A stretch of DNA of 64,000 nucleotides. Origin: Symbiodinium sp. CCMP2592. Its lineage: Eukaryota > Sar > Dinophyceae > Suessiales > Symbiodiniaceae. The stretch lies in assembly GCA_905221615.1 (NCBI GenBank), contig CAJNDT010000001.1, positions 1 to 64,000 of the forward strand, written 5' to 3'. The notes under the pieces are model-generated. The model did no database searches. It was not told the origin of the DNA and saw only the letters and a list, made by a program, of their open reading frames with translations. A program made the position numbers and the translations under genes. Shown one piece after another: positions 1 through 64,000 of this stretch (the stretch's first letter is position 1; each line of letters opens with the position of its first letter).

Positions 1-45
1 ACCGCCGAAACCCCTCCCACCAGCCCCTCAAACCCCTAAAAACAC

Positions 46-106
46 CAAACGGACAGTGCCAGAGACACTGGTTGGCTGAATTTGTGTCTCTGGCACTGTC
101 CGTTTG
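46..106. repeat. Foldback hairpin 1
   Basis: A perfect 23-nt inverted repeat (46-68 and 84-106) with a 15-nt loop. The arms read CAAACGGACAGTGCCAGAGA and onward, ending CAC. It is flanked by CCCTAAA-like sequence and resembles a solo MITE-type foldback. A diverged relative lies at 161-217. Confidence 0.85.
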
Positions 107-160
107 CACAAAAGCAACCAAACCTCTCCACCCAGCAAACCCTAAACCCCAAAAACACTA

Positions 161-217
161 AACAGACAGTGTCAGAGACACTAATTCACTCAACCAGTGT
201 CTTTGGCACTGTCCGGT
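161..217. repeat. Foldback hairpin 2, diverged copy
   Basis: Imperfect inverted repeat with arms at 161-182 and 196-217, clearly related to the hairpin at 46-106 (shared GACAGTG and CAGAGACAC cores). The two form a tandem pair marking the left edge of the GTCTGAC island. The arms have several mismatches, so this copy is older or less constrained. Confidence 0.75.
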
Positions 218-240
218 TGAAGCCTTAGACCCTCACGGCT

Positions 241-589
241 TTACTATCTGATACGACTCCAACCCCAACTCTTGTGTCCTCGGCCCATCCAGTGGAAATA
301 ACTTTGTTCTTCTTGAACAGCAAGCGGTCGTTGTCATACCTAAGATCATGCTGATTCTCTGTAATCTTCAGTACAATAACAATAATATTAAACTTTAACT
401 ATGCATAATTTTGGTTATTATCATTTATTAGTTTATTTAAATATTGTAAACTATGACAGACCCTGGTATTCGTTTATTTTGTAGTTCCAGTCGTATCATA
501 TGATTCATCAACGAAAACGTGATGTAAAGAAATCAAACTGACTCTAATTTAATTAATTAGTTATTACATATTATTTATTATTATTAATA
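241..589. other. AT-rich stretch without a gene
   Basis: No ORF of note. From about 361 the sequence is strongly AT-rich, with runs of ATTAATT and TTATTATTATT, and lacks both the GTCTGAC motif and telomere-like repeat. It could be the 3' flank or an intron of the minus-strand gene that begins at 1279. Confidence 0.5.
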
Positions 590-1279
590 TTAAAATGATA
601 TAATATGTGTAGTTGTCAAGCCCTCTGTGCCGTCGTTGTAATTGCAGTTGAAATGCAGAAGCTTGGCCAAAAGTCTGACGATGCGGGCATGGTCGTAAGA
701 CTTGTTATGTGCAGCCGGGAAGTTTTGGGTGTCTGACCGACTTGCAATCTCCGCTCTTCTGACGTACTCCTCTGCCTGGGCTCCTAAAGGCGTTCGCACC
801 ACCTCCACGGCCAATCGAATCTGGGCTGCTGTGGGAGCGTGCTCTGACCTGCAATTGTCAGCATTGTCCTCGCCACCGGGCCCGGGGTCTGACGATCCCT
901 GGGCGGCTTTCACAGCGGCCTGGTGGAAGTCCGTGCTCAGAGCATGTCTGGCAAGGTCAATCTTCTGAATCTTGCCGTTCGTGAATTTCTGACACTTTGT
1001 CCACGGAGAATCTCGAACAGGCTGATCCCATAATTTATAACCTCTACCCGACGGTGCTTGCCCACTGTCTGACCTGCAGCCAAAGTCGCGGCAATACTTG
1101 CAGCCCAAACCCCAAGGCTTGTCAGGGTCTGACTCGACCAACCAATCAAAAGCACGTGACCACTTCCGGCGGTGCTTGATGAAGAAGCAGCGGTTGCAGA
1201 TTTTGGTGGCTGCCCTGAGTGATCCGTGCTCTGACACGCACCGCCGCTGGTGATCGACATCGGGGCTGCGGGCCCTCAT
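590..1279 (-). CDS. Putative C2-H2 (BED/TTF-like) zinc-finger protein or exon
   Basis: A 229-codon ORF ending in a stop at 590. About 55 residues in there is a Trp followed by GCKYCRDFGC, and about 45 residues later the segment RHALSTDFHQAAVKAA. The order W...C-x2-C...H-x5-H is what BED or TTF-type zinc fingers of hAT-like transposases and related dinoflagellate families show; the assignment is an inference from residue spacing. The C-terminal third is not recognisable. An in-frame stop lies at 1307-1309, so the ATG at 1277-1279 is either the true start or close to a splice acceptor. Ten TCTGAC-type motifs fall in or beside it. It could be the last exon of a longer gene running from about 6964. 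Confidence 0.45.
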   Translation of the reverse strand: MRARSPDVDHQRRCVSEHGSLRAATKICNRCFFIKHRRKWSRAFDWLVESDPDKPWGLGCKYCRDFGCRSDSGQAPSGRGYKLWDQPVRDSPWTKCQKFTNGKIQKIDLARHALSTDFHQAAVKAAQGSSDPGPGGEDNADNCRSEHAPTAAQIRLAVEVVRTPLGAQAEEYVRRAEIASRSDTQNFPAAHNKSYDHARIVRLLAKLLHFNCNYNDGTEGLTTTHIISF

Positions 1280-2218
1280 GGTCTGACAGTCTTTAGCGTT
1301 AGTCAGCTAGCCTTACTTACTACTGCTTATACTGCACTGCTGCTGCTGGACTTCTGAGTTGGACACTATCTCTGACTAGCAAACTGCGCCTTTGAGCACG
1401 CATGGAGGGTGCCTACTGGATCCCAGTACGCACCCTCCACGCCTGCTCAAAGTCACACTGATTTACGAAGCAAGTAACCTGTCAAAGTAGTTAGTCGTAA
1501 GCAGTTACAGTAGTGTAAGTCTACAGTAGTAAGTCAAGTAGATTTGCGGCCTGCTTGTGTGCATGTATGTCTGACTGACGACGGCAGTGAAAACGACAAG
1601 GGAGTTGCACAGCAAGCGATGCCAAACAACAACCAACAACCGCCGCTGATTCAAGAACGAATCTGGGTACGGAACCATGCTGCATGCTCAAACGAGTCGA
1701 GGCCAACACCTGATTCATGCTGAAGCGCAACTGCTGTGACTCAGACTCCCAACTCGACTCACGTCGTCAGGAACTGAGCCATTGACCTGTCTGACCATCC
1801 GACCAATGTGGCTGGAGAAGGACGTCCCGACCTGAACATGCGCTGAACCTACTACTATAATAAAACTCACGCTTTGCATCGACGCTGAGCACAGAGCTGG
1901 TCGAGGTCACAAGTCTGACCACACCTGCTCATGTTAGTCGGAAGTGGTCTAACACTGTCTGACTGTCTTAGATAATTATATCATCACGTTCACACATTTT
2001 TCATTTCTGGGCTTATCTGACTCGGAAATGGTGGCACTCTGGCAAAGGATCTCCGAGTCTGACTCTTGACTTGAAGAGCCAGCGATAAAATTTGAGAGGA
2101 GCTCAAGCTTGGAGCTCAATTTCGGACAGCAGGACACGGCTGGATCAAAATAATATCATCGTCTAACGAGATTAGTATGCCTATGCAATGCAACTTAGAG
2201 GTCTGACTTTCATCTTAC
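1280..2218. other. Island sequence without a convincing gene
   Basis: Only a 69-codon minus ORF (1521-1730) is open, and it resembles no family I recognise. GTCTGAC motifs continue through the stretch (1281, 1370, 1569, 1789, 1913, 1957, 2015, 2057, 2201), so whatever the motif marks is not limited to long ORFs. A strong hairpin lies at 1390-1452. Confidence 0.5.
1390..1452. other. Long near-perfect stem-loop
   Basis: Arms at 1390-1412 and 1430-1452 pair with about two mismatches (CTTTGAGCAC.. with ..GCTCAAAG, and GGAGGGTGC with GCACCCTCC). An inner TACTGG/CCAGTA stem extends the helix almost to a four-base loop. It is the only strong foldback inside the GTCTGAC island and has the size of a short RNA hairpin precursor or a structured UTR element. 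Function unknown. Confidence 0.7.
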
Positions 2219-2467
2219 TCATTTGGTCCAGCCTTGTGACCAGCCGCCCTGCTGCTGGTTCCAGCCGCCCTGCTGCTTGTCCCAGCTGCCCTGCTGCTGC
2301 GACCAGCCGTCTGACTGCTGCCCTCCAGACTGGCCGTTGTTTGACGATTGCTGCCCCTGATGCCAGCCATCGTTCGTGTAGTCTGACTTCCACCAGCCAG
2401 ACCACTTCGACGAGTCGCCATTTTTCTGCCAGTTCTGATGGCTTTGAGTCTGACTCCAGCCCTGCAA
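2219..2467 (-). CDS. Trp/Gln/Gly-rich low-complexity exon
   Basis: An 82-codon minus-strand ORF made of degenerate repeats such as QQGSWDKQQGGWNQQQGGW with regularly spaced Trp. It probably encodes a disordered, low-complexity segment of a larger protein. The Trp-rich style is shared with the Ser/Trp tract of the ORF at 6182-6964, supporting a single gene or gene family across the island. Motif copies at 2309, 2381 and 2448 fall inside. AT-rich sequence (about 2490-2570) follows on the higher-coordinate side and could be an intron. No function can be named. Confidence 0.4.
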   Translation of the reverse strand: MQGWSQTQSHQNWQKNGDSSKWSGWWKSDYTNDGWHQGQQSSNNGQSGGQQSDGWSQQQGSWDKQQGGWNQQQGGWSQGWTK

Positions 2468-2985
2468 GGTTTCGCAAATGTGCCAGTATGCTATGATGTT
2501 ATTATAATCTATATTTAATATTAAATTTTTAAAATTGTTGGTATAATTACAGTTAATCGTTAAATCCGAAGAACAACAACAGAAACCGCTGCGGTTGTGT
2601 CAAGTCGCTTGGCCGTCTGACGAGCTTGCAGGCTGGCCTTGGGAGGGGTCTGACGACCCTGCAGGCGTGGCAGGTGGGCCCGGAGGCATCACAATGCCAG
2701 GTGCCAAGGTCCAGTCCTAAGCACACGTTTTCTGTCGAAGTGTCTGTGTTTGGCAGCTGCAAAGCCTAAGCTGTCAATGAAGAAATTTGACATTGAACCA
2801 AGGGTCTGTCTGACACTCGGCGTCCTTAAGCCTGCGAGGCCTGTACCAGTTCTTCACCATGTCTTTCGGGTAGTCCCACACTTGTGGGTGGCACCGCACT
2901 TAGATGCAACAAAGCAGTCAAGAATTTTGTCAAAAATTTGCTAAAGCAGCAGCACAACTGGCAAGCTGACATGCAGCCCAGCAGC
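2468..2985. other. Spacer or intron with short ORFs only
   Basis: An AT-rich part (2490-2570) is followed by GC-richer sequence with GTCTGAC at 2615, 2648 and 2808. ORFs of 60-70 codons overlap on both strands and none is convincing. Confidence 0.4.
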
Positions 2986-3264
2986 TCAGCAAATAATTTT
3001 TCTCGTGACCCCAAGATGCGATGACCATGTTGGGGTCTTGGTACATGTGGGCCTCGTCATACTGAAGCCATTGGCCTGGGTCTGGTAGACAATTGTAGCA
3101 AGCATGAACTTCTGTCTGACATGCGACGGCCTCAACTTGAGAATGTGATTGAATGACTCTGACAGACCCACTGCAGCCAAGTTACGTAAGAGTTTTATCG
3201 TCAGTTCTGACGCATAACCCTCACCCCTGGATCGGGATGCTGGGTGCATCATGATCGCAAGCAC
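2986..3264 (-). CDS. Candidate exon, unknown product
   Basis: A 92-codon minus ORF beginning LAIMMHPASRSRGEGYASE and continuing through a mixed hydrophobic/charged segment (ELTIKLLRNLAAVGLSES). Composition looks more like a folded protein than its neighbours. The segment 3265-3330 is AT-rich, consistent with an intron on its 5' side. Motif copies at 3114, 3157 and 3205 lie inside. No family recognised. Confidence 0.3.
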   Translation of the reverse strand: MLAIMMHPASRSRGEGYASELTIKLLRNLAAVGLSESFNHILKLRPSHVRQKFMLATIVYQTQANGFSMTRPTCTKTPTWSSHLGVTRKIIC

Positions 3265-3693
3265 AACCTTGGTAGCAACATGAATTCGAGTTCAACTTAA
3301 CTATTAATTAATTTATTACTGGTAACTTATACTTCTGTGAATGTCTGCGGCGAATTCAGAAGAGGCACAGCGTACGAGGTTGAATCGCACTCTAACCGTT
3401 GCAGTATGAAGTGCATGTGCGGAGACAGGTCGGCCACTTGGTCCATGATCTCAGTCGGTGTGTTGTCGTCTGTGTACAGCTAGACTCAGCTAGACATTGA
3501 TCTGACATGATTCACGACTCAATCTTTAATCCGAGCGACGAGACTGGTTATTTCGTCTGACTTCTCGGCCTTGGGCGCAATTGGCACCGGCACCTTGGGC
3601 ATTCTCCGCCAGCCTCAGACACTGAATCATGAAATTTGCGCACGAACAACACAACAGGCATTGATGAATTTCGTGAACTGAATCGAAGCAATC

Positions 3694-4662
3694 TCACACG
3701 AACAGGTGTAGCAATGCAACCAGGAAGCATTGTCCGACGAGATCGTGCATCAACTTGGACTCCTGTGGCTCCATTCGTGAGTCTAACGTCTTCTTGAGGA
3801 TCTGCTGCCACACGTCGATCTCTGACATGTCCATTTCATTGGTCGTGAGGACCGTCTTCGGGCCTGGCGGCATGTAGCGCTGGCCCTTCGGCTGTCTGGC
3901 CTTGCCAAAAAATCCTTTGCCGGGCCCTGTCGTCGAAGTCTGACTTCGAGATGGGGGACCTTTTCCCGGCGCTGCTTGGCTCGGTCCCGGCAACCATGGA
4001 GCCTGATCCGGAGCCGTCTGACTGGGATCCGGAGCCATCTGACTGGGATCCGGAGCCGTCTGACTGGGACCCGGAGCCGTCTGACTAGGTCCATCGTAGA
4101 ACTTCTGGTCGGCGCTGTCTGACTGCAACTGGGCCTGTTCAGGCACGACGGACAGTTTGGGCTCGCCACCCTGGTGGACAAAAGGATCCTGAGTCTGACC
4201 ACCGCTGTTCAAGTGGGGATAAAGGTGTGACCCGGAGCCAAAGCTGAAGTCTGACCTGGTCTCGTCCTCCGCGATAGGTGGGTCCAGTCGTCCGTCTGGC
4301 ATTATGGTCCTTGCGACGCCTCTGATGGGCTGAGTCGCTGCCCAGCAACCCGGTGCCCGGCTGGGACCATAAGAAACCGGACCAGCTGTCTCCGGGGCGG
4401 CCGTCTCTGTAGTCACAGTCTGACCATATGCTGCATCAGAAGCTGGAACTATCAGAGGTGTGGAAGCTGGAGTCGCAGTCTGACGAACATCAGAAGACCC
4501 TCCCAAAAACTCAGCAGCTGGACTGAGATTCTGCACTGGCACAGTCTGACATTCCGGCACCACTGTTTGCCAGGCCGACGACACAACACTGTAGCTATTG
4601 ACACTAGCTGTGTCTGACTCCACAGTGAAGGACTCCACCGTCATGGTGTCGATGTCTGTCAT
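3694..4662 (-). CDS. Pro/Ser/Gln/Thr-rich low-complexity protein
   Basis: The longest ORF of the island, 322 codons from ATG 4660-4662. The N-terminal 120 residues are Ser/Thr/Val-rich, the middle carries four tandem copies of a seven-residue PSQTAPD-type repeat, and the C-terminal part is more ordinary (IDVWQQILKKTLDSRMEPQ). About thirteen GTCTGAC-type motifs fall within it and are read as Gln-Thr or Ser-Asp/Glu, in two different frames, so the motif is not a peptide signature. No catalytic motif or membrane segment is visible. It may be one exon of a gene extending to 6964 and to lower coordinates. Confidence 0.5.
   Translation of the reverse strand: MTDIDTMTVESFTVESDTASVNSYSVVSSAWQTVVPECQTVPVQNLSPAAEFLGGSSDVRQTATPASTPLIVPASDAAYGQTVTTETAAPETAGPVSYGPSRAPGCWAATQPIRGVARTIMPDGRLDPPIAEDETRSDFSFGSGSHLYPHLNSGGQTQDPFVHQGGEPKLSVVPEQAQLQSDSADQKFYDGPSQTAPGPSQTAPDPSQMAPDPSQTAPDQAPWLPGPSQAAPGKGPPSRSQTSTTGPGKGFFGKARQPKGQRYMPPGPKTVLTTNEMDMSEIDVWQQILKKTLDSRMEPQESKLMHDLVGQCFLVALLHLFV
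4016..4085. repeat. 21-bp tandem repeat inside the ORF
   Basis: Three and a half units of GTCTGACTGGGATCCGGAGC plus one base, starting at 4016, 4037, 4058 and 4079. Each unit contains one GTCTGAC-type motif (one is ATCTGAC) and encodes PSQTAPD/G on the minus strand. Confidence 0.9.
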
Positions 4663-5388
4663 GGCTGGAAACCAACGGTCTGACTAGTCAAGACTCAGAC
4701 TCACATGGTCACAGCCTGAGGCCGTCCGACTCGCTCTGACCTACACTAAGTGTCTGTCTGATAGGCCCTAGCTGGCTTAGGCAATGCAGTGAGAACGTGG
4801 CCATTAAAAAGATCTGACACTGTGACACTGACGTTTTCAATCTTACTACTACGGTCCGGACCGCCATTAATAATAGGCCGTTGAACTTTGCTCAAAGGCC
4901 CTGAGTGAAAATCTGACTGCAGGCAGGTTTCATGGATTTGGCACACAAACTCTGACATCAAGAACTTGCAAGAGAAATAATATGCATCTCAATGTCCTGC
5001 CTCGTCCAGGCAGTCGACAGTGCCGCATGTACCAAAACACCTGGGCCACAGAGAATCAATCAAGCACTCACCAGCAACTCCGAACTCTGGCAGCAACACC
5101 AATGCCAAGGCCAAGGCAGCGATGTCTGACAATCTCGCCCCAACCTGCACGTGCACAATCAATGCTAACACGGCAAAGGTGCAGCTCGGTCACACAATCC
5201 GCAGTCACGGTCTGGCAATTTTACTTTGAATTGCTGTCTGAATGCCGTCAGTCTAACCGTAAGTGCTCTTGCAATCTTACGGGACGGGGACGTCTTCACT
5301 GTCTGACAAATGCTGCCAACAGTGTCTGACGTGACGAGTCTTGTCTGTCAGACTGCGACCCCAATTCCACGGCTTTGTGAACATCTAA
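4663..5388. other. Island spacer with a short hydrophobic ORF
   Basis: No long gene. A minus ORF at 4989-5171 contains a membrane-like run (AALALALVLLPEFG) followed by several Cys, and could be an exon; an overlapping plus ORF (4982-5329) is equally open. Motif copies continue at 4678, 4734, 4812, 4911, 4950, 5124, 5301 and 5324, with an inverted one at 5347. Confidence 0.35.
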
Positions 5389-5630
5389 CTAAGGCGAACG
5401 GCCAGGAGCGGCCTTCGCCGGAAAAGGCGCCTGCGCTTTCGTCTGACCTGGAGTCCCAACTGGCTGGGTAATGATCGGCGACGCAGCAGCTGGAGTCTGA
5501 CCTTCGGTCATCGTGCTTGCCGGCGTCACCAAGTGAGTCCCAGAACTCATGGTCTGACCAGGAGGCGGGGGCAGAGTCTGACTTGGCAAGGGCGGCGGCA
5601 GCGGGCTTGCCCGTGCGATGTTCTGACAGG
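5389..5630 (-). CDS. Pro-rich exon
   Basis: Minus-strand reading with PLPPPLPSQTLPPPPGQT followed by Thr/Pro/Ala-rich sequence and a stop near 5389. Each GTCTGAC motif (5441, 5495, 5552, 5576) is read as Gly/Ser-Gln-Thr. Disordered linker-like composition. AT-rich sequence at 5640-5820 on its 5' side looks like an intron. Confidence 0.4.
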
Positions 5631-5794
5631 GAAACGATTAAAGGATAATGGCGTTAAAGGCTTGTGAGTTCAACGGTTAATAACTAAAATCCAAAGTTTA
5701 TGCCAATGTCTATGTAGTCCTGCAATAGTCTTAAATCTAGTTCATATAAACCAAACTTAAAAACTTACGTTGCGGACCTATAATATATTATAAA

Positions 5795-6046
5795 TTATGA
5801 TAATAATCTATATTTTGGACTGTGGATCCCAGCCTGACCCGACAAGTACTCGCCAACCAGGGTGTTGTACTGCTGCTCTGACATGTTACCAGCACAGCGG
5901 CTCTGGGCCAGATGGGTCATCGCGAGAGAAACGCCCAACTTGTCTGACACCACCTGCTTCTCCTCGACCACCTGCAAATATTTGTCGGCAAGCCGTGCCT
6001 TAGATTGGCCGAGCATGACGAAACAAATAACCACGCTGACTGACAA
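5795..6046 (-). CDS. Candidate helical exon, unknown product
   Basis: Minus-strand segment with ARLADKYLQVVEEKQVVSDK and MSEQQYNTLVGEYLSGQAG, typical of a folded alpha-helical domain and unlike the low-complexity neighbours. It is bounded on both sides by AT-rich DNA (5640-5820 and 6060-6190) lacking the GTCTGAC motif, so it is probably an internal exon. Motif copies at 5876 and 5942 lie within the coding part. Confidence 0.45.
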   Translation of the reverse strand: MSVSVVICFVMLGQSKARLADKYLQVVEEKQVVSDKLGVSLAMTHLAQSRCAGNMSEQQYNTLVGEYLSGQAGIHSPKYRLLS

Positions 6047-6181
6047 ACGTACTGGTTTCTAAAACCAAACTGAATAATTAATTCAAAGCAACAGATTAAA
6101 CCATAACACTGTTTATAAGAAGTTTAATAAAAATAATAATCTGTTAATCAACTTAATTTATGATCACGCTGATTGACAATT

Positions 6182-6964
6182 TCATACCAAACTAAACTGA
6201 ATTGAAAATTCAAGCCTAGGAGCCAGGGCGTCTGACACTTGTGCGGCGTCTTCTTGCTGCCTCGGCTGCTCCCTTGGCTCCCTTTGCGCGCAGTCTGACC
6301 AAGACCAGGCCGACGCCGATGACCAGTCTGACGACCTCCACCAGGACGACGACGACCAGGACCAGTCCGACGATGAGGATTGCCACGACTGCCACTCCCG
6401 GTCCGCCCCGATCTCTGACGTCGTCTTGACCTTCCACCGTCTGTTCTGCTTCTTGTTCGGACCCGGGGCCTGGACCTTGTGGTCTGACGTCATCGGCTTG
6501 GCCTTTGGCGGGGTTGGCGTTGGTCCTGGTGAGTCTGACACCAGGTCCGCATGAATGCCCCTGGCCTTTGGATCTGACGCCGCTGCCTTCGATCCCGATG
6601 CCACGCTCTCTGACTTTGCCGCGGCCTTGAACGTCAGACGTGGCTCGATCACTGTCAGACGCTCTCTGGGGTTTTCCTCGAACGGTGACGACACCGGCGA
6701 GGTTGGCGTCATAGCCGGCTCAGTCGGAGTGTAATTCGTCTGACTGGGGCTCCTTGACCTCGACGGTGACCTTGTCGTCATCTTCGTCACCGGCGTCTGA
6801 CCAATGCCGTCCTTCGGCTCAGCGCCCGTCGGCTCTTCTGTCGTCTTACGAGCGCCCTCCTCCTCAGGCACCGGGGGGAGTGGCTGATTCCTCGTAGTCT
6901 GACGCTTGGTGTTGAAGTGCGGCATCCCTTTGAGCTCGGGCTTGCGCTGGCGCACCATGGCCAA
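6182..6964 (-). CDS. Ser/Pro/Arg and Ser/Trp-rich protein, 5' exon
   Basis: A 260-codon ORF from ATG 6962-6964 (MAMVRQRKPELKG). It opens with a basic, Pro-rich region, passes through an SR-like stretch (SPSRSRSPSQ) and a Ser/Thr/Pro linker, and ends in a Ser/Trp-rich tract (SDWSWSSSSWWRSSDWS). The last codons before the stop run into AT-rich DNA, and a GC-type donor is possible at CTCCTAG|GCTTGA, so the annotated stop may be intronic. About fourteen motif copies fall inside, two inverted. It could be the first exon of a gene continuing to lower coordinates. Function unknown; SR-like and Trp-rich tracts hint at RNA or protein interaction but prove nothing. Confidence 0.5.
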   Translation of the reverse strand: MAMVRQRKPELKGMPHFNTKRQTTRNQPLPPVPEEEGARKTTEEPTGAEPKDGIGQTPVTKMTTRSPSRSRSPSQTNYTPTEPAMTPTSPVSSPFEENPRERLTVIEPRLTFKAAAKSESVASGSKAAASDPKARGIHADLVSDSPGPTPTPPKAKPMTSDHKVQAPGPNKKQNRRWKVKTTSEIGADREWQSWQSSSSDWSWSSSSWWRSSDWSSASAWSWSDCAQREPREQPRQQEDAAQVSDALAPRLEFSIQFSLV

Positions 6965-7375
6965 AAATCTGTCTGACCACAGCTAGAGGACTCACTCAAA
7001 CCCACACGCAGTCAGACGAGTCATGAAATACCGATTGAAACTCCTGAATATCAATGATCAGAATCATAATCTGAAATCTAATCATCGCCGATGTCTTACA
7101 CTGAGACTGACTAGCTGATGGTCCGAACTGCCTGCAGTCAAGACGGTCAAAGGAGCTTGCAAGCAAGTCAATCAAACAGCACAGGCCGAAAGGTGCGTGC
7201 AAACGCCAGCCTCCACCTCCACGGCGCCATCACATCGTCGAGGAGACCAGCGATGTTGTCTGACCTTCGCGAATTTAAATTGAAATTATGCGAGAATGAG
7301 TCTGACTACCACTTAGGGTTTTAGTGGTTCAAGGTCTAGGGGTTAGGGTTTGGGGTTGGGCTTAGGGTTAAGGCG

Positions 7376-8262
7376 GGGCCAATGGCTCACCAGCAAAGCT
7401 GGGCCAATGGCTCACCCGACAGTGCCCAGAACAGCTGGGGCCAATGGCACACCCGATGGGGCCAGTGGCTACACCCAGCAACCCGGGGCCAAGGGCTCAC
7501 CCAGCACTGCTGGGGCCAATGGCTCACCCGGCGGACCGGGGCCAATGGCTCACCCAGAAAAGTTGGGGCCAATGGCTGACGCACGGGGCCAAGGGCTCAC
7601 CCAGTAAAGCTGGGGCCAGTGGCACACCCGAGCAGTGGTTGGGGCCATCGGCTCACCCAGCAAAGCTGGGGCCGATGGCACACCCAACACCGGGGCCAAT
7701 GGCTCACCCAGCAAAGCTGGGGCCAGTGGCACACCCGAGCACTGGTTGGGGCCATCGGCACACCCAGCAAAGCTGGGGCCGATGGCACACCCAACAGCGG
7801 GGCCAATGGCTCACCCAGCAAAGCTGGGGCCAATGGCACACCCAACCAGCGCCAATGGCTCGCCCAGCAAAGCTGGGGCCAACGGCACGGCAGCACGGGG
7901 CCATCGGCTCACCCAGCAGAACTGGGGCCAATGGCGCACCCGGCGCACCGGGCCAATGGCTCACCCAGCACTGCTGGGGCCAATGGCTCACGCGGCGGAC
8001 CGGGGCCAATGGCTCACCCAGCACTGCTGGGGCCAATGGCCCACCCGGCGGGGCCAATGGCTCGCCCAGCACTGCTGGGGCCAATGGCACACCCAAGTCA
8101 ATCAAAGATCCTGGGCCAATGGCTCACCCAGCTAAGCTGGGGCCAATGGCACACCAGGAACCGAGGCCAATGGCACGCCCAGCAAGGCTGGGGCCAATGG
8201 CTCACTCGGCAGGCTCGGGCCATGGCTCACCCAGCAAGCTGGGGCCATGGCTCACCGAGCTG
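7376..8262. repeat. GC-rich minisatellite, about 27-bp unit, hairpin in every unit
   Basis: About 33 degenerate units of GGGGCCAATGGCTCACCCAG plus CAAAGCT. Each unit contains an inverted repeat CCCAGC-AAA-GCTGGG, and variants change both arms together (CCCAGC-ACT-GCTGGG, CCCGG-CGGA-CCGGG). ORFs of up to 283 codons on both strands are by-products of the repeat and are not annotated. Short TTTAGGG-type tracts flank the array at 7,314-7,375 and 8,280-8,335. Confidence 0.9.
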
Positions 8263-8335
8263 CAAAACGACGCAAACGAGGGGTTTAGGGTTTAGGGGTT
8301 CAGGGGTTTAGGGTTTTAGGGCTTAGGGTTAGGGT

Positions 8336-9047
8336 GTCTTACTGTCTCAGCTCCTGACGATGCCTGGATGGGAATGACGACAAAGATCACGGACCATGTC
8401 TGACCTGGCAGAATTAAATACCCTAACTTACCCAATACCTACCCCTTTAGCAAACTTGCGAGGGCGCACCTTCCGAAACCATCGGGCAGCTCGGGGGCTT
8501 TGAGGGGGGGCTTGTCTTACTTGGGCTTTAGTTTTTGTTCTTACATGACTTTCTTGGGGAGCTGCTTCTCATGCAAACATGTTGGAACTTGAGCCACCAG
8601 GGGGCATCTAGAAAAAAAGCTTTCAAGCTCTCCACTTGGGATCCAAGTAATTAAGCAGCCAGAAGAACTACTGTGACCCTTGTATTTTTTCGGGTTTGGG
8701 GTTTATTGGTTTAGGAGTTAAGGCTTTAGGGCTCGCTCTTGCGACACAACTTCGTGCAAGTTACCTCAGTAGGGATGCACGGTGAGTATGTAGAATTCCT
8801 GAAAATGGTGAATTGAGGTCACTTCCTGAATAAATGTAATAACCTCCTTAACAAGCACCCGACTTTGGGGTTCGAGTGTCTCATCTTCTAGAGCTTGGCA
8901 GATCTTCCAGCGGCGTGGACAGGAAGGTGTGAAGTATAGGGACAGAGATGTGTGCTGATTCGGGCAAGGTAAGCAGTGCTTCGTACCTCAAGATCCAACC
9001 GGCCAAACCACTCCTTGATGCCGTGACCGCAGATGTGAGAAATTATT
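8336..9047. other. Non-coding stretch, end of the island
   Basis: 8336-8415 looks like island sequence again, with a GTCTGAC at 8398. After that there is no credible ORF or motif, only isolated TTTAGGG-like words. Confidence 0.4.
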
Positions 9048-9156
9048 TAGAAGGGGCCCCCACGCTGTAATAGTGACTATAAGGGTTATAAAGGATTATA
9101 GTAGGGACCTATTATATTCCTATTATACCACTATTACAGGGTGGGGGCAGCGTTTA
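9048..9156. mobile_element. Foldback element, family A
   Basis: Terminal inverted repeats GCCCCCACGCTGTAATAGTG and CACTATTACAGGGTGGGGGC. Probable 9-bp target duplication AGAAATTAT / AGAGATTAT with one mismatch. Other copies are at 30517, 30725 and 63361. Confidence 0.85.
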
Positions 9157-9279
9157 AGAGATTATGTGCAACTGCATCTCAGGCTGCAGCAAAACAGACC
9201 ATGCCAAGGCACTGCAACAAAGCCACCCGGAGAAAGTTTGAAAACCTCTCCATGCTGATAGGGTTTAGGGTTTAGGGGA

Positions 9280-9560
9280 TCTTAATGGTATCTTGATAAT
9301 ATTGCAGCAGTAGTGATATCAATGACAAGAAAATTGTAAATACTTATAATAGTCATAGTCATAGTAATTATACTCGAAAAGCAGACGAAAAGCATCCCTC
9401 CTGGTAATATCATAACAATGACAAGAGAATAGTGTAGTATTATAAATTTAAAAGTCATAGTAATATGGTTGATGGACAAAATCCTGCATTACCCATTATA
9501 AGGATTTTACCATGATTCCCACGGTTTAGGGTCCTTAAGGTCATGCAGGATGTTGCTACT
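9280..9560. other. AT-rich tract with a decayed family G foldback
   Basis: 9280-9465 is AT-rich with repeated CATAGT words. At about 9465-9557 there is a decayed copy of family G (ATCCTGCATTACCCATTATA .. ATGCAGGAT), better preserved at 42,777 and 50,530. Confidence 0.5.
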
Positions 9561-12404
9561 AGAGAAGCACAGAGCTTCTTGGAACTGCGGTTGGGGTCTC
9601 CCCTTTGCCTGAGCCTACAGCTCGAGCGATGGTCCCAAAACACACTATTCATGGGGTACTGCCCCCCACCCTGTGACGGTCTGCCTAAAGAGTCGTACTA
9701 GGGGCTTTCTAACTGACTAATTGGTATTTTTTTGGGGGCTTAGACAGGGCGGTTTCGGGTTCAGCCACTCACGGCACAGCCGGTTCAGCTGGGCTTCGTT
9801 CAACATGGAGTTTTTGACACTCACAATCGGACAGGCCTGGGATTCAGGCATAAGGGTTAAAGAAGAAGGTTTAGGGTAGTGTTAAGGTTTTGGGTTTCGA
9901 GTAGTCTTCTGACTGCCCCACAGTCTCCCAGTGACGAAGTGTAGTGACTGTCTCTATCGTTCGCTGCTGTAACGTTGCAAAACAGATGGAAGGTGTCACC
10001 TGCTGGCATCAGGCACACACTCGCTCATTGCAAACAGCACCTGCCTGACAGCCCAAACGATACTTTCCAACCCCTTGGCAAACCAAGAAGCTTGCATCGT
10101 TCCTGACCCACGAAGCACAGCTTGGCGCACAACTCCTGTTCGCAGACGTGGGCTATGCAACTTATCTCCTCCTTCGCTGAACCAAGGACCCGTGAGTGGT
10201 CGGCATCACGCCGTGGAGCTTGACTCCCAAACTCTAACTTAGTTGTCCAGCATCCTAGTGGAACTAGAGCATAACCTGCTTTCAGGATGCGGAGAGAAGC
10301 ACGACGACTCGTCTCTTCTAGCTCATTGCTCGTGAGAGACAGAAAAACATCTGCTCAACTGCACCGGCAAGCGAAGCAAGACTCTTGCAATATGGCCGGC
10401 AGCAGGGTCGTTCATCAGGACCGGAAACCCTAAGCCTAAACCTTCCGGCAGCTGGTTTCTCAATCGTTGAGGCGATGATTCTGCGAGGCGATGACCCTTT
10501 TTTGTTTGCACGCGGCTTCAGGGGTCTTAGAACCTTATAGTTCGGGTCCAAGCTTTAGGGTTTAGGGTTTCAGCAGCAGGGTTTGCAGTGAGCAGTGCAA
10601 GGTTTAGCATTTCTCCTCAGCCAGCCGCAGGGCACGAACTGCTCCCTCCAGATCTTGGATGCCCTCCTGCCGGCTGCAGAGGGGAACAAACCCGAAGCCC
10701 TAAAGCCCTGAAAACCCTAGAGCCCCTAACCCTCAGACCTTAACCGTAAACCAGACACGCCCTAAACCCCTTCACCGTGCGGTGCGAGCCGGACACGGTG
10801 GAACCCTAAACCGTGCGCAAACCCTAGAGAACCATCCGGCCCGAGAACCCAAAACCCTCAAGAACCCACATGGCACAACCCTCATATACGGAGCCTTAAC
10901 ACCGGGACTGAGGTTTTGGACTTTTTTTGGAGAGATCCTAAGTGGAATGGTATCCCTGAACCCTGCAGAACTTCGAACCCTAAAGTTGCCCCAACCTTAT
11001 AAAGCCCTAAGCCCTGTATACTGTAATTTCATGGGAACCCTGAGGTACCCTGAGGAGAATCAATATGCTGCCATTACCCAGGCTTCTACACCCTAGGTCC
11101 TAAACCCTGGACCCTCATGCAACCCCTAAACCCCTACTAAGTACTAATGTTCGAGGTTCGAACACGAAAAAACCTTTTAAAAAAGCCGTTTGTAGAAACC
11201 TTACCCTTACATGAACCCTTTATAAAGCCCTTACAGGAACCCTTCACCCTGAACCCGTAATCCCTAAACCCCAAATCCCTACACTCTGCTCCGGCATCGC
11301 CAGGAGTTTCTAGAAACCTAAACCCCTTAAACCTAACCCTGAACCCCCTTACTAACCCTAAACCCTTAACCTTAAACCCCAAACCCTAAACCCTCTGCTC
11401 CGGCATCGCCAGGAGTTTATCTAAACCCCACCCTAAACCCCTAAACCCTAAGCCCCCTAACCCCAACCCCTATACCTCAAACCCCAAACCCCTTAAACTC
11501 TAAACCCCTAAACCCTCTTAGCCCTGAACCCCAAACCCTAAAAACCCCCAAACCCTAAACCCCCTAAACCGTCTGCTCCGACATCGCAAGGAGGTTGATG
11601 GGCACCAGCAGTGGGATGCCAACCTTCTGCCCGGGGCTCCGCTGCTCCCTGCGCTCAGGGCTTGTTTTGAAGGATCCGGTGTTTAGGGTTTTGGGGGTTT
11701 TGGGGGTTTAGGGATGCGATCAGGGCTTTTCTAGAAGGATTTGGGGGTTTAGGGTTTTAGGTGTTTGGGATTTACTTTAGGGGTTTAGGGTTCCAGGGCT
11801 TGTCATGGGTCTTCTTTCAGGGTTATAAGTAGGGGTTCAGGCCTAAAGGTTGGGATTTCTTGCATTTTGCGACAGGGGTGTAGGTTTAGGTATTCTGATG
11901 ACTTGGATAAAGTCTCGCAACACGAGCCCAGCTTTTTGTTTGTTTTTTCGTCCATGTGCTTGCCGCTTTGCGCTCTCTAGTCTCCTTACAGCTACTCAAA
12001 ACCTGAGGTGCGGGCATGCCCATGCTGGTCTGCGGCAGAAACTGTCTACGCGAGATGCTCGTCAATGTCAGACTTGACTCACAAAACCATGGAAACAATC
12101 CCTATGAGCCCGGTATAACCCTTGTAAGACTCTTATAAGAACCTCGTAAAAATCTTATATCAGACGTACAAAGACCCTTGCCAAACTCTTAGATGAGTCC
12201 GAAAGGCCCGAGCACGAAGCCCAACCAAACCCTGAACCCCTAAACCCTAAAACCCTTCAAACTCTAAAACCCCTAAATCCCCAAAGCCTTAAAGCCCCAA
12301 AACCCTAAACCCCTTAAAAGAGCGTAAAACCTCGGAACCCTAAGCCCTGAAAAGAACGCAAAATCTCGGAGCCCTAAGCCCTTAAAGCCCTCTGCACAAA
12401 ACGC
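9561..12404. other. Telomere-like repeat region, no clear gene
   Basis: Degenerate TTTAGGG and CCCTAAA words dominate from about 10,550, often mixed with CCCTTATAAAG-type words. At 10,318-10,551 both strands are open: minus gives PDERPCCRPYCKSLASLAG, plus is similarly plausible, so no gene is called. A short element TCTGCTCCGRCATCGCMAGG recurs at 11,286, 11,393 and 11,571. Confidence 0.45.
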
Positions 12405-12481
12405 GGCTTAAGCCACGGTTTAGGGTTTAGGGTTTAGGGTTTAGGGTTTAGGGTTTAGGGTTGGCTTAAGCGCCTCAGCAG
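12405..12481. repeat. Interstitial telomeric array flanked by a 9-bp direct repeat
   Basis: About seven exact TTTAGGG units (roughly 12,417-12,471) lie between two copies of GGCTTAAGC (12,405-12,413 and 12,473-12,481). The arrangement looks like telomeric DNA inserted at a staggered break with target duplication. Confidence 0.85.
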
Positions 12482-13574
12482 TCGCTCGAAGAAGGGGTGG
12501 AGTCCCCAGTCCTGTGACTGAGACGTTGTGAACTACAGAAGCTGGAGGTTTTTTGGTTGGTTCTTTGTTGTTGTTGTTTTTTTTTGAGCTCCCTTTCTCC
12601 AAGCCCGAGAAACTGGAGGGTTTGGGGTTTAGGGTTTTGGGGTTTAGGGTTTCAGGGTTTAGGGTTTTGGGGTTCTGGGGTTCAGGGTTTTAGGGTTTGA
12701 GGGTTTAGGGTATAGGGCATAAGGTTGCTTACAATTGGGGGACAATGGTAAAATAGTAATCAGCATAACAGAATCAAAATCATATTTAACACTACGACTG
12801 ACGTCAATACTGGTTTTTGCTACGATGGTTTGATAAGAGTTCGCTTAAGGTAAGGAAAGTTCAGGTTTCAGAGACGCTTTGAGGTTTTCTTCTGCTTTGG
12901 GGCTGTTCGGAATGCTCGTCCAGTCTTGAATAGAGGGGGGCCTTAACAAGGAGATTCGGGTTTGGGGTTTAGGGTTTAGGGTTTGGGGTTTAGGGTTTAG
13001 GGTGCAAGGCATACTATACTTCTATGGTGGACTCCTGGGGAATAGCATCGGTAATTATTCCGGCCCCTGTACTTTCACTAAACTCTAAACCCTAAACACT
13101 ACACATAACGCAACAAGTTGGAACTTTTGGACAACTAATCGCAGAAGCAGGCGCTGCGAAAAAAAGATCACATGCAAGTCCCTGCGCCCGTGCAATCCTA
13201 AACCCTGGGACCACGAATCCCTTTAACCCAAAATAAAGCTACCGTGGTCAATCCCTGATGAAACTATGTACAAGCCCTTACAAAACCTCGCTAAACGTCA
13301 ACCTTGAACCAATGAACCCCGTGAGACTTATCATGCTCTGCACCTCCGCGGGAGCTTCATCGGCACCTTGGAGCAAGTCCAACAGTGGCAGTATCGAGGC
13401 CTTGGCAGCGGCTAGCAGGGTTAGGGTTTGCTGGGGCTAAAGCTTGGGAGAGTTTAGGGCTTTGCAGGCATCGTGCCTTTTAAATGGCTGTAGGGTTGGA
13501 CGGGGGTTTTGGGGTTCAGGCTTCACGCATTGTGACAATTGTGCAAGCAGTCTCTACCTGATTCACTGACTGTC
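12482..13574. other. Telomere-like repeats, no clear gene
   Basis: Long runs of degenerate TTTAGGG at 12,620-12,720 and 12,955-13,013; the remainder has no convincing ORF. A plus ORF of 60 codons (13,258-13,440) is unsupported. Confidence 0.4.
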
Positions 13575-13678
13575 ACAGACGTCTTGGGTACGGCCCCCAC
13601 TCAGTAATAGTTGAATATTTTTCAGAATGTAGTTCTATTCGGACCTTAATAGTAGCCCCATTATACCTAACAGACGTC
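13575..13678. mobile_element. Foldback element, family D, right end truncated
   Basis: Left end TTGGGTACGGCCCCCACTCA; the right inverted repeat is missing. Flanked by an exact 9-bp direct repeat ACAGACGTC (13,575-13,583 and 13,670-13,678). Fuller copies are at 36,661 and 48,024. Confidence 0.8.
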
Positions 13679-15458
13679 CATGGGTTCATGGGGCCATCAC
13701 GGCCTCAGCACTTGACCAGGCTGGCAACAGAAGAAACTGCTGCTCGAAGGCTCAGGGTGTGGCAGAATTTGGACAATTTGCCTGCGTTTAGGGTTTAGGG
13801 TGCCTGTGTTTAGGGTTTAGGCCTGTCTAGCTCCATGATGTGCCGCAAATCCTTGCATGGCAACGTTAAACCGTAGACACCAAAACCCTAAAACCCAAAC
13901 TCGATCTCTTGACAATCGAAAGTGGGTCAACCTTGAAATCACTCTACCCGTGATGGCCACTGCTGCTACTATACTAGTACTACTAACTGTGTAGTTAGCA
14001 CCGTTATGTTACCAGTACTACTGTTTTTGATGATTCTCGAGTCTGTAACATCAAAATAACAGCGGCAAAGGAGCCCCTATAAACCCTAAACACCTCCCCT
14101 CCAAATCCTGTACCCCGACAGTATAAGCCCTGCCCCCTGACGCCCATACATCACCACACACAAGCATCCTAAGCGCTAAACTCCTAATTAAGCTCTAAAC
14201 ACCGAGGTCATTAAATTAAAACCCTAAACCTTATAGACCCTACACCCCAAACACTAGAACCTTTTGACCCTGAAACTTAGAAACCCTACACCGTGCATCC
14301 CGACATACCACCAAAGGAGCATCCTACACCCTAAACCCAAATCCCTACAAGACTTACAAGCAAAGGAGCATCTTCGAAGCCATATGGCCGTGGCTTTCGT
14401 TCAATCGCTGCCTCAATGTCTGCCACGGCCTTTTGTGCCTCCGTCAGACTTTAGGATTTGGGGTTCGAGGCTTTTTGGGTTTCGGGTTTTTGGGTGTAGG
14501 GACTCATCAGGCTTGGCGGTTTCGGATGCATTCCGTGGTTTAGGCTTGGTGAGGGGGCTCGCGGTTTGGGATTCTTAGGGTTATCAGGTTTGAGGGCTTA
14601 GGGCGTCGGGCCTGAGTTTACTTGGCGGACTTCTGAACCCCTCCTACAAGTTAAACTTTTAGCCTCCTTATTATAGTTCATATATAAACCCCAAAAGTTA
14701 AAGTCTAAAGAGCCAACCAGAAGAACGCCAAGTTTAGGCTTTAGGGTTGGGTTGTTTTGGGGTTTAGGCAGGGCTGCAGGTGTGGAGGAACTTCTTCATT
14801 CATCCTCGATCTCCATTTCCCATCACCTCCGAAACCCTCACCCAGTTTCCATCCGCTTCGATGCAAACCTTTCAGCACAGAGTGCCTGCAACAGGTACGC
14901 AAGCAGTTGCTGTAGAATACAGGGGGTTTGGAGGTGTTTACAAGAATCATTAGACACTTGAAGGAATACTCCCTACTTGTAAGCCCTTTGCAAATTATTC
15001 CGACACCTCTGCTGTAGGGGCCATAATAAGTACAGTAGGGTTTTGGGCCCACGACTATATTGCACTCATAAAAAAGCCCACCCAAAATAGTAGTGGCAAT
15101 TATTTAAGCCCCGAAATCATGTCCTCATAAGGACGTTTAGAGGGGTCTTAATACCCAGCTTAAGGACTTAATATGGCCTATGTAAGGAAGCACAGTCCCC
15201 TACCCATAGTCCCCTAACCCCCCACCCCCTTCCCCCCCTAAGGGTCCTTATGAGACCCTGCCTGTGTCAGCACGCTCATTGACTTTGCCTTGGCTATCGC
15301 CATCACCTCCTGGGATGGCGAGCTGGTTTAGGCTTTGACATAGGAACCGGGCTTTTTTCCCTCTCGCATTGCAATGGAAGGAACCGGGTTTAGAGTTAAG
15401 GTTCAGGGTTTAAGGTTTAGGGTTTAGGATTTAGGGTTTAGGGTAGGAGCCTGCTGAA
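13679..15458. other. Mixed repeats and ambiguous exon-like sequence
   Basis: CCCTAAA-type text to about 14,360. At 14,775-14,900 both strands read well (minus GLHRSGWKLGEGFGGDGKW; plus GLQVWRNFFIHPRSPFP), so an exon is likely but its strand is not decidable. At about 15,120-15,258 a foldback with TCCTCATAAGGA / TCCTTATGAGA ends and C-rich centre resembles the one at 54,680. Confidence 0.35.
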
Positions 15459-15543
15459 GAAACCCTGGCCCTATTACTTCGAAATATCAGGATTTCTACG
15501 ACGTGCCCTAACAAAGACCCAGAGTTTCTTAATCAGGTTCCTA
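15459..15543. mobile_element. Foldback element, family E, decayed
   Basis: AAGAAACCCTGGCCCTATTA on the left and GAGTTTCTTAATCAGGTTCC on the right match family E copies at 26,370, 27,507 and 41,560. Confidence 0.6.
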
Positions 15544-15751
15544 TGTTGGGTGTGCTCTTGGGTGGAGGTTTCAAAAACGACGTGGCCTCAGTACGAGCCC
15601 CAAGCCAGTGGCTAAACCTTAACCTCATTATTATCCTAAGCCCTCTAAACCCCAACCCGTTTCCCCCAACCGTCCTGGTTGCCGTTGGCAGCCTCCACCT
15701 CAATGATGCCACTGGCTTTCACCGCAGCAAATGAAAGCCTTGGAAGATCAT

Positions 15752-15846
15752 CTGTAGTTTTGGGGCTCTGAAAAGTATTTATGAATAGGTACCTCTATAG
15801 GAACCAGAAGGGAAATTAAAGAGTTTCCCAAATTGCCACATAGTCA
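15752..15846. repeat. Dispersed repeat, empty-site paralogue of 30,700
   Basis: GTAGTTTTGGGGCTCTGAAA.. through ..TTTCCCAAATTGCCACATAG. The same sequence at about 30,695-30,905 is interrupted by a family A element, so this copy shows the pre-insertion site (AAAAGTATTTATGAATAGG). Confidence 0.85.
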
Positions 15847-16795
15847 TGAAACTGGCTTCCGGTTTACGCTCTCGCAACTCGGTCACTGCCAGACGCGGTC
15901 TCATGGGTCGGTTCATGGGTCGGTACAGCACTACTCTTTTTTTTTGTTTTTAACGGGCCTTTTCCCCTCGCGAGAAAGTCTAACGACTAGGTCGACCCCT
16001 CCTACAACACAACACATGACGAACTTCACCTAATTAGTTCGTGCGCACTGCTGGTTTAGGGTTTCGGGTTTAGGGGCGGTCCTTTCTATGCCCGTGGTTC
16101 TGGTAAGATGCAGTCAGAATAGACGCATCTAGGAAACACTACATAGAACAACGACCACGTCGCTCAATAGTACTGTATGGTGTAGAGGCTGACAGAACAC
16201 TCGACCGGTAGTCATGGAATCTGCTCTTGAAGTCAGAAACTCCAGGCTGCTCTGACACAAAGAAATTTTCCCCAAAGCCATGAAGATGAAAATGCAATTC
16301 AGCCCGAGATTCTGCGAGAGTCCCAAGCTCAGCAGTCGCTTCCTTGCATAGCAGCGCCGGTAACTCTTATGGGTAGGAGACCCCCTCCGTCATCGATGAG
16401 GGTTCAGGTGTCAATTCACGAGACTAGCAGCTGGATTTAGGGCTCATAGGCTTTGGGGTCACTGCTTGGCACGGGCAAGCTCAGACTTTAAACTTTGTTG
16501 GACAAGCATCTCGGAGACGGACAGAGAGCGCGCCTGCGCCAAGTCCTCCGACAGGGTATAACACAAAGGTCTGAATCATTGGACTCGGGTTGTGCTGGTC
16601 TTATATACTGCTTGTAACGTCACATTCATGAACCCTAACGAATCGTACTAGCGGTTAAAACTTAGTACTCCAGATATTGTGAGGGCCCCAGCGCAGCCTG
16701 CACACTTGCTCACGCGAACTTGCAGCATTGCCACTGGACACCTATAGCTCCTAAAAGCCCTACAGTAGACAACGATATCGATAGCCCCAAGAACC
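15847..16795. other. No gene seen
   Basis: A copy of the CTCTCGCAACTCGG dispersed repeat at 15,867, scattered TTTAGGG words, and no ORF above 72 codons with credible composition. Confidence 0.35.
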
Positions 16796-16817
16796 CCCCC
16801 CCCCCCCACCTCCCCCA

Positions 16818-16848
<31 letters not shown>

Positions 16849-16852
16849 AAAC
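16796..16852. repeat. Poly-C / poly-A tract
   Basis: Almost uninterrupted C from 16,793 to 16,838 followed by about 13 A. It is a likely assembly or sequencing weak point. Confidence 0.95.
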
Positions 16853-16908
16853 AAAGCGCCAGACACATACAGATCCCAAACCTCGCACCAACAAACTCCG
16901 AGCCTTGA

Positions 16909-17399
16909 ACCTTAAACCCCCCAAACCCTACACTGCTTGAGCCTTAAACACCGAAACCCTGCAATCGTTGAGGTCCATATATAGGGTGTAAGGTTTGAAC
17001 TTAATGCTGCGCAAGCCCTTATAGCATCTAATCATCCAGTACAAACCAATGAAAAACACCATGAATAAACCCTGAACGGAAACCAATACGTACATGTGTG
17101 TGGAACCTCATGCAAGCCTTGTAATGCCTTGTAAAACTATATGAATGCAGTACATCCTCATAAAAAAACAATACGTTAACAAACTGTAAACTTATGTAAA
17201 CAATCCTCTGGAAGATTTCTAAAACACTAAACCTTTTGAAATATTTCCAAAAGCCTACGAAACTATAAACTTCTAGAAACAACCCTCCGAAAGATTTCTG
17301 AACGCCTGCAAAACTGTAAACTTCTAGAAACAACCCTCTGAAACACTTCTAAAAGCCTACAGGACTATAAACTTCTATAAACAACCCTCTGAGACATTT
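16909..17399. repeat. Degenerate AAACTTCTAGAAACAACCCTC repeats
   Basis: From about 17,190 the words AACTTCTAGAAACAACCCTC and TCTGAAAYATTTCTAAAAGC recur at 17,210, 17,270, 17,320 and 17,370, a loose tandem repeat of roughly 55 bp that grades into CCCTAAA repeats at 17,400. Confidence 0.6.
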
Positions 17400-17529
17400 C
17401 TAAAACCCTAAACCCTAAACCCTCTGAGAGATTCACAAAAGCCTTTAACAACTCCCAGAGCTCCCCGGCCGCGCTCTGAGCTCCGGGCTGTCGCCGCCAA
17501 GCCCAGGAGCTGCTCGCGGAGCTGCCACT

Positions 17530-18085
17530 TCAGGAGCTTCGCCTCATGCAAGTTAGGGATTAGGCTTTTAGGGGTTTAGGTAGGGTTTGGGGTTTAAGTA
17601 GGGTTTAGGGTTTAAGGGTTTAGGGTTTTAAGTCAAGAGCTTCGCCTCTTGCAAGTTTGGGATTCGGGTTTAAGTTTGTCTTTTAGCTGAGGTGCGGGGA
17701 TTAGGGTTTGTTAGGGCTTGGGGTTTAGGGTTCTTCAAGAGCTTCGCCTCTGGCAAATTCGGATTTGTGTTAAGGGTTTAGGGTTCAAGGGTTTGTTTGT
17801 ACACGACCCTTTTTCGGCTTCGCAGAATCCGAGAAGGGTTTATAGGGTCTAAAGTCAAGAGCTTCGCCTCGCAAGTTAGGGTTTTTGTCAGGGTTTAGGT
17901 TGCTTTACTAAAGGTTTAGGGTTTAAGGGTTAGGGGTTTAAGGGTTTGGGGTATAGGGCAAATCAGGGTTGATAATTTAGGGTTTGGGGCTGTTTGTTTT
18001 TGGCTGGGGTGTGGGGTTTGAATCTAGGGTTTGTTAGGGCTCGGGGTTCAGGTTTCGGGGCGTTAAGAGCTTCGCGTGTTCAAAA
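17530..18085. repeat. Composite tandem repeat: AGAGCTTCGCCTC units in telomere-like DNA
   Basis: AAGAGCTTCGCCTCWTGCAAGTT occurs near 17,533, 17,636, 17,736, 17,853 and in altered form at 18,066, roughly 100 bp apart, with degenerate TTTAGGG between. It is a tandem amplification of a unique sequence plus telomeric repeat. Confidence 0.75.
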
Positions 18086-21000
18086 ACAAGAGCCTCAGTA
18101 AGGAGGGCTTCGGATTTAGGGTGTGGGGGCCTGTATTAGGATCCAGGGTCTGGGTTTAGGGTTCTTCGACTTGGCTTGGAGCCTTTGGTGAGGAGAACAA
18201 CAGATTTACGCTCTCGCAACTCGTTGCATTTTAGAGTTTTTCAAGGGTTTAGTTCGGCAAAGGTGTCTGTTCGTCAGAAGGGGGCTTACAGTTCGTTTTC
18301 AGAAAGGCTTCGGGCAACATATTACAAATAGGCTTTAGGGTTCTTGGCAAGGGCTCTTTGCTTTAAATGGCTTCAGAGGGTTCTGCTTCCTCTGCAACGT
18401 CTGAGAACAGGGATTCGGGGATACATCAGCTTGCAATCTCAGGCTGTAGGTCTTTGCAAGAACACAGTCGGATCGACCCACCTGCAGCCCCCGAGGCTCC
18501 TCCGCTCATGTAAAGCCACCCTACAGACCCGAAACTCATGAACCCGAAACGAGCTTAGTCCCAGACCCTGAACTAGACCCCAAACCCCGAACCCTAAACC
18601 CTAGAACTATCACCCTAAACCCATGAACCCTAAGCCCTTAAACCCTGGGCCCTAACCAAACTCGGCTCTATACCCCACACCCTTCGGTTTAGGGTTTACT
18701 TAAAGGATCATGGGACTTAGCAAGTAGGGTTATTGGGGACACTATACTTATAATTACTTATCACCGTATTAAGGGACTTATAACTATAGCTACCAAGTCC
18801 CATGACCCTCCAAGTAGGGTCTAGGGAAACCCTAAATCCCAGACCCTCCGCGTCGCCTTCGAAGTTGAGAAGCCGGCGACCTGCTGGCGGAGTCTAATAT
18901 CAGGGCCTTAATAAGGGTTTTGGGGCCCATCATACTATAACTATAATCAGGAAACCCCAAAATAGTATATATAGGTAATTATTAAGGCCCTTATAGTATA
19001 AGAATGTAGGGTATGTTCGAGAACAGATGACTACAGCTTTATGAGAAGGGTTTAGGGTTTAGGGTCTTTCCTAAAGTCCTAAAGGAAGTAGACAGTATAA
19101 AGTTCATGGCGGGGCGAAGGGAAAAGGGTTAGTAGGGTATCGGGTTTCGGGCTAAGGGTGTTTTGTGAAGAAGCTCGATACACTTCTGGATGTGTTTAGG
19201 GGGGTTGTGTGCCTAGCTTGGTATCTCCTCGATCGTCCCTATGCATGACATGTTGGAGTCTTCATGGCTTGGGGCGAGGGGTTGAGGGTTTATGGCTAGG
19301 GTTTAGGGGTTTAGGGTCTAGGGGTGGCCCAGATCGCTGCAGCCCTGCACAAGCAAACCATGCAGTTGCTTCATGCTTGGTACGGTATAGGAGCTTGGAA
19401 GAATCGGGGATCCTTAAACGGAACCCAAAACTCTAAACGGGAGGATCTTCAGCATGCAGACATTTAAACCGGGGACTCCTAGGATCAAGGAACCCGTGCA
19501 GCCTCGAGCAAGAGCACCCGCATGGTGAATGTGAGATATCTCCAACCGTCTGTCTCAGCACCTCTGCGCAAGGCCGGCATGGAACGTAGGATTTTGGGCT
19601 CAGGGCTGACGACGAAACTTGCGTGCATCAACCTTGCTTGAGCTTACAGGCATCTTCGGGCGCGTCTGCCAGGCTCCTAACCCCAAAAGCCTGAACCCTA
19701 ATCCTGGGCTCATCAAGTGCCGAAGGCTGGCAAACAGGATGGGAACTTTTGAGTTTAGGGTTTATTTTAACCCCAAATATCCTACCTGCTTAGCGTTCCG
19801 TACTATGATTTTCTTATATAAGTCCGTAAAACGGCCTGATATTCAGTGTTAAAGTAAGGATTCGTGTCGAGCGTTCTCGGTGAAGGTAAGGAGCATTGCG
19901 GCGAGCGCCACTCCGAGGTGGCCGCCGTAGATGGTGAGGCCGTGCACAGCATCTTGGTTGGGGTTTAGGGTTAGGGGTTAGTGTTCAGGGGTTATAGGTT
20001 TACAGTAGCGCGCAGAATAGAACCACATCATGGAAACATGTTGTGTGCAGTGTGAGTGTAAAGCATTATGAAAGATCACTGACCATACAGGTCATGCACA
20101 ATACATGCAAAACAGTAGAAACACTGTCAAACCAGATTCAGAACAAGCAGGAAGCTTCGGAATGCGCTGGCTTTCAGGAATCCGGCACCAGCATCAGGCC
20201 TCATGACTATGCTGCCCGCCAGGCAGCATGTTCCAGCGGTGCGCCTCCCAGCCAAGGCATCAGCCTAGCCGGTTGGGACAGGGACAAAAGTCTAAAGTCC
20301 TGGTTTTTGCTCAATGCATGCTTTCCATTGCTGCATGCACCCGTCACGGCGGTAGTCTCACGCTTTCGTACCGGATTCTACCCTATACCCTCGATATGAA
20401 GCTAGAAATGCTCAAAACCTACCATGCAAGGCTCCCAGCTTCCATGGTTTAGGGGAAAACCGATTCCAGAATCTGACCCTGAACCCCAAACCCTAAAACT
20501 TAAGCCACGGAGCCTTTTAGAGCACAGCCTAACAGAACCCAGGGAACTCCATTCACCCAACACTGAGTTTAGGGCTTACAGTGAACCGCAGAAGCTTGGA
20601 ACATGGATTTAGGATGATGAGTGCTAGGATTCCCCATACTTTACCTCAAGGGCATGAGGACAGTGATGTTCCAACTTTCTGGCTTCTACTGTAAGGCCTA
20701 GGGTTTGAGAGCAACTTCTTATTGAAATAGCTGGAACCCGAAAAGCTGCCAGGGCGCTTGTCATAAAGTGCAAGCCCATCACTGCATGGCTGCACGGCCG
20801 TCACGACCTGTTCACAACGAATCCGCTTCCGGTGTGGGGTTTGTACAAGGTTCTTAGGAAGCTTAATGCTTGATGTTTAAAGTAGACAGTTTAGGGCCGG
20901 TTTACTAAAAGAAAGTGCGTTTAAAGATTCCGTCGCCGGGAGTTAAGGGACTTAGCATGTGGCATGCGGCTCGAGAGCAAAGGTTGTGGAGCTTGGGGTA

Positions 21001-21205
21001 AAACTTGCACATCCGGCTGCACGCACCAAGTCTGCAACACAATTCGAACCTCCCGAACGTGAGCACTGATCTTCCGAGGGCCGGAGAGGCATCCCGAGGG
21101 TTGATCCGCACATGCAGAGAAAACCTCAAAGCATCCAATGACAAAATAGGGCAAGACCCTAAACTTCAACGAGAACCCGAAATGCGACTCCTAGCCTTAA
21201 ACTGT
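18086..21205. other. Repeat-rich region with foldback remnants
   Basis: Contains a family M foldback at 18,905-19,006 (GGGCCTTAATAAGGG .. GGTAATTATTAAGGCCC), another foldback at 18,697-18,815 (AAAGGATCATGGGACTTAGC .. CCAAGTCCCATGACCCTCC), a family V copy at about 19,765-19,835 (also at 44,970), and half of a family F copy ending near 20,693. ORFs on both strands at 20,043-20,450 and 20,905-21,170 are open but cannot be assigned. Confidence 0.45.
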
Positions 21206-21336
21206 ACTGTGCTTCCGCTAAACATCCCCAAACGACCCCAGAGCCCCAAACCCTAAACCGTAGCCTACACTGTGCTTCCGCTAGAACCCTAAACCCTAAA
21301 CCCTATACCCTAAACCCTAGACCCCAAACGACCCCA
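21206..21336. repeat. Direct duplication, second copy carrying inserted CCCTAAA
   Basis: ACTGTGCTTCCGCTA followed by CCCCAAACGACCCCA occurs twice, at 21,206-21,240 and 21,269-21,336. In the first copy the two words are 5 bases apart; in the second they are separated by about 38 bases of CCCTAAA-type repeat. Confidence 0.8.
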
Positions 21337-23081
21337 AAGTGCTAAGTGCGGCTCAAGGCACCAGCATCATCCAGAAGCCCTCGTCTTCGGCTCGAGAAGC
21401 AGGGATGTCCTCGAGCTCCAGCGCCTGCTGTGCTCAAAGAGCCCTATACAGGGGCCTGTCAAGGGTTCTTTGCGCTCTCACAACTCGGACACAGCCAGGC
21501 GAGGTTCTTAGGTGCGGAGTCGGTGTGAAAAGAGTTTCGAGACGATTCTCGGCACAAGTGAGCCAGGGTTCTTTAGGATTCTATGAAGGGGCCTTTGAAG
21601 GGATTTTCTGGATTTTTGACGGAAAAAAACAGCCACATCCCTCAATCCTAGGCTAGACCCCCACCAAGCTCGGTTCGGGGTTCTGCAGTTCTGGGTTTCA
21701 ATGGCTTGGGGTCCAAGAAAGCCGTTCTAGGAATGTTGAGCAACCCGTGCGGGCAGGTCCGGCCGTGCGGTAGCGGATCTTCGGTGGTCGGCCAGCATCT
21801 GTAGCCTGACAGGCCGTCTTCGACCGTCCGGAGCTGGATCGGGTTCAAGGATAATTATTCGCTCGCAGGTATGATTCATGTCTTTTTTTGGGTTCGAGGA
21901 TTCGAGGGAGTAAGGTTCACGCTAAACTGAAACTTTGAACCCCTACCGCAAAACCCTAAAAGGAGCTATGGTTCAGGTCGTATAGCTCTGCTCATCTGTG
22001 GAATCGATGACCCATGTAGATAATCTTGGGAGTTTGTCGTGCAATGAAAGCCAGGCACGACAAGACAAACCATCAACGCCACGACCACCCAGAAGCTCAA
22101 AACCCGAAGGTGCAGCAACGCAGCGTGGTGGGTCAGGCCAATGGGAGAAGAGTTCACGAAAACGAAGCGGTAGTTCCCGCCTGAGTGCAAGCTAGGCTGT
22201 TTAGGATTCTAGCTTTAAAGGGCCTGCGAGGGATTGAGTCTCCTTGGGCAGTTCGGGGAGATGCTCCGGGATCAAACAATGAGGAACCACAATGATCAGC
22301 AGTCAAGGTCCATGATGACCCTTCGCAGTCCTGTTGTGTTTGGTTGAGCTCCTTTGTTGCGGATCCGGAGGTCGAAGACTTGAGTCGCAAGGACATGGGA
22401 AGGAAGACTGTTAAAGATGCGGCGTGCACAGTTTTGCTGGGGTTGATCGAACACCTTCTGCTTGCCACAGACTCTTGGAAGCAGTATAGACATAGACCAT
22501 GCATTCGATCACCACAACGACGAGGAGGAGGACGACAACTTCCATTGCTGTGACGACGATTGCTACGGCTACTGCAGCTGGCACTGCCACGACCTCGGCT
22601 ACTACGACTTCGACTACGACCAAAACCAAGACGAAAAAAATAGCCTACGACAGCTGCCGCTACTACGACTGCCACCAGTACTGCACCCTTGTACTGTAAT
22701 AGGAGTCTTAGTAGTTAGCGGCAGGCTTCGGGGTAGGTTGCAGTAAATTTCAAGAGTAACAGTCAATCCAGAAAGGAATAAAACGGAATATTTATGCCCT
22801 CACACTCAAGCCTTTGAGGATCCCTTGAAGGAATCCTTGAGGGAATTCCTAATTACGCATCAGACTGGAGCAAACACTCTCAATCCCAAACTCGAAACCC
22901 AGAACCCAAAGCCCCGAACCCCTAAACCTTCAACACCTCTCTCTCTCCCAGGCATTCGAAACGTCAAGCCCGGTTCTAACACCCTAAACCCACCTAAACC
23001 CTAACACCCTAAACCCAAAGTCCTAAGCCCCGACCATGGAGCCCCAAACCCCTAAACCCGAAATCCTAAGCCCTGAACCCT
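21337..23081. other. Candidate exons of undecided strand, then trinucleotide-rich sequence
   Basis: At 22,290-22,500 the plus strand reads SFVADPEVEDLSRKDMGR and the minus strand reads IFNSLPSHVLATQVFDLRI, both protein-like. At 21,966-22,190 the minus strand has a signal-peptide-like run (LSFWVVVALMVCLVVPGFHC). 22,500-22,680 is a degenerate GAC/TAC trinucleotide tract. The CTCTCACAACTCGG dispersed repeat lies at 21,476. No single gene model can be defended. Confidence 0.3.
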
Positions 23082-23200
23082 CAAAGGGGAAAAGGAGGAA
23101 CCCCTACCCTATAATGGGCTACATAATGGGTATATAATAGCTCTATTATGGGTATATACCTAGGGGTCCTTCTTAGGGGTCCCTCCTTATTACCCTTTGA
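23082..23200. mobile_element. Foldback element, family B
   Basis: Long palindrome CAAAGGGGAAAAGGAGGAAC .. CCCTCCTTATTACCCTTTG with an AT-rich centre of TATATAATGGG words. Six family members are in the window (23,082, 23,322, 26,995, 30,969, 35,665, 46,998). Confidence 0.85.
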
Positions 23201-23321
23201 AACCCGAAATCCAAAGCTCTGAACCCTAAGCCGAGGTCATAACTTGCTTTGCGCTCGACGATGAGCATCAGCTGCTGGGAGCTCCTGCTTGCTGGCAAGC
23301 AGCGGAGCTCTTAATCTTTAC

Positions 23322-23457
23322 TCCAAGGGTAAAAGGAGGGACCCTTAATTAGGACCCCCTTAGGTATATACCCTTAATGTAGCCATTATATACCCATAAT
23401 TATAGCCCCATTATAGGGTAGGGGTCCCTATTAAGGGTCCCTCCTTTTCTGTTTGGA
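23322..23457. mobile_element. Foldback element, family B, inverted relative to the previous copy
   Basis: TCCAAGGGTAAAAGGAGGGA .. TCCCTCCTTTTCTGTTTGGA, central TATATACCCTTAATGTAGCC. It lies 120 bp from another B copy in opposite orientation. Confidence 0.85.
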
Positions 23458-23772
23458 TTTACGGAACTCCATGTCCCCTCCTGTCTCTATGGGTTTGGGG
23501 CATATGTTGGCTTGGGGATGAGGGTTTAAGCTTTTACGGCTCGGAGCTGATAGGGGTTAGGGTTTATGCTTTAATTTGCTTTTGGGATCTGGGGCTTGGG
23601 TTTTCGGGCTTCTCACCCGAGGTCTTACTTGGCTGTCCTTGGGCTTTCAAGGTGAACCTCGCAGATACCGCCTTTGCCTCTTGCACCCATGAACCCTGAA
23701 CCCCTAACCCCGAAAGCCCTAAACCCTACGTGCCCTAAGCCCTAGACCCCCAACCCCTAAACCGACTGCACA
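23458..23772. other. No gene seen
   Basis: Telomere-like words and short ORFs only. Confidence 0.35.
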
Positions 23773-23862
23773 TATAGGTGGTTGTCAAAATGCCCTAAAT
23801 AATAGGTGCCGTAGTATAGTAGGGACCCAAAAAGGGACCCTAGTTTTGACAACCACCCATAT
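23773..23862. mobile_element. Foldback element, family C
   Basis: TATAGGTGGTTGTCAAAA .. TTTTGACAACCACCCATAT, centre with GGTGCCGTA. Eight full or partial copies are in the window; in two minus-strand genes the copy acts as an intron. Confidence 0.85.
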
Positions 23863-25127
23863 GGCTTTTCGTACAATGGAAGACCCGGCGTTTTTCCGGA
23901 CTAGGGTTTCAGGGTTGAGAGTGCTGGATACAAATAGGACATGGAGGTGCTTGCAATGTATCTGCGGCGGCTCATTGTCCAGAGACGGACGGATGAAAAC
24001 ACGCTGTCTTTAGGCTTAGCTTGAAGACGGCTTCAATGGTTACCGACCTGAAATCCTGAAACCCTGTACCGAATATAGGGGCCTGAACAAACTAGAATCG
24101 GGTTTTTGGGTATCTTCTACTATAGTCATCATAAGAAACCCCCACAACAGAATGGGTAATCATTTGGGCCCCTTTATTAAGTCGTTGGCGTCACCCTCGA
24201 AGGTATCGAAATTTGTTCCTCGCAGCTCTCTGACTGGGGTGACAAGGCAGCCTTGCGTACTAATTTCCTGCGGGAAGCTCACTGAAGTCATCCAAAGGAA
24301 GCAGCTTGAACATGGGTTGATATAGGAGTTACGTAGCTATATTAGCAAAATCTGGTGCGAAACAGATCCAGACTGGACGCGGAGCTGCTACCTCTTTCGA
24401 CGAGCTTCTCCGCAGAGTCACTGCTACATCACTGATGGCATTGATGCCATACCAAGCCCAGGTATCTTTCGCGTCATCATTCTTTTGATCGAAACCTTTT
24501 CAAACAACCCTGGTTTGCGAACCCAACATTTCTCGAGATTTGTGTTCAGTCAAAGCACAGCACACTATCCATCGTATACTATATTGCCATTTTGTCTCCG
24601 CGTGCCCAAAGCCTACGCCTGCTTTGCAGGCGTCTTCGGCGGCGGATACTTCGCGTGCAGATATATACTCGTGGCTACCAGCGGAACTGCTACGATCGTT
24701 GACCAATGGAGAGACTCGCCTTGGCTACCGTGCATCAGGGGGTTTGACCGGGATCGTGGGCTAACAGGTGGAGTGTACTACAACGGAAACACAAGCACAA
24801 CAACACACACGCACCTTCTCAGGCTCAGGCTAATGCTCACTCTCCCGTTCTTTCCTTCTTTCTGAAGTGCTGAAAGCACAGGCCACTACCCCTCCCCCCC
24901 CACATGCTACGCCCGCCCCAACTGCTGAAGTTTTCGGATAAGTCGGACAGGTTCCCACTCCATCCCACCAGCGTTCGCAGGTAAAACAAGATAAATATAG
25001 GGACGTATTATGTAATTCGAACAGGGTTCTCGGGTACATTGTCCTATACATATATGGTCAGCAACCTTATGGAACGGTGTAGGCCGGCCATTTCATCCCG
25101 AGCCGTCACAAACGCACCACTAGATAG
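23863..25127. other. No assignable gene; one foldback
   Basis: A family M foldback at 24,076-24,175 (GGGCCTGAACAAACTAG .. GGTAATCATTTGGGCCCC). ORFs of 68-126 codons overlap on both strands at 24,485-24,865 with no recognisable motif. Confidence 0.35.
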
Positions 25128-25161
25128 ACAGACAGACAGACACACACACACACTCTCTCTC

Positions 25162-25212
<51 letters not shown>

Positions 25213-25232
25213 CGCGCACACACACACACAGA
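25128..25232. repeat. CA/CT microsatellite
   Basis: (GACA)n, (CA)n, then about 35 CT units, then (CA)n. ORFs through it are simple-repeat artefacts. Confidence 0.95.
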
Positions 25233-25335
25233 CACATCTAGAAACAATCTCTAGTGACTATACCCGAATTGCCAATCTACTTGCAGCATTAGCCCGCTCT
25301 TCTCATCTCCACAACCTCCCTCTCTCTGTCATGTA

Positions 25336-25424
25336 TGGGCCTTAATAATGAGAATAGCGTTCTGGTGGATGTTAGAATTATTATAAGGACCCCCAAAACC
25401 CTATTCTAACTACTAAGGCCCTTA
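25336..25424. mobile_element. Foldback element, family M
   Basis: GGGCCTTAATAATGAGAATAG .. CTATTCTAACTACTAAGGCC. A family M copy serves as an intron at 51,052-51,168. Confidence 0.75.
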
Positions 25425-25657
25425 CAGTATCTCTCCCTCTCTCTCTCGATAATGCTCTCGGGGCCTCTCCTCTCGCGCAATAGCAGGGAACTGGTATACA
25501 GTGTGTTTTTTTGAAGGACCCTTTTCCGTCGCGCTGGGATCCAGAAAGTGAGGAGTTCACTGGGCCTTTGGGGTATACAGTGGTTTAGGGCACCCTAAAC
25601 CCTAAACCCCTAAACCCTAAACCCTTAGGGTTTGGGGAATAGTTTTTGGGTTTAGGG

Positions 25658-25997
25658 CTAGGGTATACGGCAGAGACATTCTTCGGAGCTACGGCTTCGA
25701 ATAACTCTCGAGCTGAGTTATATGGGTGGTTGTAATGAGGGTCCCGTTTTGGGTACCCGAAATACTACGTGCCGTACTGTAATATAGGGACCCAATAAGG
25801 GACCCTAATTTTGATAACCACCCATATGACTTTCCAACATCCGAGTTGCCGTCCACCAACCACTTCAGCACACAGGACAGGATAAGTCCGACCATCACCG
25901 CAAATCCCTTCTTCACGCTGCCCGAGGTTTTGGCCTCAGGAGGAGCAGGCAGCAGGCTAATTCGGCAGCGGAGGCCTTCATATTGCAGGTCACTCAT
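25658..25997 (-). CDS. Small membrane protein gene, two exons split by a family C introner
   Basis: Start ATG 25,995-25,997 (MSDLQYEGLRCRISLL), exon 1 to 25,822, intron 25,713-25,821, exon 2 from 25,712 to a TAG at 25,658-25,660. Joining CATATGG|GTGG with CAG|CTCGAG gives 231 nt in frame, 76 residues. Residues about 28-45 (KKGFAVMVGLILSCVLKWLV) form one transmembrane helix preceded by positive charges; the C-terminal tail is Arg/Ser/Cys-rich (SRVIRSRSSEECLCRIP). The intron is exactly a foldback element with GT-AG ends. The stop codon lies in a CCCTAG telomere-like word. No family recognised; upstream exons are possible because an acceptor-like TTGTTGCAG precedes the start. Confidence 0.55.
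25713..25821. mobile_element. Family C introner in the 76-residue gene
   Basis: 109-bp foldback, TATGGGTGGTTGTAATGAGG .. TTTTGATAACCACCCATATG. Read on the minus strand it begins GTGG and ends CAG, giving a canonical intron. Confidence 0.8.
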
Positions 25998-26370
25998 TAT
26001 CAAACATCCTGTCTCTAAAGCCACTGCAACAATATGTTTATTGAGAAATGGTTGTCAACATTACGTACAGCCAGGATTCCTTCTCGAACTTCGATCTCAA
26101 AGCCGAAACACCCACCATGTATTCTACATCCTAAGAAATCTACGAGCTACGATCGGGCACCACCAAATGGCACAGGAGAAAGAGTTGGAAAGAGGTTCGG
26201 TGAAGTATGCTTGGCTGACTCCTGACAAGGTACCCATTCAGCTTCCTTGTTATAATTCAAAAAAAACCCCAAAAGTTAAAGTCTAAAAAGCCAACCAGAA
26301 GAATGCCAAGTTATGGACAGCTAAAGCATGGTTGCGGCTGTGGTGCAAGGGCTGTTTCTGACGGAGTAAT

Positions 26371-26555
26371 GTAGAAACCTGATTGAGAAACCATGGGGCT
26401 TTATTAGGAAGGGGTCTGTAAGGGCTACTAGCAGGGATCTATAAGGGTACTATAATAACCTGATTAAGAAACCTTGGACCTATAACCCCAAAATAGTAGG
26501 ATTCATAGAGGGAACCCTAATAAAGGCCCCGGATTTCTCTTAATCAGGTTCATAC
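26371..26555. mobile_element. Family E foldback with internal insertion
   Basis: GTAGAAACCTGATTGAGAAA .. TCTCTTAATCAGGTTCATAC. A second internal start (AACCTGATTAAGAAACCTTG at about 26,459) shows that about 85 bp containing GGGATCTATAAGGG-type sequence was inserted or duplicated. Confidence 0.7.
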
Positions 26556-26994
26556 ATTACACACCAGAAAAATCGACCTCCAACCGATCCAAAACCTATC
26601 ACGTCTTTTTGCATCGCAGGCGCAATGAGGCCCACAACAATGCCGCCCCATCCCTGGGATATCCTGAGATGCATCGTCCACACTGGGGCTCGCTGATCCA
26701 AACCCTTCACCCACAGACCTAATTTGACTAATTAAAGCCCAAAGCCCCGGACCCTTAAAGACTAACCTTTTTCAGCATGGGCTTGGCAAAATTACAAACC
26801 TAATCCCTAAACCCTCCACCCTAAACGCCAAAACCCTAAGCCCGAACCCTAAACCTACGACTTGTCCCTAGCCTAAAATCTTCTGCCCGGCAGCACGGGT
26901 ATGAAGGTCCGCGGAGTCCACCTCTGGAAGAGTCCTCAGGGTGACACCACTGTAGCCAGACTCATCAGGTTCGGATTACAGGTTGTGGGTTTAG

Positions 26995-27138
26995 TCCAAG
27001 GGTAAAAGGAGGGACCCCTGATAAGGACCCCTAGGTATATACCCTGTTTCTTGAAATTTGTTATTAATTATATACCGATTGTATAGCCCATTATAGGGTA
27101 GGGGTCCCCCATTGAGGGCCCCTCCTTTTCCCCCTTGA
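26995..27138. mobile_element. Foldback element, family B
   Basis: TCCAAGGGTAAAAGGAGGGA .. CCCCTCCTTTTCCCCCTTGA with a diverged AT-rich centre. Confidence 0.8.
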
Positions 27139-27226
27139 TTTAGGGTTTATGCTCTCGCAACTCGGACAAGCCAGGAAAGGTTCCATAGGTGCGGGTCGGC
27201 GTGAAACTAGAACAGGTATAGCATAA

Positions 27227-27324
27227 GCCAGAAAGTTGGAACATCATTATCCAGATGCCTTGAGGGCAAAGTATAGGGGATCCTAGCAGTAATCATCCTA
27301 ATCCCATGTTCCAACTTTCTGGCT
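27227..27324. mobile_element. Foldback element, family F
   Basis: GCCAGAAAGTTGGAACATCA .. CATGTTCCAACTTTCTGGC. Relatives at 33,641 and 58,213; half copy ending near 20,693. Confidence 0.85.
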
Positions 27325-27359
27325 ATTGCTGTAGGCTGCCCAACAGTCCGTATAGGACT

Positions 27360-27451
27360 TGGGAGTTTCCGAAAACTAGGTTTGGGGGTCCTTATAATAC
27401 GGATCCTACTATTCAGGGTACTAGATTAGGGTCCCCTACTTTCGGAAACTC
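27360..27451. mobile_element. Foldback element, family K
   Basis: GGGAGTTTCCGAAAACTAGG .. TACTTTCGGAAACTCCC with a GGATCCTACTA centre. Family K copies are introns at 53,544 and 55,077. Confidence 0.85.
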
Positions 27452-27506
27452 CCGCTTCTGAAACCTAAGCCCTCGTCTGAAACTCGGCCCTTCCCTCCTT
27501 CCTAAT

Positions 27507-27607
27507 GTAGGAACCTGATTAGGAAACCCTGGGCCTATAACCCCAAATTAGTAGGATTCATATACGGAACCCTAATCAAGGCCCAAGGTTTTTTAGGCAG
27601 GTTGCTA
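27507..27607. mobile_element. Foldback element, family E
   Basis: TAGGAACCTGATTAGGAAAC .. GTTTTTTAGGCAGGTTGCTA. Confidence 0.75.
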
Positions 27608-28561
27608 AACATAACATTATTATAGTACCATTATAGATCCCTCATAGTAACCCTTATAGACATCCTTAAAGGAACCCCAAACCCTAAACCCCCTGAAGCC
27701 TCAAACTAAACCCTAAACCCTCAACCCCAACACCTTCGTCTCCCGGAGAGGCATTCATCAGGTGGGTGATGACGATGATCACCTGAACAGAACGGTTTAG
27801 GGTTTAGGGCTCTCTGACCTTTCCAGAACTCGTTTTCTGGCTATACTATAGAACCTTAAACCCTAAATGGTATACTTTGCAGCATCGTCAAGCACCTTAT
27901 GAAATCCGGTATAAGCCCCCACCCAAAAACAGAACCATGATAAAAACCCTTTGGTGCGGTGCATAATCAAGCTCCTGTCAGAATCATCTAGAACTCCTTC
28001 ACGTTTAGGGTGCAGGGCTCAGCGGCTAGACCTTGCTCCAAGCTTGGGGATGTGCTCACATGCGCAAGGCTTCAAGACGGTTGAGGCTCCCGGACAGGAG
28101 GACGGGTTCCGGCAAGGGGCTCAACTCGCACGAAGCCGAGGGTCTGGGGCGTTGGGGGTTTGGAGATTTGGAGACTTTTCCTCCTGCCCAGCAACGACTT
28201 CGGTTCGAACACTGCGCCCAAATGTGGTCCGCAGAGCCCATCAAGTCAGAGTAGAAGGAGAGCGAATGTGCAGCAGTTGGCACATACGCGGAAAGCCACA
28301 CTCCACATCACCAATGTGGTGAACGGCACGGTCAACAAAGCTGCTATGGCACCATGGCCACAGAAGAAGTCGAGGCAGCAACTCAGTTCGCCGGAGGCCG
28401 CCATCAGCCAAAGCCAGCAGCAGCCCAAGCGCCACGGAGTTGCCGAAGTCGAAGACCCGGAGGGAGTCGTAGAAGGTGTGTCCAGAAGCCGTAGCATCAA
28501 ACACTTGAAACCCGAAGGAGCACAACGAAAACCCGCGAAAAGAAGCCGAAGCAGCCTAGCA
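27608..28561. other. Telomere-like repeat, then flank of the LINE
   Basis: CCCTAAA words to about 27,870. From 28,000 to 28,561 ORFs are open on both strands; this may be the LINE 3' region or unrelated coding sequence, and I cannot choose. Confidence 0.35.
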
Positions 28562-29521
28562 TCACCCGCCATCATCTCCATCAGCAGCAGCCGGCGGAGG
28601 CGGAGCCTCGCCAGGCCGGAGACCATGACGTCGAAGAGCATCATGAAGTTGTTTGCCGGCAGTGGCCGAAGCCTGGATTGCATTGAGTTCCCAGGCAGCT
28701 GCCTCTTCACGAAGTCGCCACCAAGCAGCACGACCATGACCTCCGCTGCGACGAACACGACATTCAGCGGCGGCACGGTCAGCTTGATCGTTCATCCATC
28801 TCATGAGGTCCGTGCTCAGCCCAAGAGGGGCTTCCCAGCTCGGTCGCTTCCCGTGCGAGGGCACCCAGGCATGGGTCAATTGCACGCCGAGGGCCTCAAG
28901 AGACCCGAGAGCTCGTCGAACCTGGTTGACGATGTGCAACAAATACGAGAAGTGGTCACCGTGTCTCAGCACGACTCGCAGCACGGCCTGACAGTCCACG
29001 ACGAAGACGATCCTGCCAGTCCACCCAGTAGACCGCGCCGCATCGAGAGCAGGGCGTGTAGCCAAGTCGAGACCCAAGAGTTCTTGCTTGTAGGACGTTT
29101 GGTCCTCCTCGCCGTTTCCTATGGCACAGCGGTAACCACCAGGCTGAACCACGACAGCGACAGCCCCAATGTCCTGATGCTCCGACCCATCAGTGGCCAA
29201 ATGGATGACAGCGGCCTCTCGCATGAGATTGCAAAGCTCCTGCACCAAATCCTCGTAGAGCTCGTCGGGATCCAACGCGGGCGGAGCAGGAGGCTGCTCG
29301 GGAACCCCATGAAGTAGAAGGCGCTCCTCACACCTGTCGCGGGGCATGCGGAGGCCAGCACGGAGATGAGCAGTGCACCTGCAAGCCCACAAAAGGTGAG
29401 CCCGTGATGGGTGTTTCAAGCCACACATGCAAAGCCATCTGGGGTGCCCTTCCCCAAAGTGATCGCCGGCATTATAATGCCAGCAGGTGACCAGCCCCAA
29501 GCACGGTGAGGTCAGTGTCAC
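28562..29521 (-). pseudogene. LINE C-terminal part: Cys-His motif and RNase H
   Basis: 319 codons. Residues about 12-45 carry C...WLCMCGLKHPSRAHLLWAC, a Cys/His motif of the kind placed between RT and RNase H in dinoflagellate LINEs. An RNase H fold follows with all expected acidic residues visible: HLATDGSE (first Asp), SYKQELLGLD (Glu), VFVVDCQAVL (Asp), and later HAWVPSHG plus NDQADRAAAE (His, Asp). The ORF ends in a Pro/Asp-rich tail. It overlaps the upstream RT-like ORF by 50 bp in another frame, so a frameshift separates the two; the element is probably dead. The plus-strand 385-codon ORF over the same bases is its antisense shadow. Confidence 0.85.
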
Positions 29522-30516
29522 GCCGATTCATGGCAAGGGCCCTGTGGTGGCCTCCAAAGTGGTAATCAAGGGTCATGTCAGACCTGGGCAGACGCAAGCC
29601 AGTGGCGAGCTGCGGGTCGTCACGGTGCAGGCTGTGGTGGATCCTGCCCGTGCGTGCCACAGCAGCCTGACGGAAGTGTTGGCGGAGCCACTGGTGTCCA
29701 GGTCGCACGGTCCGCTGCCGGCCAGCACGATCGATGCGAGACAACGCAGAACCAGCAGGGTCCAAGTACCAGTGCAGCCGCTGCAAGAGGCCCGGAGCCT
29801 CAGGGATCATGGCCTCCCAGCTGAAAGTCGCGCGGTGAAGAGGGACCGTGTCCAGCCAGCGAGGGGCTTGCACGCACATTTTCCACAGGAGGCGTAGGGC
29901 CCCCAAGTCACAAGCAAAGTCAGGGTGGATCTCCCAACCCAGAGTCTCGTAGAGACAGACTCTGGCGAAACTAGTAGTAAAAGATTTGGAAAAGGCTTGT
30001 TCGATCTCATTACGCAAGGTGCTCATCTCCTCAGTGCTGGGACGAGCAAACCCAGCAGCCCATGCAAAAGGCGAGACCACCAGCGACAGCAGGAGCTGAC
30101 GCCTGAAGTGTCGGTTATTGGTGGTCCAGCCGAGCAAACGTGCCCGAAGAATCGCAGCACGGATCTTGCAGCGGAGCAAAGTCCAGTCACCATCAAAACT
30201 AGCCCTAATCCCTAGGATCTCAAGAGTGTCCTCAAGCTTGAAGTGGAAATGGGCAGCAAGCCGCTCATGCTCCACGCCCCGAGTTCGAGGAATCAAGGCA
30301 CACTTATCCAAGGAGAGTGTAAACCCAAAGGCACGGTCGTACGCAGTTGAACGTTCCAATGCACGCTGGAGGGCACTTAGGGGCCTATTAGGAGGAACCC
30401 AAAGGCTGCGGTCGTGCCCAGTTGACGGGTCGACCTGCCTAACCAGTGGTTTTGAGGTTCCCTTAGCTCTGTAGCTCCATCCCTGGCTCGTTAGCTCCTC
30501 CAATATCAATGGTTAG
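29472..30516 (-). pseudogene. LINE reverse transcriptase, C-terminal part, 5'-truncated
   Basis: 345 codons resembling the region after the RT active site: DRSLWVPPNRPLSALQRALE, YDRAFGFTLSLDKCALIPR, and a thumb-like helical segment with LLLSLVVSPFAWAAGF. The catalytic YxDD box is absent: where it should precede DRSLW the sequence reads DPSTGHD. No N-terminal palm or endonuclease is present, typical of a 5'-truncated LINE copy. The ORF has no ATG near its 5' end and is bounded by a stop at 30,513-30,515, at the point where a family A element with a 13-bp flanking duplication begins. Frameshifted to the RNase H ORF at its 3' end. Confidence 0.8.
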
Positions 30517-30613
30517 TATACCTCAAAAACCCAAACCCCCACCCTGTAATAGTGGTATAAAAGGAATGTAATAGGGCCCTAATATAATCCTTATAGTCAC
30601 TATCAATGGTTAG
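30504..30613. mobile_element. Family A foldback with 13-bp flanking duplication, right arm shortened
   Basis: TATCAATGGTTAG at 30,504-30,516 and again at 30,601-30,613. The left arm has CCCCCACCCTGTAATAGTGG; the right arm stops at CCTTATAGTCAC, lacking the outer 20 bp. It sits at the 5' edge of the LINE fragment. Confidence 0.8.
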
Positions 30614-30714
30614 CTGCAGTGACAGCACCACAGAATCGAGGCAAAGCCCTGAAAAAACCCTACGGCCCACAGTGCCCCGCACCCAAAACTGGGTTGTAGT
30701 TTTGGGGCCCTGAA

Positions 30715-30843
30715 AAGTATTTATTAGAAGCTGCCCCCACCCTGTAATAGTGACTATAAGGATTATATAGGATTATATTAGGGCCCTAATATACTCCTAT
30801 TATGCCACTATTACAGGGTGGGGGCAGCTTCTAAAGTATTTAT
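30715..30843. mobile_element. Family A foldback, intact, 10-bp target duplication
   Basis: Element 30,725-30,833 with perfect ends TAGAAGCTGCCCCCACCCTG .. CAGGGTGGGGGCAGCTTCTA, flanked by AAGTATTTAT on both sides (30,715-30,724 and 30,834-30,843). The paralogue at 15,752-15,846 lacks the element and has a single AAGTATTTAT. Confidence 0.95.
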
Positions 30844-30968
30844 GAATAGGTCCCTCTATAGGAACCACAAGGGAAATCCAAAAGTTTCCCAAATTGCCGC
30901 CTAGAAAAGCCCGAGGGCAAGTCAACCCGATGCATGAGAGCGGTGGAGACCGGGACTTTGCTTTAGGG

Positions 30969-31099
30969 CAAAGGGGAAAAGGAGGGACCCTTATGGGGAC
31001 CCCTACCCTATAATAGGCTACATAATAGGTATATAATGGCTATGTTATGGGTATATACCTAGGGGTCCTTATTAGGGGTCCCTCCTTTTTACCCTTTGA
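30969..31099. mobile_element. Foldback element, family B
   Basis: CAAAGGGGAAAAGGAGGGAC .. GTCCCTCCTTTTTACCCTTTG. Confidence 0.85.
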
Positions 31100-31245
31100 T
31101 TTACGGCTTGGGGCCTGTTTTGTTTGTACTCCCCTCTTTCCGTCTGCAGAGTCTCTCAAAAGCTTAGTAGGGGTTCTCTAGGTTACGGAGATCAGGATGC
31201 TGTTTTTTGGAATTGGGGCTTGGCGACTGCCAGGAGACATGCACT

Positions 31246-31415
31246 GTACTACGGCACCGTGATAAAAAAGGACCCCCAAACAGGGACCCTGATTCAGAGA
31301 ACTACCCACACCAGTGTGCGATTGCGACTTCTCGCAGTTGAAGCTCCAACACATCATATCACGCCAGAGCGGCGCATCCCAAGATGCCCATCTCTGAGCT
31401 GAACAGGTAACCTCA
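31246..31415 (-). CDS. Candidate exon next to a half family C element
   Basis: Minus strand between a possible acceptor TTACCTGTTCAG (about 31,400) and a donor CACTG|GTGTGGGTAGTTC (about 31,310) reads RWASWDAPLWRDMMCWSF and NCEKSQSHT, rich in Trp and Cys. The donor belongs to a decayed family C element (31,246-31,312) in which only one arm is well conserved. Product unknown; other frames are also open. Confidence 0.3.
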
Positions 31416-31429
31416 AACAACAGCCACTC

Positions 31430-32160
31430 GTGTCTTCAGATCACAGGTGGCGAAAAGGTCGGGTTAGGGTCTCTGGCTTGCAAGTTTTTGGGCTCGGGCA
31501 TCTGTGCTTCGCCTGGGCTTACAACATCTCGATAAGTTGTTTTCCCATTGTCCCCAGCGAAATGAAGGTAAACCTTCAGAGTTGTACAGAACGAGAAGAA
31601 CCCCAAAACAGCCTAAGGGCTGGCTATTGGAGAACTAAGATACAATGGATGCAGACTGTCTCTCCTAAGCAGACTTCTAAACCCGAAACCCTAAAACCAA
31701 GCTTGCTTCGTGATGCCTCGATTGAGATTTCGCTTGAGCAAGAGGCAGCAGAACGCGTAGCTCGCAGAAGCTTAATGTTGGATTCTATTTAATGATACGG
31801 GTGGCAATTAAAATATTCCCCGGGCCAGAATTTCCGGGCGCAAGAGGAGTTTAAAGGCGACGGCAGATTTGGCCCAACAACTTATTATAATTTTTCAATT
31901 GCAATAATAATAGGGGTGACAATTAAAAAAATCAGGGCACAGAAGCCAGAGTGCTGCGAATGCCAGAGGTTGAGACTTCACGTACTACTACTATTACTAC
32001 TATTACTACTATTACTACTATTAATTACTACTAGTATACTAGCCCCGGACAAGGCCAGAGATTTACTATTGCCACCCTGACCCCAAAACCTGCCCCAAGA
32101 GACCCCCGCGCAAAACAACCTCAGGGGGGGGGTTATTAAAACGACACCAACATTACTTAC
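31430..32160. other. No assignable gene; simple repeats
   Basis: A plus ORF (31,430-31,792) is open without recognisable features. 31,980-32,035 is an ACT/ATT trinucleotide repeat, preceded by AT-rich DNA that may be the intron of the exon at 32,161. Confidence 0.35.
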
Positions 32161-32433
32161 CAGAGCAATGCGCAGGTTTAGAGGTTTCGGTGCAGTGGTG
32201 GGACTCACAGTCTTCTTGGCTGTATTCGTGGGCACGTGAAATTCAGACACTCCAGACGACGATTCTGCCCAAGGAAGGGGCCTGGAAGGGTCTTTGCCTT
32301 GTGTAGCTACGTACGACGTATGTGCTACAACAAACTCTTCGGGTTCATAAAGGGTTCCGAATTCTTTTTGGGCTGCATAGGCGGCCAGGCCAAGCTTGCC
32401 TCCAAGTCGGAGCATACCGCACGAAGATTTACG
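32161..32433 (-). CDS. Exon of an unknown protein
   Basis: Open for 91 codons between an acceptor (GCTTAG at 32,434-32,439) and a textbook donor CTG|GTAAGT at 32,155-32,160. It reads LGGKLGLAAYAAQKEFGTLY, then EPEEFVVAHTSYVATQGKDP, and ends PLNLRIAL, with balanced composition. The ORF continues past the donor but becomes unconvincing. A methionine six residues in could be a start. The next exon toward lower coordinates was not found, and the family was not recognised. Confidence 0.5.
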
Positions 32434-32589
32434 CTAAGCTCACGTCCATCTTCCCACAGACTCAGTATCCACAGTATACCTCAACCAACTATAATGGTCA
32501 AAAAGGAGAACAGTTGCTCCTTGGGAAGTCGAGTTTGAATCTTTGCATCCAGTATAACGCTGCACTCTGACTCTAACCTACTCAACCTT

Positions 32590-32691
32590 ACCCAGAGGCC
32601 CCAAAGTAGTTCCTCTTTGGGATTACCCTATAGGCTAGGATTCTATGTACGAACCCAAAAAGAGGAACCACTTTGGGGCCTTTGGGTAAAC
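32590..32691. mobile_element. Foldback element, family J
   Basis: CCCAGAGGCCCCAAAGTAGT .. ACCACTTTGGGGCCTTTGGG. The other copy is exactly the intron 55,478-55,585. Confidence 0.85.
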
Positions 32692-33425
32692 CCCTCAAAC
32701 CGACACCTCCTGGAGCACGGACCCTCTTAAACCTTCGGGATTACCTCAGCCCACTCCATACCTATTAGTCCGTACCTGCGACGTCCGAAAAACTAAAGCC
32801 TCTGAAACCTCGCCCCTACATCACGTCCTAAGCCGAATTTGGGCTAAGTTTACGGCTTTTTGCTGCGAAGTTTCGAGTTTAAGGTCCTTAACCCTCAACC
32901 CTAAGTCCTAAACCCTAAATGTAAAGGCAGTGCCGCGCGGCTGTCCCGCCGCTTCCGCTGCAGCGTCCACTCGACAATGGCACCACCGAGACCGCTCAGG
33001 GCGGACCCTAGAAGTATACCTTTGTCTTCGTCTTTCTCTTTGTGGTTGTCGTGGCTGCTGTTGTACTCGGTGGGCAAATGTAGGCTGTCGATGACTCGGG
33101 TCAAGGGAGTTTCTGCTTAGAGTCTGGGTAGAAGCTACGAAGACAACCAGGCTAGTGAGGGTTTAGGGGTTAAGGTGTGGGCTTGGTGTCTTCGAAAGAT
33201 CCACTTGAACCTGTGTGAGACCTCCGACTAAAAATCAACCACGAAGCCAAACGAAGCCAATGTTTACTTCAGCCCTTAAGCTCTGCAACCTTCGACCTCC
33301 CACACTCTTGCTCACTGCGCTTGAATCTCCGAACAACCCAAAGCTTCCTACACCTTCTCTGGGCTTCTAACTAACCAGCGAGAAAAAGCATGAATGTTTA
33401 TTTCAGAATGGTTCCTTTAAGATGC
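32692..33425. other. Ambiguous ORFs and a family R element
   Basis: Minus ORF 32,901-33,104 and plus alternatives are not assignable. 33,361-33,425 matches the small intron at 53,769-53,839 (family R: GGGCTTCTAACTAACCAG .. GGTTCCTTTAAGAT). Confidence 0.4.
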
Positions 33426-33600
33426 AAGTCTGAAGGTGTGGTACTCCAAAGCTCAGTTCTGGCAGGGCGAGGTGCAAAATGTGCCAATTGCGAGGCTCTC
33501 AGCGCTTCTTGAAGTCTTCGACACCTGCTTTGGAACTCTAAGCCATGAAACCGTTTATCATTTATTTTTTGAAAAGAAGATTGATTTTTCATTTTCAAAT
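33426..33600 (+). CDS. Candidate exon, strand uncertain
   Basis: Plus strand after the family R element reads LKVWYSKAQFWQGEVQNVPI and then ARLSALLEVFDTCFGTL, a convincing mix of aromatic and hydrophobic residues. The minus strand of the same bases also stays open (RLQEALRASQLAHFAPRP). Because family R has splice-like ends in both orientations, context does not settle the strand. Product unknown. Confidence 0.3.
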
Positions 33601-33602
33601 GC

Positions 33603-33741
33603 TGAGGTAGAAGCCAAAACAAGTTGGGACGATTGAGGTAGAAGCCAAAACAAGTTGGAACATGAATAGCCTCATGCCTTGAAGGCAAAGAATAGGGGAT
33701 CCTAGCACCAACCCTCCTAAACCCGTGTTCCAACTTTCGCC
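33603..33741. mobile_element. Family F foldback preceded by a direct duplication
   Basis: TGAGGTAGAAGCCAAAACAA is present twice (33,603 and 33,634); the second copy opens a family F element ending CGTGTTCCAACTTTCGCC near 33,741. Confidence 0.75.
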
Positions 33742-34289
33742 ATTTTTGGATTTCAGGGTTCTGGGAGCACTCTACAAGGTCTACCACAAGGCCTACAAGA
33801 CGGGTTGCCAAGGCTTTAGGGCTTCAGGGTCTTGCGGTTCAGGTTAGGGTATTCGGGTGAGACAATGTGAGGTCTACACCTCTTGAGGTTCACCACGAGG
33901 GTATAGCGGCTTATATGAGGACTCATGACCAGCTGCGTAGTTCCTTCGTAAGGCGGGGACTGTTACTGCAGGGGGATGGGCCCAGCCAAGCTGTGGGGTT
34001 GAGAAGCCCAGATCACGTCCACATCCCACCCTGGCAATGCAGTAAAGATGCGTTGGTGTCGAAGAGCCGCGAAAGCAAAAAAACGGTACGCCAGGAAGTC
34101 GGAAAGCAAATAAGCCGCGAAACTCAATACACCGAGAAGCCACGAAAGCTGTTTAGGGTTGGATCGAGTGATGAGCAAGTCGTGATATAAAGTGCTTCTC
34201 AACAGAGGATCGCAGAATTTTCAAGCATGGGATGCCAAGAATCTTGGGGCTTTGGGGGTCCGGTCTAGCTTTGCAGCAACGCGAAGAAC
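33742..34289. other. Possible coding sequence, strand undecided
   Basis: At 33,963-34,202 the minus strand reads WLLGVLSFAAYLLSDFLAYR then GWDVDVIWASQPHSLAG, membrane-like; the plus strand is also open for 107 codons. I do not call a gene. Confidence 0.3.
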
Positions 34290-34392
34290 CTACACTGAAC
34301 TTAGAACCCTAGCAACAATTATAGTTGATTTTAGCTGTTTCTTGGGGATTATAATAACCGACAATTAAACATTATTTCTAAGTACCCCTAAG
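34290..34392. mobile_element. Dispersed element, family T
   Basis: CCTACACTGAACTTAGAACC .. AACATTATTTCTAAGTACCCC. The related copy at 52,908-52,990 is intronic in the 51.6-54.3 kb gene. Confidence 0.7.
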
Positions 34393-34527
34393 AAGAACCC
34401 TAAACCGCACGCGCGGGCCTGAGATGCCTCAGAGAGGCTTACCAACATCCCTGCAGCCGCCAGCAAGACCAATGCCACGCATTGCACTGCCGACTGCCGT
34501 CGGCCGACTATAAGGTACCTTCAGCTC

Positions 34528-34636
34528 CCTAGTGCTTAGTAGGGAATGGGGGAGTGTGTTATGGGGACTCTTACTGGGGGATTATATAGTGGCTCCTCTA
34601 GGGATCCATTTCCCCCATTCCCTGCTGAGCACCAGA
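34528..34636. mobile_element. Foldback element, family P
   Basis: GTGCTTAGTAGGGAATGGGG .. CCCCATTCCCTGCTGAGCAC, a single copy in the window. Confidence 0.7.
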
Positions 34637-34699
34637 ACAATCAACTCTTAGACTTAGTGGCGGCTGCTACCCCAACCCGAAAAAGGGTAAACGCTTTCA

Positions 34700-34945
34700 A
34701 TTACCCTAAGGCTCTAAGGACTCATACATTACGGCTTTTGGGCCCAAAGACCATACCATATAAGGCTTTTGGGCTATTTTGAGCCTTGGGGTCATGGCAG
34801 GGTTATAGAAACCCCAACAACTTAAAGGTTGCCTAGTCAGCTACTAAGGAGAGCACTAGGGATCTGTAGGGGTTCCTTTAGAGTTTAAAGGGATCTATGG
34901 GGTTCCTTATGGTTCCTTTAAAGGAATCTATGGGGTTCCTTTAAA
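34700..34945. repeat. Dispersed repeats: CTAAGGACTCATA family and AGGGATCTATRGGGTTCC units
   Basis: 34,706-34,783 is a copy of the sequence found at 63,235 and 63,680 (CTCTAAGGACTCATACATTA .. AAGGCTTTTGGGC). 34,862-34,945 has several GATCTATGGGGTTCCTTTAA units related to the array at 52,165. Confidence 0.75.
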
Positions 34946-35025
34946 GAGAGCTTTTCGGTCTTTGGGGGTGCAGGGCTTTGGGGTTCAGGTTGAGGGTTGC
35001 AGCTTGCACCTGGCGGTAGAATCGG
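34946..35025 (-). CDS. Candidate Pro-rich exon
   Basis: Minus strand reads [20 protein letters not shown], directly downstream of an AT microsatellite that would lie in the intron. Could be the 3' part of the gene whose exons lie at 35,250-35,648, but no junction was verified. Confidence 0.25.
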
Positions 35026-35028
35026 TAA

Positions 35029-35113
35029 AGATATATATATATATATATATGTATATGTGTATATATATATGTATATACATACATATATATATATATATAT
35101 ATACATCTATACA

Positions 35114-35148
<35 letters not shown>

Positions 35149-35168
35149 ATCTATATATATATATATGG
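35029..35168. repeat. TA microsatellite
   Basis: About 140 bp of TA/TATG/CATA repeats; ORFs here of the YIYIYI kind are artefacts. Confidence 0.95.
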
Positions 35169-35252
35169 GAAGTTCCAAAAATCGGGGACCCTATATAATA
35201 TGGTGCCCTAAGTAATACGGTACCCCCCAATTTTCGGAAACTGCCATATTGA
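35166..35252. mobile_element. Foldback element, family K, adjoining an exon
   Basis: ATGGGAAGTTCCAAAAATCG .. AATTTTCGGAAACTGCCAT. Read on minus it opens with GCAG immediately after the exon ending SKAVCSI, giving a GC-type donor. Confidence 0.75.
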
Positions 35253-35425
35253 ACACACAGCCTTGGACTTGTGGAATCTGTAGTCGAAAACGTCAAAATC
35301 CTTACTTGCGAGTGCCTTTTTCAAAAGACGACCTTCAGAAATGTGCCCGAGTGTGCTGAAACTCACTCTTCCCAGACCCTTCGGAAGGCCCAAGAAAAAG
35401 ATCCCGTCATGGGGTACGGGTTACG
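35250..35425 (-). CDS. Exon of an unknown protein ending at a family K introner
   Basis: Minus strand reads [20 protein letters not shown], then [20 protein letters not shown] and [18 protein letters not shown] up to the GC donor of the family K element. Strongly protein-like. On its 5' side lies a CTCGCAATTCGGAC dispersed repeat. It might belong with the transporter exon at 35,480-35,648, but the sequence does not look like a continuation of a membrane transporter, so it may be a separate gene. Confidence 0.4.
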
Positions 35426-35479
35426 GTCTCGCAATTCGGACATGCCTGGGGTACGGCTTAGGGTTTAGGGCTGAGGTCT

Positions 35480-35648
35480 ATCAAGCAAGCCCTTAGTGGA
35501 AAAGGTTCCCAAATCCGGCTTTGATAAGGAAACCCCCAATAAAAAAAGGGCTCCAAAGCCGTTGAGGTGCACGAAGAGGGCGGTGAAGAGCATCTTTGTC
35601 TGGTTCAGGATGTTGAATGTGATCCCATCCAGTTTCTGATAGGCCACC
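35480..35648 (-). CDS. Nucleotide-sugar transporter-like exon (SLC35/DMT superfamily)
   Basis: Minus strand reads VAYQKLDGITFNILNQTKML then FTALFVHLNGFGALFLLG. The pattern 'YxxLDxxTFNxLNQTKxLFTAL' is what I associate with the middle of nucleotide-sugar/drug-metabolite transporters (role: exchange of sugar nucleotides across Golgi, ER or plastid membranes). Two membrane-helix-like runs are visible. A family B element (35,665-35,856) adjoins the 5' side, with a CAG|GTGGCC acceptor, so that element is the likely intron. The N-terminal exon may be the one at 39,749-39,873. Confidence 0.5.
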
Positions 35649-35664
35649 TGTTCCGTCGCAGGAG

Positions 35665-35856
35665 TCCAAGGGTAAAAGGAGGGACCCTTAATAAGGACCC
35701 CTAGGTATATACCCTTAATATAGCCATTGCATACCCATTATATAGCCCATTAAAGGGTAGGGTCCCCATCAAGGCTCCCTACCCCAAAACCCCTAAACCC
35801 TAAACCCCTAAACCCTGTAGGGGTCCCCATTAAGGGTCCCTCCTCTTCCCTTTTGA
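35665..35856. mobile_element. Family B foldback split by telomeric repeat
   Basis: TCCAAGGGTAAAAGGAGGGA .. GGTCCCTCCTCTTCCCTTTTGA. Inside, about 36 bp of CCCTAAA-type repeat (35,781-35,816) is flanked by two copies of a roughly 24-bp family B segment (GTAGGGTCCCCATCAAGG and GTAGGGGTCCCCATTAAGG). Confidence 0.9.
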
Positions 35857-36660
35857 ACGAAGTCTCCAGACTAGGAGGATCCTATACTGAAGGGTACTTC
35901 TTGGAACGCCCGCACTATGGTGGCCTTAGTAATTCGAGCAGGGTCTTGGGGGCTTCCTGTAAAAGGGTTCCTTTAAGGGATACTCTAAGGGGTACTTTAG
36001 GGGTTTAGTATAGGGGTCTTGATAATTCGAACGGGGTTTGGGAGCCCAGTATACTCTAACTACAATAATGCGGCCCAAGATAGTATTGGTAATTATTTAC
36101 CCTCTTCTTCAACAGGCGGCCCCAAAAAGTTCAAACTTTTGAAGATAGAGTTAATATATAAGGCAAAAAAGTTGGGCCAAAAAGTCTAAAGTTCACCGGT
36201 TCACTGTCTAAGTTTAGGCTCCTATGTTAAGCGATCTGATCCTGAGATCCTCCCAGTGTCTGGCAGAGCCGTCTTGATTGTTGGGATGGGGCTTCGGGCT
36301 TGAGGATACTTATACCTGGGATCCCAAAAGTATGTGGAATCATGGCCCTTTGTGGGTCTTAGGCCACTATTTTATCTACTTCCGGGGGTTCGTATACGAA
36401 CTATTCGTAAAAAAAATACATATTCTCTATCCGTTGCGACGGCTTGCGACTGCTTGTGCCTAAGAGCATGAGAATTAGTGATGTTCTGACTTCCTTGCAA
36501 TTACTTCAGGGATACTGCGCTATTTACAATAGATAGCATTTGTGAAGAAGACTCCCTGCAGAAGTTGACAAGTCCTTTCCATTCTCCCGACATAACCATG
36601 CCCACTTAGATTCTGACACAATGCAAACACTTACAACCTGGAGCCTAGAGCCCTAAACCT
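35857..36660. other. Repeats; no assignable gene
   Basis: Family M foldback at about 36,007-36,110. A foldback-like GTTTGAAAGTT region at 36,125-36,190. Plus ORF 36,278-36,463 is unsupported. Confidence 0.4.
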
Positions 36661-36769
36661 TGGGAACGGCCCCCACTCAGTAAGAGTTGAAAAATATTCA
36701 TAATATAGATATATTTGGACCTTAGTAGTAGCCCTACTATAGACTCTTACTGTAAGGGGGCAGTACCTA
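36661..36769. mobile_element. Foldback element, family D
   Basis: GGGAACGGCCCCCACTCAGT .. CTTACTGTAAGGGGGCAGTACC. Confidence 0.8.
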
Positions 36770-38083
36770 ACCTAAACCCTAAACCGATCCGAGGCTGGGG
36801 ACAAGGGCATCCTCAACAATCGTGATTGACCGCCCCAGTCTTGTCTCTGCAACCCTTTTTTGAAGGAGGTCTCTCTGAAGTGCCTCCAGTATTTCAATTT
36901 CATCCATCTCCCGCCTGAACGCAGAGGTTCTGCACCAAGTAAGTCAAGGATGGGATCCCAGCCTGGCAGCGCTTAGGGCACTGGGTTTAGCGTTTCCCTG
37001 CATACGTGGCACCAAATGACACAAAAGAGCACTGAGATTCCAGCCGAAAGGAGGAAACCCTGGAAGGACCAATCTCGTAGCGCTTCGTCCATGCCTCAGA
37101 AGGGGTTTTTCACAACGGGTTTAGTGTTTGGCGTTCTTGGGTGCCAGGCTTCCGATCTCGCAACTGGGACAAGCCAGAAGATCAATGCATCGAGTACGGG
37201 GTCTCAGGCTTGCTCCTTGAGGGTTTCGACTCTGACGCTCGCACAAGGCAGGCATTGCTCCACGACGACCGGTTCAAACAAGGATGACAAGTACTTTCTC
37301 ATGGTTTAGGGCTTTGGGGTTCAGTATGGTTCAGCGGGCACTTGTGTCAGGCTGTAACGCATGTGTACCGAAAAAATGTTGAAGATGATCTTGTGATTTC
37401 CCATCGACGGACATAGAAGGTCTTAAATCTTAAGAACCGTCGTGGGATTTGGCAAACTCCAATGCGAAGTTCTACAGTCCAGTGCATTGTCGGGCTTTGG
37501 CCTCTTGTCATTGACCGGGGGTGACTTAGGGCTTACGGTGCAAACACTAAGATGTGGGACATAAGGTCTTTGCAGGGATACCTCATGAACAAACATTACA
37601 AGCCCCATTTAAATCACCAGTCTTATTATCTATCATCAATGTTCCCACCTTTATCTATCTGCACGTTTGTATATACATATAAGATGTGTCGAAACTTCTC
37701 TGACACCTGAGGAAACACAAGTTCAAACTGTGAGGATAGTTCTCATCATATGAACCCGATAAACAAGCTCCGGTATTGGCGAAGTGAATGGATACAGAAC
37801 ACACCATAAAACCGTATACAACTCTATAGAAAGCCTAGGTAAAAGTCGACGCCGGAACGCTTCAACCGCTAAACCCTATAACTTATAACCCCAAAACCCT
37901 GAACCCTAAGCCTTAAACCCCTAAACTCCGAAGCCCTGAGAAGAACAACAAACAAAAACCTAAACCCTAAACCCTAAACCCTGAACCCTGAACCCTAAAC
38001 CCTAAACCCTAAGCCCTAAAAGACGTCGAAGCCGAGACGCGACCCTCTGCTCTCAGCATCCCCATGCAGCCGAGCACCTTCTG
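36770..38083. other. No assignable gene
   Basis: Two copies of the CTCGCAMNAGGNAGGC dispersed repeat (37,150 and 37,232). At 37,240-37,300 the minus strand reads MRKYLSSLFEPVVVEQCLPC, possible exon. CCCTAAA words at 37,860-38,030. Confidence 0.35.
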
Positions 38084-38197
38084 GGCTCTTGTTAAGGAAT
38101 TTGGGGTTTAGGGTTTGGGTTAGGGTTTAGGGGGTTAGGGGTTTAGGGTTTAGGGTTTAGGGGTTTAGGGTTTGAGTTTAGGGCTCTGTTTGTTAAG
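38084..38197. repeat. Interstitial telomeric block flanked by GGGCTCT..TTGTTAAG
   Basis: About 80 bp of TTTAGGG-type repeat between GGGCTCTTGTTAAG (38,083-38,096) and GGGCTCTGTTTGTTAAG (38,181-38,197), a direct repeat differing by a 3-bp insertion. Confidence 0.75.
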
Positions 38198-38810
38198 TCA
38201 CCATAATGGGATATAAGTATGATATAAGGGTTGCTTTGAGGGATCTACAAGGGCTCCTTTATGGGTTTAGGGTTTAAGGTGCCAGCCTTGGCTACCTCCG
38301 CACCCAAAACCAAGGATGCGGCTGGTGTGCCCGGTGCCTGGGCTTTCGGGTTTCGGTTCTGCTGGGGCTTAGTACTGCTATGACTACTGGGTTATCTTGC
38401 ACAGACATCAAAGCCTTGACCTTGAAGCGACAAAACTTGGAAGGGATTAGGCTGATTAGGCTTGTCAATAGCTGCAGGTTGCTGGCTCGGCGCCGTTCTC
38501 AGAATCTGTCGGGGGAATGTGTCGCTTCGGTTAGTAGTAGCAGTACTCCAAATACTAAACCCTATAGAGCCTGACCTAAACCCTAAACCGTATCCCTAAG
38601 CCTTCTTTGCTACTACCCCAAACCCCTAATCCTCAAAAACTGTAAACCCGAAGCAACCCTAAAACCCATCAAGGCATCAGCATCTCACGAGATTCGACGC
38701 AGCGCTGCAAAACACGGAGCAGCAGTCAGTATGGATGCACCGGTGCGTGTTAGATGTTCAACTGGATGCACAAATCAATCAAACAGCGAATACATGCGTA
38801 ATAGATGTGC
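38198..38810. other. No assignable gene
   Basis: Short ORFs on both strands; at 38,420-38,510 the minus strand is open (LRTAPSQQPAAIDKPNQPNP) but unsupported. Confidence 0.3.
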
Positions 38811-38865
38811 GTCTGTCTGTCTGTCTGTCTGTCTGCCTGCCTGTCTGTCTGTCTGTCTGCGTGCA
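38811..38865. repeat. GTCT tetranucleotide microsatellite
   Basis: About 12 units of GTCT/GCCT. Confidence 0.95.
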
Positions 38866-38971
38866 CATGCAAACACAACACCCCCTATGCTCGTATGCAT
38901 CTACCTATCCATCTGTATCTAGCTTGCCTTCTATCTGCCCATCTGTATCCGTCTCTGTCCGTGTCTACTAT

Positions 38972-39077
38972 CTGGGTGGTTGTCAAAATTATTGTCCTTT
39001 TTCGGGTGCCCTAAATATTAGGTGCTGTATTCTAATAAGGATCCCAAAAGGGACTCTAACATTGACAACCACCCCTG
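38972..39077. mobile_element. Foldback element, family C
   Basis: CTGGGTGGTTGTCAAAATTA .. ACATTGACAACCACCCCTG. Confidence 0.85.
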
Positions 39078-39254
39078 TGCTCATGCGAGTTCTCAAAAAA
39101 CTCGCTGCTAACTCACACCCTCGAAGGAGCGGCACAAGCCGACAACCGCATGAACATCTGAACAGATGCTGTCGGCAAGCTACTTTGATTAGTATAGAGC
39201 TCCTTTCGAGGGGTGTATAAGGAATAGTATAAGGGATGTCATAAGGGTACTATA

Positions 39255-39362
39255 GGATATGGGCCTTAATAATTAGAGTATGAGGTTTCGGGGCCCATTG
39301 TACTCTAAGTATACTAAGGAACCCCCCCAAAAATAGTATTGGTAATAAATCAGGTCCCTATA
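39255..39362. mobile_element. Foldback element, family M
   Basis: GGGCCTTAATAATTAGAGTA .. GGTAATAAATCAGGTCCC. Confidence 0.75.
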
Positions 39363-39394
39363 TTGCCGTGTTACAAGGAGACACAAGCATTCGG

Positions 39395-39562
39395 TGCAAC
39401 ATAGCCCTGCATTAAAGAAAAACATGCATCGGAACTGATTGCTTCGATAAGGCTGCTGCTGCCGATACTGGTGGCCCACGAGGCTACCGCATTCACATGC
39501 AGGGATGTTGTTACTAGAGAGTCCTGTGCTGATTCCGAAGAGAGATTATTGATATATGCACC
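39395..39562 (-). CDS. Candidate second exon of the gene starting at 39,873
   Basis: Minus strand reads KIPHGAYINNLSSESAQDSL and continues TSLHVNAVASWATSIGSSSL. Joining CAGG|GTTC (exon 1) to TATAG|GTAAG across a family I element (39,574-39,687) plus adjoining repeat keeps the frame (LHFQ-GKIPHG). However the sequence is not what a transporter's second helix should look like, so the join may be coincidental. Confidence 0.3.
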
Positions 39563-39573
39563 GTGTGGTATCT

Positions 39574-39687
39574 TACCTATAGTCTCCAGTGTAGTTCCTT
39601 TGTTGGTCAACCAAAATCTATTCTAGGATCCCAGCCATAAAACTGTTTGACCAAACACAGGAACTACAATGGAGACTATAGGTAGGT
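39574..39687. mobile_element. Foldback element, family I
   Basis: ACCTATAGTCTCCAGTGTAG .. CTACAATGGAGACTATAGGT. The copy at 55,317 lies within an intron. Confidence 0.85.
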
Positions 39688-39748
39688 GTAGGACCTTTAG
39701 GGACTGGAGGCTTCGCGCTGAGGTCTATAAACCCTGAGCCCTGAACCC

Positions 39749-39873
39749 TGGAAATGCAGCTGCGGTGCTACAAAGCGCTTAGACAGGAGCGGTTGCGCTC
39801 CAAACTGCCCAGCATGGATGGCCAAGTACCCCAGCCCGCCCTGCGCGGAGAGGAGGGCGCTGATTGCGGCCAT
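39749..39873 (-). CDS. First exon of a putative nucleotide-sugar transporter
   Basis: ATG at 39,871-39,873 in a good context (GCCAAAATGG). It reads MAAISALLSAQGGLGYLAIH then AGQFGAQPLLSKRFVAPQL, a hydrophobic helix followed by QPLLSKRF, the pattern I associate with the N-terminus of SLC35A-type transporters. A donor CAGG|GTTCAGGG follows. The NILNQTK exon at 35,480-35,648 would fit as an internal exon of the same gene about 4 kb downstream; intermediate exons were not confirmed. Overlapping ORFs in the other frames are shadows. Confidence 0.5.
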
Positions 39874-41451
39874 TTTGGCTTCCGGTCCTTCTCAAGCCTC
39901 TTTGGGCGGGCCCGACCAGCTACAAGGTGGCTGGGGCCGGAAATCCTGCATCCGCGACACGGGTTCGACATCCCCGGGCCCTGGAACCTCCCTTCATATT
40001 GACACGAAGGACCTGGGCAATTAGAAGTAGACCATGCCGGAATAAGCTAGCCCTAAAACCTAAACCCTAAACCGCTAGGGGCAAGCTGCAAACAAGGGTC
40101 AGACATAGCACTTCTCGGCGAACTTTCTACTCGGAAGAACTCGCAACCCCAACTGCAAGATACTACTCTTCAGCTCTCAACCCTGAACCCGACTTCCAAA
40201 AAGCTGCTAGAGATAAAGAACCAGGTCCTCCCAAAGCCTAAGCCTGAAACCCTTAACATAGTGGCCTTAATAATTAGAAGAAGGTCTTGCACCCCATTCA
40301 TTATACTACCATTATAATAATAAGCCCGCGAAATGGTACAGGTAGTTGTTGAAGCCCCTATATATTCTGCAAAACAAAACCCTAAGCCCCAACGCCATAT
40401 ATAGAACCCTTATAGATTCTGTTTTAGGGAACCCTTATGGATCCCTTTTAAGGAACCCTGAACCTCAGAGAGCCCTACATTAAGCCCTACACCCTAAGCC
40501 CAACCCCTTAACCCTGAACCTAAAGCCCTAAACCCCCTAAGCCTCGTACGCCCTAAACACCCCTAAACCCCACACCCTAAATTCCCACCCGGCCCCCTTG
40601 AAACCCTTAGAGAGCTCTCGACTCCTCTGAAGGCGAATGCCCAAGGGAACCAAGAGCCGCCCCCCCGGGCCGAGATCGCCACGGGACTGCGCCAGCCTAG
40701 TGCAGGGAGTGGAGCTCCGATGTTGCCGGGCGGGGGGTTTAGGGTTTAGGGTTTCCATGCTCACACTCGCACAAGGCAGGCAAGTCTCCACATAGTCCAG
40801 GGTTTAAGGGTTTTAGGGTTTAGGGTTTATGGTCTGCGGGGGGGAGGGGGGTGGTTCGGTTTCCTTGGTTGTGTTGTCTGCTGTTCTGAAACTTCCCAAT
40901 GGTGCAATCAATCCAAAACCCCTTAAGTCTTGAGGTACATTGTAGTACATGAGTTCTTTACTCCGAGTTTAAGGGGCGTTTATTGATTACTCATTATTGC
41001 AGTTTCTGGGTACTCTGACCCCTATATAGTGCGCCCTGAACGCCAAACCGCTAAACCCTAAAGCCTAAATCCTCGAACCTAGAGACGTAACACCATTTTT
41101 GAGCCTGTCAAACACCCCCAGGGACGGACCTATTACGATCCCACACCAGACCCCCCCCAAATCCTAAACCCTAAACCCTGAAAAACCCTACACCCTGAAC
41201 TTTAAACCCTAAACCCTAACCCTACCCCTAAGCCCTAAACCCCTGAATGAATCCCTAAGAGCACGGTGCCTCCTCAAAAAGATGGCCGCGAGACCCGGGA
41301 GTTGGTCCGCTTGGTTGCAGGTCCAAAGGTTGTGCCACTTGCCTCGAGCCGCTTTTTTTTGAATGGGGTGGGTTTAGGGTTTAGGGCATTAGAGGTTTTA
41401 GGGGTCTACGGTTTAGGGGTTTACGGTTTACCGTTTTAGGGTTCTTAGGGG
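39874..41451. other. Telomere-like repeat and ambiguous ORFs
   Basis: Family M foldback at about 40,259-40,360. At 40,580-40,790 the minus strand is open but contains a CTCGCACAAGGCAGG dispersed repeat. CCCTAAA/TTTAGGG blocks at 40,490-40,830 and 41,160-41,460. Confidence 0.4.
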
Positions 41452-41661
41452 GCTGAGTACCTAAGCCCCAAAAATTCAAGCTCTTCAGGGATGGTAGGAT
41501 TCTTCTTTAAGCCCCAAAACGTTAACGGTTGCCTACTCAGCTATGAAGCGTTTCCTAAACTAGGAACCTGGCTAAGAAGCCTTGGGACTTTTTCAGGTTC
41601 TTTATATGAGTCCTCCTCCTTTGGAACTTAGAGGGCTAGGGTTTCTTAATCATGTTCCTGC
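41452..41661. mobile_element. Adjacent family S and family E elements
   Basis: Family S, 41,452-41,548 (GAGTACCTAAGCCCCAAAAA .. GGTTGCCTACTCAGCTATG), followed by family E, 41,560-41,661 (TAGGAACCTGGCTAAGAAGC .. GTTTCTTAATCATGTTCCTG). Confidence 0.7.
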
Positions 41662-42684
41662 AGTGGTCTGCGGGGTTGAGGGCCGTCCATAAGGTCTGTA
41701 GGTTCAAAAGTCCGGCTTGCTGCAAAATTTACAACAGGCTTTGGTTCACATCGGTTATAAACTGTGAAAAATTAGTTTTCAGAAAGTGCTAAGCGACAAT
41801 ATTCCAAACTACCCAGGCTGCTATAGTATCAACCCTGAAGCCCTCGTAAAGTCTTATAGAAGCTTCCCTAAGCCCACAAACCAATGCTGGCATCTATGGT
41901 AGCCGAAAGTGCTGGACATCAGTTCGAAGACCGCGCAGCCTTCGAGTCGTGCGGGTTCGGAACCCGGGTGTCAGGTGGGCCTTTTCAAAGCCCTGCATCC
42001 CATTTTTGAAAATCAGCAAGGGTGCCACTGAGCTCATCTGGGGAGTCTGCCGGAATGACCCTCAGCCGTAAGCCCTTAACCTTCCCCCCACCCCTCCAAG
42101 CAAAACAAGCCCTTGAACCCTAGCACAAGGGTGTGAAAGAATTCCTGTAAGGCCAAGCTGCGCATCAGCTGATCTAAGTCGCGAAAGATATTGAGCACCT
42201 TCCTGAAATTACAGTTTCCGGCGCTGCTATTTGGAGTTTAGGATTTAGGGTTCTTTTTCTGAGGGCTGGGGGGAAAACGCTGGAAAGCACATTCGGGGAC
42301 CCTTAGCTTGTAATCTTAGCAAAGTTAAAATACCACAACCTAGTTTTTGCAGGCTCCTAGGTATATAGACTCGAGTATACGATCTATAGGAGCCTCATGA
42401 GAAGATGATCCGTTCGGTTGGTACTCAGGCTCTGGAATTCTTAAATCCTCGAACCTGAACTGTTGCTTTGGTTCGGGAGTGTTGGGGGTTTAAGTTTCGC
42501 AGCTGCATCACAGATAACCAATACGCCGTCGAAGCGTCTTGCTCCAAAAACATCTAGAACCACGATTTGAAACTTGAATGAAACCCTGCAAGAACTGAAG
42601 ACCGAGCACACCGACAAAAGTCTAGTGAAGAAATGGTGACGTTGCCATGTTTCCTGTAGAAGCTCAGCAGGCAATATCCGCAGT
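41662..42684. other. No gene seen
   Basis: Scattered TTTAGGG words and short ORFs; minus ORF 42,441-42,674 lacks supporting features. Confidence 0.35.
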
Positions 42685-42776
42685 AGTAGCTAGTAGAAGT
42701 AGAAGTAGCAGTCGTCGTCGTATTAGTCGTCGTCGTAGTTGTAGTCGTGGTAGCAGGAGCAGTAGCTGTAGCAGTA
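42685..42776. repeat. AGT/CGT trinucleotide tract
   Basis: Degenerate GTAGTAGAAGTAGCAGTCGTCG repeats running into the family G element. Confidence 0.85.
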
Positions 42777-42897
42777 GTACTACGGTTGATGAAATGAATC
42801 CTGCATTACCCATAATAAGGAATATATCATAATTCCCATATATTCCTTCTTATGGGTAATGCAGGATTTATATCATCAACCGTAGTAGAAGTGAGTA
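42777..42897. mobile_element. Foldback element, family G, intact
   Basis: TACTACGGTTGATGAAATGAA .. TATATCATCAACCGTAGTA with centre AATATATCATAATTCCCATA. Nearly a full palindrome. A nested copy is the intron at 50,449-50,760. Confidence 0.9.
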
Positions 42898-44969
42898 GTA
42901 ATGCATCAGCCCCGACACTTGCAGCCGCTGACTTCCGAAGCCGTCCAGAGGCTGCCTTCTGCCATCCTTTGACGCACATGGCTCAGAGTGTTTTGACTAT
43001 AGACGGTTTAGGGGTTACAAGGGGTTTAGGGGGTAGGGTTTAGGGTTGTGGAGTTTAGGATCTTTTTGTTTTAGTGAATCGTCAGCCTTACCATTACTTT
43101 CCCCAACCTTCCGAACAGGGTCCTTCGAGCCCTTTGCACAAGAACCCTGCACGTGAAGGGTTCGTGCTTAGGGGTTGGACTGAGAAGGGGCCACTCAAAA
43201 GACGTCTAAAGTCTAAACCCCAAATCCTAAACGTTGCGTTTCCCCTGCTCTGCTCATGCGCAAATTGCCGAGGATCATCTGGGAATCAAATCTGGCAAAA
43301 GGAGATAATCTCGGATTTTACACCCGAAATTCCCAACCCTCAGTGTGGGATTATGCTCTATAATGAAATTCCGGGGCAATGACACGGAGTCTCTCTTGGG
43401 TTGCCAAAGTCTAGCCGGGTCGGGCTGAGGGGCGATGCAGCATGCTATGACGCCCCTGCACAGCTCCGGCGAGGAGTGCAGATCCGTCATAATCACTTTG
43501 GAACTTATGCTTCAACAAAGCTTCATAGTAAAGGGCTCGGGGCACACGGCTGTCCTTTCTTAGAACCGGGTTTAAAGCCAGGGAAGGACTGCGACAACTG
43601 CCTGCTTGGCTTGCGGGATTTTGGGCCATGAGCCGGTCGGCACGATAAAGAAATAGTATGACCCAGTGCAAAGCCCCACGCGCTAATTGCAAAGAAGGCG
43701 ACTTCTCTACCACTGCCTCCATGGCCATGCAGAAAACACCTGGTGCGGGCAGAGCTCGCTATTGCAAGGAGCCATGCTTGTTCGGTGCTTGTTCGGGGTG
43801 CGGCAGTGTCTTCTTGCGTAAGGATCATATACTAAATGCTTCTGCTGCTTTTAAGTCTCAGCGATATCTTTACCTTTACTAACGCCTTCAGGAAGGGAAG
43901 GCAGATCACCAACAAGTTCTGTACTACGGATTACGGGTTGCATAGCTTCGGGCTTCATGTGTCTGCATTGTCTCAAGTCCGATGTGTGGCTTTGACATGC
44001 CATGGCCCCGTACTTGTGGGACCATTGTTAGAAAAGGTTTTATGACCACTCAGTCGTGGCGATGATGAGTCCAGGCCACCCGATTACATCACAGAAACCT
44101 TCGGCAGCGTGAACCTGTGATAAACCGCTGTCTACAATTACAACCACAAACCTTAAACGCTCGACCCCGACAATGATTTCGGCCACGTTGCCATAGAGGT
44201 GCAAAGGCGAACCCCCAGCCGCCGGAACGAAGGGATTGCAAAACTCAGCTACGAACGACCTGAGAGAACGAGGTTAAAGGTGTTTAGTCGTTCGGTGAAG
44301 AGTTTACGTAGTGGGGTTTCGGGTTTCGTAGTCTTGATGTCTGAATTGGCGTGTGGCTGAATTTGGTAGGGCTAGTTGCTGCATTCACATGTACCTGAAG
44401 AGAAAATGGTTGGGGTTCAAGGTGCTGCCACTAGGTCAATCCCGAACCCGACAAACCCAACAACCTCCAGCTGTTGAGCAATCCAGAACCACTAAGTTCC
44501 TAAGAAATCCGCCAATTTCCTTGCTGTTCACACTTTTCGAAAATATTGACAGCTTAACAATGATGTTTATACACATGTCTACAGTCTAGACCCGGCTCGT
44601 CACACAGTCACTGCCCCCAAAACGCAGCAGCTTTCTGTGGCTTAGGTGGAGTTGAATCAGTGCAGCGTTCTTGTTGTCGCCTGCCTATCTGACGAAGCCA
44701 CATTGGACTGTCCAAACTAAGTACCATCAACGGCGACAGGCAATAGAAAGGTTTGAGCGACAAAAGCCTTTGCACAAGCCTGCAGTTCCTTGAAGTCCCT
44801 ACCACGAATCTTGACAGACAGCAAGACCCACACACATCCTGCTTAAGACTAAGAGGCCACGTGACATCAATGTCACATCAACTTCTGCGGGCTTCGGCAA
44901 TGTCTGTCGTGTGGGACTCAGAGTTGGGGCTTTGGGGCCAACGGTATGAATGGTATACCTGGACCCTAA
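42898..44969. other. Likely coding pieces, strand undecided
   Basis: Between 43,260 and 43,900 ORFs of 70-105 codons are open on both strands with protein-like composition (plus: YCKEPCLFGACSGCGSVFLR; minus: KDSRVPRALYYEALLKHKFQ). 44,350-44,600 and 44,750-44,900 are similar. No junction between exons could be verified, so no gene model is offered. Confidence 0.3.
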
Positions 44970-45040
44970 GGAACCTACCTTTGTTAGGGTTCCCTAATAT
45001 GATTTCTTTATATAAGTCCTTAAAAAAGTAGGTTACTTGG
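44965..45040. repeat. Dispersed element, family V
   Basis: GGAACCTACCTTTGTTAGGG .. TTAAAAAAGTAGGTTACTTG; related sequence TATGATTTTCTTATATAAGTCC at 19,803. Confidence 0.65.
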
Positions 45041-45913
45041 GGTTAAGGTAAGGTTTGAGGTGTGTAGAGGCTAACGAAGCAGCAAGAAACTCTCATGAAG
45101 TCGCAACCCTTATGCCGCAGACTTGCAACACCTTCGAGCAAGCGCCAAAAGCACTTCGAACAAGCCACCCGTGGATCCAAAGAGGCACTGCCTGCGGCAT
45201 CAAGATGGAAAGAACATAGTAGTTACTGGCAGTTGGCGACCAGGTTCGTGACATGGCAGTGTACTGGCAAGACATGGGGGGCGCATGAATGAGTAGTAGT
45301 GCCAACTGTTGAACTGCTGAAGCAATCCTTTTTTTTGCAGCTGGGCTCTTAGGGTCAGCGAGCAAAACCCTGAACCCTAAACCGCAGTTGCTGAAACCTA
45401 ACGCGTCGGAAACGGTGAAGCTGAACCCTAACGGTCCAAGTAGTCCATATATATATATATATATATACATACATATATATATATATATGTGGTTTTTGTT
45501 ACCTAAAAAGGCCCTAAATTCCTGTAATAGGGAGTACTTGGACCCTCTGGGGAATGGAATGCTTGCAGCAGGAAGGCTATACTTCATCTTCGTTCTACCA
45601 TCGGTTGTGCCCACTGAGTCTGCACGCTATGCCATGCCTGTTCGTGTTGAAGATGACAGTCTATGCACCTCTGGCTACTTCTCAAAATAAGTAGCGGTCT
45701 TTCATATAAGTACTCTGTAGAAACACGTACAAAGTCCCTACATCCCTGAAACCCTAAACCTTAACAACCCTTAAGGTTAAATCCTGGACCCTGTGAAAAA
45801 CCTCAGCTCTGAAAGGTTGCCCCCTTTAGAAAACAGCTTTGAAGTCTACGAGGATAAAAGCAATGCACCTTCAGGTCCAATGTCGTCGGTCGGGGCCAAG
45901 CGTGTGAGACTCG

Positions 45914-45945
<32 letters not shown>

Positions 45946-46080
45946 ACATATGTATATGTATACACACATACCCACATGTGTGTAGGTAATTAGAATAAAC
46001 AAGTAAGCATGCATGTATGTAGGTATGTACATACTCACGCATTTAATGTCTGTGCTTGTGCGTATGTATACATCCTAATA

Positions 46081-46081
<1 letters not shown>
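45041..46081. other. Microsatellites and ambiguous ORFs
   Basis: TA tracts at 45,447-45,488 and 45,915-45,942. A foldback brackets the first: TCCAAGTAGTCCATATATA .. TAGGGAGTACTTGGA. ORFs crossing them are artefacts. Confidence 0.45.

Positions 46082-46115
<34 letters not shown>
46082..46115. repeat. TC microsatellite
   Basis: About 16 TC units. Confidence 0.95.
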
Positions 46116-46117
<2 letters not shown>

Positions 46118-46189
46118 GATCGTCCGTATGACAGGGATTCTACTGTCGATTAGGGGCCCTGCAACTATGGCTAGACTACATAAATAGGT

Positions 46190-46387
46190 AGATAGGTAAG
46201 GTCTCAATAGTTGAAGTAGGGTGTTGGGTTGGGGTAATGTCGCACTGTCTTTCATGGACTCGACGTACATTCTGGGTTTTCCGGGTGCTTGTTCAGGGCG
46301 TGGGTTCTTCAACGGTCCTCTGTGATGCTTGTGTTTTGCCCGGCGAACGTTTTGTCGGTCTGCTTTTTCTTTTCTGCTAGTGGCCAA
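46190..46387 (-). CDS. Candidate basic exon
   Basis: Minus strand reads TSRKEKADRQNVRRAKHKHH and KPRMYVESMKDSATLPQP, strongly Lys/Arg-rich then neutral. The plus strand lacks a comparable ORF. Product unknown; boundaries not resolved. Confidence 0.3.
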
Positions 46388-46997
46388 GCCAAGCTTAACT
46401 GAGAAAATACAACGAGGAGATCGAAGGATGTGATGGTCCTGAGGCTGGATTGTACTACTGAAATTACATACTAGTGCTACTACTGTACTACTGCATCATC
46501 TTGTTAGTTAACTAAACTTATACTAACGTACTTTGTACTGCTGTGCTACTGCTACTACTTGCGAGCTTCGACTTCTGCACCACTCTGCGGGCACAGAGGA
46601 ATCTGGTGAGCACTCGAGGATCGCAAAATTCAGGCCGCCTGGAAATGGCTGGGGGGGGCACCGAAGACAGTGCAAGACCATGGTACGGTCCGACTCTATG
46701 ACTCTATGGATACCGTGAGGGTGCATGCTTACCGCTTACCAGCCATTCAATTCCCGATTTCGTGGCCCACGCCTAACCAAAAGCTCTAACACCTGCAAGC
46801 TCAGTAGAACACGGAAGTAAGCCAGAAAACGCCTCAGCAACCAACTACCAAATCTATAAGACGCCATACACAAATCCTGAACATCCTAAATGTTGAAGGC
46901 CTTCTTCTTCATGACGGGTGCCAGAGACAGGTGCTGTGGGAGTGCAGGAGGTCGGCGCTTGTGCCGGGAGTTCACGTACCTTGGAGTTTACGGTTTA
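46388..46997. other. Ambiguous ORFs
   Basis: At 46,523-46,726 the minus strand is Cys/Pro-rich (LHCLRCPPQPFPGG) and the plus strand equally open. Nothing else seen. Confidence 0.3.
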
Positions 46998-47129
46998 TCA
47001 AAGGGGAAAAGGCGGGACCCTTAATGGGGACTCCTACCATATAATGGGCTATATAATGGGTATATAATGGCGATTTTAATGGTATATACCTAGGGGTCCT
47101 TATTAAGGGTCCTTCCTTTTCCCCTTTGA
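46998..47129. mobile_element. Foldback element, family B
   Basis: TCAAAGGGGAAAAGGCGGGA .. GTCCTTCCTTTTCCCCTTTGA. Confidence 0.85.
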
Positions 47130-48003
47130 GTTTAAGGTTTAGGGTACGGTTGTCCAGGGTATTTATTGTGTGGGTTGTGCCTTTAGGACCAGGTAAATTT
47201 CATAACAGCTGTTTTGTACCAAGCCTTGTATGGCCTCTTTTGCGTTTTCTGGTGTGGGGTCCAGGCTGGGTGTAGAGCTTCAGGGTCTTGGGCTACGGTT
47301 TAGGCTTTTGGGTTTAGGGTTTAGGGTCGTCTAGTTTTTAAGGGTTTCGTCGATTGGGCTTTAGAATTGTTTTTCCTGAACCCTAAATCCCTGAACCCTA
47401 GAACCTCTGGACTTTGAGCTTGTGCAAAAGGGAAAAGATGTCACAGCAGTTCAAGCCAGTCAGCTGCAACAACAATTTGAAATGCTGGCAGCTTTTGTAG
47501 CATAAGGCCTAGTACGAAGTTCGCAGCATGCTAGTAGCCCAAAGCCCTATAAACCTTAAATCCAAACCCCTAGAGCCTTAAGCCCTGAAAACCACGAACC
47601 ACCCTCAACGATCAACCCAGACGATGAGGGTGCAGCAGCTGTTCGAACCCTGATAGAACGAACACCTCCCTACTCACCCTAAACCCTAAACCCTAAACCC
47701 TATCAGGCTGTCCTTCAGGAGTAGGAGTGGAGCATACAAGGGTCGATCCGTTGAACTGCGTAAGATATCGGACTTTGGGGATGAGTTACCGGATGCAGAT
47801 TTTAGGGGTGAGGCTTTAGGGTTTTAGGGTTTCGGGGTTTAGGGTCTATGGTTTAGGGTAGGGGTGAGGGTTTGGAGTTCCGACAGTTTCGGGCTCGCGG
47901 TTTAGGGCTTAGGAGGTCGGCAAGGAAGCAGAAAGCAGTGCCCGAAGGCTCTGAGTACGCAGGTTGCGAGGCTTATGGAGCCAACCGGCCTGATCCATCA
48001 TGA
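47130..48003. other. Telomere-like repeats, no gene seen
   Basis: Degenerate TTTAGGG at 47,290-47,330 and 47,810-47,920, exact CCCTAAA units at 47,680-47,702. Confidence 0.4.
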
Positions 48004-48154
48004 GGAACCACCCTGTATGTCCCTTGGGTACGGCCCCCACTCAGTAATAGTTGAATAATATTCATAACAAAAGTACAGTAGGACCTTAGTAGTAGCCCTA
48101 TTATAGACTCTTACTGTATTGGGGCCGTACCTAGGGAACCACCGTGTATGTCCC
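48004..48154. mobile_element. Family D foldback with 20-bp flanking direct repeat
   Basis: Element 48,024-48,134 (TTGGGTACGGCCCCCACTCA .. ATTGGGGCCGTACCTA). Both flanks carry GGAACCACCNTGTATGTCCC (48,004-48,023 and 48,135-48,154, 19 of 20 identical). Confidence 0.9.
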
Positions 48155-49250
48155 CTAGTTTTGGGCAGCCTTCAGGCCGATTCCTCAACCCCCAAACCGA
48201 AAGCCCTCAAAAACATACGGTTTAGGGTTTAGGGCTTAGGGTTCAGGGTTCAGGGTTTAGGGTTTCGATCATCAGCGGTACCTAAACCACCGAGATAGGT
48301 AAAGTCGTTACTCATAAAAGGCTATTATTCTACACACTTTGAGCGAGGTATGACCATAACCCAAGGAACTGATCCTCAATGGCTTTCGCATTCAGCACAC
48401 CTGGGCAAAAATCAGACAGAAGGGTTCGAGGCTTTCCGGCAGAGTGGGGGCTGAGGATTATGCTGGGGACCAAAAAAAGAAACTGATCCTATGAGGGTTA
48501 CTACGGGGGTTACTATAAGGTTACTACGATATAGGGACCGTAATAATAAGAAAAGGATTTTGGAATATTGCGATGACCTAGTTCTGATGAGACGGGATAA
48601 AAGTATGGGTAATAATTCAGTCTATACCTAGAGGCTCCATAGTAGTTCCTTTTTGTGGTTATATTTAGGGTCCTATAAGGTTATCCCAGAAAGAAACTAC
48701 AATGGAGCCTATGGGTAGTGGCCACGTGTGCTCGTGAGCCACTAGGTAAGACTTACGGGGCTACACAAGCTTAAAACGTCACGAAGACTTCAGCCATGTC
48801 GGTTTATGGTTTTAGGGGCTGAACCCTCTAGGACGAAAAGGTGTGCAGTCGAGATCAGCCGAGGGACTGAGTACCCCAGCCCAAAGAAAGCTACCCTCTT
48901 CAATTATGGTAGGGTTCTATACAGCCCAAAGGTTTAAAGGTTACCACTCCGCTACTACAGATTCTAAACCCCTGAACCCACAACCCCGAAACGCCCGGTC
49001 GAGATAAGACGAAGCGCAATTTCGGAAGATAGCTTTTCGGAGCTTCGCACCACCCGGCATGGCCCGAATGCTGCTGCTGGCGAAGAGGAGGAAGCCTGCA
49101 AGTGGAAGACATGACCAACATGAGGGTGTACTCGGCTGATGACGTCCTAAAGCCCAAATCGTCAAAATGCTTTGAACCCCCCCCCCCCGTAAGCACTAGT
49201 CGATGTTTGAGTTCATGACCCTACGAAAGAGTACGTAGGTTAAGATCGGC
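48155..49250. other. Foldbacks and ambiguous exon-like sequence
   Basis: Family M at about 48,533-48,624, family I at 48,625-48,719 (TCTATACCTAGAGGCTCC .. GGAGCCTATGGGTAG), family S at 48,866-48,958. At 49,010-49,170 several frames on both strands read like protein; plus QVEDMTNMRVYSADDVLKPK is the best. Confidence 0.45.
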
Positions 49251-49494
49251 CCTTAATGCCCGCAAGTCAGCTCGAAACCACGAAAAGTCCTCATACTCGG
49301 TTGACTCTCAGGGTCCACCGGTTACACTTGACTTCTGTGTGCTCTCCTCGCCTTCCTGCGGCACTGCAAATGGCGAAGGTGTCATGTAGCCGAAGCCGGA
49401 GTAGCCGTACCTCAAATGCTGGGGCGACATATCTTACCGTTTCAGGGTTTGGAAAACACTACCGATCATGACAGTTTTTGCAATAATGATAACA

Positions 49495-49870
49495 CGCCTA
49501 GTGGGAGTACTCATGACCATAATGATGACGATGATGATATTCATAATGCTAATAATAGATGACTAGAAATGAGTCAACATGATGATAATGAACTAATGCT
49601 ACTAGCAATGAAAGTAAGGATGATCATGTTAACAGTGTAGAAATGGCACCAATGACAATATTATCATAATGATGGTAGCGATAACCAAGGGAAATAGTGA
49701 TAATAATCCTGATGATGATAACCACGATGATGATGACAATGTTAACAGCAAATAGTGATGATGTCGATACGACTGGTAATAATGATAGTATGAGTGGCAA
49801 TAAGGACAATTGTCGTAACCTTAATAATGACATTGATGATAATGATGACAACGACAATGGTAATCATCAG
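49495..49870. repeat. Degenerate GAT/AAT trinucleotide tract
   Basis: About 375 bp of GATGATAATAATGAT-like sequence; ORFs of Asp/Asn or Ile/Val are artefacts. It probably lies downstream of, or in an intron of, the gene at 49.9-51.2 kb. Confidence 0.85.
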
Positions 49871-49884
49871 AAGAATAGACTCTG

Positions 49885-51232
49885 AAATATTCCGCAGCGC
49901 AAAGCCCGTGGCTGTAGACCGGAAGCCCCAAATACTGTGAGATATCTTTTGCCAGCCCTGCTCGTCCAACCGACGAGGCGAGGGCAGCTTGCACTCCACA
50001 AACGTACTACTTCAGGGGTATCCAAGAAGCTCAGAATTCTCTTGTTGGAGAACTAACCCCATAACCCGAATGGTCCATGCACTGATGAACTAGGTTCCAA
50101 AGTTGCCTAGGCCTTCAGGTACCTGCAAGGAGCGCCGTATGTGGGCACATGGATCCCGAAGGTGAGATTCCTTAAGATTCAGCCTGCTGGACATACGGTT
50201 CAGGGCTTTAGGGTTTAGGTTTTTTTTCACGACCCTGTTCCTCCTCGCAGTGAGCCCGAAAGCAGCGTCCTGCTGGGCGTTTGGTGCACTTCTTTGTAAG
50301 CCCACTGCCCCTGGGGTTTAGACCCTAAACCCTAAACCCCTAAACCCTAAACCCCTAAACCCCTAAACCCTAAACCGTAAGTTTAGGGTTTTGCGGCACT
50401 CAAAATCCACTTCACCCCCCTTTGGGAGCCCTTGAAGGGTCATTGGACCTGAGGTTGATGATATGAATCCTAGGTTTCCTTTAAAGGGATCTATAAGGAT
50501 ACCTTTAAGGGGCTCCTTTAAGGGATCTATAGGGTTTTAGGGTTTAGTGATATAAATCCTGCATTACCCACAATAAGGAATATACCATAATTCCCATACC
50601 TTAGGTTCCTTAACTACTATTTGCTTAAGAACCACCAAAAAAATAAAAAATATATATTCGTTATGGGGGTAATATAGGGATTATTATTTTTTATTTTTTG
50701 GGGGGCTTCTTAAGCAAATAGTAGTTAAGGTAATGCAGGATTTATATCATCAACCGTAGCAAGTGGGGAAGCTTGCAGCTCCACTTACGAAGTCCCCGGG
50801 TCCCTCAGCCAAAACCCCAAACTCTAGACTCCAGAATCCTACCTTTTTGAGTCACGGGCTGGAAAAAAGACCCCTTTACACCTGGACTACGCATATGCCA
50901 GGAACCGAGGGAAAAGACCCTAAACCCTAAATCCTGAACCCAAACCTCTCGCGGTAATTGTGCTTGAATCCAACGGGCGACTCGTACGCATCGCCTCCCG
51001 CTCCGGCGGCAGTGGTGCCTTTCCTCGCTTCGGTTCGCCCTACCAAGCGTCCTACAGGGGCCTTCATGATTACCTATGTTACGGGGGGGGGGGGGTCCTT
51101 ATTGTTTCTATGGTATAATGGGCCCCCAAAACCTATGCTAGCTTAGTAAGGCCCCTATTTTGGATAAGCTTGAGGGCCTTTTGGGTTCGGGTTCGTGGCT
51201 CCATCGCTCGTTTTTCTGTCCACTTCAGACAT
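49885..51232 (-). CDS. Multi-exon gene with introner introns, product unknown
   Basis: Proposed exons, 5' to 3': 51,232-51,169 (ATG, MSEVDRKTSDGATNPNPK); 51,051-50,946 (RLVGRTEARKGTTAAGAGGD, ESPVGFKHNYRER); 50,803-50,761 (GPGDFVSGAASFPT); 50,448-50,393 (PMTLQGLPKGGEVDFECRK); about 50,302-50,235 (KCTKRPAGRCFRAHCEEEQ, Cys-rich); about 50,182-50,125 (LNLKESHLRDPCAHIRRSLQ); about 50,012-49,887 (YVCGVQAALASSVGRAGLA, KDISQYLGLPVYSHG). The join 50,761/50,448 is in frame through a GC-AG intron. The first join restores CAA-G|GA-CGC only if the AG dinucleotide repeated at both element ends is counted once. Other joins are not verified. The Cys/His-rich middle may bind metal. No family recognised. Confidence 0.5.
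50449..50760 (-). mobile_element. Intron made of a family G element with a nested family H element
   Basis: Donor ACTT|GCTACGG at 50,760, acceptor CCTCAG|GTCC at 50,449. It contains the family G ends (TATATCATCAACCGTAG and GATGATATGAATCC), an inserted AGGGATCTATAAGGG-type segment at about 50,470-50,535, and a complete family H element at 50,614-50,724. Confidence 0.8.
50610..50728. mobile_element. Family H foldback nested in family G, TSD TTAA
   Basis: Element 50,614-50,724, ends CTACTATTTGCTTAAGAA .. TTCTTAAGCAAATAGTAG, flanked by TTAA on both sides. The second copy, 60,537-60,647, is flanked by GGTT. Confidence 0.9.
51052..51168 (-). mobile_element. Family M introner
   Basis: Foldback GGGGCCTTCATGATTACCTA .. 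CTTAGTAAGGCCCCTATTTT between exons 1 and 2 of the gene. It contains a run of about 13 G. Ends at the minus-strand acceptor CTGTAG. Confidence 0.75.
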
Positions 51233-51597
51233 GTCCCTTGAGGGAGGAAAAGCCTCAGCTCTTAGAGCATGAGGCAGAAGAACCCTCCATGTGAGCCTTG
51301 CTCTAGATAAATGCCTGCAGGTAGCCTGAGCTCCTTTACACAAACGGCCTTAAACACTCTAAACCCTAGAACCCTAAACCCTAAGACCCTAAACCCTAAA
51401 ACCCTATAAACCCTAAATCGTTAGCCTATAAACCCTGAGCCCTGGTCGGCTAGGCTCTTTGGAAGTCGACTTTCTAGAGCAGGGCTCTGCAAAAACAGAC
51501 TGGGCCTTCCTACGGAAGTTGGTGTCACTTGGCACCCGGCCCATCTTAAAACTGCCTTTCTTAAAGACTTTGTTTGTTGCGAAACTGTAAAGCATCC
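51233..51597. other. Intergenic, CCCTAAA repeats
   Basis: CCCTAAA units at 51,355-51,420; a minus ORF (51,413-51,595) is unsupported. It separates two minus-strand genes. Confidence 0.4.
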
Positions 51598-54266
51598 TCA
51601 GGGCGCAACCGAACTTGGGCCACCTGGGCCACTTGAGGGCCCAAGTGGACTGTTGTTATTTGCCTCACTTGAGGTCGCATCCGAACTTGGGCCACTTTGG
51701 GGCGCAAGCGGACCGGGGCCACTTGGGGGCACAAGCATGAGTGGGCCACTTGCGCAGGGAGTGCAGGTCTCGGCAGGGGCTTCTGCATACCAATCCTGGG
51801 AGATGTAGTACAGAGAGACGAAGCTTTTCTCGCAGGGCGCCGGAGACACTGAGGAAAAGTCACATGTGGGCTGCGGCGGAGCGTTGCGGAAGGAGGGCAA
51901 GTCCAAGGGCAAGGTGTCCACATCCAGGTTGTCGCATGCACCGATGTCCTCGTCCAGCACTTGCGTCTGCATCATGGCCGTAACCAGGCAAATGACCTTC
52001 TTACTTGTCCAGTATCTTAGGGGAACTAAGTTTAACAGTTAACCTTTGTGATCATAAGAGGATTATAGTACCCCCAAAAAGGTGAAAAGGTTATATACCT
52101 ACTCAGCTACTGAAACCCCTGAACCTTTTTCCCCGAACCCCTAAACCCACAACAAGGTTAAAAGTTACCTACTCCACTCTTATAGATCCCTGCAAGGACC
52201 TTGCAGATCCCTTTAAGGAGCCCTTATAGATCCCTTTAAGCAACCTTTCTAGATCCCTTTAAGGAGCCCTTATAGATCCCTTTAAGGAACCCTTATAGAT
52301 CCCTCTAAGGAACCCTTATAGATCCCTTTAAGGAGCCCTTGCAGATCCCTTGAAGGAGCCTTTATAGATCCCTTTGAAGAACCCTTATAGATCCCTTGAA
52401 GCAGCTCTGAGCCCTTATAGACCCCTTTAAGGAGCCCTTATAAATCCCTGTCAGGAACCCTTATAGACCCCTTTGAGGCACCCGCATTGATCCCTTGAAG
52501 GAATCCTTAATGATCCCTTTAAGGCTCTGTAAATGCCTTTAGACTGATCCCCCCTAACAGGAACCCAGAGAGCCCGATACCCCTTAATTAAGGAATACTC
52601 CTTAAATCATATTAAGGATCCTACTATAGTTTAAGCTATATTCCTTAAAAAAGGGGTATTAATACTCTATTCAGGATCCTACTATAGTTTAAGCTATATT
52701 CCTTAATTAAGGGGTATGTCTCTCTGGGGAAGCCAGCCTTCTCGGCCGCCCGGAACGTCGCCTTACGGGAGGCTTCCATGGCCTGGAAGTCGGGTTTGGA
52801 GCTCTCCCAGCTCCCCACGGCCGCACTGTAGCCTTTATGGTTTAAGGGTCTTAGGGGTTTAGGGTTTAGGGGTTTTAGGGCTTAGGGGCTTAAGGACCTA
52901 TACTGAACTTAGACGCCTAGCAAAAACTATCATTTTAAGCTGTTTCTTGGGGGTTATAGGAACCAAAGATTGAAAACTATTTCTAAGTGCCCCTGGGTCG
53001 CAGTTCTGCAGACTTTCACACCCGTCCTCGATGCTCGTCTCCAACGCGCAGAAGCTGCTCTCGAACTGACGCTGAAGGCCGTTGCACTGGGCCTGCTTCT
53101 GCAGATACCTCTGAGCCGCTTTTTCGTAGTCCGCCTTCTTCTTGGGACCCGATTGCCGGAGAGTGTGGGCCCAGGTTCGAATCTTCTCTGCGCAGTCCAT
53201 CATCACGTCGTGGTGTTGCAAGGTCCCCAAACTCCCGTCGTTGAACCTAGAAAGGGGCTGAGTACCCTAGCCCGCCAAAAGGTTAACCTTTTCACTTATG
53301 GTAGAGCTATATGGGTGGTTGTCAAAATTAGGGCCCCTTTTGCAGTCTTCATATAGTACGGCACCTAATATTTAGGGGACCCAAAAAGGGACCCGAATTT
53401 TGACAACCGCCCATGTAAACCTCAAAAGGTCAAAGGTTACCTACTCAGCTACCGAGGAACTGCGCGAAGCAGGGCTGCGGGGGCGAGGTAAGAGCCTCAT
53501 ACTCCACACGTTCAACTTCTCGCTTTCCAAGGGCGGCGGCCTCCTCACCTGGGAGTTTCCAAAAAATTAGGGGTGCCTTAGTTTGGGGTCCTCATAAGCA
53601 TATAACAATCATATAAGAACAATATGTAATATTAACAATATTAATAGTCATAATAATAGTACTAATAATAGTAATAAGGATCCTACTAATTTAGGGTACC
53701 ATATTAGGGTCTCCCGTTCTCGGAAAGTCCCACCTCTGCAGGTGGCGTGCTGGCCTTCAAGCTTGTTCCTGGGCTTTTAAGTAACCAGGGAGAAAAAAGT
53801 ATAAACTTTTACTTCATAATGGTTCCATTAAGATAAAGCCCAGGTTCTTGGCAGCCTCCGGCTTTGAAGAGGACGGGGCCTCGCAGCTCGTGATGGCGTC
53901 GTAGAGGGCGTTGAGCTGCTTGATGGCTGTGTGGTGGTCATCCAGGGTGTCCTTCTTGATCTTGCCCATCTGCTTTTGGATCCCCTCCAAGGCACCCGAC
54001 GAAGACTCATCCAGCTTTGAGCCATGCTTCCGGCCCTTCGCCATCTTCTTGAGTCCTTCCGTAAGCTCACCGAGACTCTCAGGGCTGTGGGAACCAGGAT
54101 GGCCAGTAGTGAGCTGCCAGGTTTGCACAAAGGAGACGGCAGCTTTTCGAGCTTCCGTTTGCGCCAACTTCTGCTGCATCAGGCTGTGCTCCTCCACGCA
54201 GGTCTCGCCAAGCCCAAAGGCCAGGCTACTGAATGCTATCACCGCTGCCAAGCAAGCACGGGCCAT
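51598..54266 (-). CDS. Secreted Cys-containing protein gene, six exons, introns built of introners
   Basis: Start ATG 54,264-54,266: MARACLAAVIAFSSLAFG is a clear signal peptide, followed by ETCVEEHSLMQQKL. Exons: 54,266-53,840; 53,768-53,734 (35 bp); 53,543-53,451; 53,245-52,991; about 52,832-52,727; 51,999-51,598 (stop 51,598-51,600). Helical segments with spaced Cys recur (KKDTLDDHHTAIKQLNALYD; MMDCAEKIRTWAHTL; SSFCALETSIEDGCESLQNC; FQAMEASRKATFRAAEKAG), then CDFSSVSPAPCEKSFVSLYY, WYAEAPAETCTPC and a Pro/Ser/Gly tail. Junctions 1-2 (GC-AG, 71 bp) and 2-3 (GT-AG, 190 bp) keep frame; junctions 3-4 to 5-6 are approximate, the first needing a shared AG. The product, about 430 residues, is probably extracellular or vacuolar. 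The repeat style resembles dinoflagellate secreted proteins I have seen; no enzyme domain is visible. Confidence 0.65.
52165..52520. repeat. Tandem array of CCCTTATAGATCCCTTTAAGGAG (family N)
   Basis: About 14 degenerate 22-24-bp units, inside an intron of the secreted-protein gene. Single or few units of the same sequence recur at 26,420, 34,862, 40,405, 50,470, 58,686, 60,400 and 63,850, often inside foldback elements. Confidence 0.9.
52573..52723. mobile_element. Family L foldback, internally duplicated, intronic
   Basis: ATACCCCTTAATTAAGGAAT .. ATTCCTTAATTAAGGGGTAT; the core GGATCCTACTATAGTTTAAG occurs twice. Outer ends extend to CCCAGAGAG on both sides. Relatives at 63,058 and 63,521. 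Confidence 0.8.
52908..52990 (-). mobile_element. Family T element at an exon end
   Basis: Begins with a GC donor (CCAGGG|GCACTTAGAAATAG on minus). The copy at 34,290 shares the whole sequence. Part of the intron after exon 4 of the secreted-protein gene. Confidence 0.7.
53246..53450 (-). mobile_element. Family S introner with a nested family C element
   Basis: Family S ends CTGAGTACCCTAGCCC .. GGTTACCTACTCAGCTAC; a complete family C foldback occupies 53,311-53,414. Compare the uninterrupted family S at 59,921-59,993. It forms the intron between exons 3 and 4. Confidence 0.8.
53544..53733 (-). mobile_element. Family K introner
   Basis: Minus strand: GCAGAG|GTGGGACTTTCC .. CCCAGGTGAG|GAGGCC. 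The element is enlarged by an AT-rich insertion of ATAATA-like sequence. Splicing at these sites is GT-AG and in frame. Confidence 0.8.
53769..53839 (-). mobile_element. Family R mini-introner, 71 bp, GC-AG
   Basis: Minus strand: CTGG|GCTTTATCTTAATGG .. ACTTAAAAGCCCAG|GAAC. CCTGGGCTTT / AAAGCCCAGG inverted ends. Another copy at 33,361-33,425. Confidence 0.75.
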
Positions 54267-54319
54267 TCTTTGCACGACTGTTCGGCCGAGGGACGAAGAA
54301 CGGTTCGGTGTGGGCAAAA

Positions 54320-54340
54320 CTTGAGCCCAAGTCCGTAGGA
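54320..54340 (-). other. Possible spliced-leader relic
   Basis: Minus strand TCCTACGGACTTGGGCTCAA plus G, 54 nt upstream of the ATG at 54,266. Compared with the dinoflagellate spliced leader CCGTAGCCATTTTGGCTCAA plus G, 14 of 21 positions match, including the last eight. It would mark a retroposed mRNA origin; chance similarity is not excluded. Confidence 0.35.
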
Positions 54341-54561
54341 ACCCACAGACAGTGGCAAACAGGTCATGAGTTCAGGGCATGTGGCTGCTGGCTGAAACAC
54401 TCCGAACCTTCCCCAAGTCCAGAACTTTTAACGCGGAATGTGGTCTTACGCACTCAACCCTAAACAAGAAACGAAGAAGACCAAAAGAACTGCTGACGAG
54501 ATGTCCGCCGGTCACGGCTGCGAAAATCACCTCCGCCACCTTCCATGAGATTCAACAGGGC
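54341..54561. other. Intergenic or 5' flank
   Basis: ORFs open on both strands; nothing conserved seen beyond one CCCTAAAC word at 54,459. Confidence 0.35.
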
Positions 54562-55690
54562 TTAGGGTTCGGGTGTCAAGCAAGGCGCGTACAGGGCCGA
54601 TGTCGACAGGCAGTGGTAGCAGCAAAGTTCAAAACGAGCGAGTGTCGGGCTTCGAAAGATTGTGGAGCTTTCTACTTTGTGTCATAGGGACCCCTAGATG
54701 GGAGGGGGGAGGGGGTAGGGGACTATCTTTCCTTAAATAGGCCTTATTAGGTCCTTGCTATGGGCATTAAGGCCCCCTACCTCCCCCCCCCCTACCGCCC
54801 CCACGGGTCCCCATGATCGTGAGCTTATAATAAGAAAGTTGTTTGGGTCGACATCACCACCGTCAAACTCCGCTTTGAGGACTAACGGCTATCACTATAT
54901 GCCCTGTGGGGTTGCCTTAACGCACTACCCTTGGGCATGAACCCTCATGCCCTCCTTAAACTACCATAACCTACTTTATTATTGTAGGCACCCTACAAAA
55001 TAGCACTTTTGGTAGTTCAAGGCTGGGCCCAGCCGCCTCCCCTTCCCAATGAAGTCTCGAAGATGTCGATCGGCTTCTCTACCTGGGAGTTGCCAAAAAT
55101 GGGGGACCCTAAATATAGTACCCTAATCCTACATAGTAGGATCCTTCTTACAAGGGCCCCAAAAGAAAGTACCCCAAATCTCTAAGGGCACCAAAATAAG
55201 GTCTAATTTTCGGAAACTCCCACCTGCTGACCGTCCAAGTACCTGGGCTTTGCGGTCCGGGGCTTGGCAGTTGGGGTCTGCAGCGGTGCCTCACGGTTTA
55301 GGGTTTACCTATAGTCTCCATTGTAGTTCCTTTTTGGGGTTACCTTATAATATCCTTCATATATACTTGGTTAAACCAAAAAAGGACCTACAATGGAGAC
55401 TACAGGTAGGCTGAGTTCGGTCGTTTGGACTTTGGGCTTCACGTTTCGACCTCCCGTTTTGACTGGGACCGAGGTGCCTACCCAAAGGCCCCAAAGTAGT
55501 TCCTTTTGGGGGCTCGTATATAGAATCTTATTAGGTAATCCCAAAAAGGAACTACTTTGGGGCCTTTGGGTAAAAGGCAGCTTACTCCCGTAACCATCAG
55601 GAAGCAGATGAGGACAGTCTGAAGCCCTGCAGCGTTGCGGGCATGTGAAATCCTTCGTTCGCGACATTGGAGGCATTCTCAGCGACCGTC
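54562..55690 (-). CDS. Multi-exon gene with verified in-frame introner removal, product unknown
   Basis: Core exons: about 55,690-55,586 (PPMSRTKDFTCPQRCRASDC, PHLLPDGYG); 55,477-55,404 (TSVPVKTGGRNVKPKVQTTE); 55,289-55,224 (APLQTPTAKPRTAKPRYLDG, QQ); 55,076-55,021 (KPIDIFETSLGRGGGWAQP). Introns 55,478-55,585 (family J, GT-AG), 55,290-55,403 (family I plus TTTAGGG, GT-AG) and 55,077-55,223 (family K, GT-AG) leave one uninterrupted frame, phases 1, 0, 0. Likely later exons: 54,888-54,820 (PLVLKAEFDGGDVDPNNFLI) and 54,682-54,562, Cys-rich (ELCCYHCLSTSALYAPC), ending at a stop in CCCTAA. The family O element (54,685-54,815) would be another intron. Upstream exons are probably those at 55.86-56.7 kb. 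No family recognised. Confidence 0.6.
54685..54815. mobile_element. Family O foldback, G/C-rich arms
   Basis: AGGGACCCCTAGATGGGAGG .. CCGCCCCCACGGGTCCCCAT with central CTTAAATAGGCCTTATTAGG. Related remnant at about 15,120-15,258. Confidence 0.7.
55077..55223 (-). mobile_element. Family K introner, 147 bp, GT-AG
   Basis: Minus strand: CAGCAG|GTGGGAGTTTCC .. CAACTCCCAGGTAGAG|AAGCCG. The donor lies in one terminal repeat; the acceptor lies at or within 6 bp of the other. Confidence 0.85.
55290..55403 (-). mobile_element. Family I introner with adjoining telomeric repeat
   Basis: Minus strand: CTACCT|GTAGTCTCCATTG .. GGAGACTATAGG, then GTAAACCCTAAACCGTGAG|GCACCG. The foldback is 55,317-55,410. 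Confidence 0.85.
55478..55585 (-). mobile_element. Family J introner, 108 bp, GT-AG
   Basis: Minus strand: GGGA|GTAAGCTGCCTTTTACC .. CTTTGGGGCCTTTGGGTAG|GC. The whole intron is essentially the element. Confidence 0.9.
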
Positions 55691-55859
55691 GCAGAACACT
55701 TCGGGAATGTTAGCATGTTGTAGGGATGTCGTCATGAGGTGAAAAGAAAGCCATGGCCATAGAAAGCTGTAAACAAAAGCAGAACAGAAGTGTTAGGATG
55801 CGACGGCACTGTAATTTAAACGTACTGTTCATGTCAGAACCGCTGTTCAGATATGAGCA

Positions 55860-55985
55860 AATAAGACTGACTCCAAGCAGAAAGGAGAGGGCGGGGGCGA
55901 AATCTGGCCCTGGCACACGCTCATCTCGTCCCTAACAGTGTCGACGGTCACCGTCAACGAGTGCCAGCGACCTGCGATCGAGCCC
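55860..55985 (-). CDS. Candidate exon, possibly lectin/LamG-like strand pair
   Basis: Minus strand reads SIAGRWHSLTVTVDTVRDEM then SVCQGQISPPPSPFC. 'GRWHSLTVTVD..RDEM' resembles the W-H-x-x-V-T-V-D strand pair of concanavalin A-like/LamG domains; one short match is weak evidence. A typical intron end (TTTTGTTTACAG) follows at about 55,765. Likely upstream part of the gene at 54.6-55.7 kb. Confidence 0.35.
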
Positions 55986-56124
55986 TCCCTGAACCCCAAA
56001 CCCTGTTCTGCAGCCAAAACCCTAAGCCCCACACCCTAAACCCTAAACCAAACAGCTGGCCTGGCTGGAACCTGCGAGCTACTGACATCCCAATGATAGC
56101 CACATCTAAGAGGGTTCAAGTCTA

Positions 56125-56126
56125 GC

Positions 56127-56203
<77 letters not shown>

Positions 56204-56496
56204 CAGTAGTAGCAGTAGTAGCAGTAGTAGCAGTAGTAGCAGTAGTAGCAGTAGTAGCAGTAGTAGTAATAGTAGTAGTAGTAGTAGTAGTAGCAGGAGT
56301 AGGAGTAGGAGTAGGAGTAGGAGTAGTAGTAGTAGTAGTAGTAGTAGTAGCAGTTGCAGTTGCAGTAACAGTAACAGTAACAGCAGCAGTAGTAGTAGTA
56401 GTAGTAGCAGCATTTGCAGTAGTAGTAGTAGTAGTAGTAGTAGTCGTCGTCGTGGTGGTGGTGGCAGTAGGCAGTAGAAGGTAGAAGTAGTAGTAA

Positions 56497-56542
<46 letters not shown>

Positions 56543-56545
56543 CGT
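56125..56545. repeat. AGT/TAG trinucleotide microsatellite, about 420 bp
   Basis: Long AGT repeats with AGC, AGG and CGT variants. ORFs of poly-Leu, poly-Thr or poly-Tyr type are artefacts. It lies between two candidate exons, so probably in an intron. Confidence 0.95.
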
Positions 56546-56596
56546 CGTCGTCGTGGTCCCGGAAAATATTCTGAAAGGCGGGTTAGGGTTCAGTAA

Positions 56597-56705
56597 TGCG
56601 ACGTGGGAGCCTGGAAAGAGCTTTTTGTCGAAAATCTTGTCCTTGACTTTCACGTGGCACGTCGGATGCCTGGCGATAAATGCAGCAGCAGGCCTGCAAC
56701 ACCTG
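56597..56705 (-). CDS. Candidate exon upstream of the trinucleotide array
   Basis: Minus strand after an acceptor TGTTGCAG (about 56,695) reads PAAAFIARHPTCHVKVKDKI and FDKKLFPGSHVAL, then meets a CTGAACCCTAACCC telomere-like word. Protein-like and lacking stops; no family recognised. Probably an upstream exon of the gene ending near 54,562. Confidence 0.4.
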
Positions 56706-58212
56706 ATGCCCTACGAAAGACTGGAAGCGAAAAGAAGTTGTTGAGATGGTTGAGTTGGGTTTGGGATTCCCCAGATTGATCACTAGCAGGGGTTCTCTTC
56801 ACTCGAAGCTCAGCTGCCGAACCCCTCTTGGGTTGTTGTGATTTAGCAGGACTGCAAAACAGCACGATTCTTCGGGATTCCTTTTCAGAACGGCTGCAAA
56901 AATTAAAAAAACTTCCTCATGCCTGCGTAAGACACGCTATCAACCTACACCCTAAAAGTCCCTTGAGGGAGTCCTTTCAAGAAAAGAGTACAATGGGACC
57001 CCACAACACACCGGGGCAAGAACAACATGAGTTCAGCACAGACTGGGGCGCCGGCCAGCCTGTGCAACTCTCACCCCCTCTTAAGGCAAGAGCTCGGAGG
57101 AAAAGCCGTGGATGACAACGGAATGAAGCCCAGGCTAACAACATTCCCCTTTCTCTGCACAGGCTTGAGTGAATCCCGCCTGGATGTCTCGCACCTGTTC
57201 TCCGAACAAGGCCAGACACGGAACGATATCACTGACTTAGATAGCCCTAAACCGTAAAACCCTCACTAAACGCCCTAAACCCTAAACCCTCAACGCCCTA
57301 AACCCTAAACACCCTAAACCCTAAAATAAGCCCCGGCAGGACCAGAGCCTCGAAGCTTTGGTATTTGCTCGGTCGACGGGCTCCAGGCAGGTGCGGTTGA
57401 AGGTCACCCAACCTGGCCAGAGTTTCGGGCCACTCTAAAGCCCAAACCTCACTTTCTAGAACTGGTGTTTCTTCAAGGACGAGCCTTGCATTGCAGGGAT
57501 GCTCCGAAGCAAGAGTTAACGAAGGACATGGCTGAGATTAGGGTTCAAGGTTTAGGGTTTACGGGTGTACCGTTCAGGGGTTGCCGGTCTACCTCCCGCC
57601 TGGCTGACTTTGTTGCGCTGCAGGGACTGAGAGTTCAAGGTTTAGGGTGGCGGTAAGCGGGTGACCCTGACGGTGGGTAGGACGAACATGACATCATGCC
57701 ATCATGCCAAGGGGTGTAGACATAGAAGTCCGAAGCACAATGGCATCATCGTAAGCTATAGAAGTGTAGGCCCTGTAGGCGGTGAACAAAGGTACTCGGC
57801 TTCGATGGAGCCTGAATTCTCTGATCTTCGGCGGCTAGGGTTTATAGTATCAGGTTTAAGGTCAGCGTGTAAGAGTTGACATTGCAGGAGCTCGGGCCGT
57901 GTGATTGACTTGAAGCCGTAAATCCCGAAGTTTATCTGAAGCGCTTTCGCTGGAGCCAAACCCCGAACCCGATGTCTGTTCAATGAAGCACTTCAAAATG
58001 CCCCAAACTCTAAACCCCTAAGCCCTAAACTCTAAGGAACCCCTAAAGAATCCCTAACCTAAACCCTGGTTCTCTGGAGTGAAGCCAAAGCTACGTAAAA
58101 AAAAAAATCTGCTTCTACCTGGGGCCTTGGGCTTCTGAGACCGACACCCCAACACACCCAACCCGAACCTAACGGTTTAGGTTTAGGGTTTAGGGTTTAG
58201 GGTTTAGTGTTT
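56706..58212. other. Ambiguous ORFs and telomere-like repeats
   Basis: 56,820-57,240 is open on both strands (plus LSESRLDVSHLFSEQGQTRN); 57,240-57,330 is CCCTAAA-type; 57,530-57,880 has mixed ORFs. No gene model defended. Confidence 0.3.
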
Positions 58213-58295
58213 AGAAAGTTGGAATATGATTATCCTAAACCCTTTATGGTAAATTGTAGGGTATCCTACCCCGAAACCATATTCCAACTTTCTGG
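58213..58295. mobile_element. Foldback element, family F
   Basis: AGAAAGTTGGAATATGATTA .. CCATATTCCAACTTTCTGG, adjoining a TTTAGGG tract. A GCA/GTG trinucleotide tract follows at 58,365-58,425. Confidence 0.85.
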
Positions 58296-58579
58296 AGTTC
58301 CCTTTAATGGTAATAACAGTGACGATAAAAAGCATGGCAAAAAGAGTCAAACAATAATAACAGTAGCAGCAGCAGCAGCAGCGGCAGTCGTGGTGGTGGT
58401 GGCGGTGGTAGTAGCAGTAGTACAACTCCGGAAGCTATGCCATAACAAAAGCAAAAATGAAGATAACGGTGATGGTCTTGGTACCAACAAGAACACTGGT
58501 ACTAACTCAAATAAACAACCATGAATCAAACTTAACGAAAGCTAAACCTTACACCATGCTGCAAACCTCATCAAGATAA

Positions 58580-58770
58580 CTGGGTAGTTATCAAAATTAA
58601 GGTCCCGCTTTGGGTATATACCCTAAATAATCGGTGCCGTGTTATAATAGGGACACCACAAAGGGACCATAATTTTTGACAACCTTATAGGAGCCCTATA
58701 GATCCCTTTAAAGCAACCGTTATAGGAGCCCTATAGATCCATTTAAACGGACCCAAAAAGGGACCCACCC
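58580..58770. mobile_element. Family C foldback with family N units in its end
   Basis: CTGGGTAGTTATCAAAATTA .. TAATTTTTGACAACC, then CCTATAGATCCCTTTAAAG units (58,686-58,745), then GGACCCAAAAAGGGACCCACCC. The same composite is at 63,751-63,935. Confidence 0.8.
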
Positions 58771-58974
58771 AACTCTGCTCCGGGTCCTTGCGGGTCGAGC
58801 TCGTCCGTTTCAAAGACCTGATCGCCCTGCTTCACCAGCCGGAGCCTTGATGCTCTGAGTTTCGGGTTGAGGCCCTTAGGGATCTAAGTTCAGGTTTAGG
58901 GCTGCAAGGGGGCTATAAGAGCTACTATAAGGGATCTATAAGGCTGATTTCTCTACTTGTCGGGTATCACGGGG

Positions 58975-59993
58975 AACTAAAGGTTAACCTTTTGGTTATA
59001 TAGGGATTAGAAAGGGACTATACTATTCAGAAAAGGTCAAAGGTTACCTCCTCGACTACTATGGTTTAGGGTTAAGGCCGGTTCGTTTGGGGACTTGGCT
59101 TGCAGGCTTTGGGTTTAGGGCTTGGGGCCCTAATCCTCGAAAACAAAGCTACTTGTTTATGGGCTTTGCTTTCCCCACACGCTACTCCTCTTAGGAGCTT
59201 GGCAAACAACGTCTTTTGGGGAAGCCTTTTAAACGAGAAGCAGAACCTCACACCACAACAACTATCCTAAAAACTAAGAGTCAAGCAAACTTGACCAATT
59301 AAACCCTGTTCTGCACTTTCGGGTGCACTGATGAAACTGATGAAATATACGCAACAAGCGAAACGACCGAGAACGTCATAGCAACACGCACACCAACATC
59401 CCAGCTGTTGCCTTTACGTACCCTGGCCACGGGTAACGTCAACCAAAAACTCGCAAGCTAGATTTGCAATCGGTCAGCTTTACGTCTCAACAACATTCGC
59501 TGACTCGGGTACTGCGCCCTCGTGTGCCAGCTTACCTATGCCCATGGTTTTGGTTCTCAGCACCGGACATAAACCCATCAGAGCCACCTCCCAAACAGGA
59601 TTTGCAACTCTCAGGAATATGGAGCACAATCTTGAATCAACCAATCAAAACTCCAAAGCCCAAGATACCTTGCATCAAGCAATTAAGTAGAAGAAACGTA
59701 GTTCGTATTCAGGAACCTTTCTATACTTTAAAAAAAGGTTCTGTATACAGGGGCTTTGGGGGTCATCGTGATCCCAGTCCTGAATCCTAAACTGCTCAAA
59801 CCCATGAACCCACAAGTTTAGGTTGTAGGAATTAACATTGGATTTAGAAACCCGTATGCCCCTAAATGCTAAAGGCTGCAAACTCAAAACCCAAAGCAAG
59901 CAAGAACCCTTCCCTAGCCCAAAAGGTAAACCTGTTCAATCATGGTAGTGATATATAACCCGCAAAAGGTCAAAGGTTAGCTACTAAGCTACC
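58975..59993. other. Two family S elements and unassigned sequence
   Basis: Family S at 58,975-59,063 and 59,921-59,993. Between them plus ORF 59,464-59,790 is open but has no recognisable feature. Confidence 0.45.
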
Positions 59994-60532
59994 CTAAACC
60001 CTAAAACCTAAACCCCTAAAGCTCCTTAACCCTAAACTTCTCTGAACACCTAAACCCTAAACCCTGAACACCTAAAGCACCCGAGACTCTACAGACCTAA
60101 CCCCCTAAACCCCCTAAAGCTCTCTAAACCCTTTTGCACAGACGTGTATATGCCCGCCTGGGTGTCGGATGTCAGAGCCGTTGCACTCGTGGCAGTAACC
60201 CTAACCTTCTGAAGTAACTGAATCACGGAGGAGCCTCAACTCCAAACTTCAAGACTCCGCCCTGCATGGTCAAGACGAGCCAAGGGGCTTGTGCTCGCCT
60301 TCGGACTGGTAGCAGACCTGTCAGGCTACTGGGCTATAGGGCCTTTTTGGGGGTTTTGGGGGGGACTTGGGGTTCCTTAGGGGTTTAAGGGAATTCAGAG
60401 CTTCCTTTTAAAGGGATCTATAAGGGTTTAGGGTTTAGGGGTTTAGGGCCTAGGGGTTACGGGTTTCGGTTTAGAGTTCTGTAGGGCTTCCTTTGGAGGT
60501 CCCTTTCAGGGTTCTGTAAGGGTCTAGGTTCG
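59994..60532. other. Telomere-like repeats
   Basis: CCCTAAA words to 60,130, TTTAGGG words from 60,340; no gene seen. Confidence 0.4.
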
Positions 60533-60651
60533 GGTTCTACTATTTGCTTAAGAACCACCAAAAAATAAAAAAAATATAATCCTTATGGTGGTAATATAGG
60601 GATTATTATTTTTTATTTTTTGGGGGGGTTTCTTAAACAAATAGTAGGGTT
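60533..60651. mobile_element. Family H foldback, TSD GGTT
   Basis: Element 60,537-60,647, ends CTACTATTTGCTTAAGAACC .. GTTTCTTAAACAAATAGTAG, flanked by GGTT (60,533-60,536 and 60,648-60,651). Confidence 0.9.
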
Positions 60652-63057
60652 TCGGGCCAGTGTTTAGGATTCATTGGGAGCTTTCGGGTTTTAGGGTCTT
60701 CGGGTTCTTTGAGGTTTCTGTGGGGGTGTAGGGGTTTAGGATTCACGACGAGGTACTGGGTTTAGGGTTTAGGGGTTCGGGGTTAGGTTTTAGTGTTTAG
60801 GGTTTGGGGGCTCAGGGTTAGGTTTCAGGGCTTGGGGTTCATGGTTTTGGGGTTCAGGGTTGAGGGTTTGGGGCTTCCCACGAGTTCTTCAAGGTACTTG
60901 CAACTGCGACCCCATGAATACCTCCAGGTGCTCGTGGCTGATTGCCATATACTCAGAAGCTTGAAAAACCCTGGTGACAGTGTTTAAAGTATGGTTTCGG
61001 TGCTCACACTCGGACGAGCCAGGCGAGGTTATTGGTGCATGGTTGAGGTGAAACACTTCCAAAAATTTACCGTCTCATCTTCTGCATCGGGGTGGATAGG
61101 TGGTTTTAGGTTTTGGGGTTAGAAAAGGGAGTGGGGCCTGCTGGAACGAATTTCGACTCAGGCTTTCCGGCTTCGGATTCTTAAAGAAACGGTTGTTTTA
61201 TGAAGGACCTTGTTCGGAGCGGAGCCTCCCCTCTCTAAAATTCATCAGAAGCCGGACCGAAAAAAATCCACAAACACCCCAAGCTTTCGCTTGGGGACTG
61301 TTGGGCATATGAGAACCGGAACCATTAGTCATAAGTAAGCTCGAAACCCGTGAAGCCCAGAGTCATGAACAACACCCCCCCTCAACAACAACAACAAACT
61401 AATCACGGCAGGCAACAAAAAGCTTGCGACCAATAACATAAGTGCATAGCTTTGTTTGTGTGTATATATATATATGTATATACATATACACGTATGTACT
61501 TAAAGCGCCTAAACTCCCGAAGCCCTCGCACGTCGGCCTCATGTCCCACCTCTAACTCCCGGTCCTGTGCAGTAAGCGATTTTCAGTGGAATGCAATGTC
61601 TATCTACTGATCGGGAATGCCTCTACTCAGGGTTCTACCTAGATACTATGGGGCCGTCATATGTCGAGTAGATCTTAGGGTATCTTATACTCGAACATAG
61701 TATGACCAGATTCAGTATAAGCCGTAACATAAAGTAGAATTCAGCACCAAGACAACAATATAGTATACCACAGTATAGTGCGTATCAGTCTAAGCGCAGC
61801 AGGTCTGCCGAGCTCGATCTCACGTCGCAAGGATCCCCAATCAAGGAGCCCCGAAACAGGGAAGCAGCTAACAACAAACGCACGACTAAACTCTATCCTT
61901 TCTGCAATCTAACCCTGAACACCCTAACATTAGGCACAGAATGAGGTTGGTGCGATAGCGATTCCGATTGGCGAGGCGACAACGGCGCAGTTGCAGTGAG
62001 TTCTTGAGCTACATACACCCGAGCATGTGGATTCAAGAACCTACTTTTCTATGGGCCATAGCCTACGAAAACTCTTGCTGGTTTTGAGGGCCTACAGCAA
62101 ACTCTGTAAATATAGCCCATAAACACGCAACCCTGAACCCTATAAGCTCTTTTTTACCTACAAGCACTAAACCCTAGTCCTATATACAGTTAAAAGACAC
62201 TATATAAGCTCGATAAGCCCTAAACCTTACTCCATAAACAGTAAAAGCCTATGATCCCTCTATGCTTTAAACCCCAGAGGCCCTAAAGCCACACCCATAG
62301 TTCGGGGTTAACAGGATGAGGATTTTCGGGTCCTCCGGGTCGTAGACGGACACGGCTGCGGCACCGTAAAGATCATCCTGTGCATGGGATGAGAGCTACG
62401 ATCTCGTGAGGTTACTATGGCATTAGTAGTTCATCTCGGTGTGTTGCAATGATTGAAAAATAGCTGAATCGCGGAATATACCTTAAATCATGCTACTCGT
62501 AGGGATCTCTCTATCATTTTAAGGCAAAGGCGGGGCATTAATAACATGAATAGGGTTTTGTTGGATATTGTGGGATAACCCCTATGTTGATGAAAACTCA
62601 GGAAAAGCATTGGTAATTTTGCATCCCCCTATGAAGGGGCTCTTCGTGTTTCGGGGAACTCCGATTCCAATACCCCGCCGCGAGATGGTATGAGCAGCAA
62701 AATCTCAGCACATGGTTTTATGTTAGTTGTATATATTAGCTATTTTGTAATCGTATGCAACAATGTATAGCAGTATCTAAGGCCGACGAAGAGTCAGTCA
62801 CATGGGGCAGTTTTGGAAGCTTTCAGTGCGTTGGGGGCTGGAGCTTAGGGTAATTCGAGCTTCCATCCAAAAAGCGCACGAAAAGGAACCTGAACTCTGA
62901 ACCCTAAGCCCCCAAACCTTACTCTACCACCCTAACAGGAGGTTGCAGGGTGTATGCTGTAAGGCTCTTGTGTGCAAGGGGCCAACCAGCCCTGTAGGCG
63001 GAACTCCATACTCCAGGCGTTGGTGGGATCAGCGCCGTCCTGCGAGCCAGAGACTCC
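60652..63057. other. Mostly non-coding
   Basis: TTTAGGG-type repeat to 60,880, a CTCACACTCGGACGAGCC dispersed repeat at 61,000, a TA tract at 61,462-61,495, a foldback at 61,640-61,720 (ATACTATG .. CATAGTAT), a family M copy at about 62,525-62,635. ORFs are short and unsupported. Confidence 0.4.
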
Positions 63058-64000
63058 ACTATCCCTTAATCATAGAATATTCCTTTAATCATATTAGGGA
63101 TCCTACTACAGTTTAAGGTTTATTCCGTAATTAAGGGATATTGGAGTCTCTGGGGAGCCACTGTACCATTGAGATGACAAGCATAGCTAAGCTCCGAGGC
63201 TTCTTCGAACAAATCCCAACAAGCTCTCCTAGCCCCAAACCTCTAAGGACTCATATGTTAAGGCTTTTGGGCTTGATATATGGGCAGTTGTCAAAAATAA
63301 GGTCCCTTTAGGGTACCCCGGAACCAACAAGGGACCATGATTTTGACAACCACCCTGTGTTAGAAGGAGCCCCCACCCTGTATTCGTGACTATAAGGATG
63401 ATATTAGGGCCCCATTATATTCCTATTATACCACTATTACAGGGTGGGGGGCCCGTTCTAACCCATATTGATGCCCAGGGTAATGGCTGTTTGGGCTTCG
63501 GTTCTCGTTTTTCATCTTTCGATGATTCCTTTCATCATATTACGGATCCTACTTTAGTTTAAGGTAGATTCCTTAATCGGGATATTGGAGGCTCTGGGGA
63601 GCCACTGTACCGTTGAGATGACAAGCATGGCTAAGCTCCTAGGCTTCTTCGAACAAATCCCCAAAAGCTCTCCTGGCCCCAAAGCTCTAAGGACTCGTAT
63701 GTTAAGGCTTTTGGGCCCAAAGGCCGTACTATATAAGGCTTTTGGGCTCAATGGTAGTTGGCAAAAATCAGGTCCCTTTTGGGTACCCTAAACATTAGGT
63801 GCCGCATTCCAATCCGGAGCCAAAAAAGGGACCATGATTTCGACAACCTTATAAGAGCCCTATAGATCCCTAAAAAAGAACCCTTAAAGGAGCCCTTATA
63901 GATCCCTTGGAACGGACCCAAAAAGTGACCCAGCCATATTGATGCCCAGGATAATGGCTGTTTGGGCTTGGGATCTCGTGTTTCATCTTTCGCATCAGAC
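63058..64000. repeat. Tandem duplication of a composite unit of about 470 bp
   Basis: Unit 1 (63,058-63,523) and unit 2 (63,524 to at least 63,995) share the order: family L foldback; unique segment GGGGAGCCACTGTACC.. to ..AAGGCTTTTGGGC; family C foldback (63,278 and 63,751); segment CATATTGATGCCCAGG.. to ..CATCTTTCG. Unit 1 carries a family A insertion at 63,361-63,460, unit 2 carries family N units at the same place. Confidence 0.9.
63361..63460. mobile_element. Family A foldback inside duplication unit 1
   Basis: TAGAAGGAGCCCCCACCCTG .. CAGGGTGGGGGGCCCGTTCTA, inserted at the end of a family C element; flanks ACCCTGTGT and ACCCATATT could be a decayed 9-bp duplication. Confidence 0.85.

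Follow-up and report, generated by a model that had tools for sequence, protein, structure and literature searches.

The window analysed here, a stretch of 64,000 nucleotides from Symbiodinium sp. CCMP2592, opens inside a large multicopy mobile element of this dinoflagellate, and the motif-rich stretch at 673–7306 is a piece of that element (Table 1). The element starts to the left of the window and its right end falls at position 8647. We found that other copies align from the window start to 8647–8650, mostly with 99.2–99.7% identity (C735 is less similar, about 96–98% as compared with C5242), after which their flanks diverge, with 11 different right flanks among the 13 copies examined. Near-identical copies with a common end and differing flanks are what generally characterizes a mobile element. 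C1 and C2631 have a common flank, as do C1536 and C846, so haplotigs or duplicates are present among the copies. Two copies, C373 and C846, start within the element, C2562 was compared up to position 6864, and C373 is rearranged, carrying an inverted pair that could be a chimera. As the copies are mostly over 99% identical, the element has probably spread recently. The 382-bp right end gave one strong match per contig except in C373, as judged from the 40 scored of 250 candidates in a comparison that would miss a short repeat. The original prediction had held the repeated word to be no transposon-type repeat; it indeed does not form the end repeat of a transposon, yet the stretch that it fills lies wholly inside a mobile element.

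Table 1. Features of the element within the window.
Feature	Position	Strand	Remark
Right-hand part of mobile element, family A	1..8647	-	contig begins inside element
Final units of 113-bp tandem array, unit with hairpin GGACAGTGCCAGAGACACTGGTT	1..219	.	plus-strand TCTGAC absent
Open frame, 237 aa, putative zinc-finger-like CxxC ... H-x6-H stretch	590..1303	-	reading by eye
Motif-saturated stretch, 71 TCTGAC (51 GTCTGAC)	673..7306	+	GUCAGA(C) in minus-strand RNA
Open frame, 329 aa	3694..4680	-	14 sense words in C1743 counterpart
Open frame, 266 aa, SPSRSRSPS and Ser/Trp-rich low complexity	6182..6979	-	13 sense words in C1743 counterpart
Tandem array, ~27-bp units of GGGGCCAATGGCTCACCCAGC type, flanked by telomere-like tracts	7425..8260	.	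no TCTGAC
Right terminal segment, ending CTTGGGATCCAAG	8266..8647	.	15 places at 99–100%, 9 at 94–96%, 1 at 86% (40 scored of 250 candidates)

The recognised genes of the element all lie on the minus strand, none being oppositely directed, and this is the strand that bears the word in sense; in RNA it would thus read GUCAGA(C), minus-strand transcription being what we infer from the open frames. One of these genes encodes an H3-like protein with a histone-fold match (PF00125, E 3.1e-07, 31.1 bits, cut-off 26.4). Its sole match among PDB chains at E <= 0.01 is a weak one (E 0.0056) to 8UA7, the giant-virus histone H3 of Medusavirus (PMC11500106), and it is this match together with our own reading that suggests H3 rather than another core histone. 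Given how weak that match is, the match to Pfam Histone and the 64 divergent histone matches in the genome, a viral origin is not shown. Single-protein scans of IMG/VR, which reach close relatives only, returned no confirmed relative of the H3-like protein or of a 322-aa protein also encoded by the element. Among the 20 element frames scanned against Pfam, the histone alone passes the cut-off, with no transposase or recombinase in them, and no RNA-binding domain was recognised among the element proteins scanned; the 237-, 329- and 266-aa frames gave no Pfam match. The 237-aa frame has 52 genome matches, made up of 14 open element copies and 38 further, diverged ones, including families with 43% (C924) and 37% (C580) identity. 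B-family polymerase (PF00136) is matched three times in the genome (C5206, C622), never in a known copy, where introns could hide exons, and the genome search for the major capsid protein (PF04451) gave no match, its positive control being equally silent.

The strong orientation bias claimed for TCTGAC at 673–7306 was reproduced exactly by our recount: 71 copies on the plus strand and 4 on the minus strand (read as GTCAGA), the heptamer occurring 51 times as GTCTGAC and 4 times as GTCAGAC. Elsewhere in the window there are 14 plus and 12 minus copies, which is the background level originally stated, so equal density everywhere is not what we see. Over the whole window and both strands, 101 TCTGAC compare with 25.5 ± 5.1 in dinucleotide shuffles (none of 100 shuffles reaches 101). 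The 23.5 kb examined of copy C1743 contain 185 TCTGAC versus 15 GTCAGA; in its 19,751 array-free bases GTCTGAC is present 113 times and its reverse 9 times, where first-order expectation gives 2.5 and 1.6. On the motif-bearing strand the mean interval is about 93 nt, within genes and between them, in a single orientation. The k-mer lists agree with the original prediction that the bases flanking TCTGAC are not conserved, and show that the related words (A/C/T)TCTGAC, GTCTTAC and GTCTAAC are enriched as well. Several one-letter variants of the heptamer are mildly enriched, as decaying words would also be.

The word is distributed unevenly with respect to composition and arrays. The 803 positions of low GC (<35%) have a single word among them, although this scarcity is partly a composition effect. 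TCTGAC is absent from the 113-bp array (plus strand; its units lie at L021 4033–6218 in C1743) and the 27-bp array, and present in every unit of a 33-bp array in the left of the element and of a 21-bp array at 4005–4086 of the window, so some word copies stem from tandem duplication. A plain tandem repeat was rejected as the source of the word, since the former two arrays lack it, though the latter two have it. An m6A-type context was rejected as well, the base following AGAC being near random, and 5-hydroxymethyluracil was set aside, as no motif for it is reported from its mapping in Breviolum (PMC11071213).

Words are found in all three codon frames of the intact H3-like and 322-aa genes, whose frames are intact in many copies. 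The ten long frames split 18/37/51, the 322-aa gene 7/6/7 and the H3-like gene 4/2/2. Density reaches 14.2/kb in the ten long frames versus 8.4/kb elsewhere, a comparison limited by these frames having been chosen by length. A diverged relative of the 322-aa gene, open and 31% identical, that lies outside the element has 0 words in 801 bases, versus 20 in 966 in the element gene. Over 781 aligned bases, families A and B have 4 TCTGAC in common, 3 being specific to A and 7 to B. Gains by substitution alone number 5 and 3 versus simulated means of 0.24 and 0.22; of 5000 runs, 0 and 8 attained the observed numbers. In family B the H3-like gene is broken, and the shared segment is richer in words than in family A. 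Variable substitution columns among near-identical copies fall inside a TCTGAC in 0 of 46 and 0 of 10 cases, for which our own arithmetic gives a P of only about 0.03 (0/56), and none of the 46 island columns creates the word. Indels touch a word in 1 of 5 cases in the left region and 1 of 24 in the island, the latter being a run of gaps where the alignment ends.

The spacing of the word is not random either. Gaps of 8–19 nt were seen 6 times versus 23.2 expected and gaps of 38–69 nt 76 times versus 40.6 expected, in a simulation that allowed overlapping sites and thereby inflated the expected short gaps (<8 nt); words of family B lie 6, 18 and 22 apart. Helical phasing was rejected, as a scan of 230 periods gave no signal at 10.5 bp and nothing beyond weak ones, near the 1% level, at 9.7 and 11.3 bp. 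A preference for accessible loops was likewise rejected: predicted accessibility in the sense RNA is 0.037 versus 0.047 for hexamers of the same composition (P 0.35, no difference), while on the other strand the word falls below the control (0.044 versus 0.068, P 1e-5).

Genome-wide, word triples with gaps of 5–34 occur at 144 places and their reversed-pattern control at 668; triples this close are thus not in excess by themselves. Triples with gaps of 36–66 number 644 versus 248 in the control, and 486 versus 216 in a stricter version. Among the matches listed in contig order before C664, none of the nine diverged zinc-finger relatives (C1 twice, C3, C92, C434, C558 twice, C580 and C654) lies in a stricter-pattern cluster, and neither does any of the three relatives of the 322-aa gene (C202, C446:1514971 and C468). 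An 83% remnant of the 322-aa gene at C113:2162593, again among the matches listed, overlaps a looser-pattern cluster and not a stricter one.

We lean, on balance, towards the reading that the word is kept by selection as sites for sequence-specific RNA binding that are spaced along the transcripts of the element. A function read from one strand, as originally proposed, is supported by the single orientation, the gain of motifs above chance, the spacing exclusion and the use of all three frames of intact genes; of the alternatives then offered, the minus-strand RNA seems to fit best, and the part on transposons needs mending. Selection on the nucleotide sequence would keep and re-create the word, and a sequence-specific factor, be it a host RNA-binding protein, a snRNP or an element-encoded product, would bind GUCAGA(C) in element transcripts. 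With copies preferably 40–70 nt apart, the RNA would be lined with spaced complexes. In the weakest step, the word might mark the RNA of the element as exon-like, as fit for export or as shielded from silencing, host genes having many exons.

The word could instead be a polar DNA signal with all copies pointing to the same end, comparable to Chi or KOPS and recognised by an enzyme that translocates or recombines, or a site for an element-encoded DNA protein in replication, segregation or excision, which we regard as possible though rather unlikely. The word keeps one orientation throughout, also outside long frames, and the element encodes a zinc-finger-like protein and an H3-like histone. Yet the word is denser in open frames, is missing from the 113-bp and 27-bp arrays and is poorly represented in AT-rich stretches; its density far exceeds that of the bacterial examples known to us, and there is no 10.5-bp period beside the weak signals at 9.7 and 11.3 bp. 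The word is also near-palindromic (GTC-T-GAC), so a symmetric binder of duplex DNA should not impose a strand bias. Directed mutation or copying, for instance short templated repair, would make the word without functional selection, and the gains far above random substitution and the wealth of words in family B, with its broken gene, are in its favor. By itself, however, it explains neither the spacing exclusion nor the single orientation, and no new TCTGAC arises in any of the 46 island columns that vary among near-identical copies; we deem it quite improbable.

Marginally less improbable are splice-site-like decoys, in which U1 snRNP, binding GU(C/A/U)AGA as pseudo-5' splice sites, would suppress premature RNA ending or retain the RNA in the nucleus. 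The enriched sense variants GUAAGAC (17 versus 0.7), GUUAGAC (8 versus 0.9), GCCAGAC (9 versus 2.2) and GACAGAC (7 versus 2.4), but not GGCAGAC (3 versus 2.4), form a set resembling the GT/GC/GA donors tabulated for Symbiodinium (PMC5177918). However, GUCGGAC (7 versus 1.1) and GUAUGAC (8 versus 0.7) are enriched too, the base preceding the word is near random, unlike in donors, which follow AG, and words sit in the uninterrupted H3-like and 322-aa frames. The third-base C and sixth-base A also misfit standard U1 pairing. A repeat at the protein level, i.e., Ser-Asp dipeptides or comparable low complexity in the proteins of the minus strand, has very little to commend it: 51 of 106 words fall in the Ser-Asp/Glu frame, more than in either of the others, and 4005–4086 is a short tandem repeat, but the other two frames together hold 55 of 106 and the 322-aa gene is evenly split. 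An assembly artefact or contamination, named at the outset as a possible source of the island, is hardly conceivable. The common flanks and the inverted pair of C373 noted above might hint at it, but near-identical copies lie on many contigs with different flanks, and the assembly holds 429 exact dinoflagellate spliced-leader 21-mers versus 0 for the reversed control, which also bears out the assignment to a dinoflagellate.

We tentatively envisage, short of favoring it outright, a dense strand-specific heptamer code that runs over the entire length of the element, is overlaid on the protein code in all three frames and marks the element's own RNA (or DNA) for packaging or licensing in spaced complexes; the element may itself encode the reader of this code. 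If true, this would be a new way of telling the sequence of a genomic parasite apart from that of its host. A word read on RNA would give access to the ways in which transcripts are recognised, processed or silenced in dinoflagellates, and one read on DNA to the replication or movement of a large element. To our knowledge, in no element or gene family does one oriented heptamer recur about every hundred bases in coding and non-coding stretches alike, with evidence for selection on the gain and spacing of its copies. The listed titles and abstract openings of open-licence literature on dinoflagellate elements and histones contained no account of such a feature, and the bare heptamer or its complement appeared there only under titles on other subjects.

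Large multicopy elements of protist genomes include Polintons, polinton-like viruses and other endogenous DNA viruses (PMC10120064, PMC12721341, PMC12220804), which the present element resembles in this respect; it differs in that its known copies, in the parts examined, are without a PF00136 match. With giant-virus histones it has in common the weak match of its H3-like protein to the Medusavirus H3, a protein that also matches Pfam Histone. Chi and KOPS are likewise short, oriented words over-represented along a replicon, but they lie kilobases apart and genome-wide, whereas here the word recurs about once per 93 bases, more densely in open frames, and is confined, within the sequence examined, to one element and its relatives. 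The uptake sequences DUS and USS are also over-represented words spread through coding sequence; they are much sparser and show no one-strand bias, and nothing here suggests an uptake system. PATC, the A/T clusters that license expression in nematodes, are a locus-wide signal independent of the protein code, as is this word, yet they consist of phased A/T runs in non-coding sequence, in contrast to a heptamer inside frames with no 10.5-bp phasing. The hexamer clusters of the Mmi1-DSR system and exonic splicing enhancers resemble it as short, repeated sense RNA words, theirs being protein-bound; they mark selected transcripts or exons, whereas here more than 23 kb of one element is saturated.

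The oriented-word island that the original prediction placed at 673–7306 of the window proved exact: TCTGAC occurs there 71 times on the plus strand and four times on the minus strand, and GTCTGAC 51 and four times, respectively. The remaining window holds 14 plus and 12 minus copies of TCTGAC, and the whole window 101 matches compared with 25.5 ± 5.1 after shuffling.

Window segment 4001–4700 was found at 15 places in the 1.098-Gb assembly, itself included (12 at about 100% and three at 94–96% identity). Among 13 other copies compared with the window, mostly 99.2–99.7% identical to it, those fully read align from its start to 8647–8650 and no further; C373 and C846 start inside the element, C2562 is read to 6864 only, and the match of C2631 extends into the flank also. 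The C735 copy is less alike (about 96–98% vs. C5242). The element ends on the right with CTTGGGATCCAAG, past which 11 different flanks were found among 13 copies read, one being common to C1/C2631 and another to C1536/C846. Given this common end, the differing flanks and the high identity of copies, we are nearly certain that this stretch lies in a mobile element, of which it forms the right part and which, judging from copy identity, probably spread recently. Among the 40 of 250 candidates scored, the last 382 bases gave 15 matches at 99–100%, nine at 94–96% and one at 86%, with no inverted partner among the strong matches. The dinoflagellate spliced-leader 21-mer is present at 429 exact places (reversed control, 0); thus, the assembly is that of a dinoflagellate.

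The window start falls inside the element. In the copy on contig C1743, the element is still running at contig base 1 and reaches its right end at 23565, with 185 TCTGAC vs. 15 GTCAGA. Measured from the right end, same-orientation triple-word clusters reach 34 kb in C33, 40 kb in C735, 39 kb in C1502, and 30 kb in C2557; since segments of about 9, 11, and 13 kb are duplicated in the first three, the unduplicated length seen is about 25–30 kb. At C373:99783-112577 two right parts form an inverted head-to-head pair, the words being turned along with the inverted piece.

All recognised element genes lie on the minus strand. The H3-like gene is open over 202 aa in 18 copies of the multicopy element, while ten copies at 61–63% (nine of the diverged family B and C1791) carry two or three stops each, and one more match is weak (36%); histone matches in the genome number 64. 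Medusavirus H3 is the only PDB match of this protein at E 0.01 or less, a lead that may hint at a viral link. The 322-aa gene, which has 50 matches including diverged relatives elsewhere, gave no Pfam match; its family's DFTxGxG stretch is reminiscent of motif I of DNA methyltransferases. Only the histone passed the cut-off in a Pfam scan of 20 element frames, NCBIfam and PHROGs scans of ten frames gave one weak PHROG match (E 0.087), and no genomic PF00136 match lies inside a known element copy.

Coordinates of element features (L021 and L035, pieces of copy C1743)
Feature	Location	Strand	Evidence
Core histone, H3-like	L035 7925-8530	minus	PF00125, 31.1 bits
322-aa gene	L035 3556-4521	minus	open in 17 copies
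Open frame	window 590-1303	minus	open in 14 copies; 38 further matches
Tandem array, 113-bp units, long hairpin per unit	window 1-219; L021 4033-6218		
Predicted tRNA gene inside hairpin array	L021 4682-4759		Rfam tRNA, 36.3 bits; ARAGORN tRNA-His GTG

Each unit of a 33-bp array on the left and of a 21-bp array (window 4005–4086) contains the word; the 113-bp hairpin array, possibly a small-RNA or replication signal, and a 27-bp array near the right end are devoid of it. A further short repeat, also multicopy and with several similarly spaced TCTGAC, occurs, among the matches listed, at C1:1381742-1381990, C2:2433054, C446:1828785, and on C69, C276, C391, C407, C461, and C588. The window also carries many telomere-like interstitial TTTAGGG tracts (8281–60873) and a 420-base TAG triplet array (56123–56542).

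The array-free part of the C1743 copy (19,751 bases) has 113 GTCTGAC vs. 2.5 expected (reversed, 9 vs. 1.6). First-base variants of the word (27, 29, and 15 vs. 2.2–3.5), GTCTTAC (17 vs. 0.7) and GTCTAAC (8 vs. 0.9) are also enriched, several further one-letter variants more mildly. Read on the sense strand, the word takes the form GU[C>A>U]AGA[C>n], with free flanking bases. In ten long frames, chosen by length, word density is 14.2/kb compared with 8.4/kb in the rest. Words there start at codon positions 1 (Val-Arg), 2 (x-Gln) and 3 (Ser-Asp/Glu) 18, 37, and 51 times, and the 20 words in the 966 bases of the 322-aa gene are split 7/6/7; as all three positions are used, a protein-level cause was rejected. 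A relative of the 322-aa gene outside the element, 31% identical to it and with 267 aa of open frame, has zero words in 801 bases. The word is very probably selected as nucleotide sequence.

The family B piece L036 resembles family A, that of the window, only around the H3-like gene (78–80%) and carries 12 TCTGAC and one GTCAGA; an insertion of about 1.65 kb in the H3 segment (about 610–2240), with frames that we read as reverse-transcriptase-like, has zero TCTGAC. The C1791 piece, 96.5% like B, holds ten sense words and one antisense in 661 bases. Four TCTGAC are common to both families, three are A-only and seven B-only. Outside gap columns, B gained five words vs. a simulated mean of 0.24 (0/5000 runs reached this) and A three vs. 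0.22 (8/5000), the tests being two non-independent directions of one comparison. Near-identical copies vary by substitution in 46 of 7060 island columns (12 copies, aligned without C846 and C373, which miss the left anchor) and 10 of 3370 columns further left (nine copies; five dropped), none inside the 420 and 186 word columns, respectively (about 3.3 expected). In C735, one variant (window 6293) changes the first G of the word, which is optional. Indels touch a word in one of five cases on the left and one of 24 in the island, the latter being a run of gaps where the alignment ends.

Mean spacing is 93 nt over 207 gaps. Gaps of 8–19 nt are rare (6 vs. 23.2 expected) and those of 38–69 nt frequent (76 vs. 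40.6) in a simulation that allowed overlapping sites; the coefficient of variation is 0.81 vs. 0.985 (P 0.001). Words 6, 18, and 22 apart occur in family B. Word positions show no 10.5-bp period; periods of 9.7 and 11.3 are weak, and one of 3 bases tracks the frames.

One-strand use of a near-palindrome, its agreement with the strand of the genes, its density in frames and a spacing that resembles a footprint lead us to lean slightly toward the word being recognised on a putative element RNA; its predicted accessibility in the sense RNA is not raised, which counts against this. A polar signal read on DNA, which the one-strand use of the word would also suit, seems rather unlikely, and U1-like decoys, a reading that overlaps with recognition on RNA, are more doubtful still. 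The oriented word resembles Chi, KOPS, DUS, DSR, and PATC, a likeness that serves as an analogy rather than a test.
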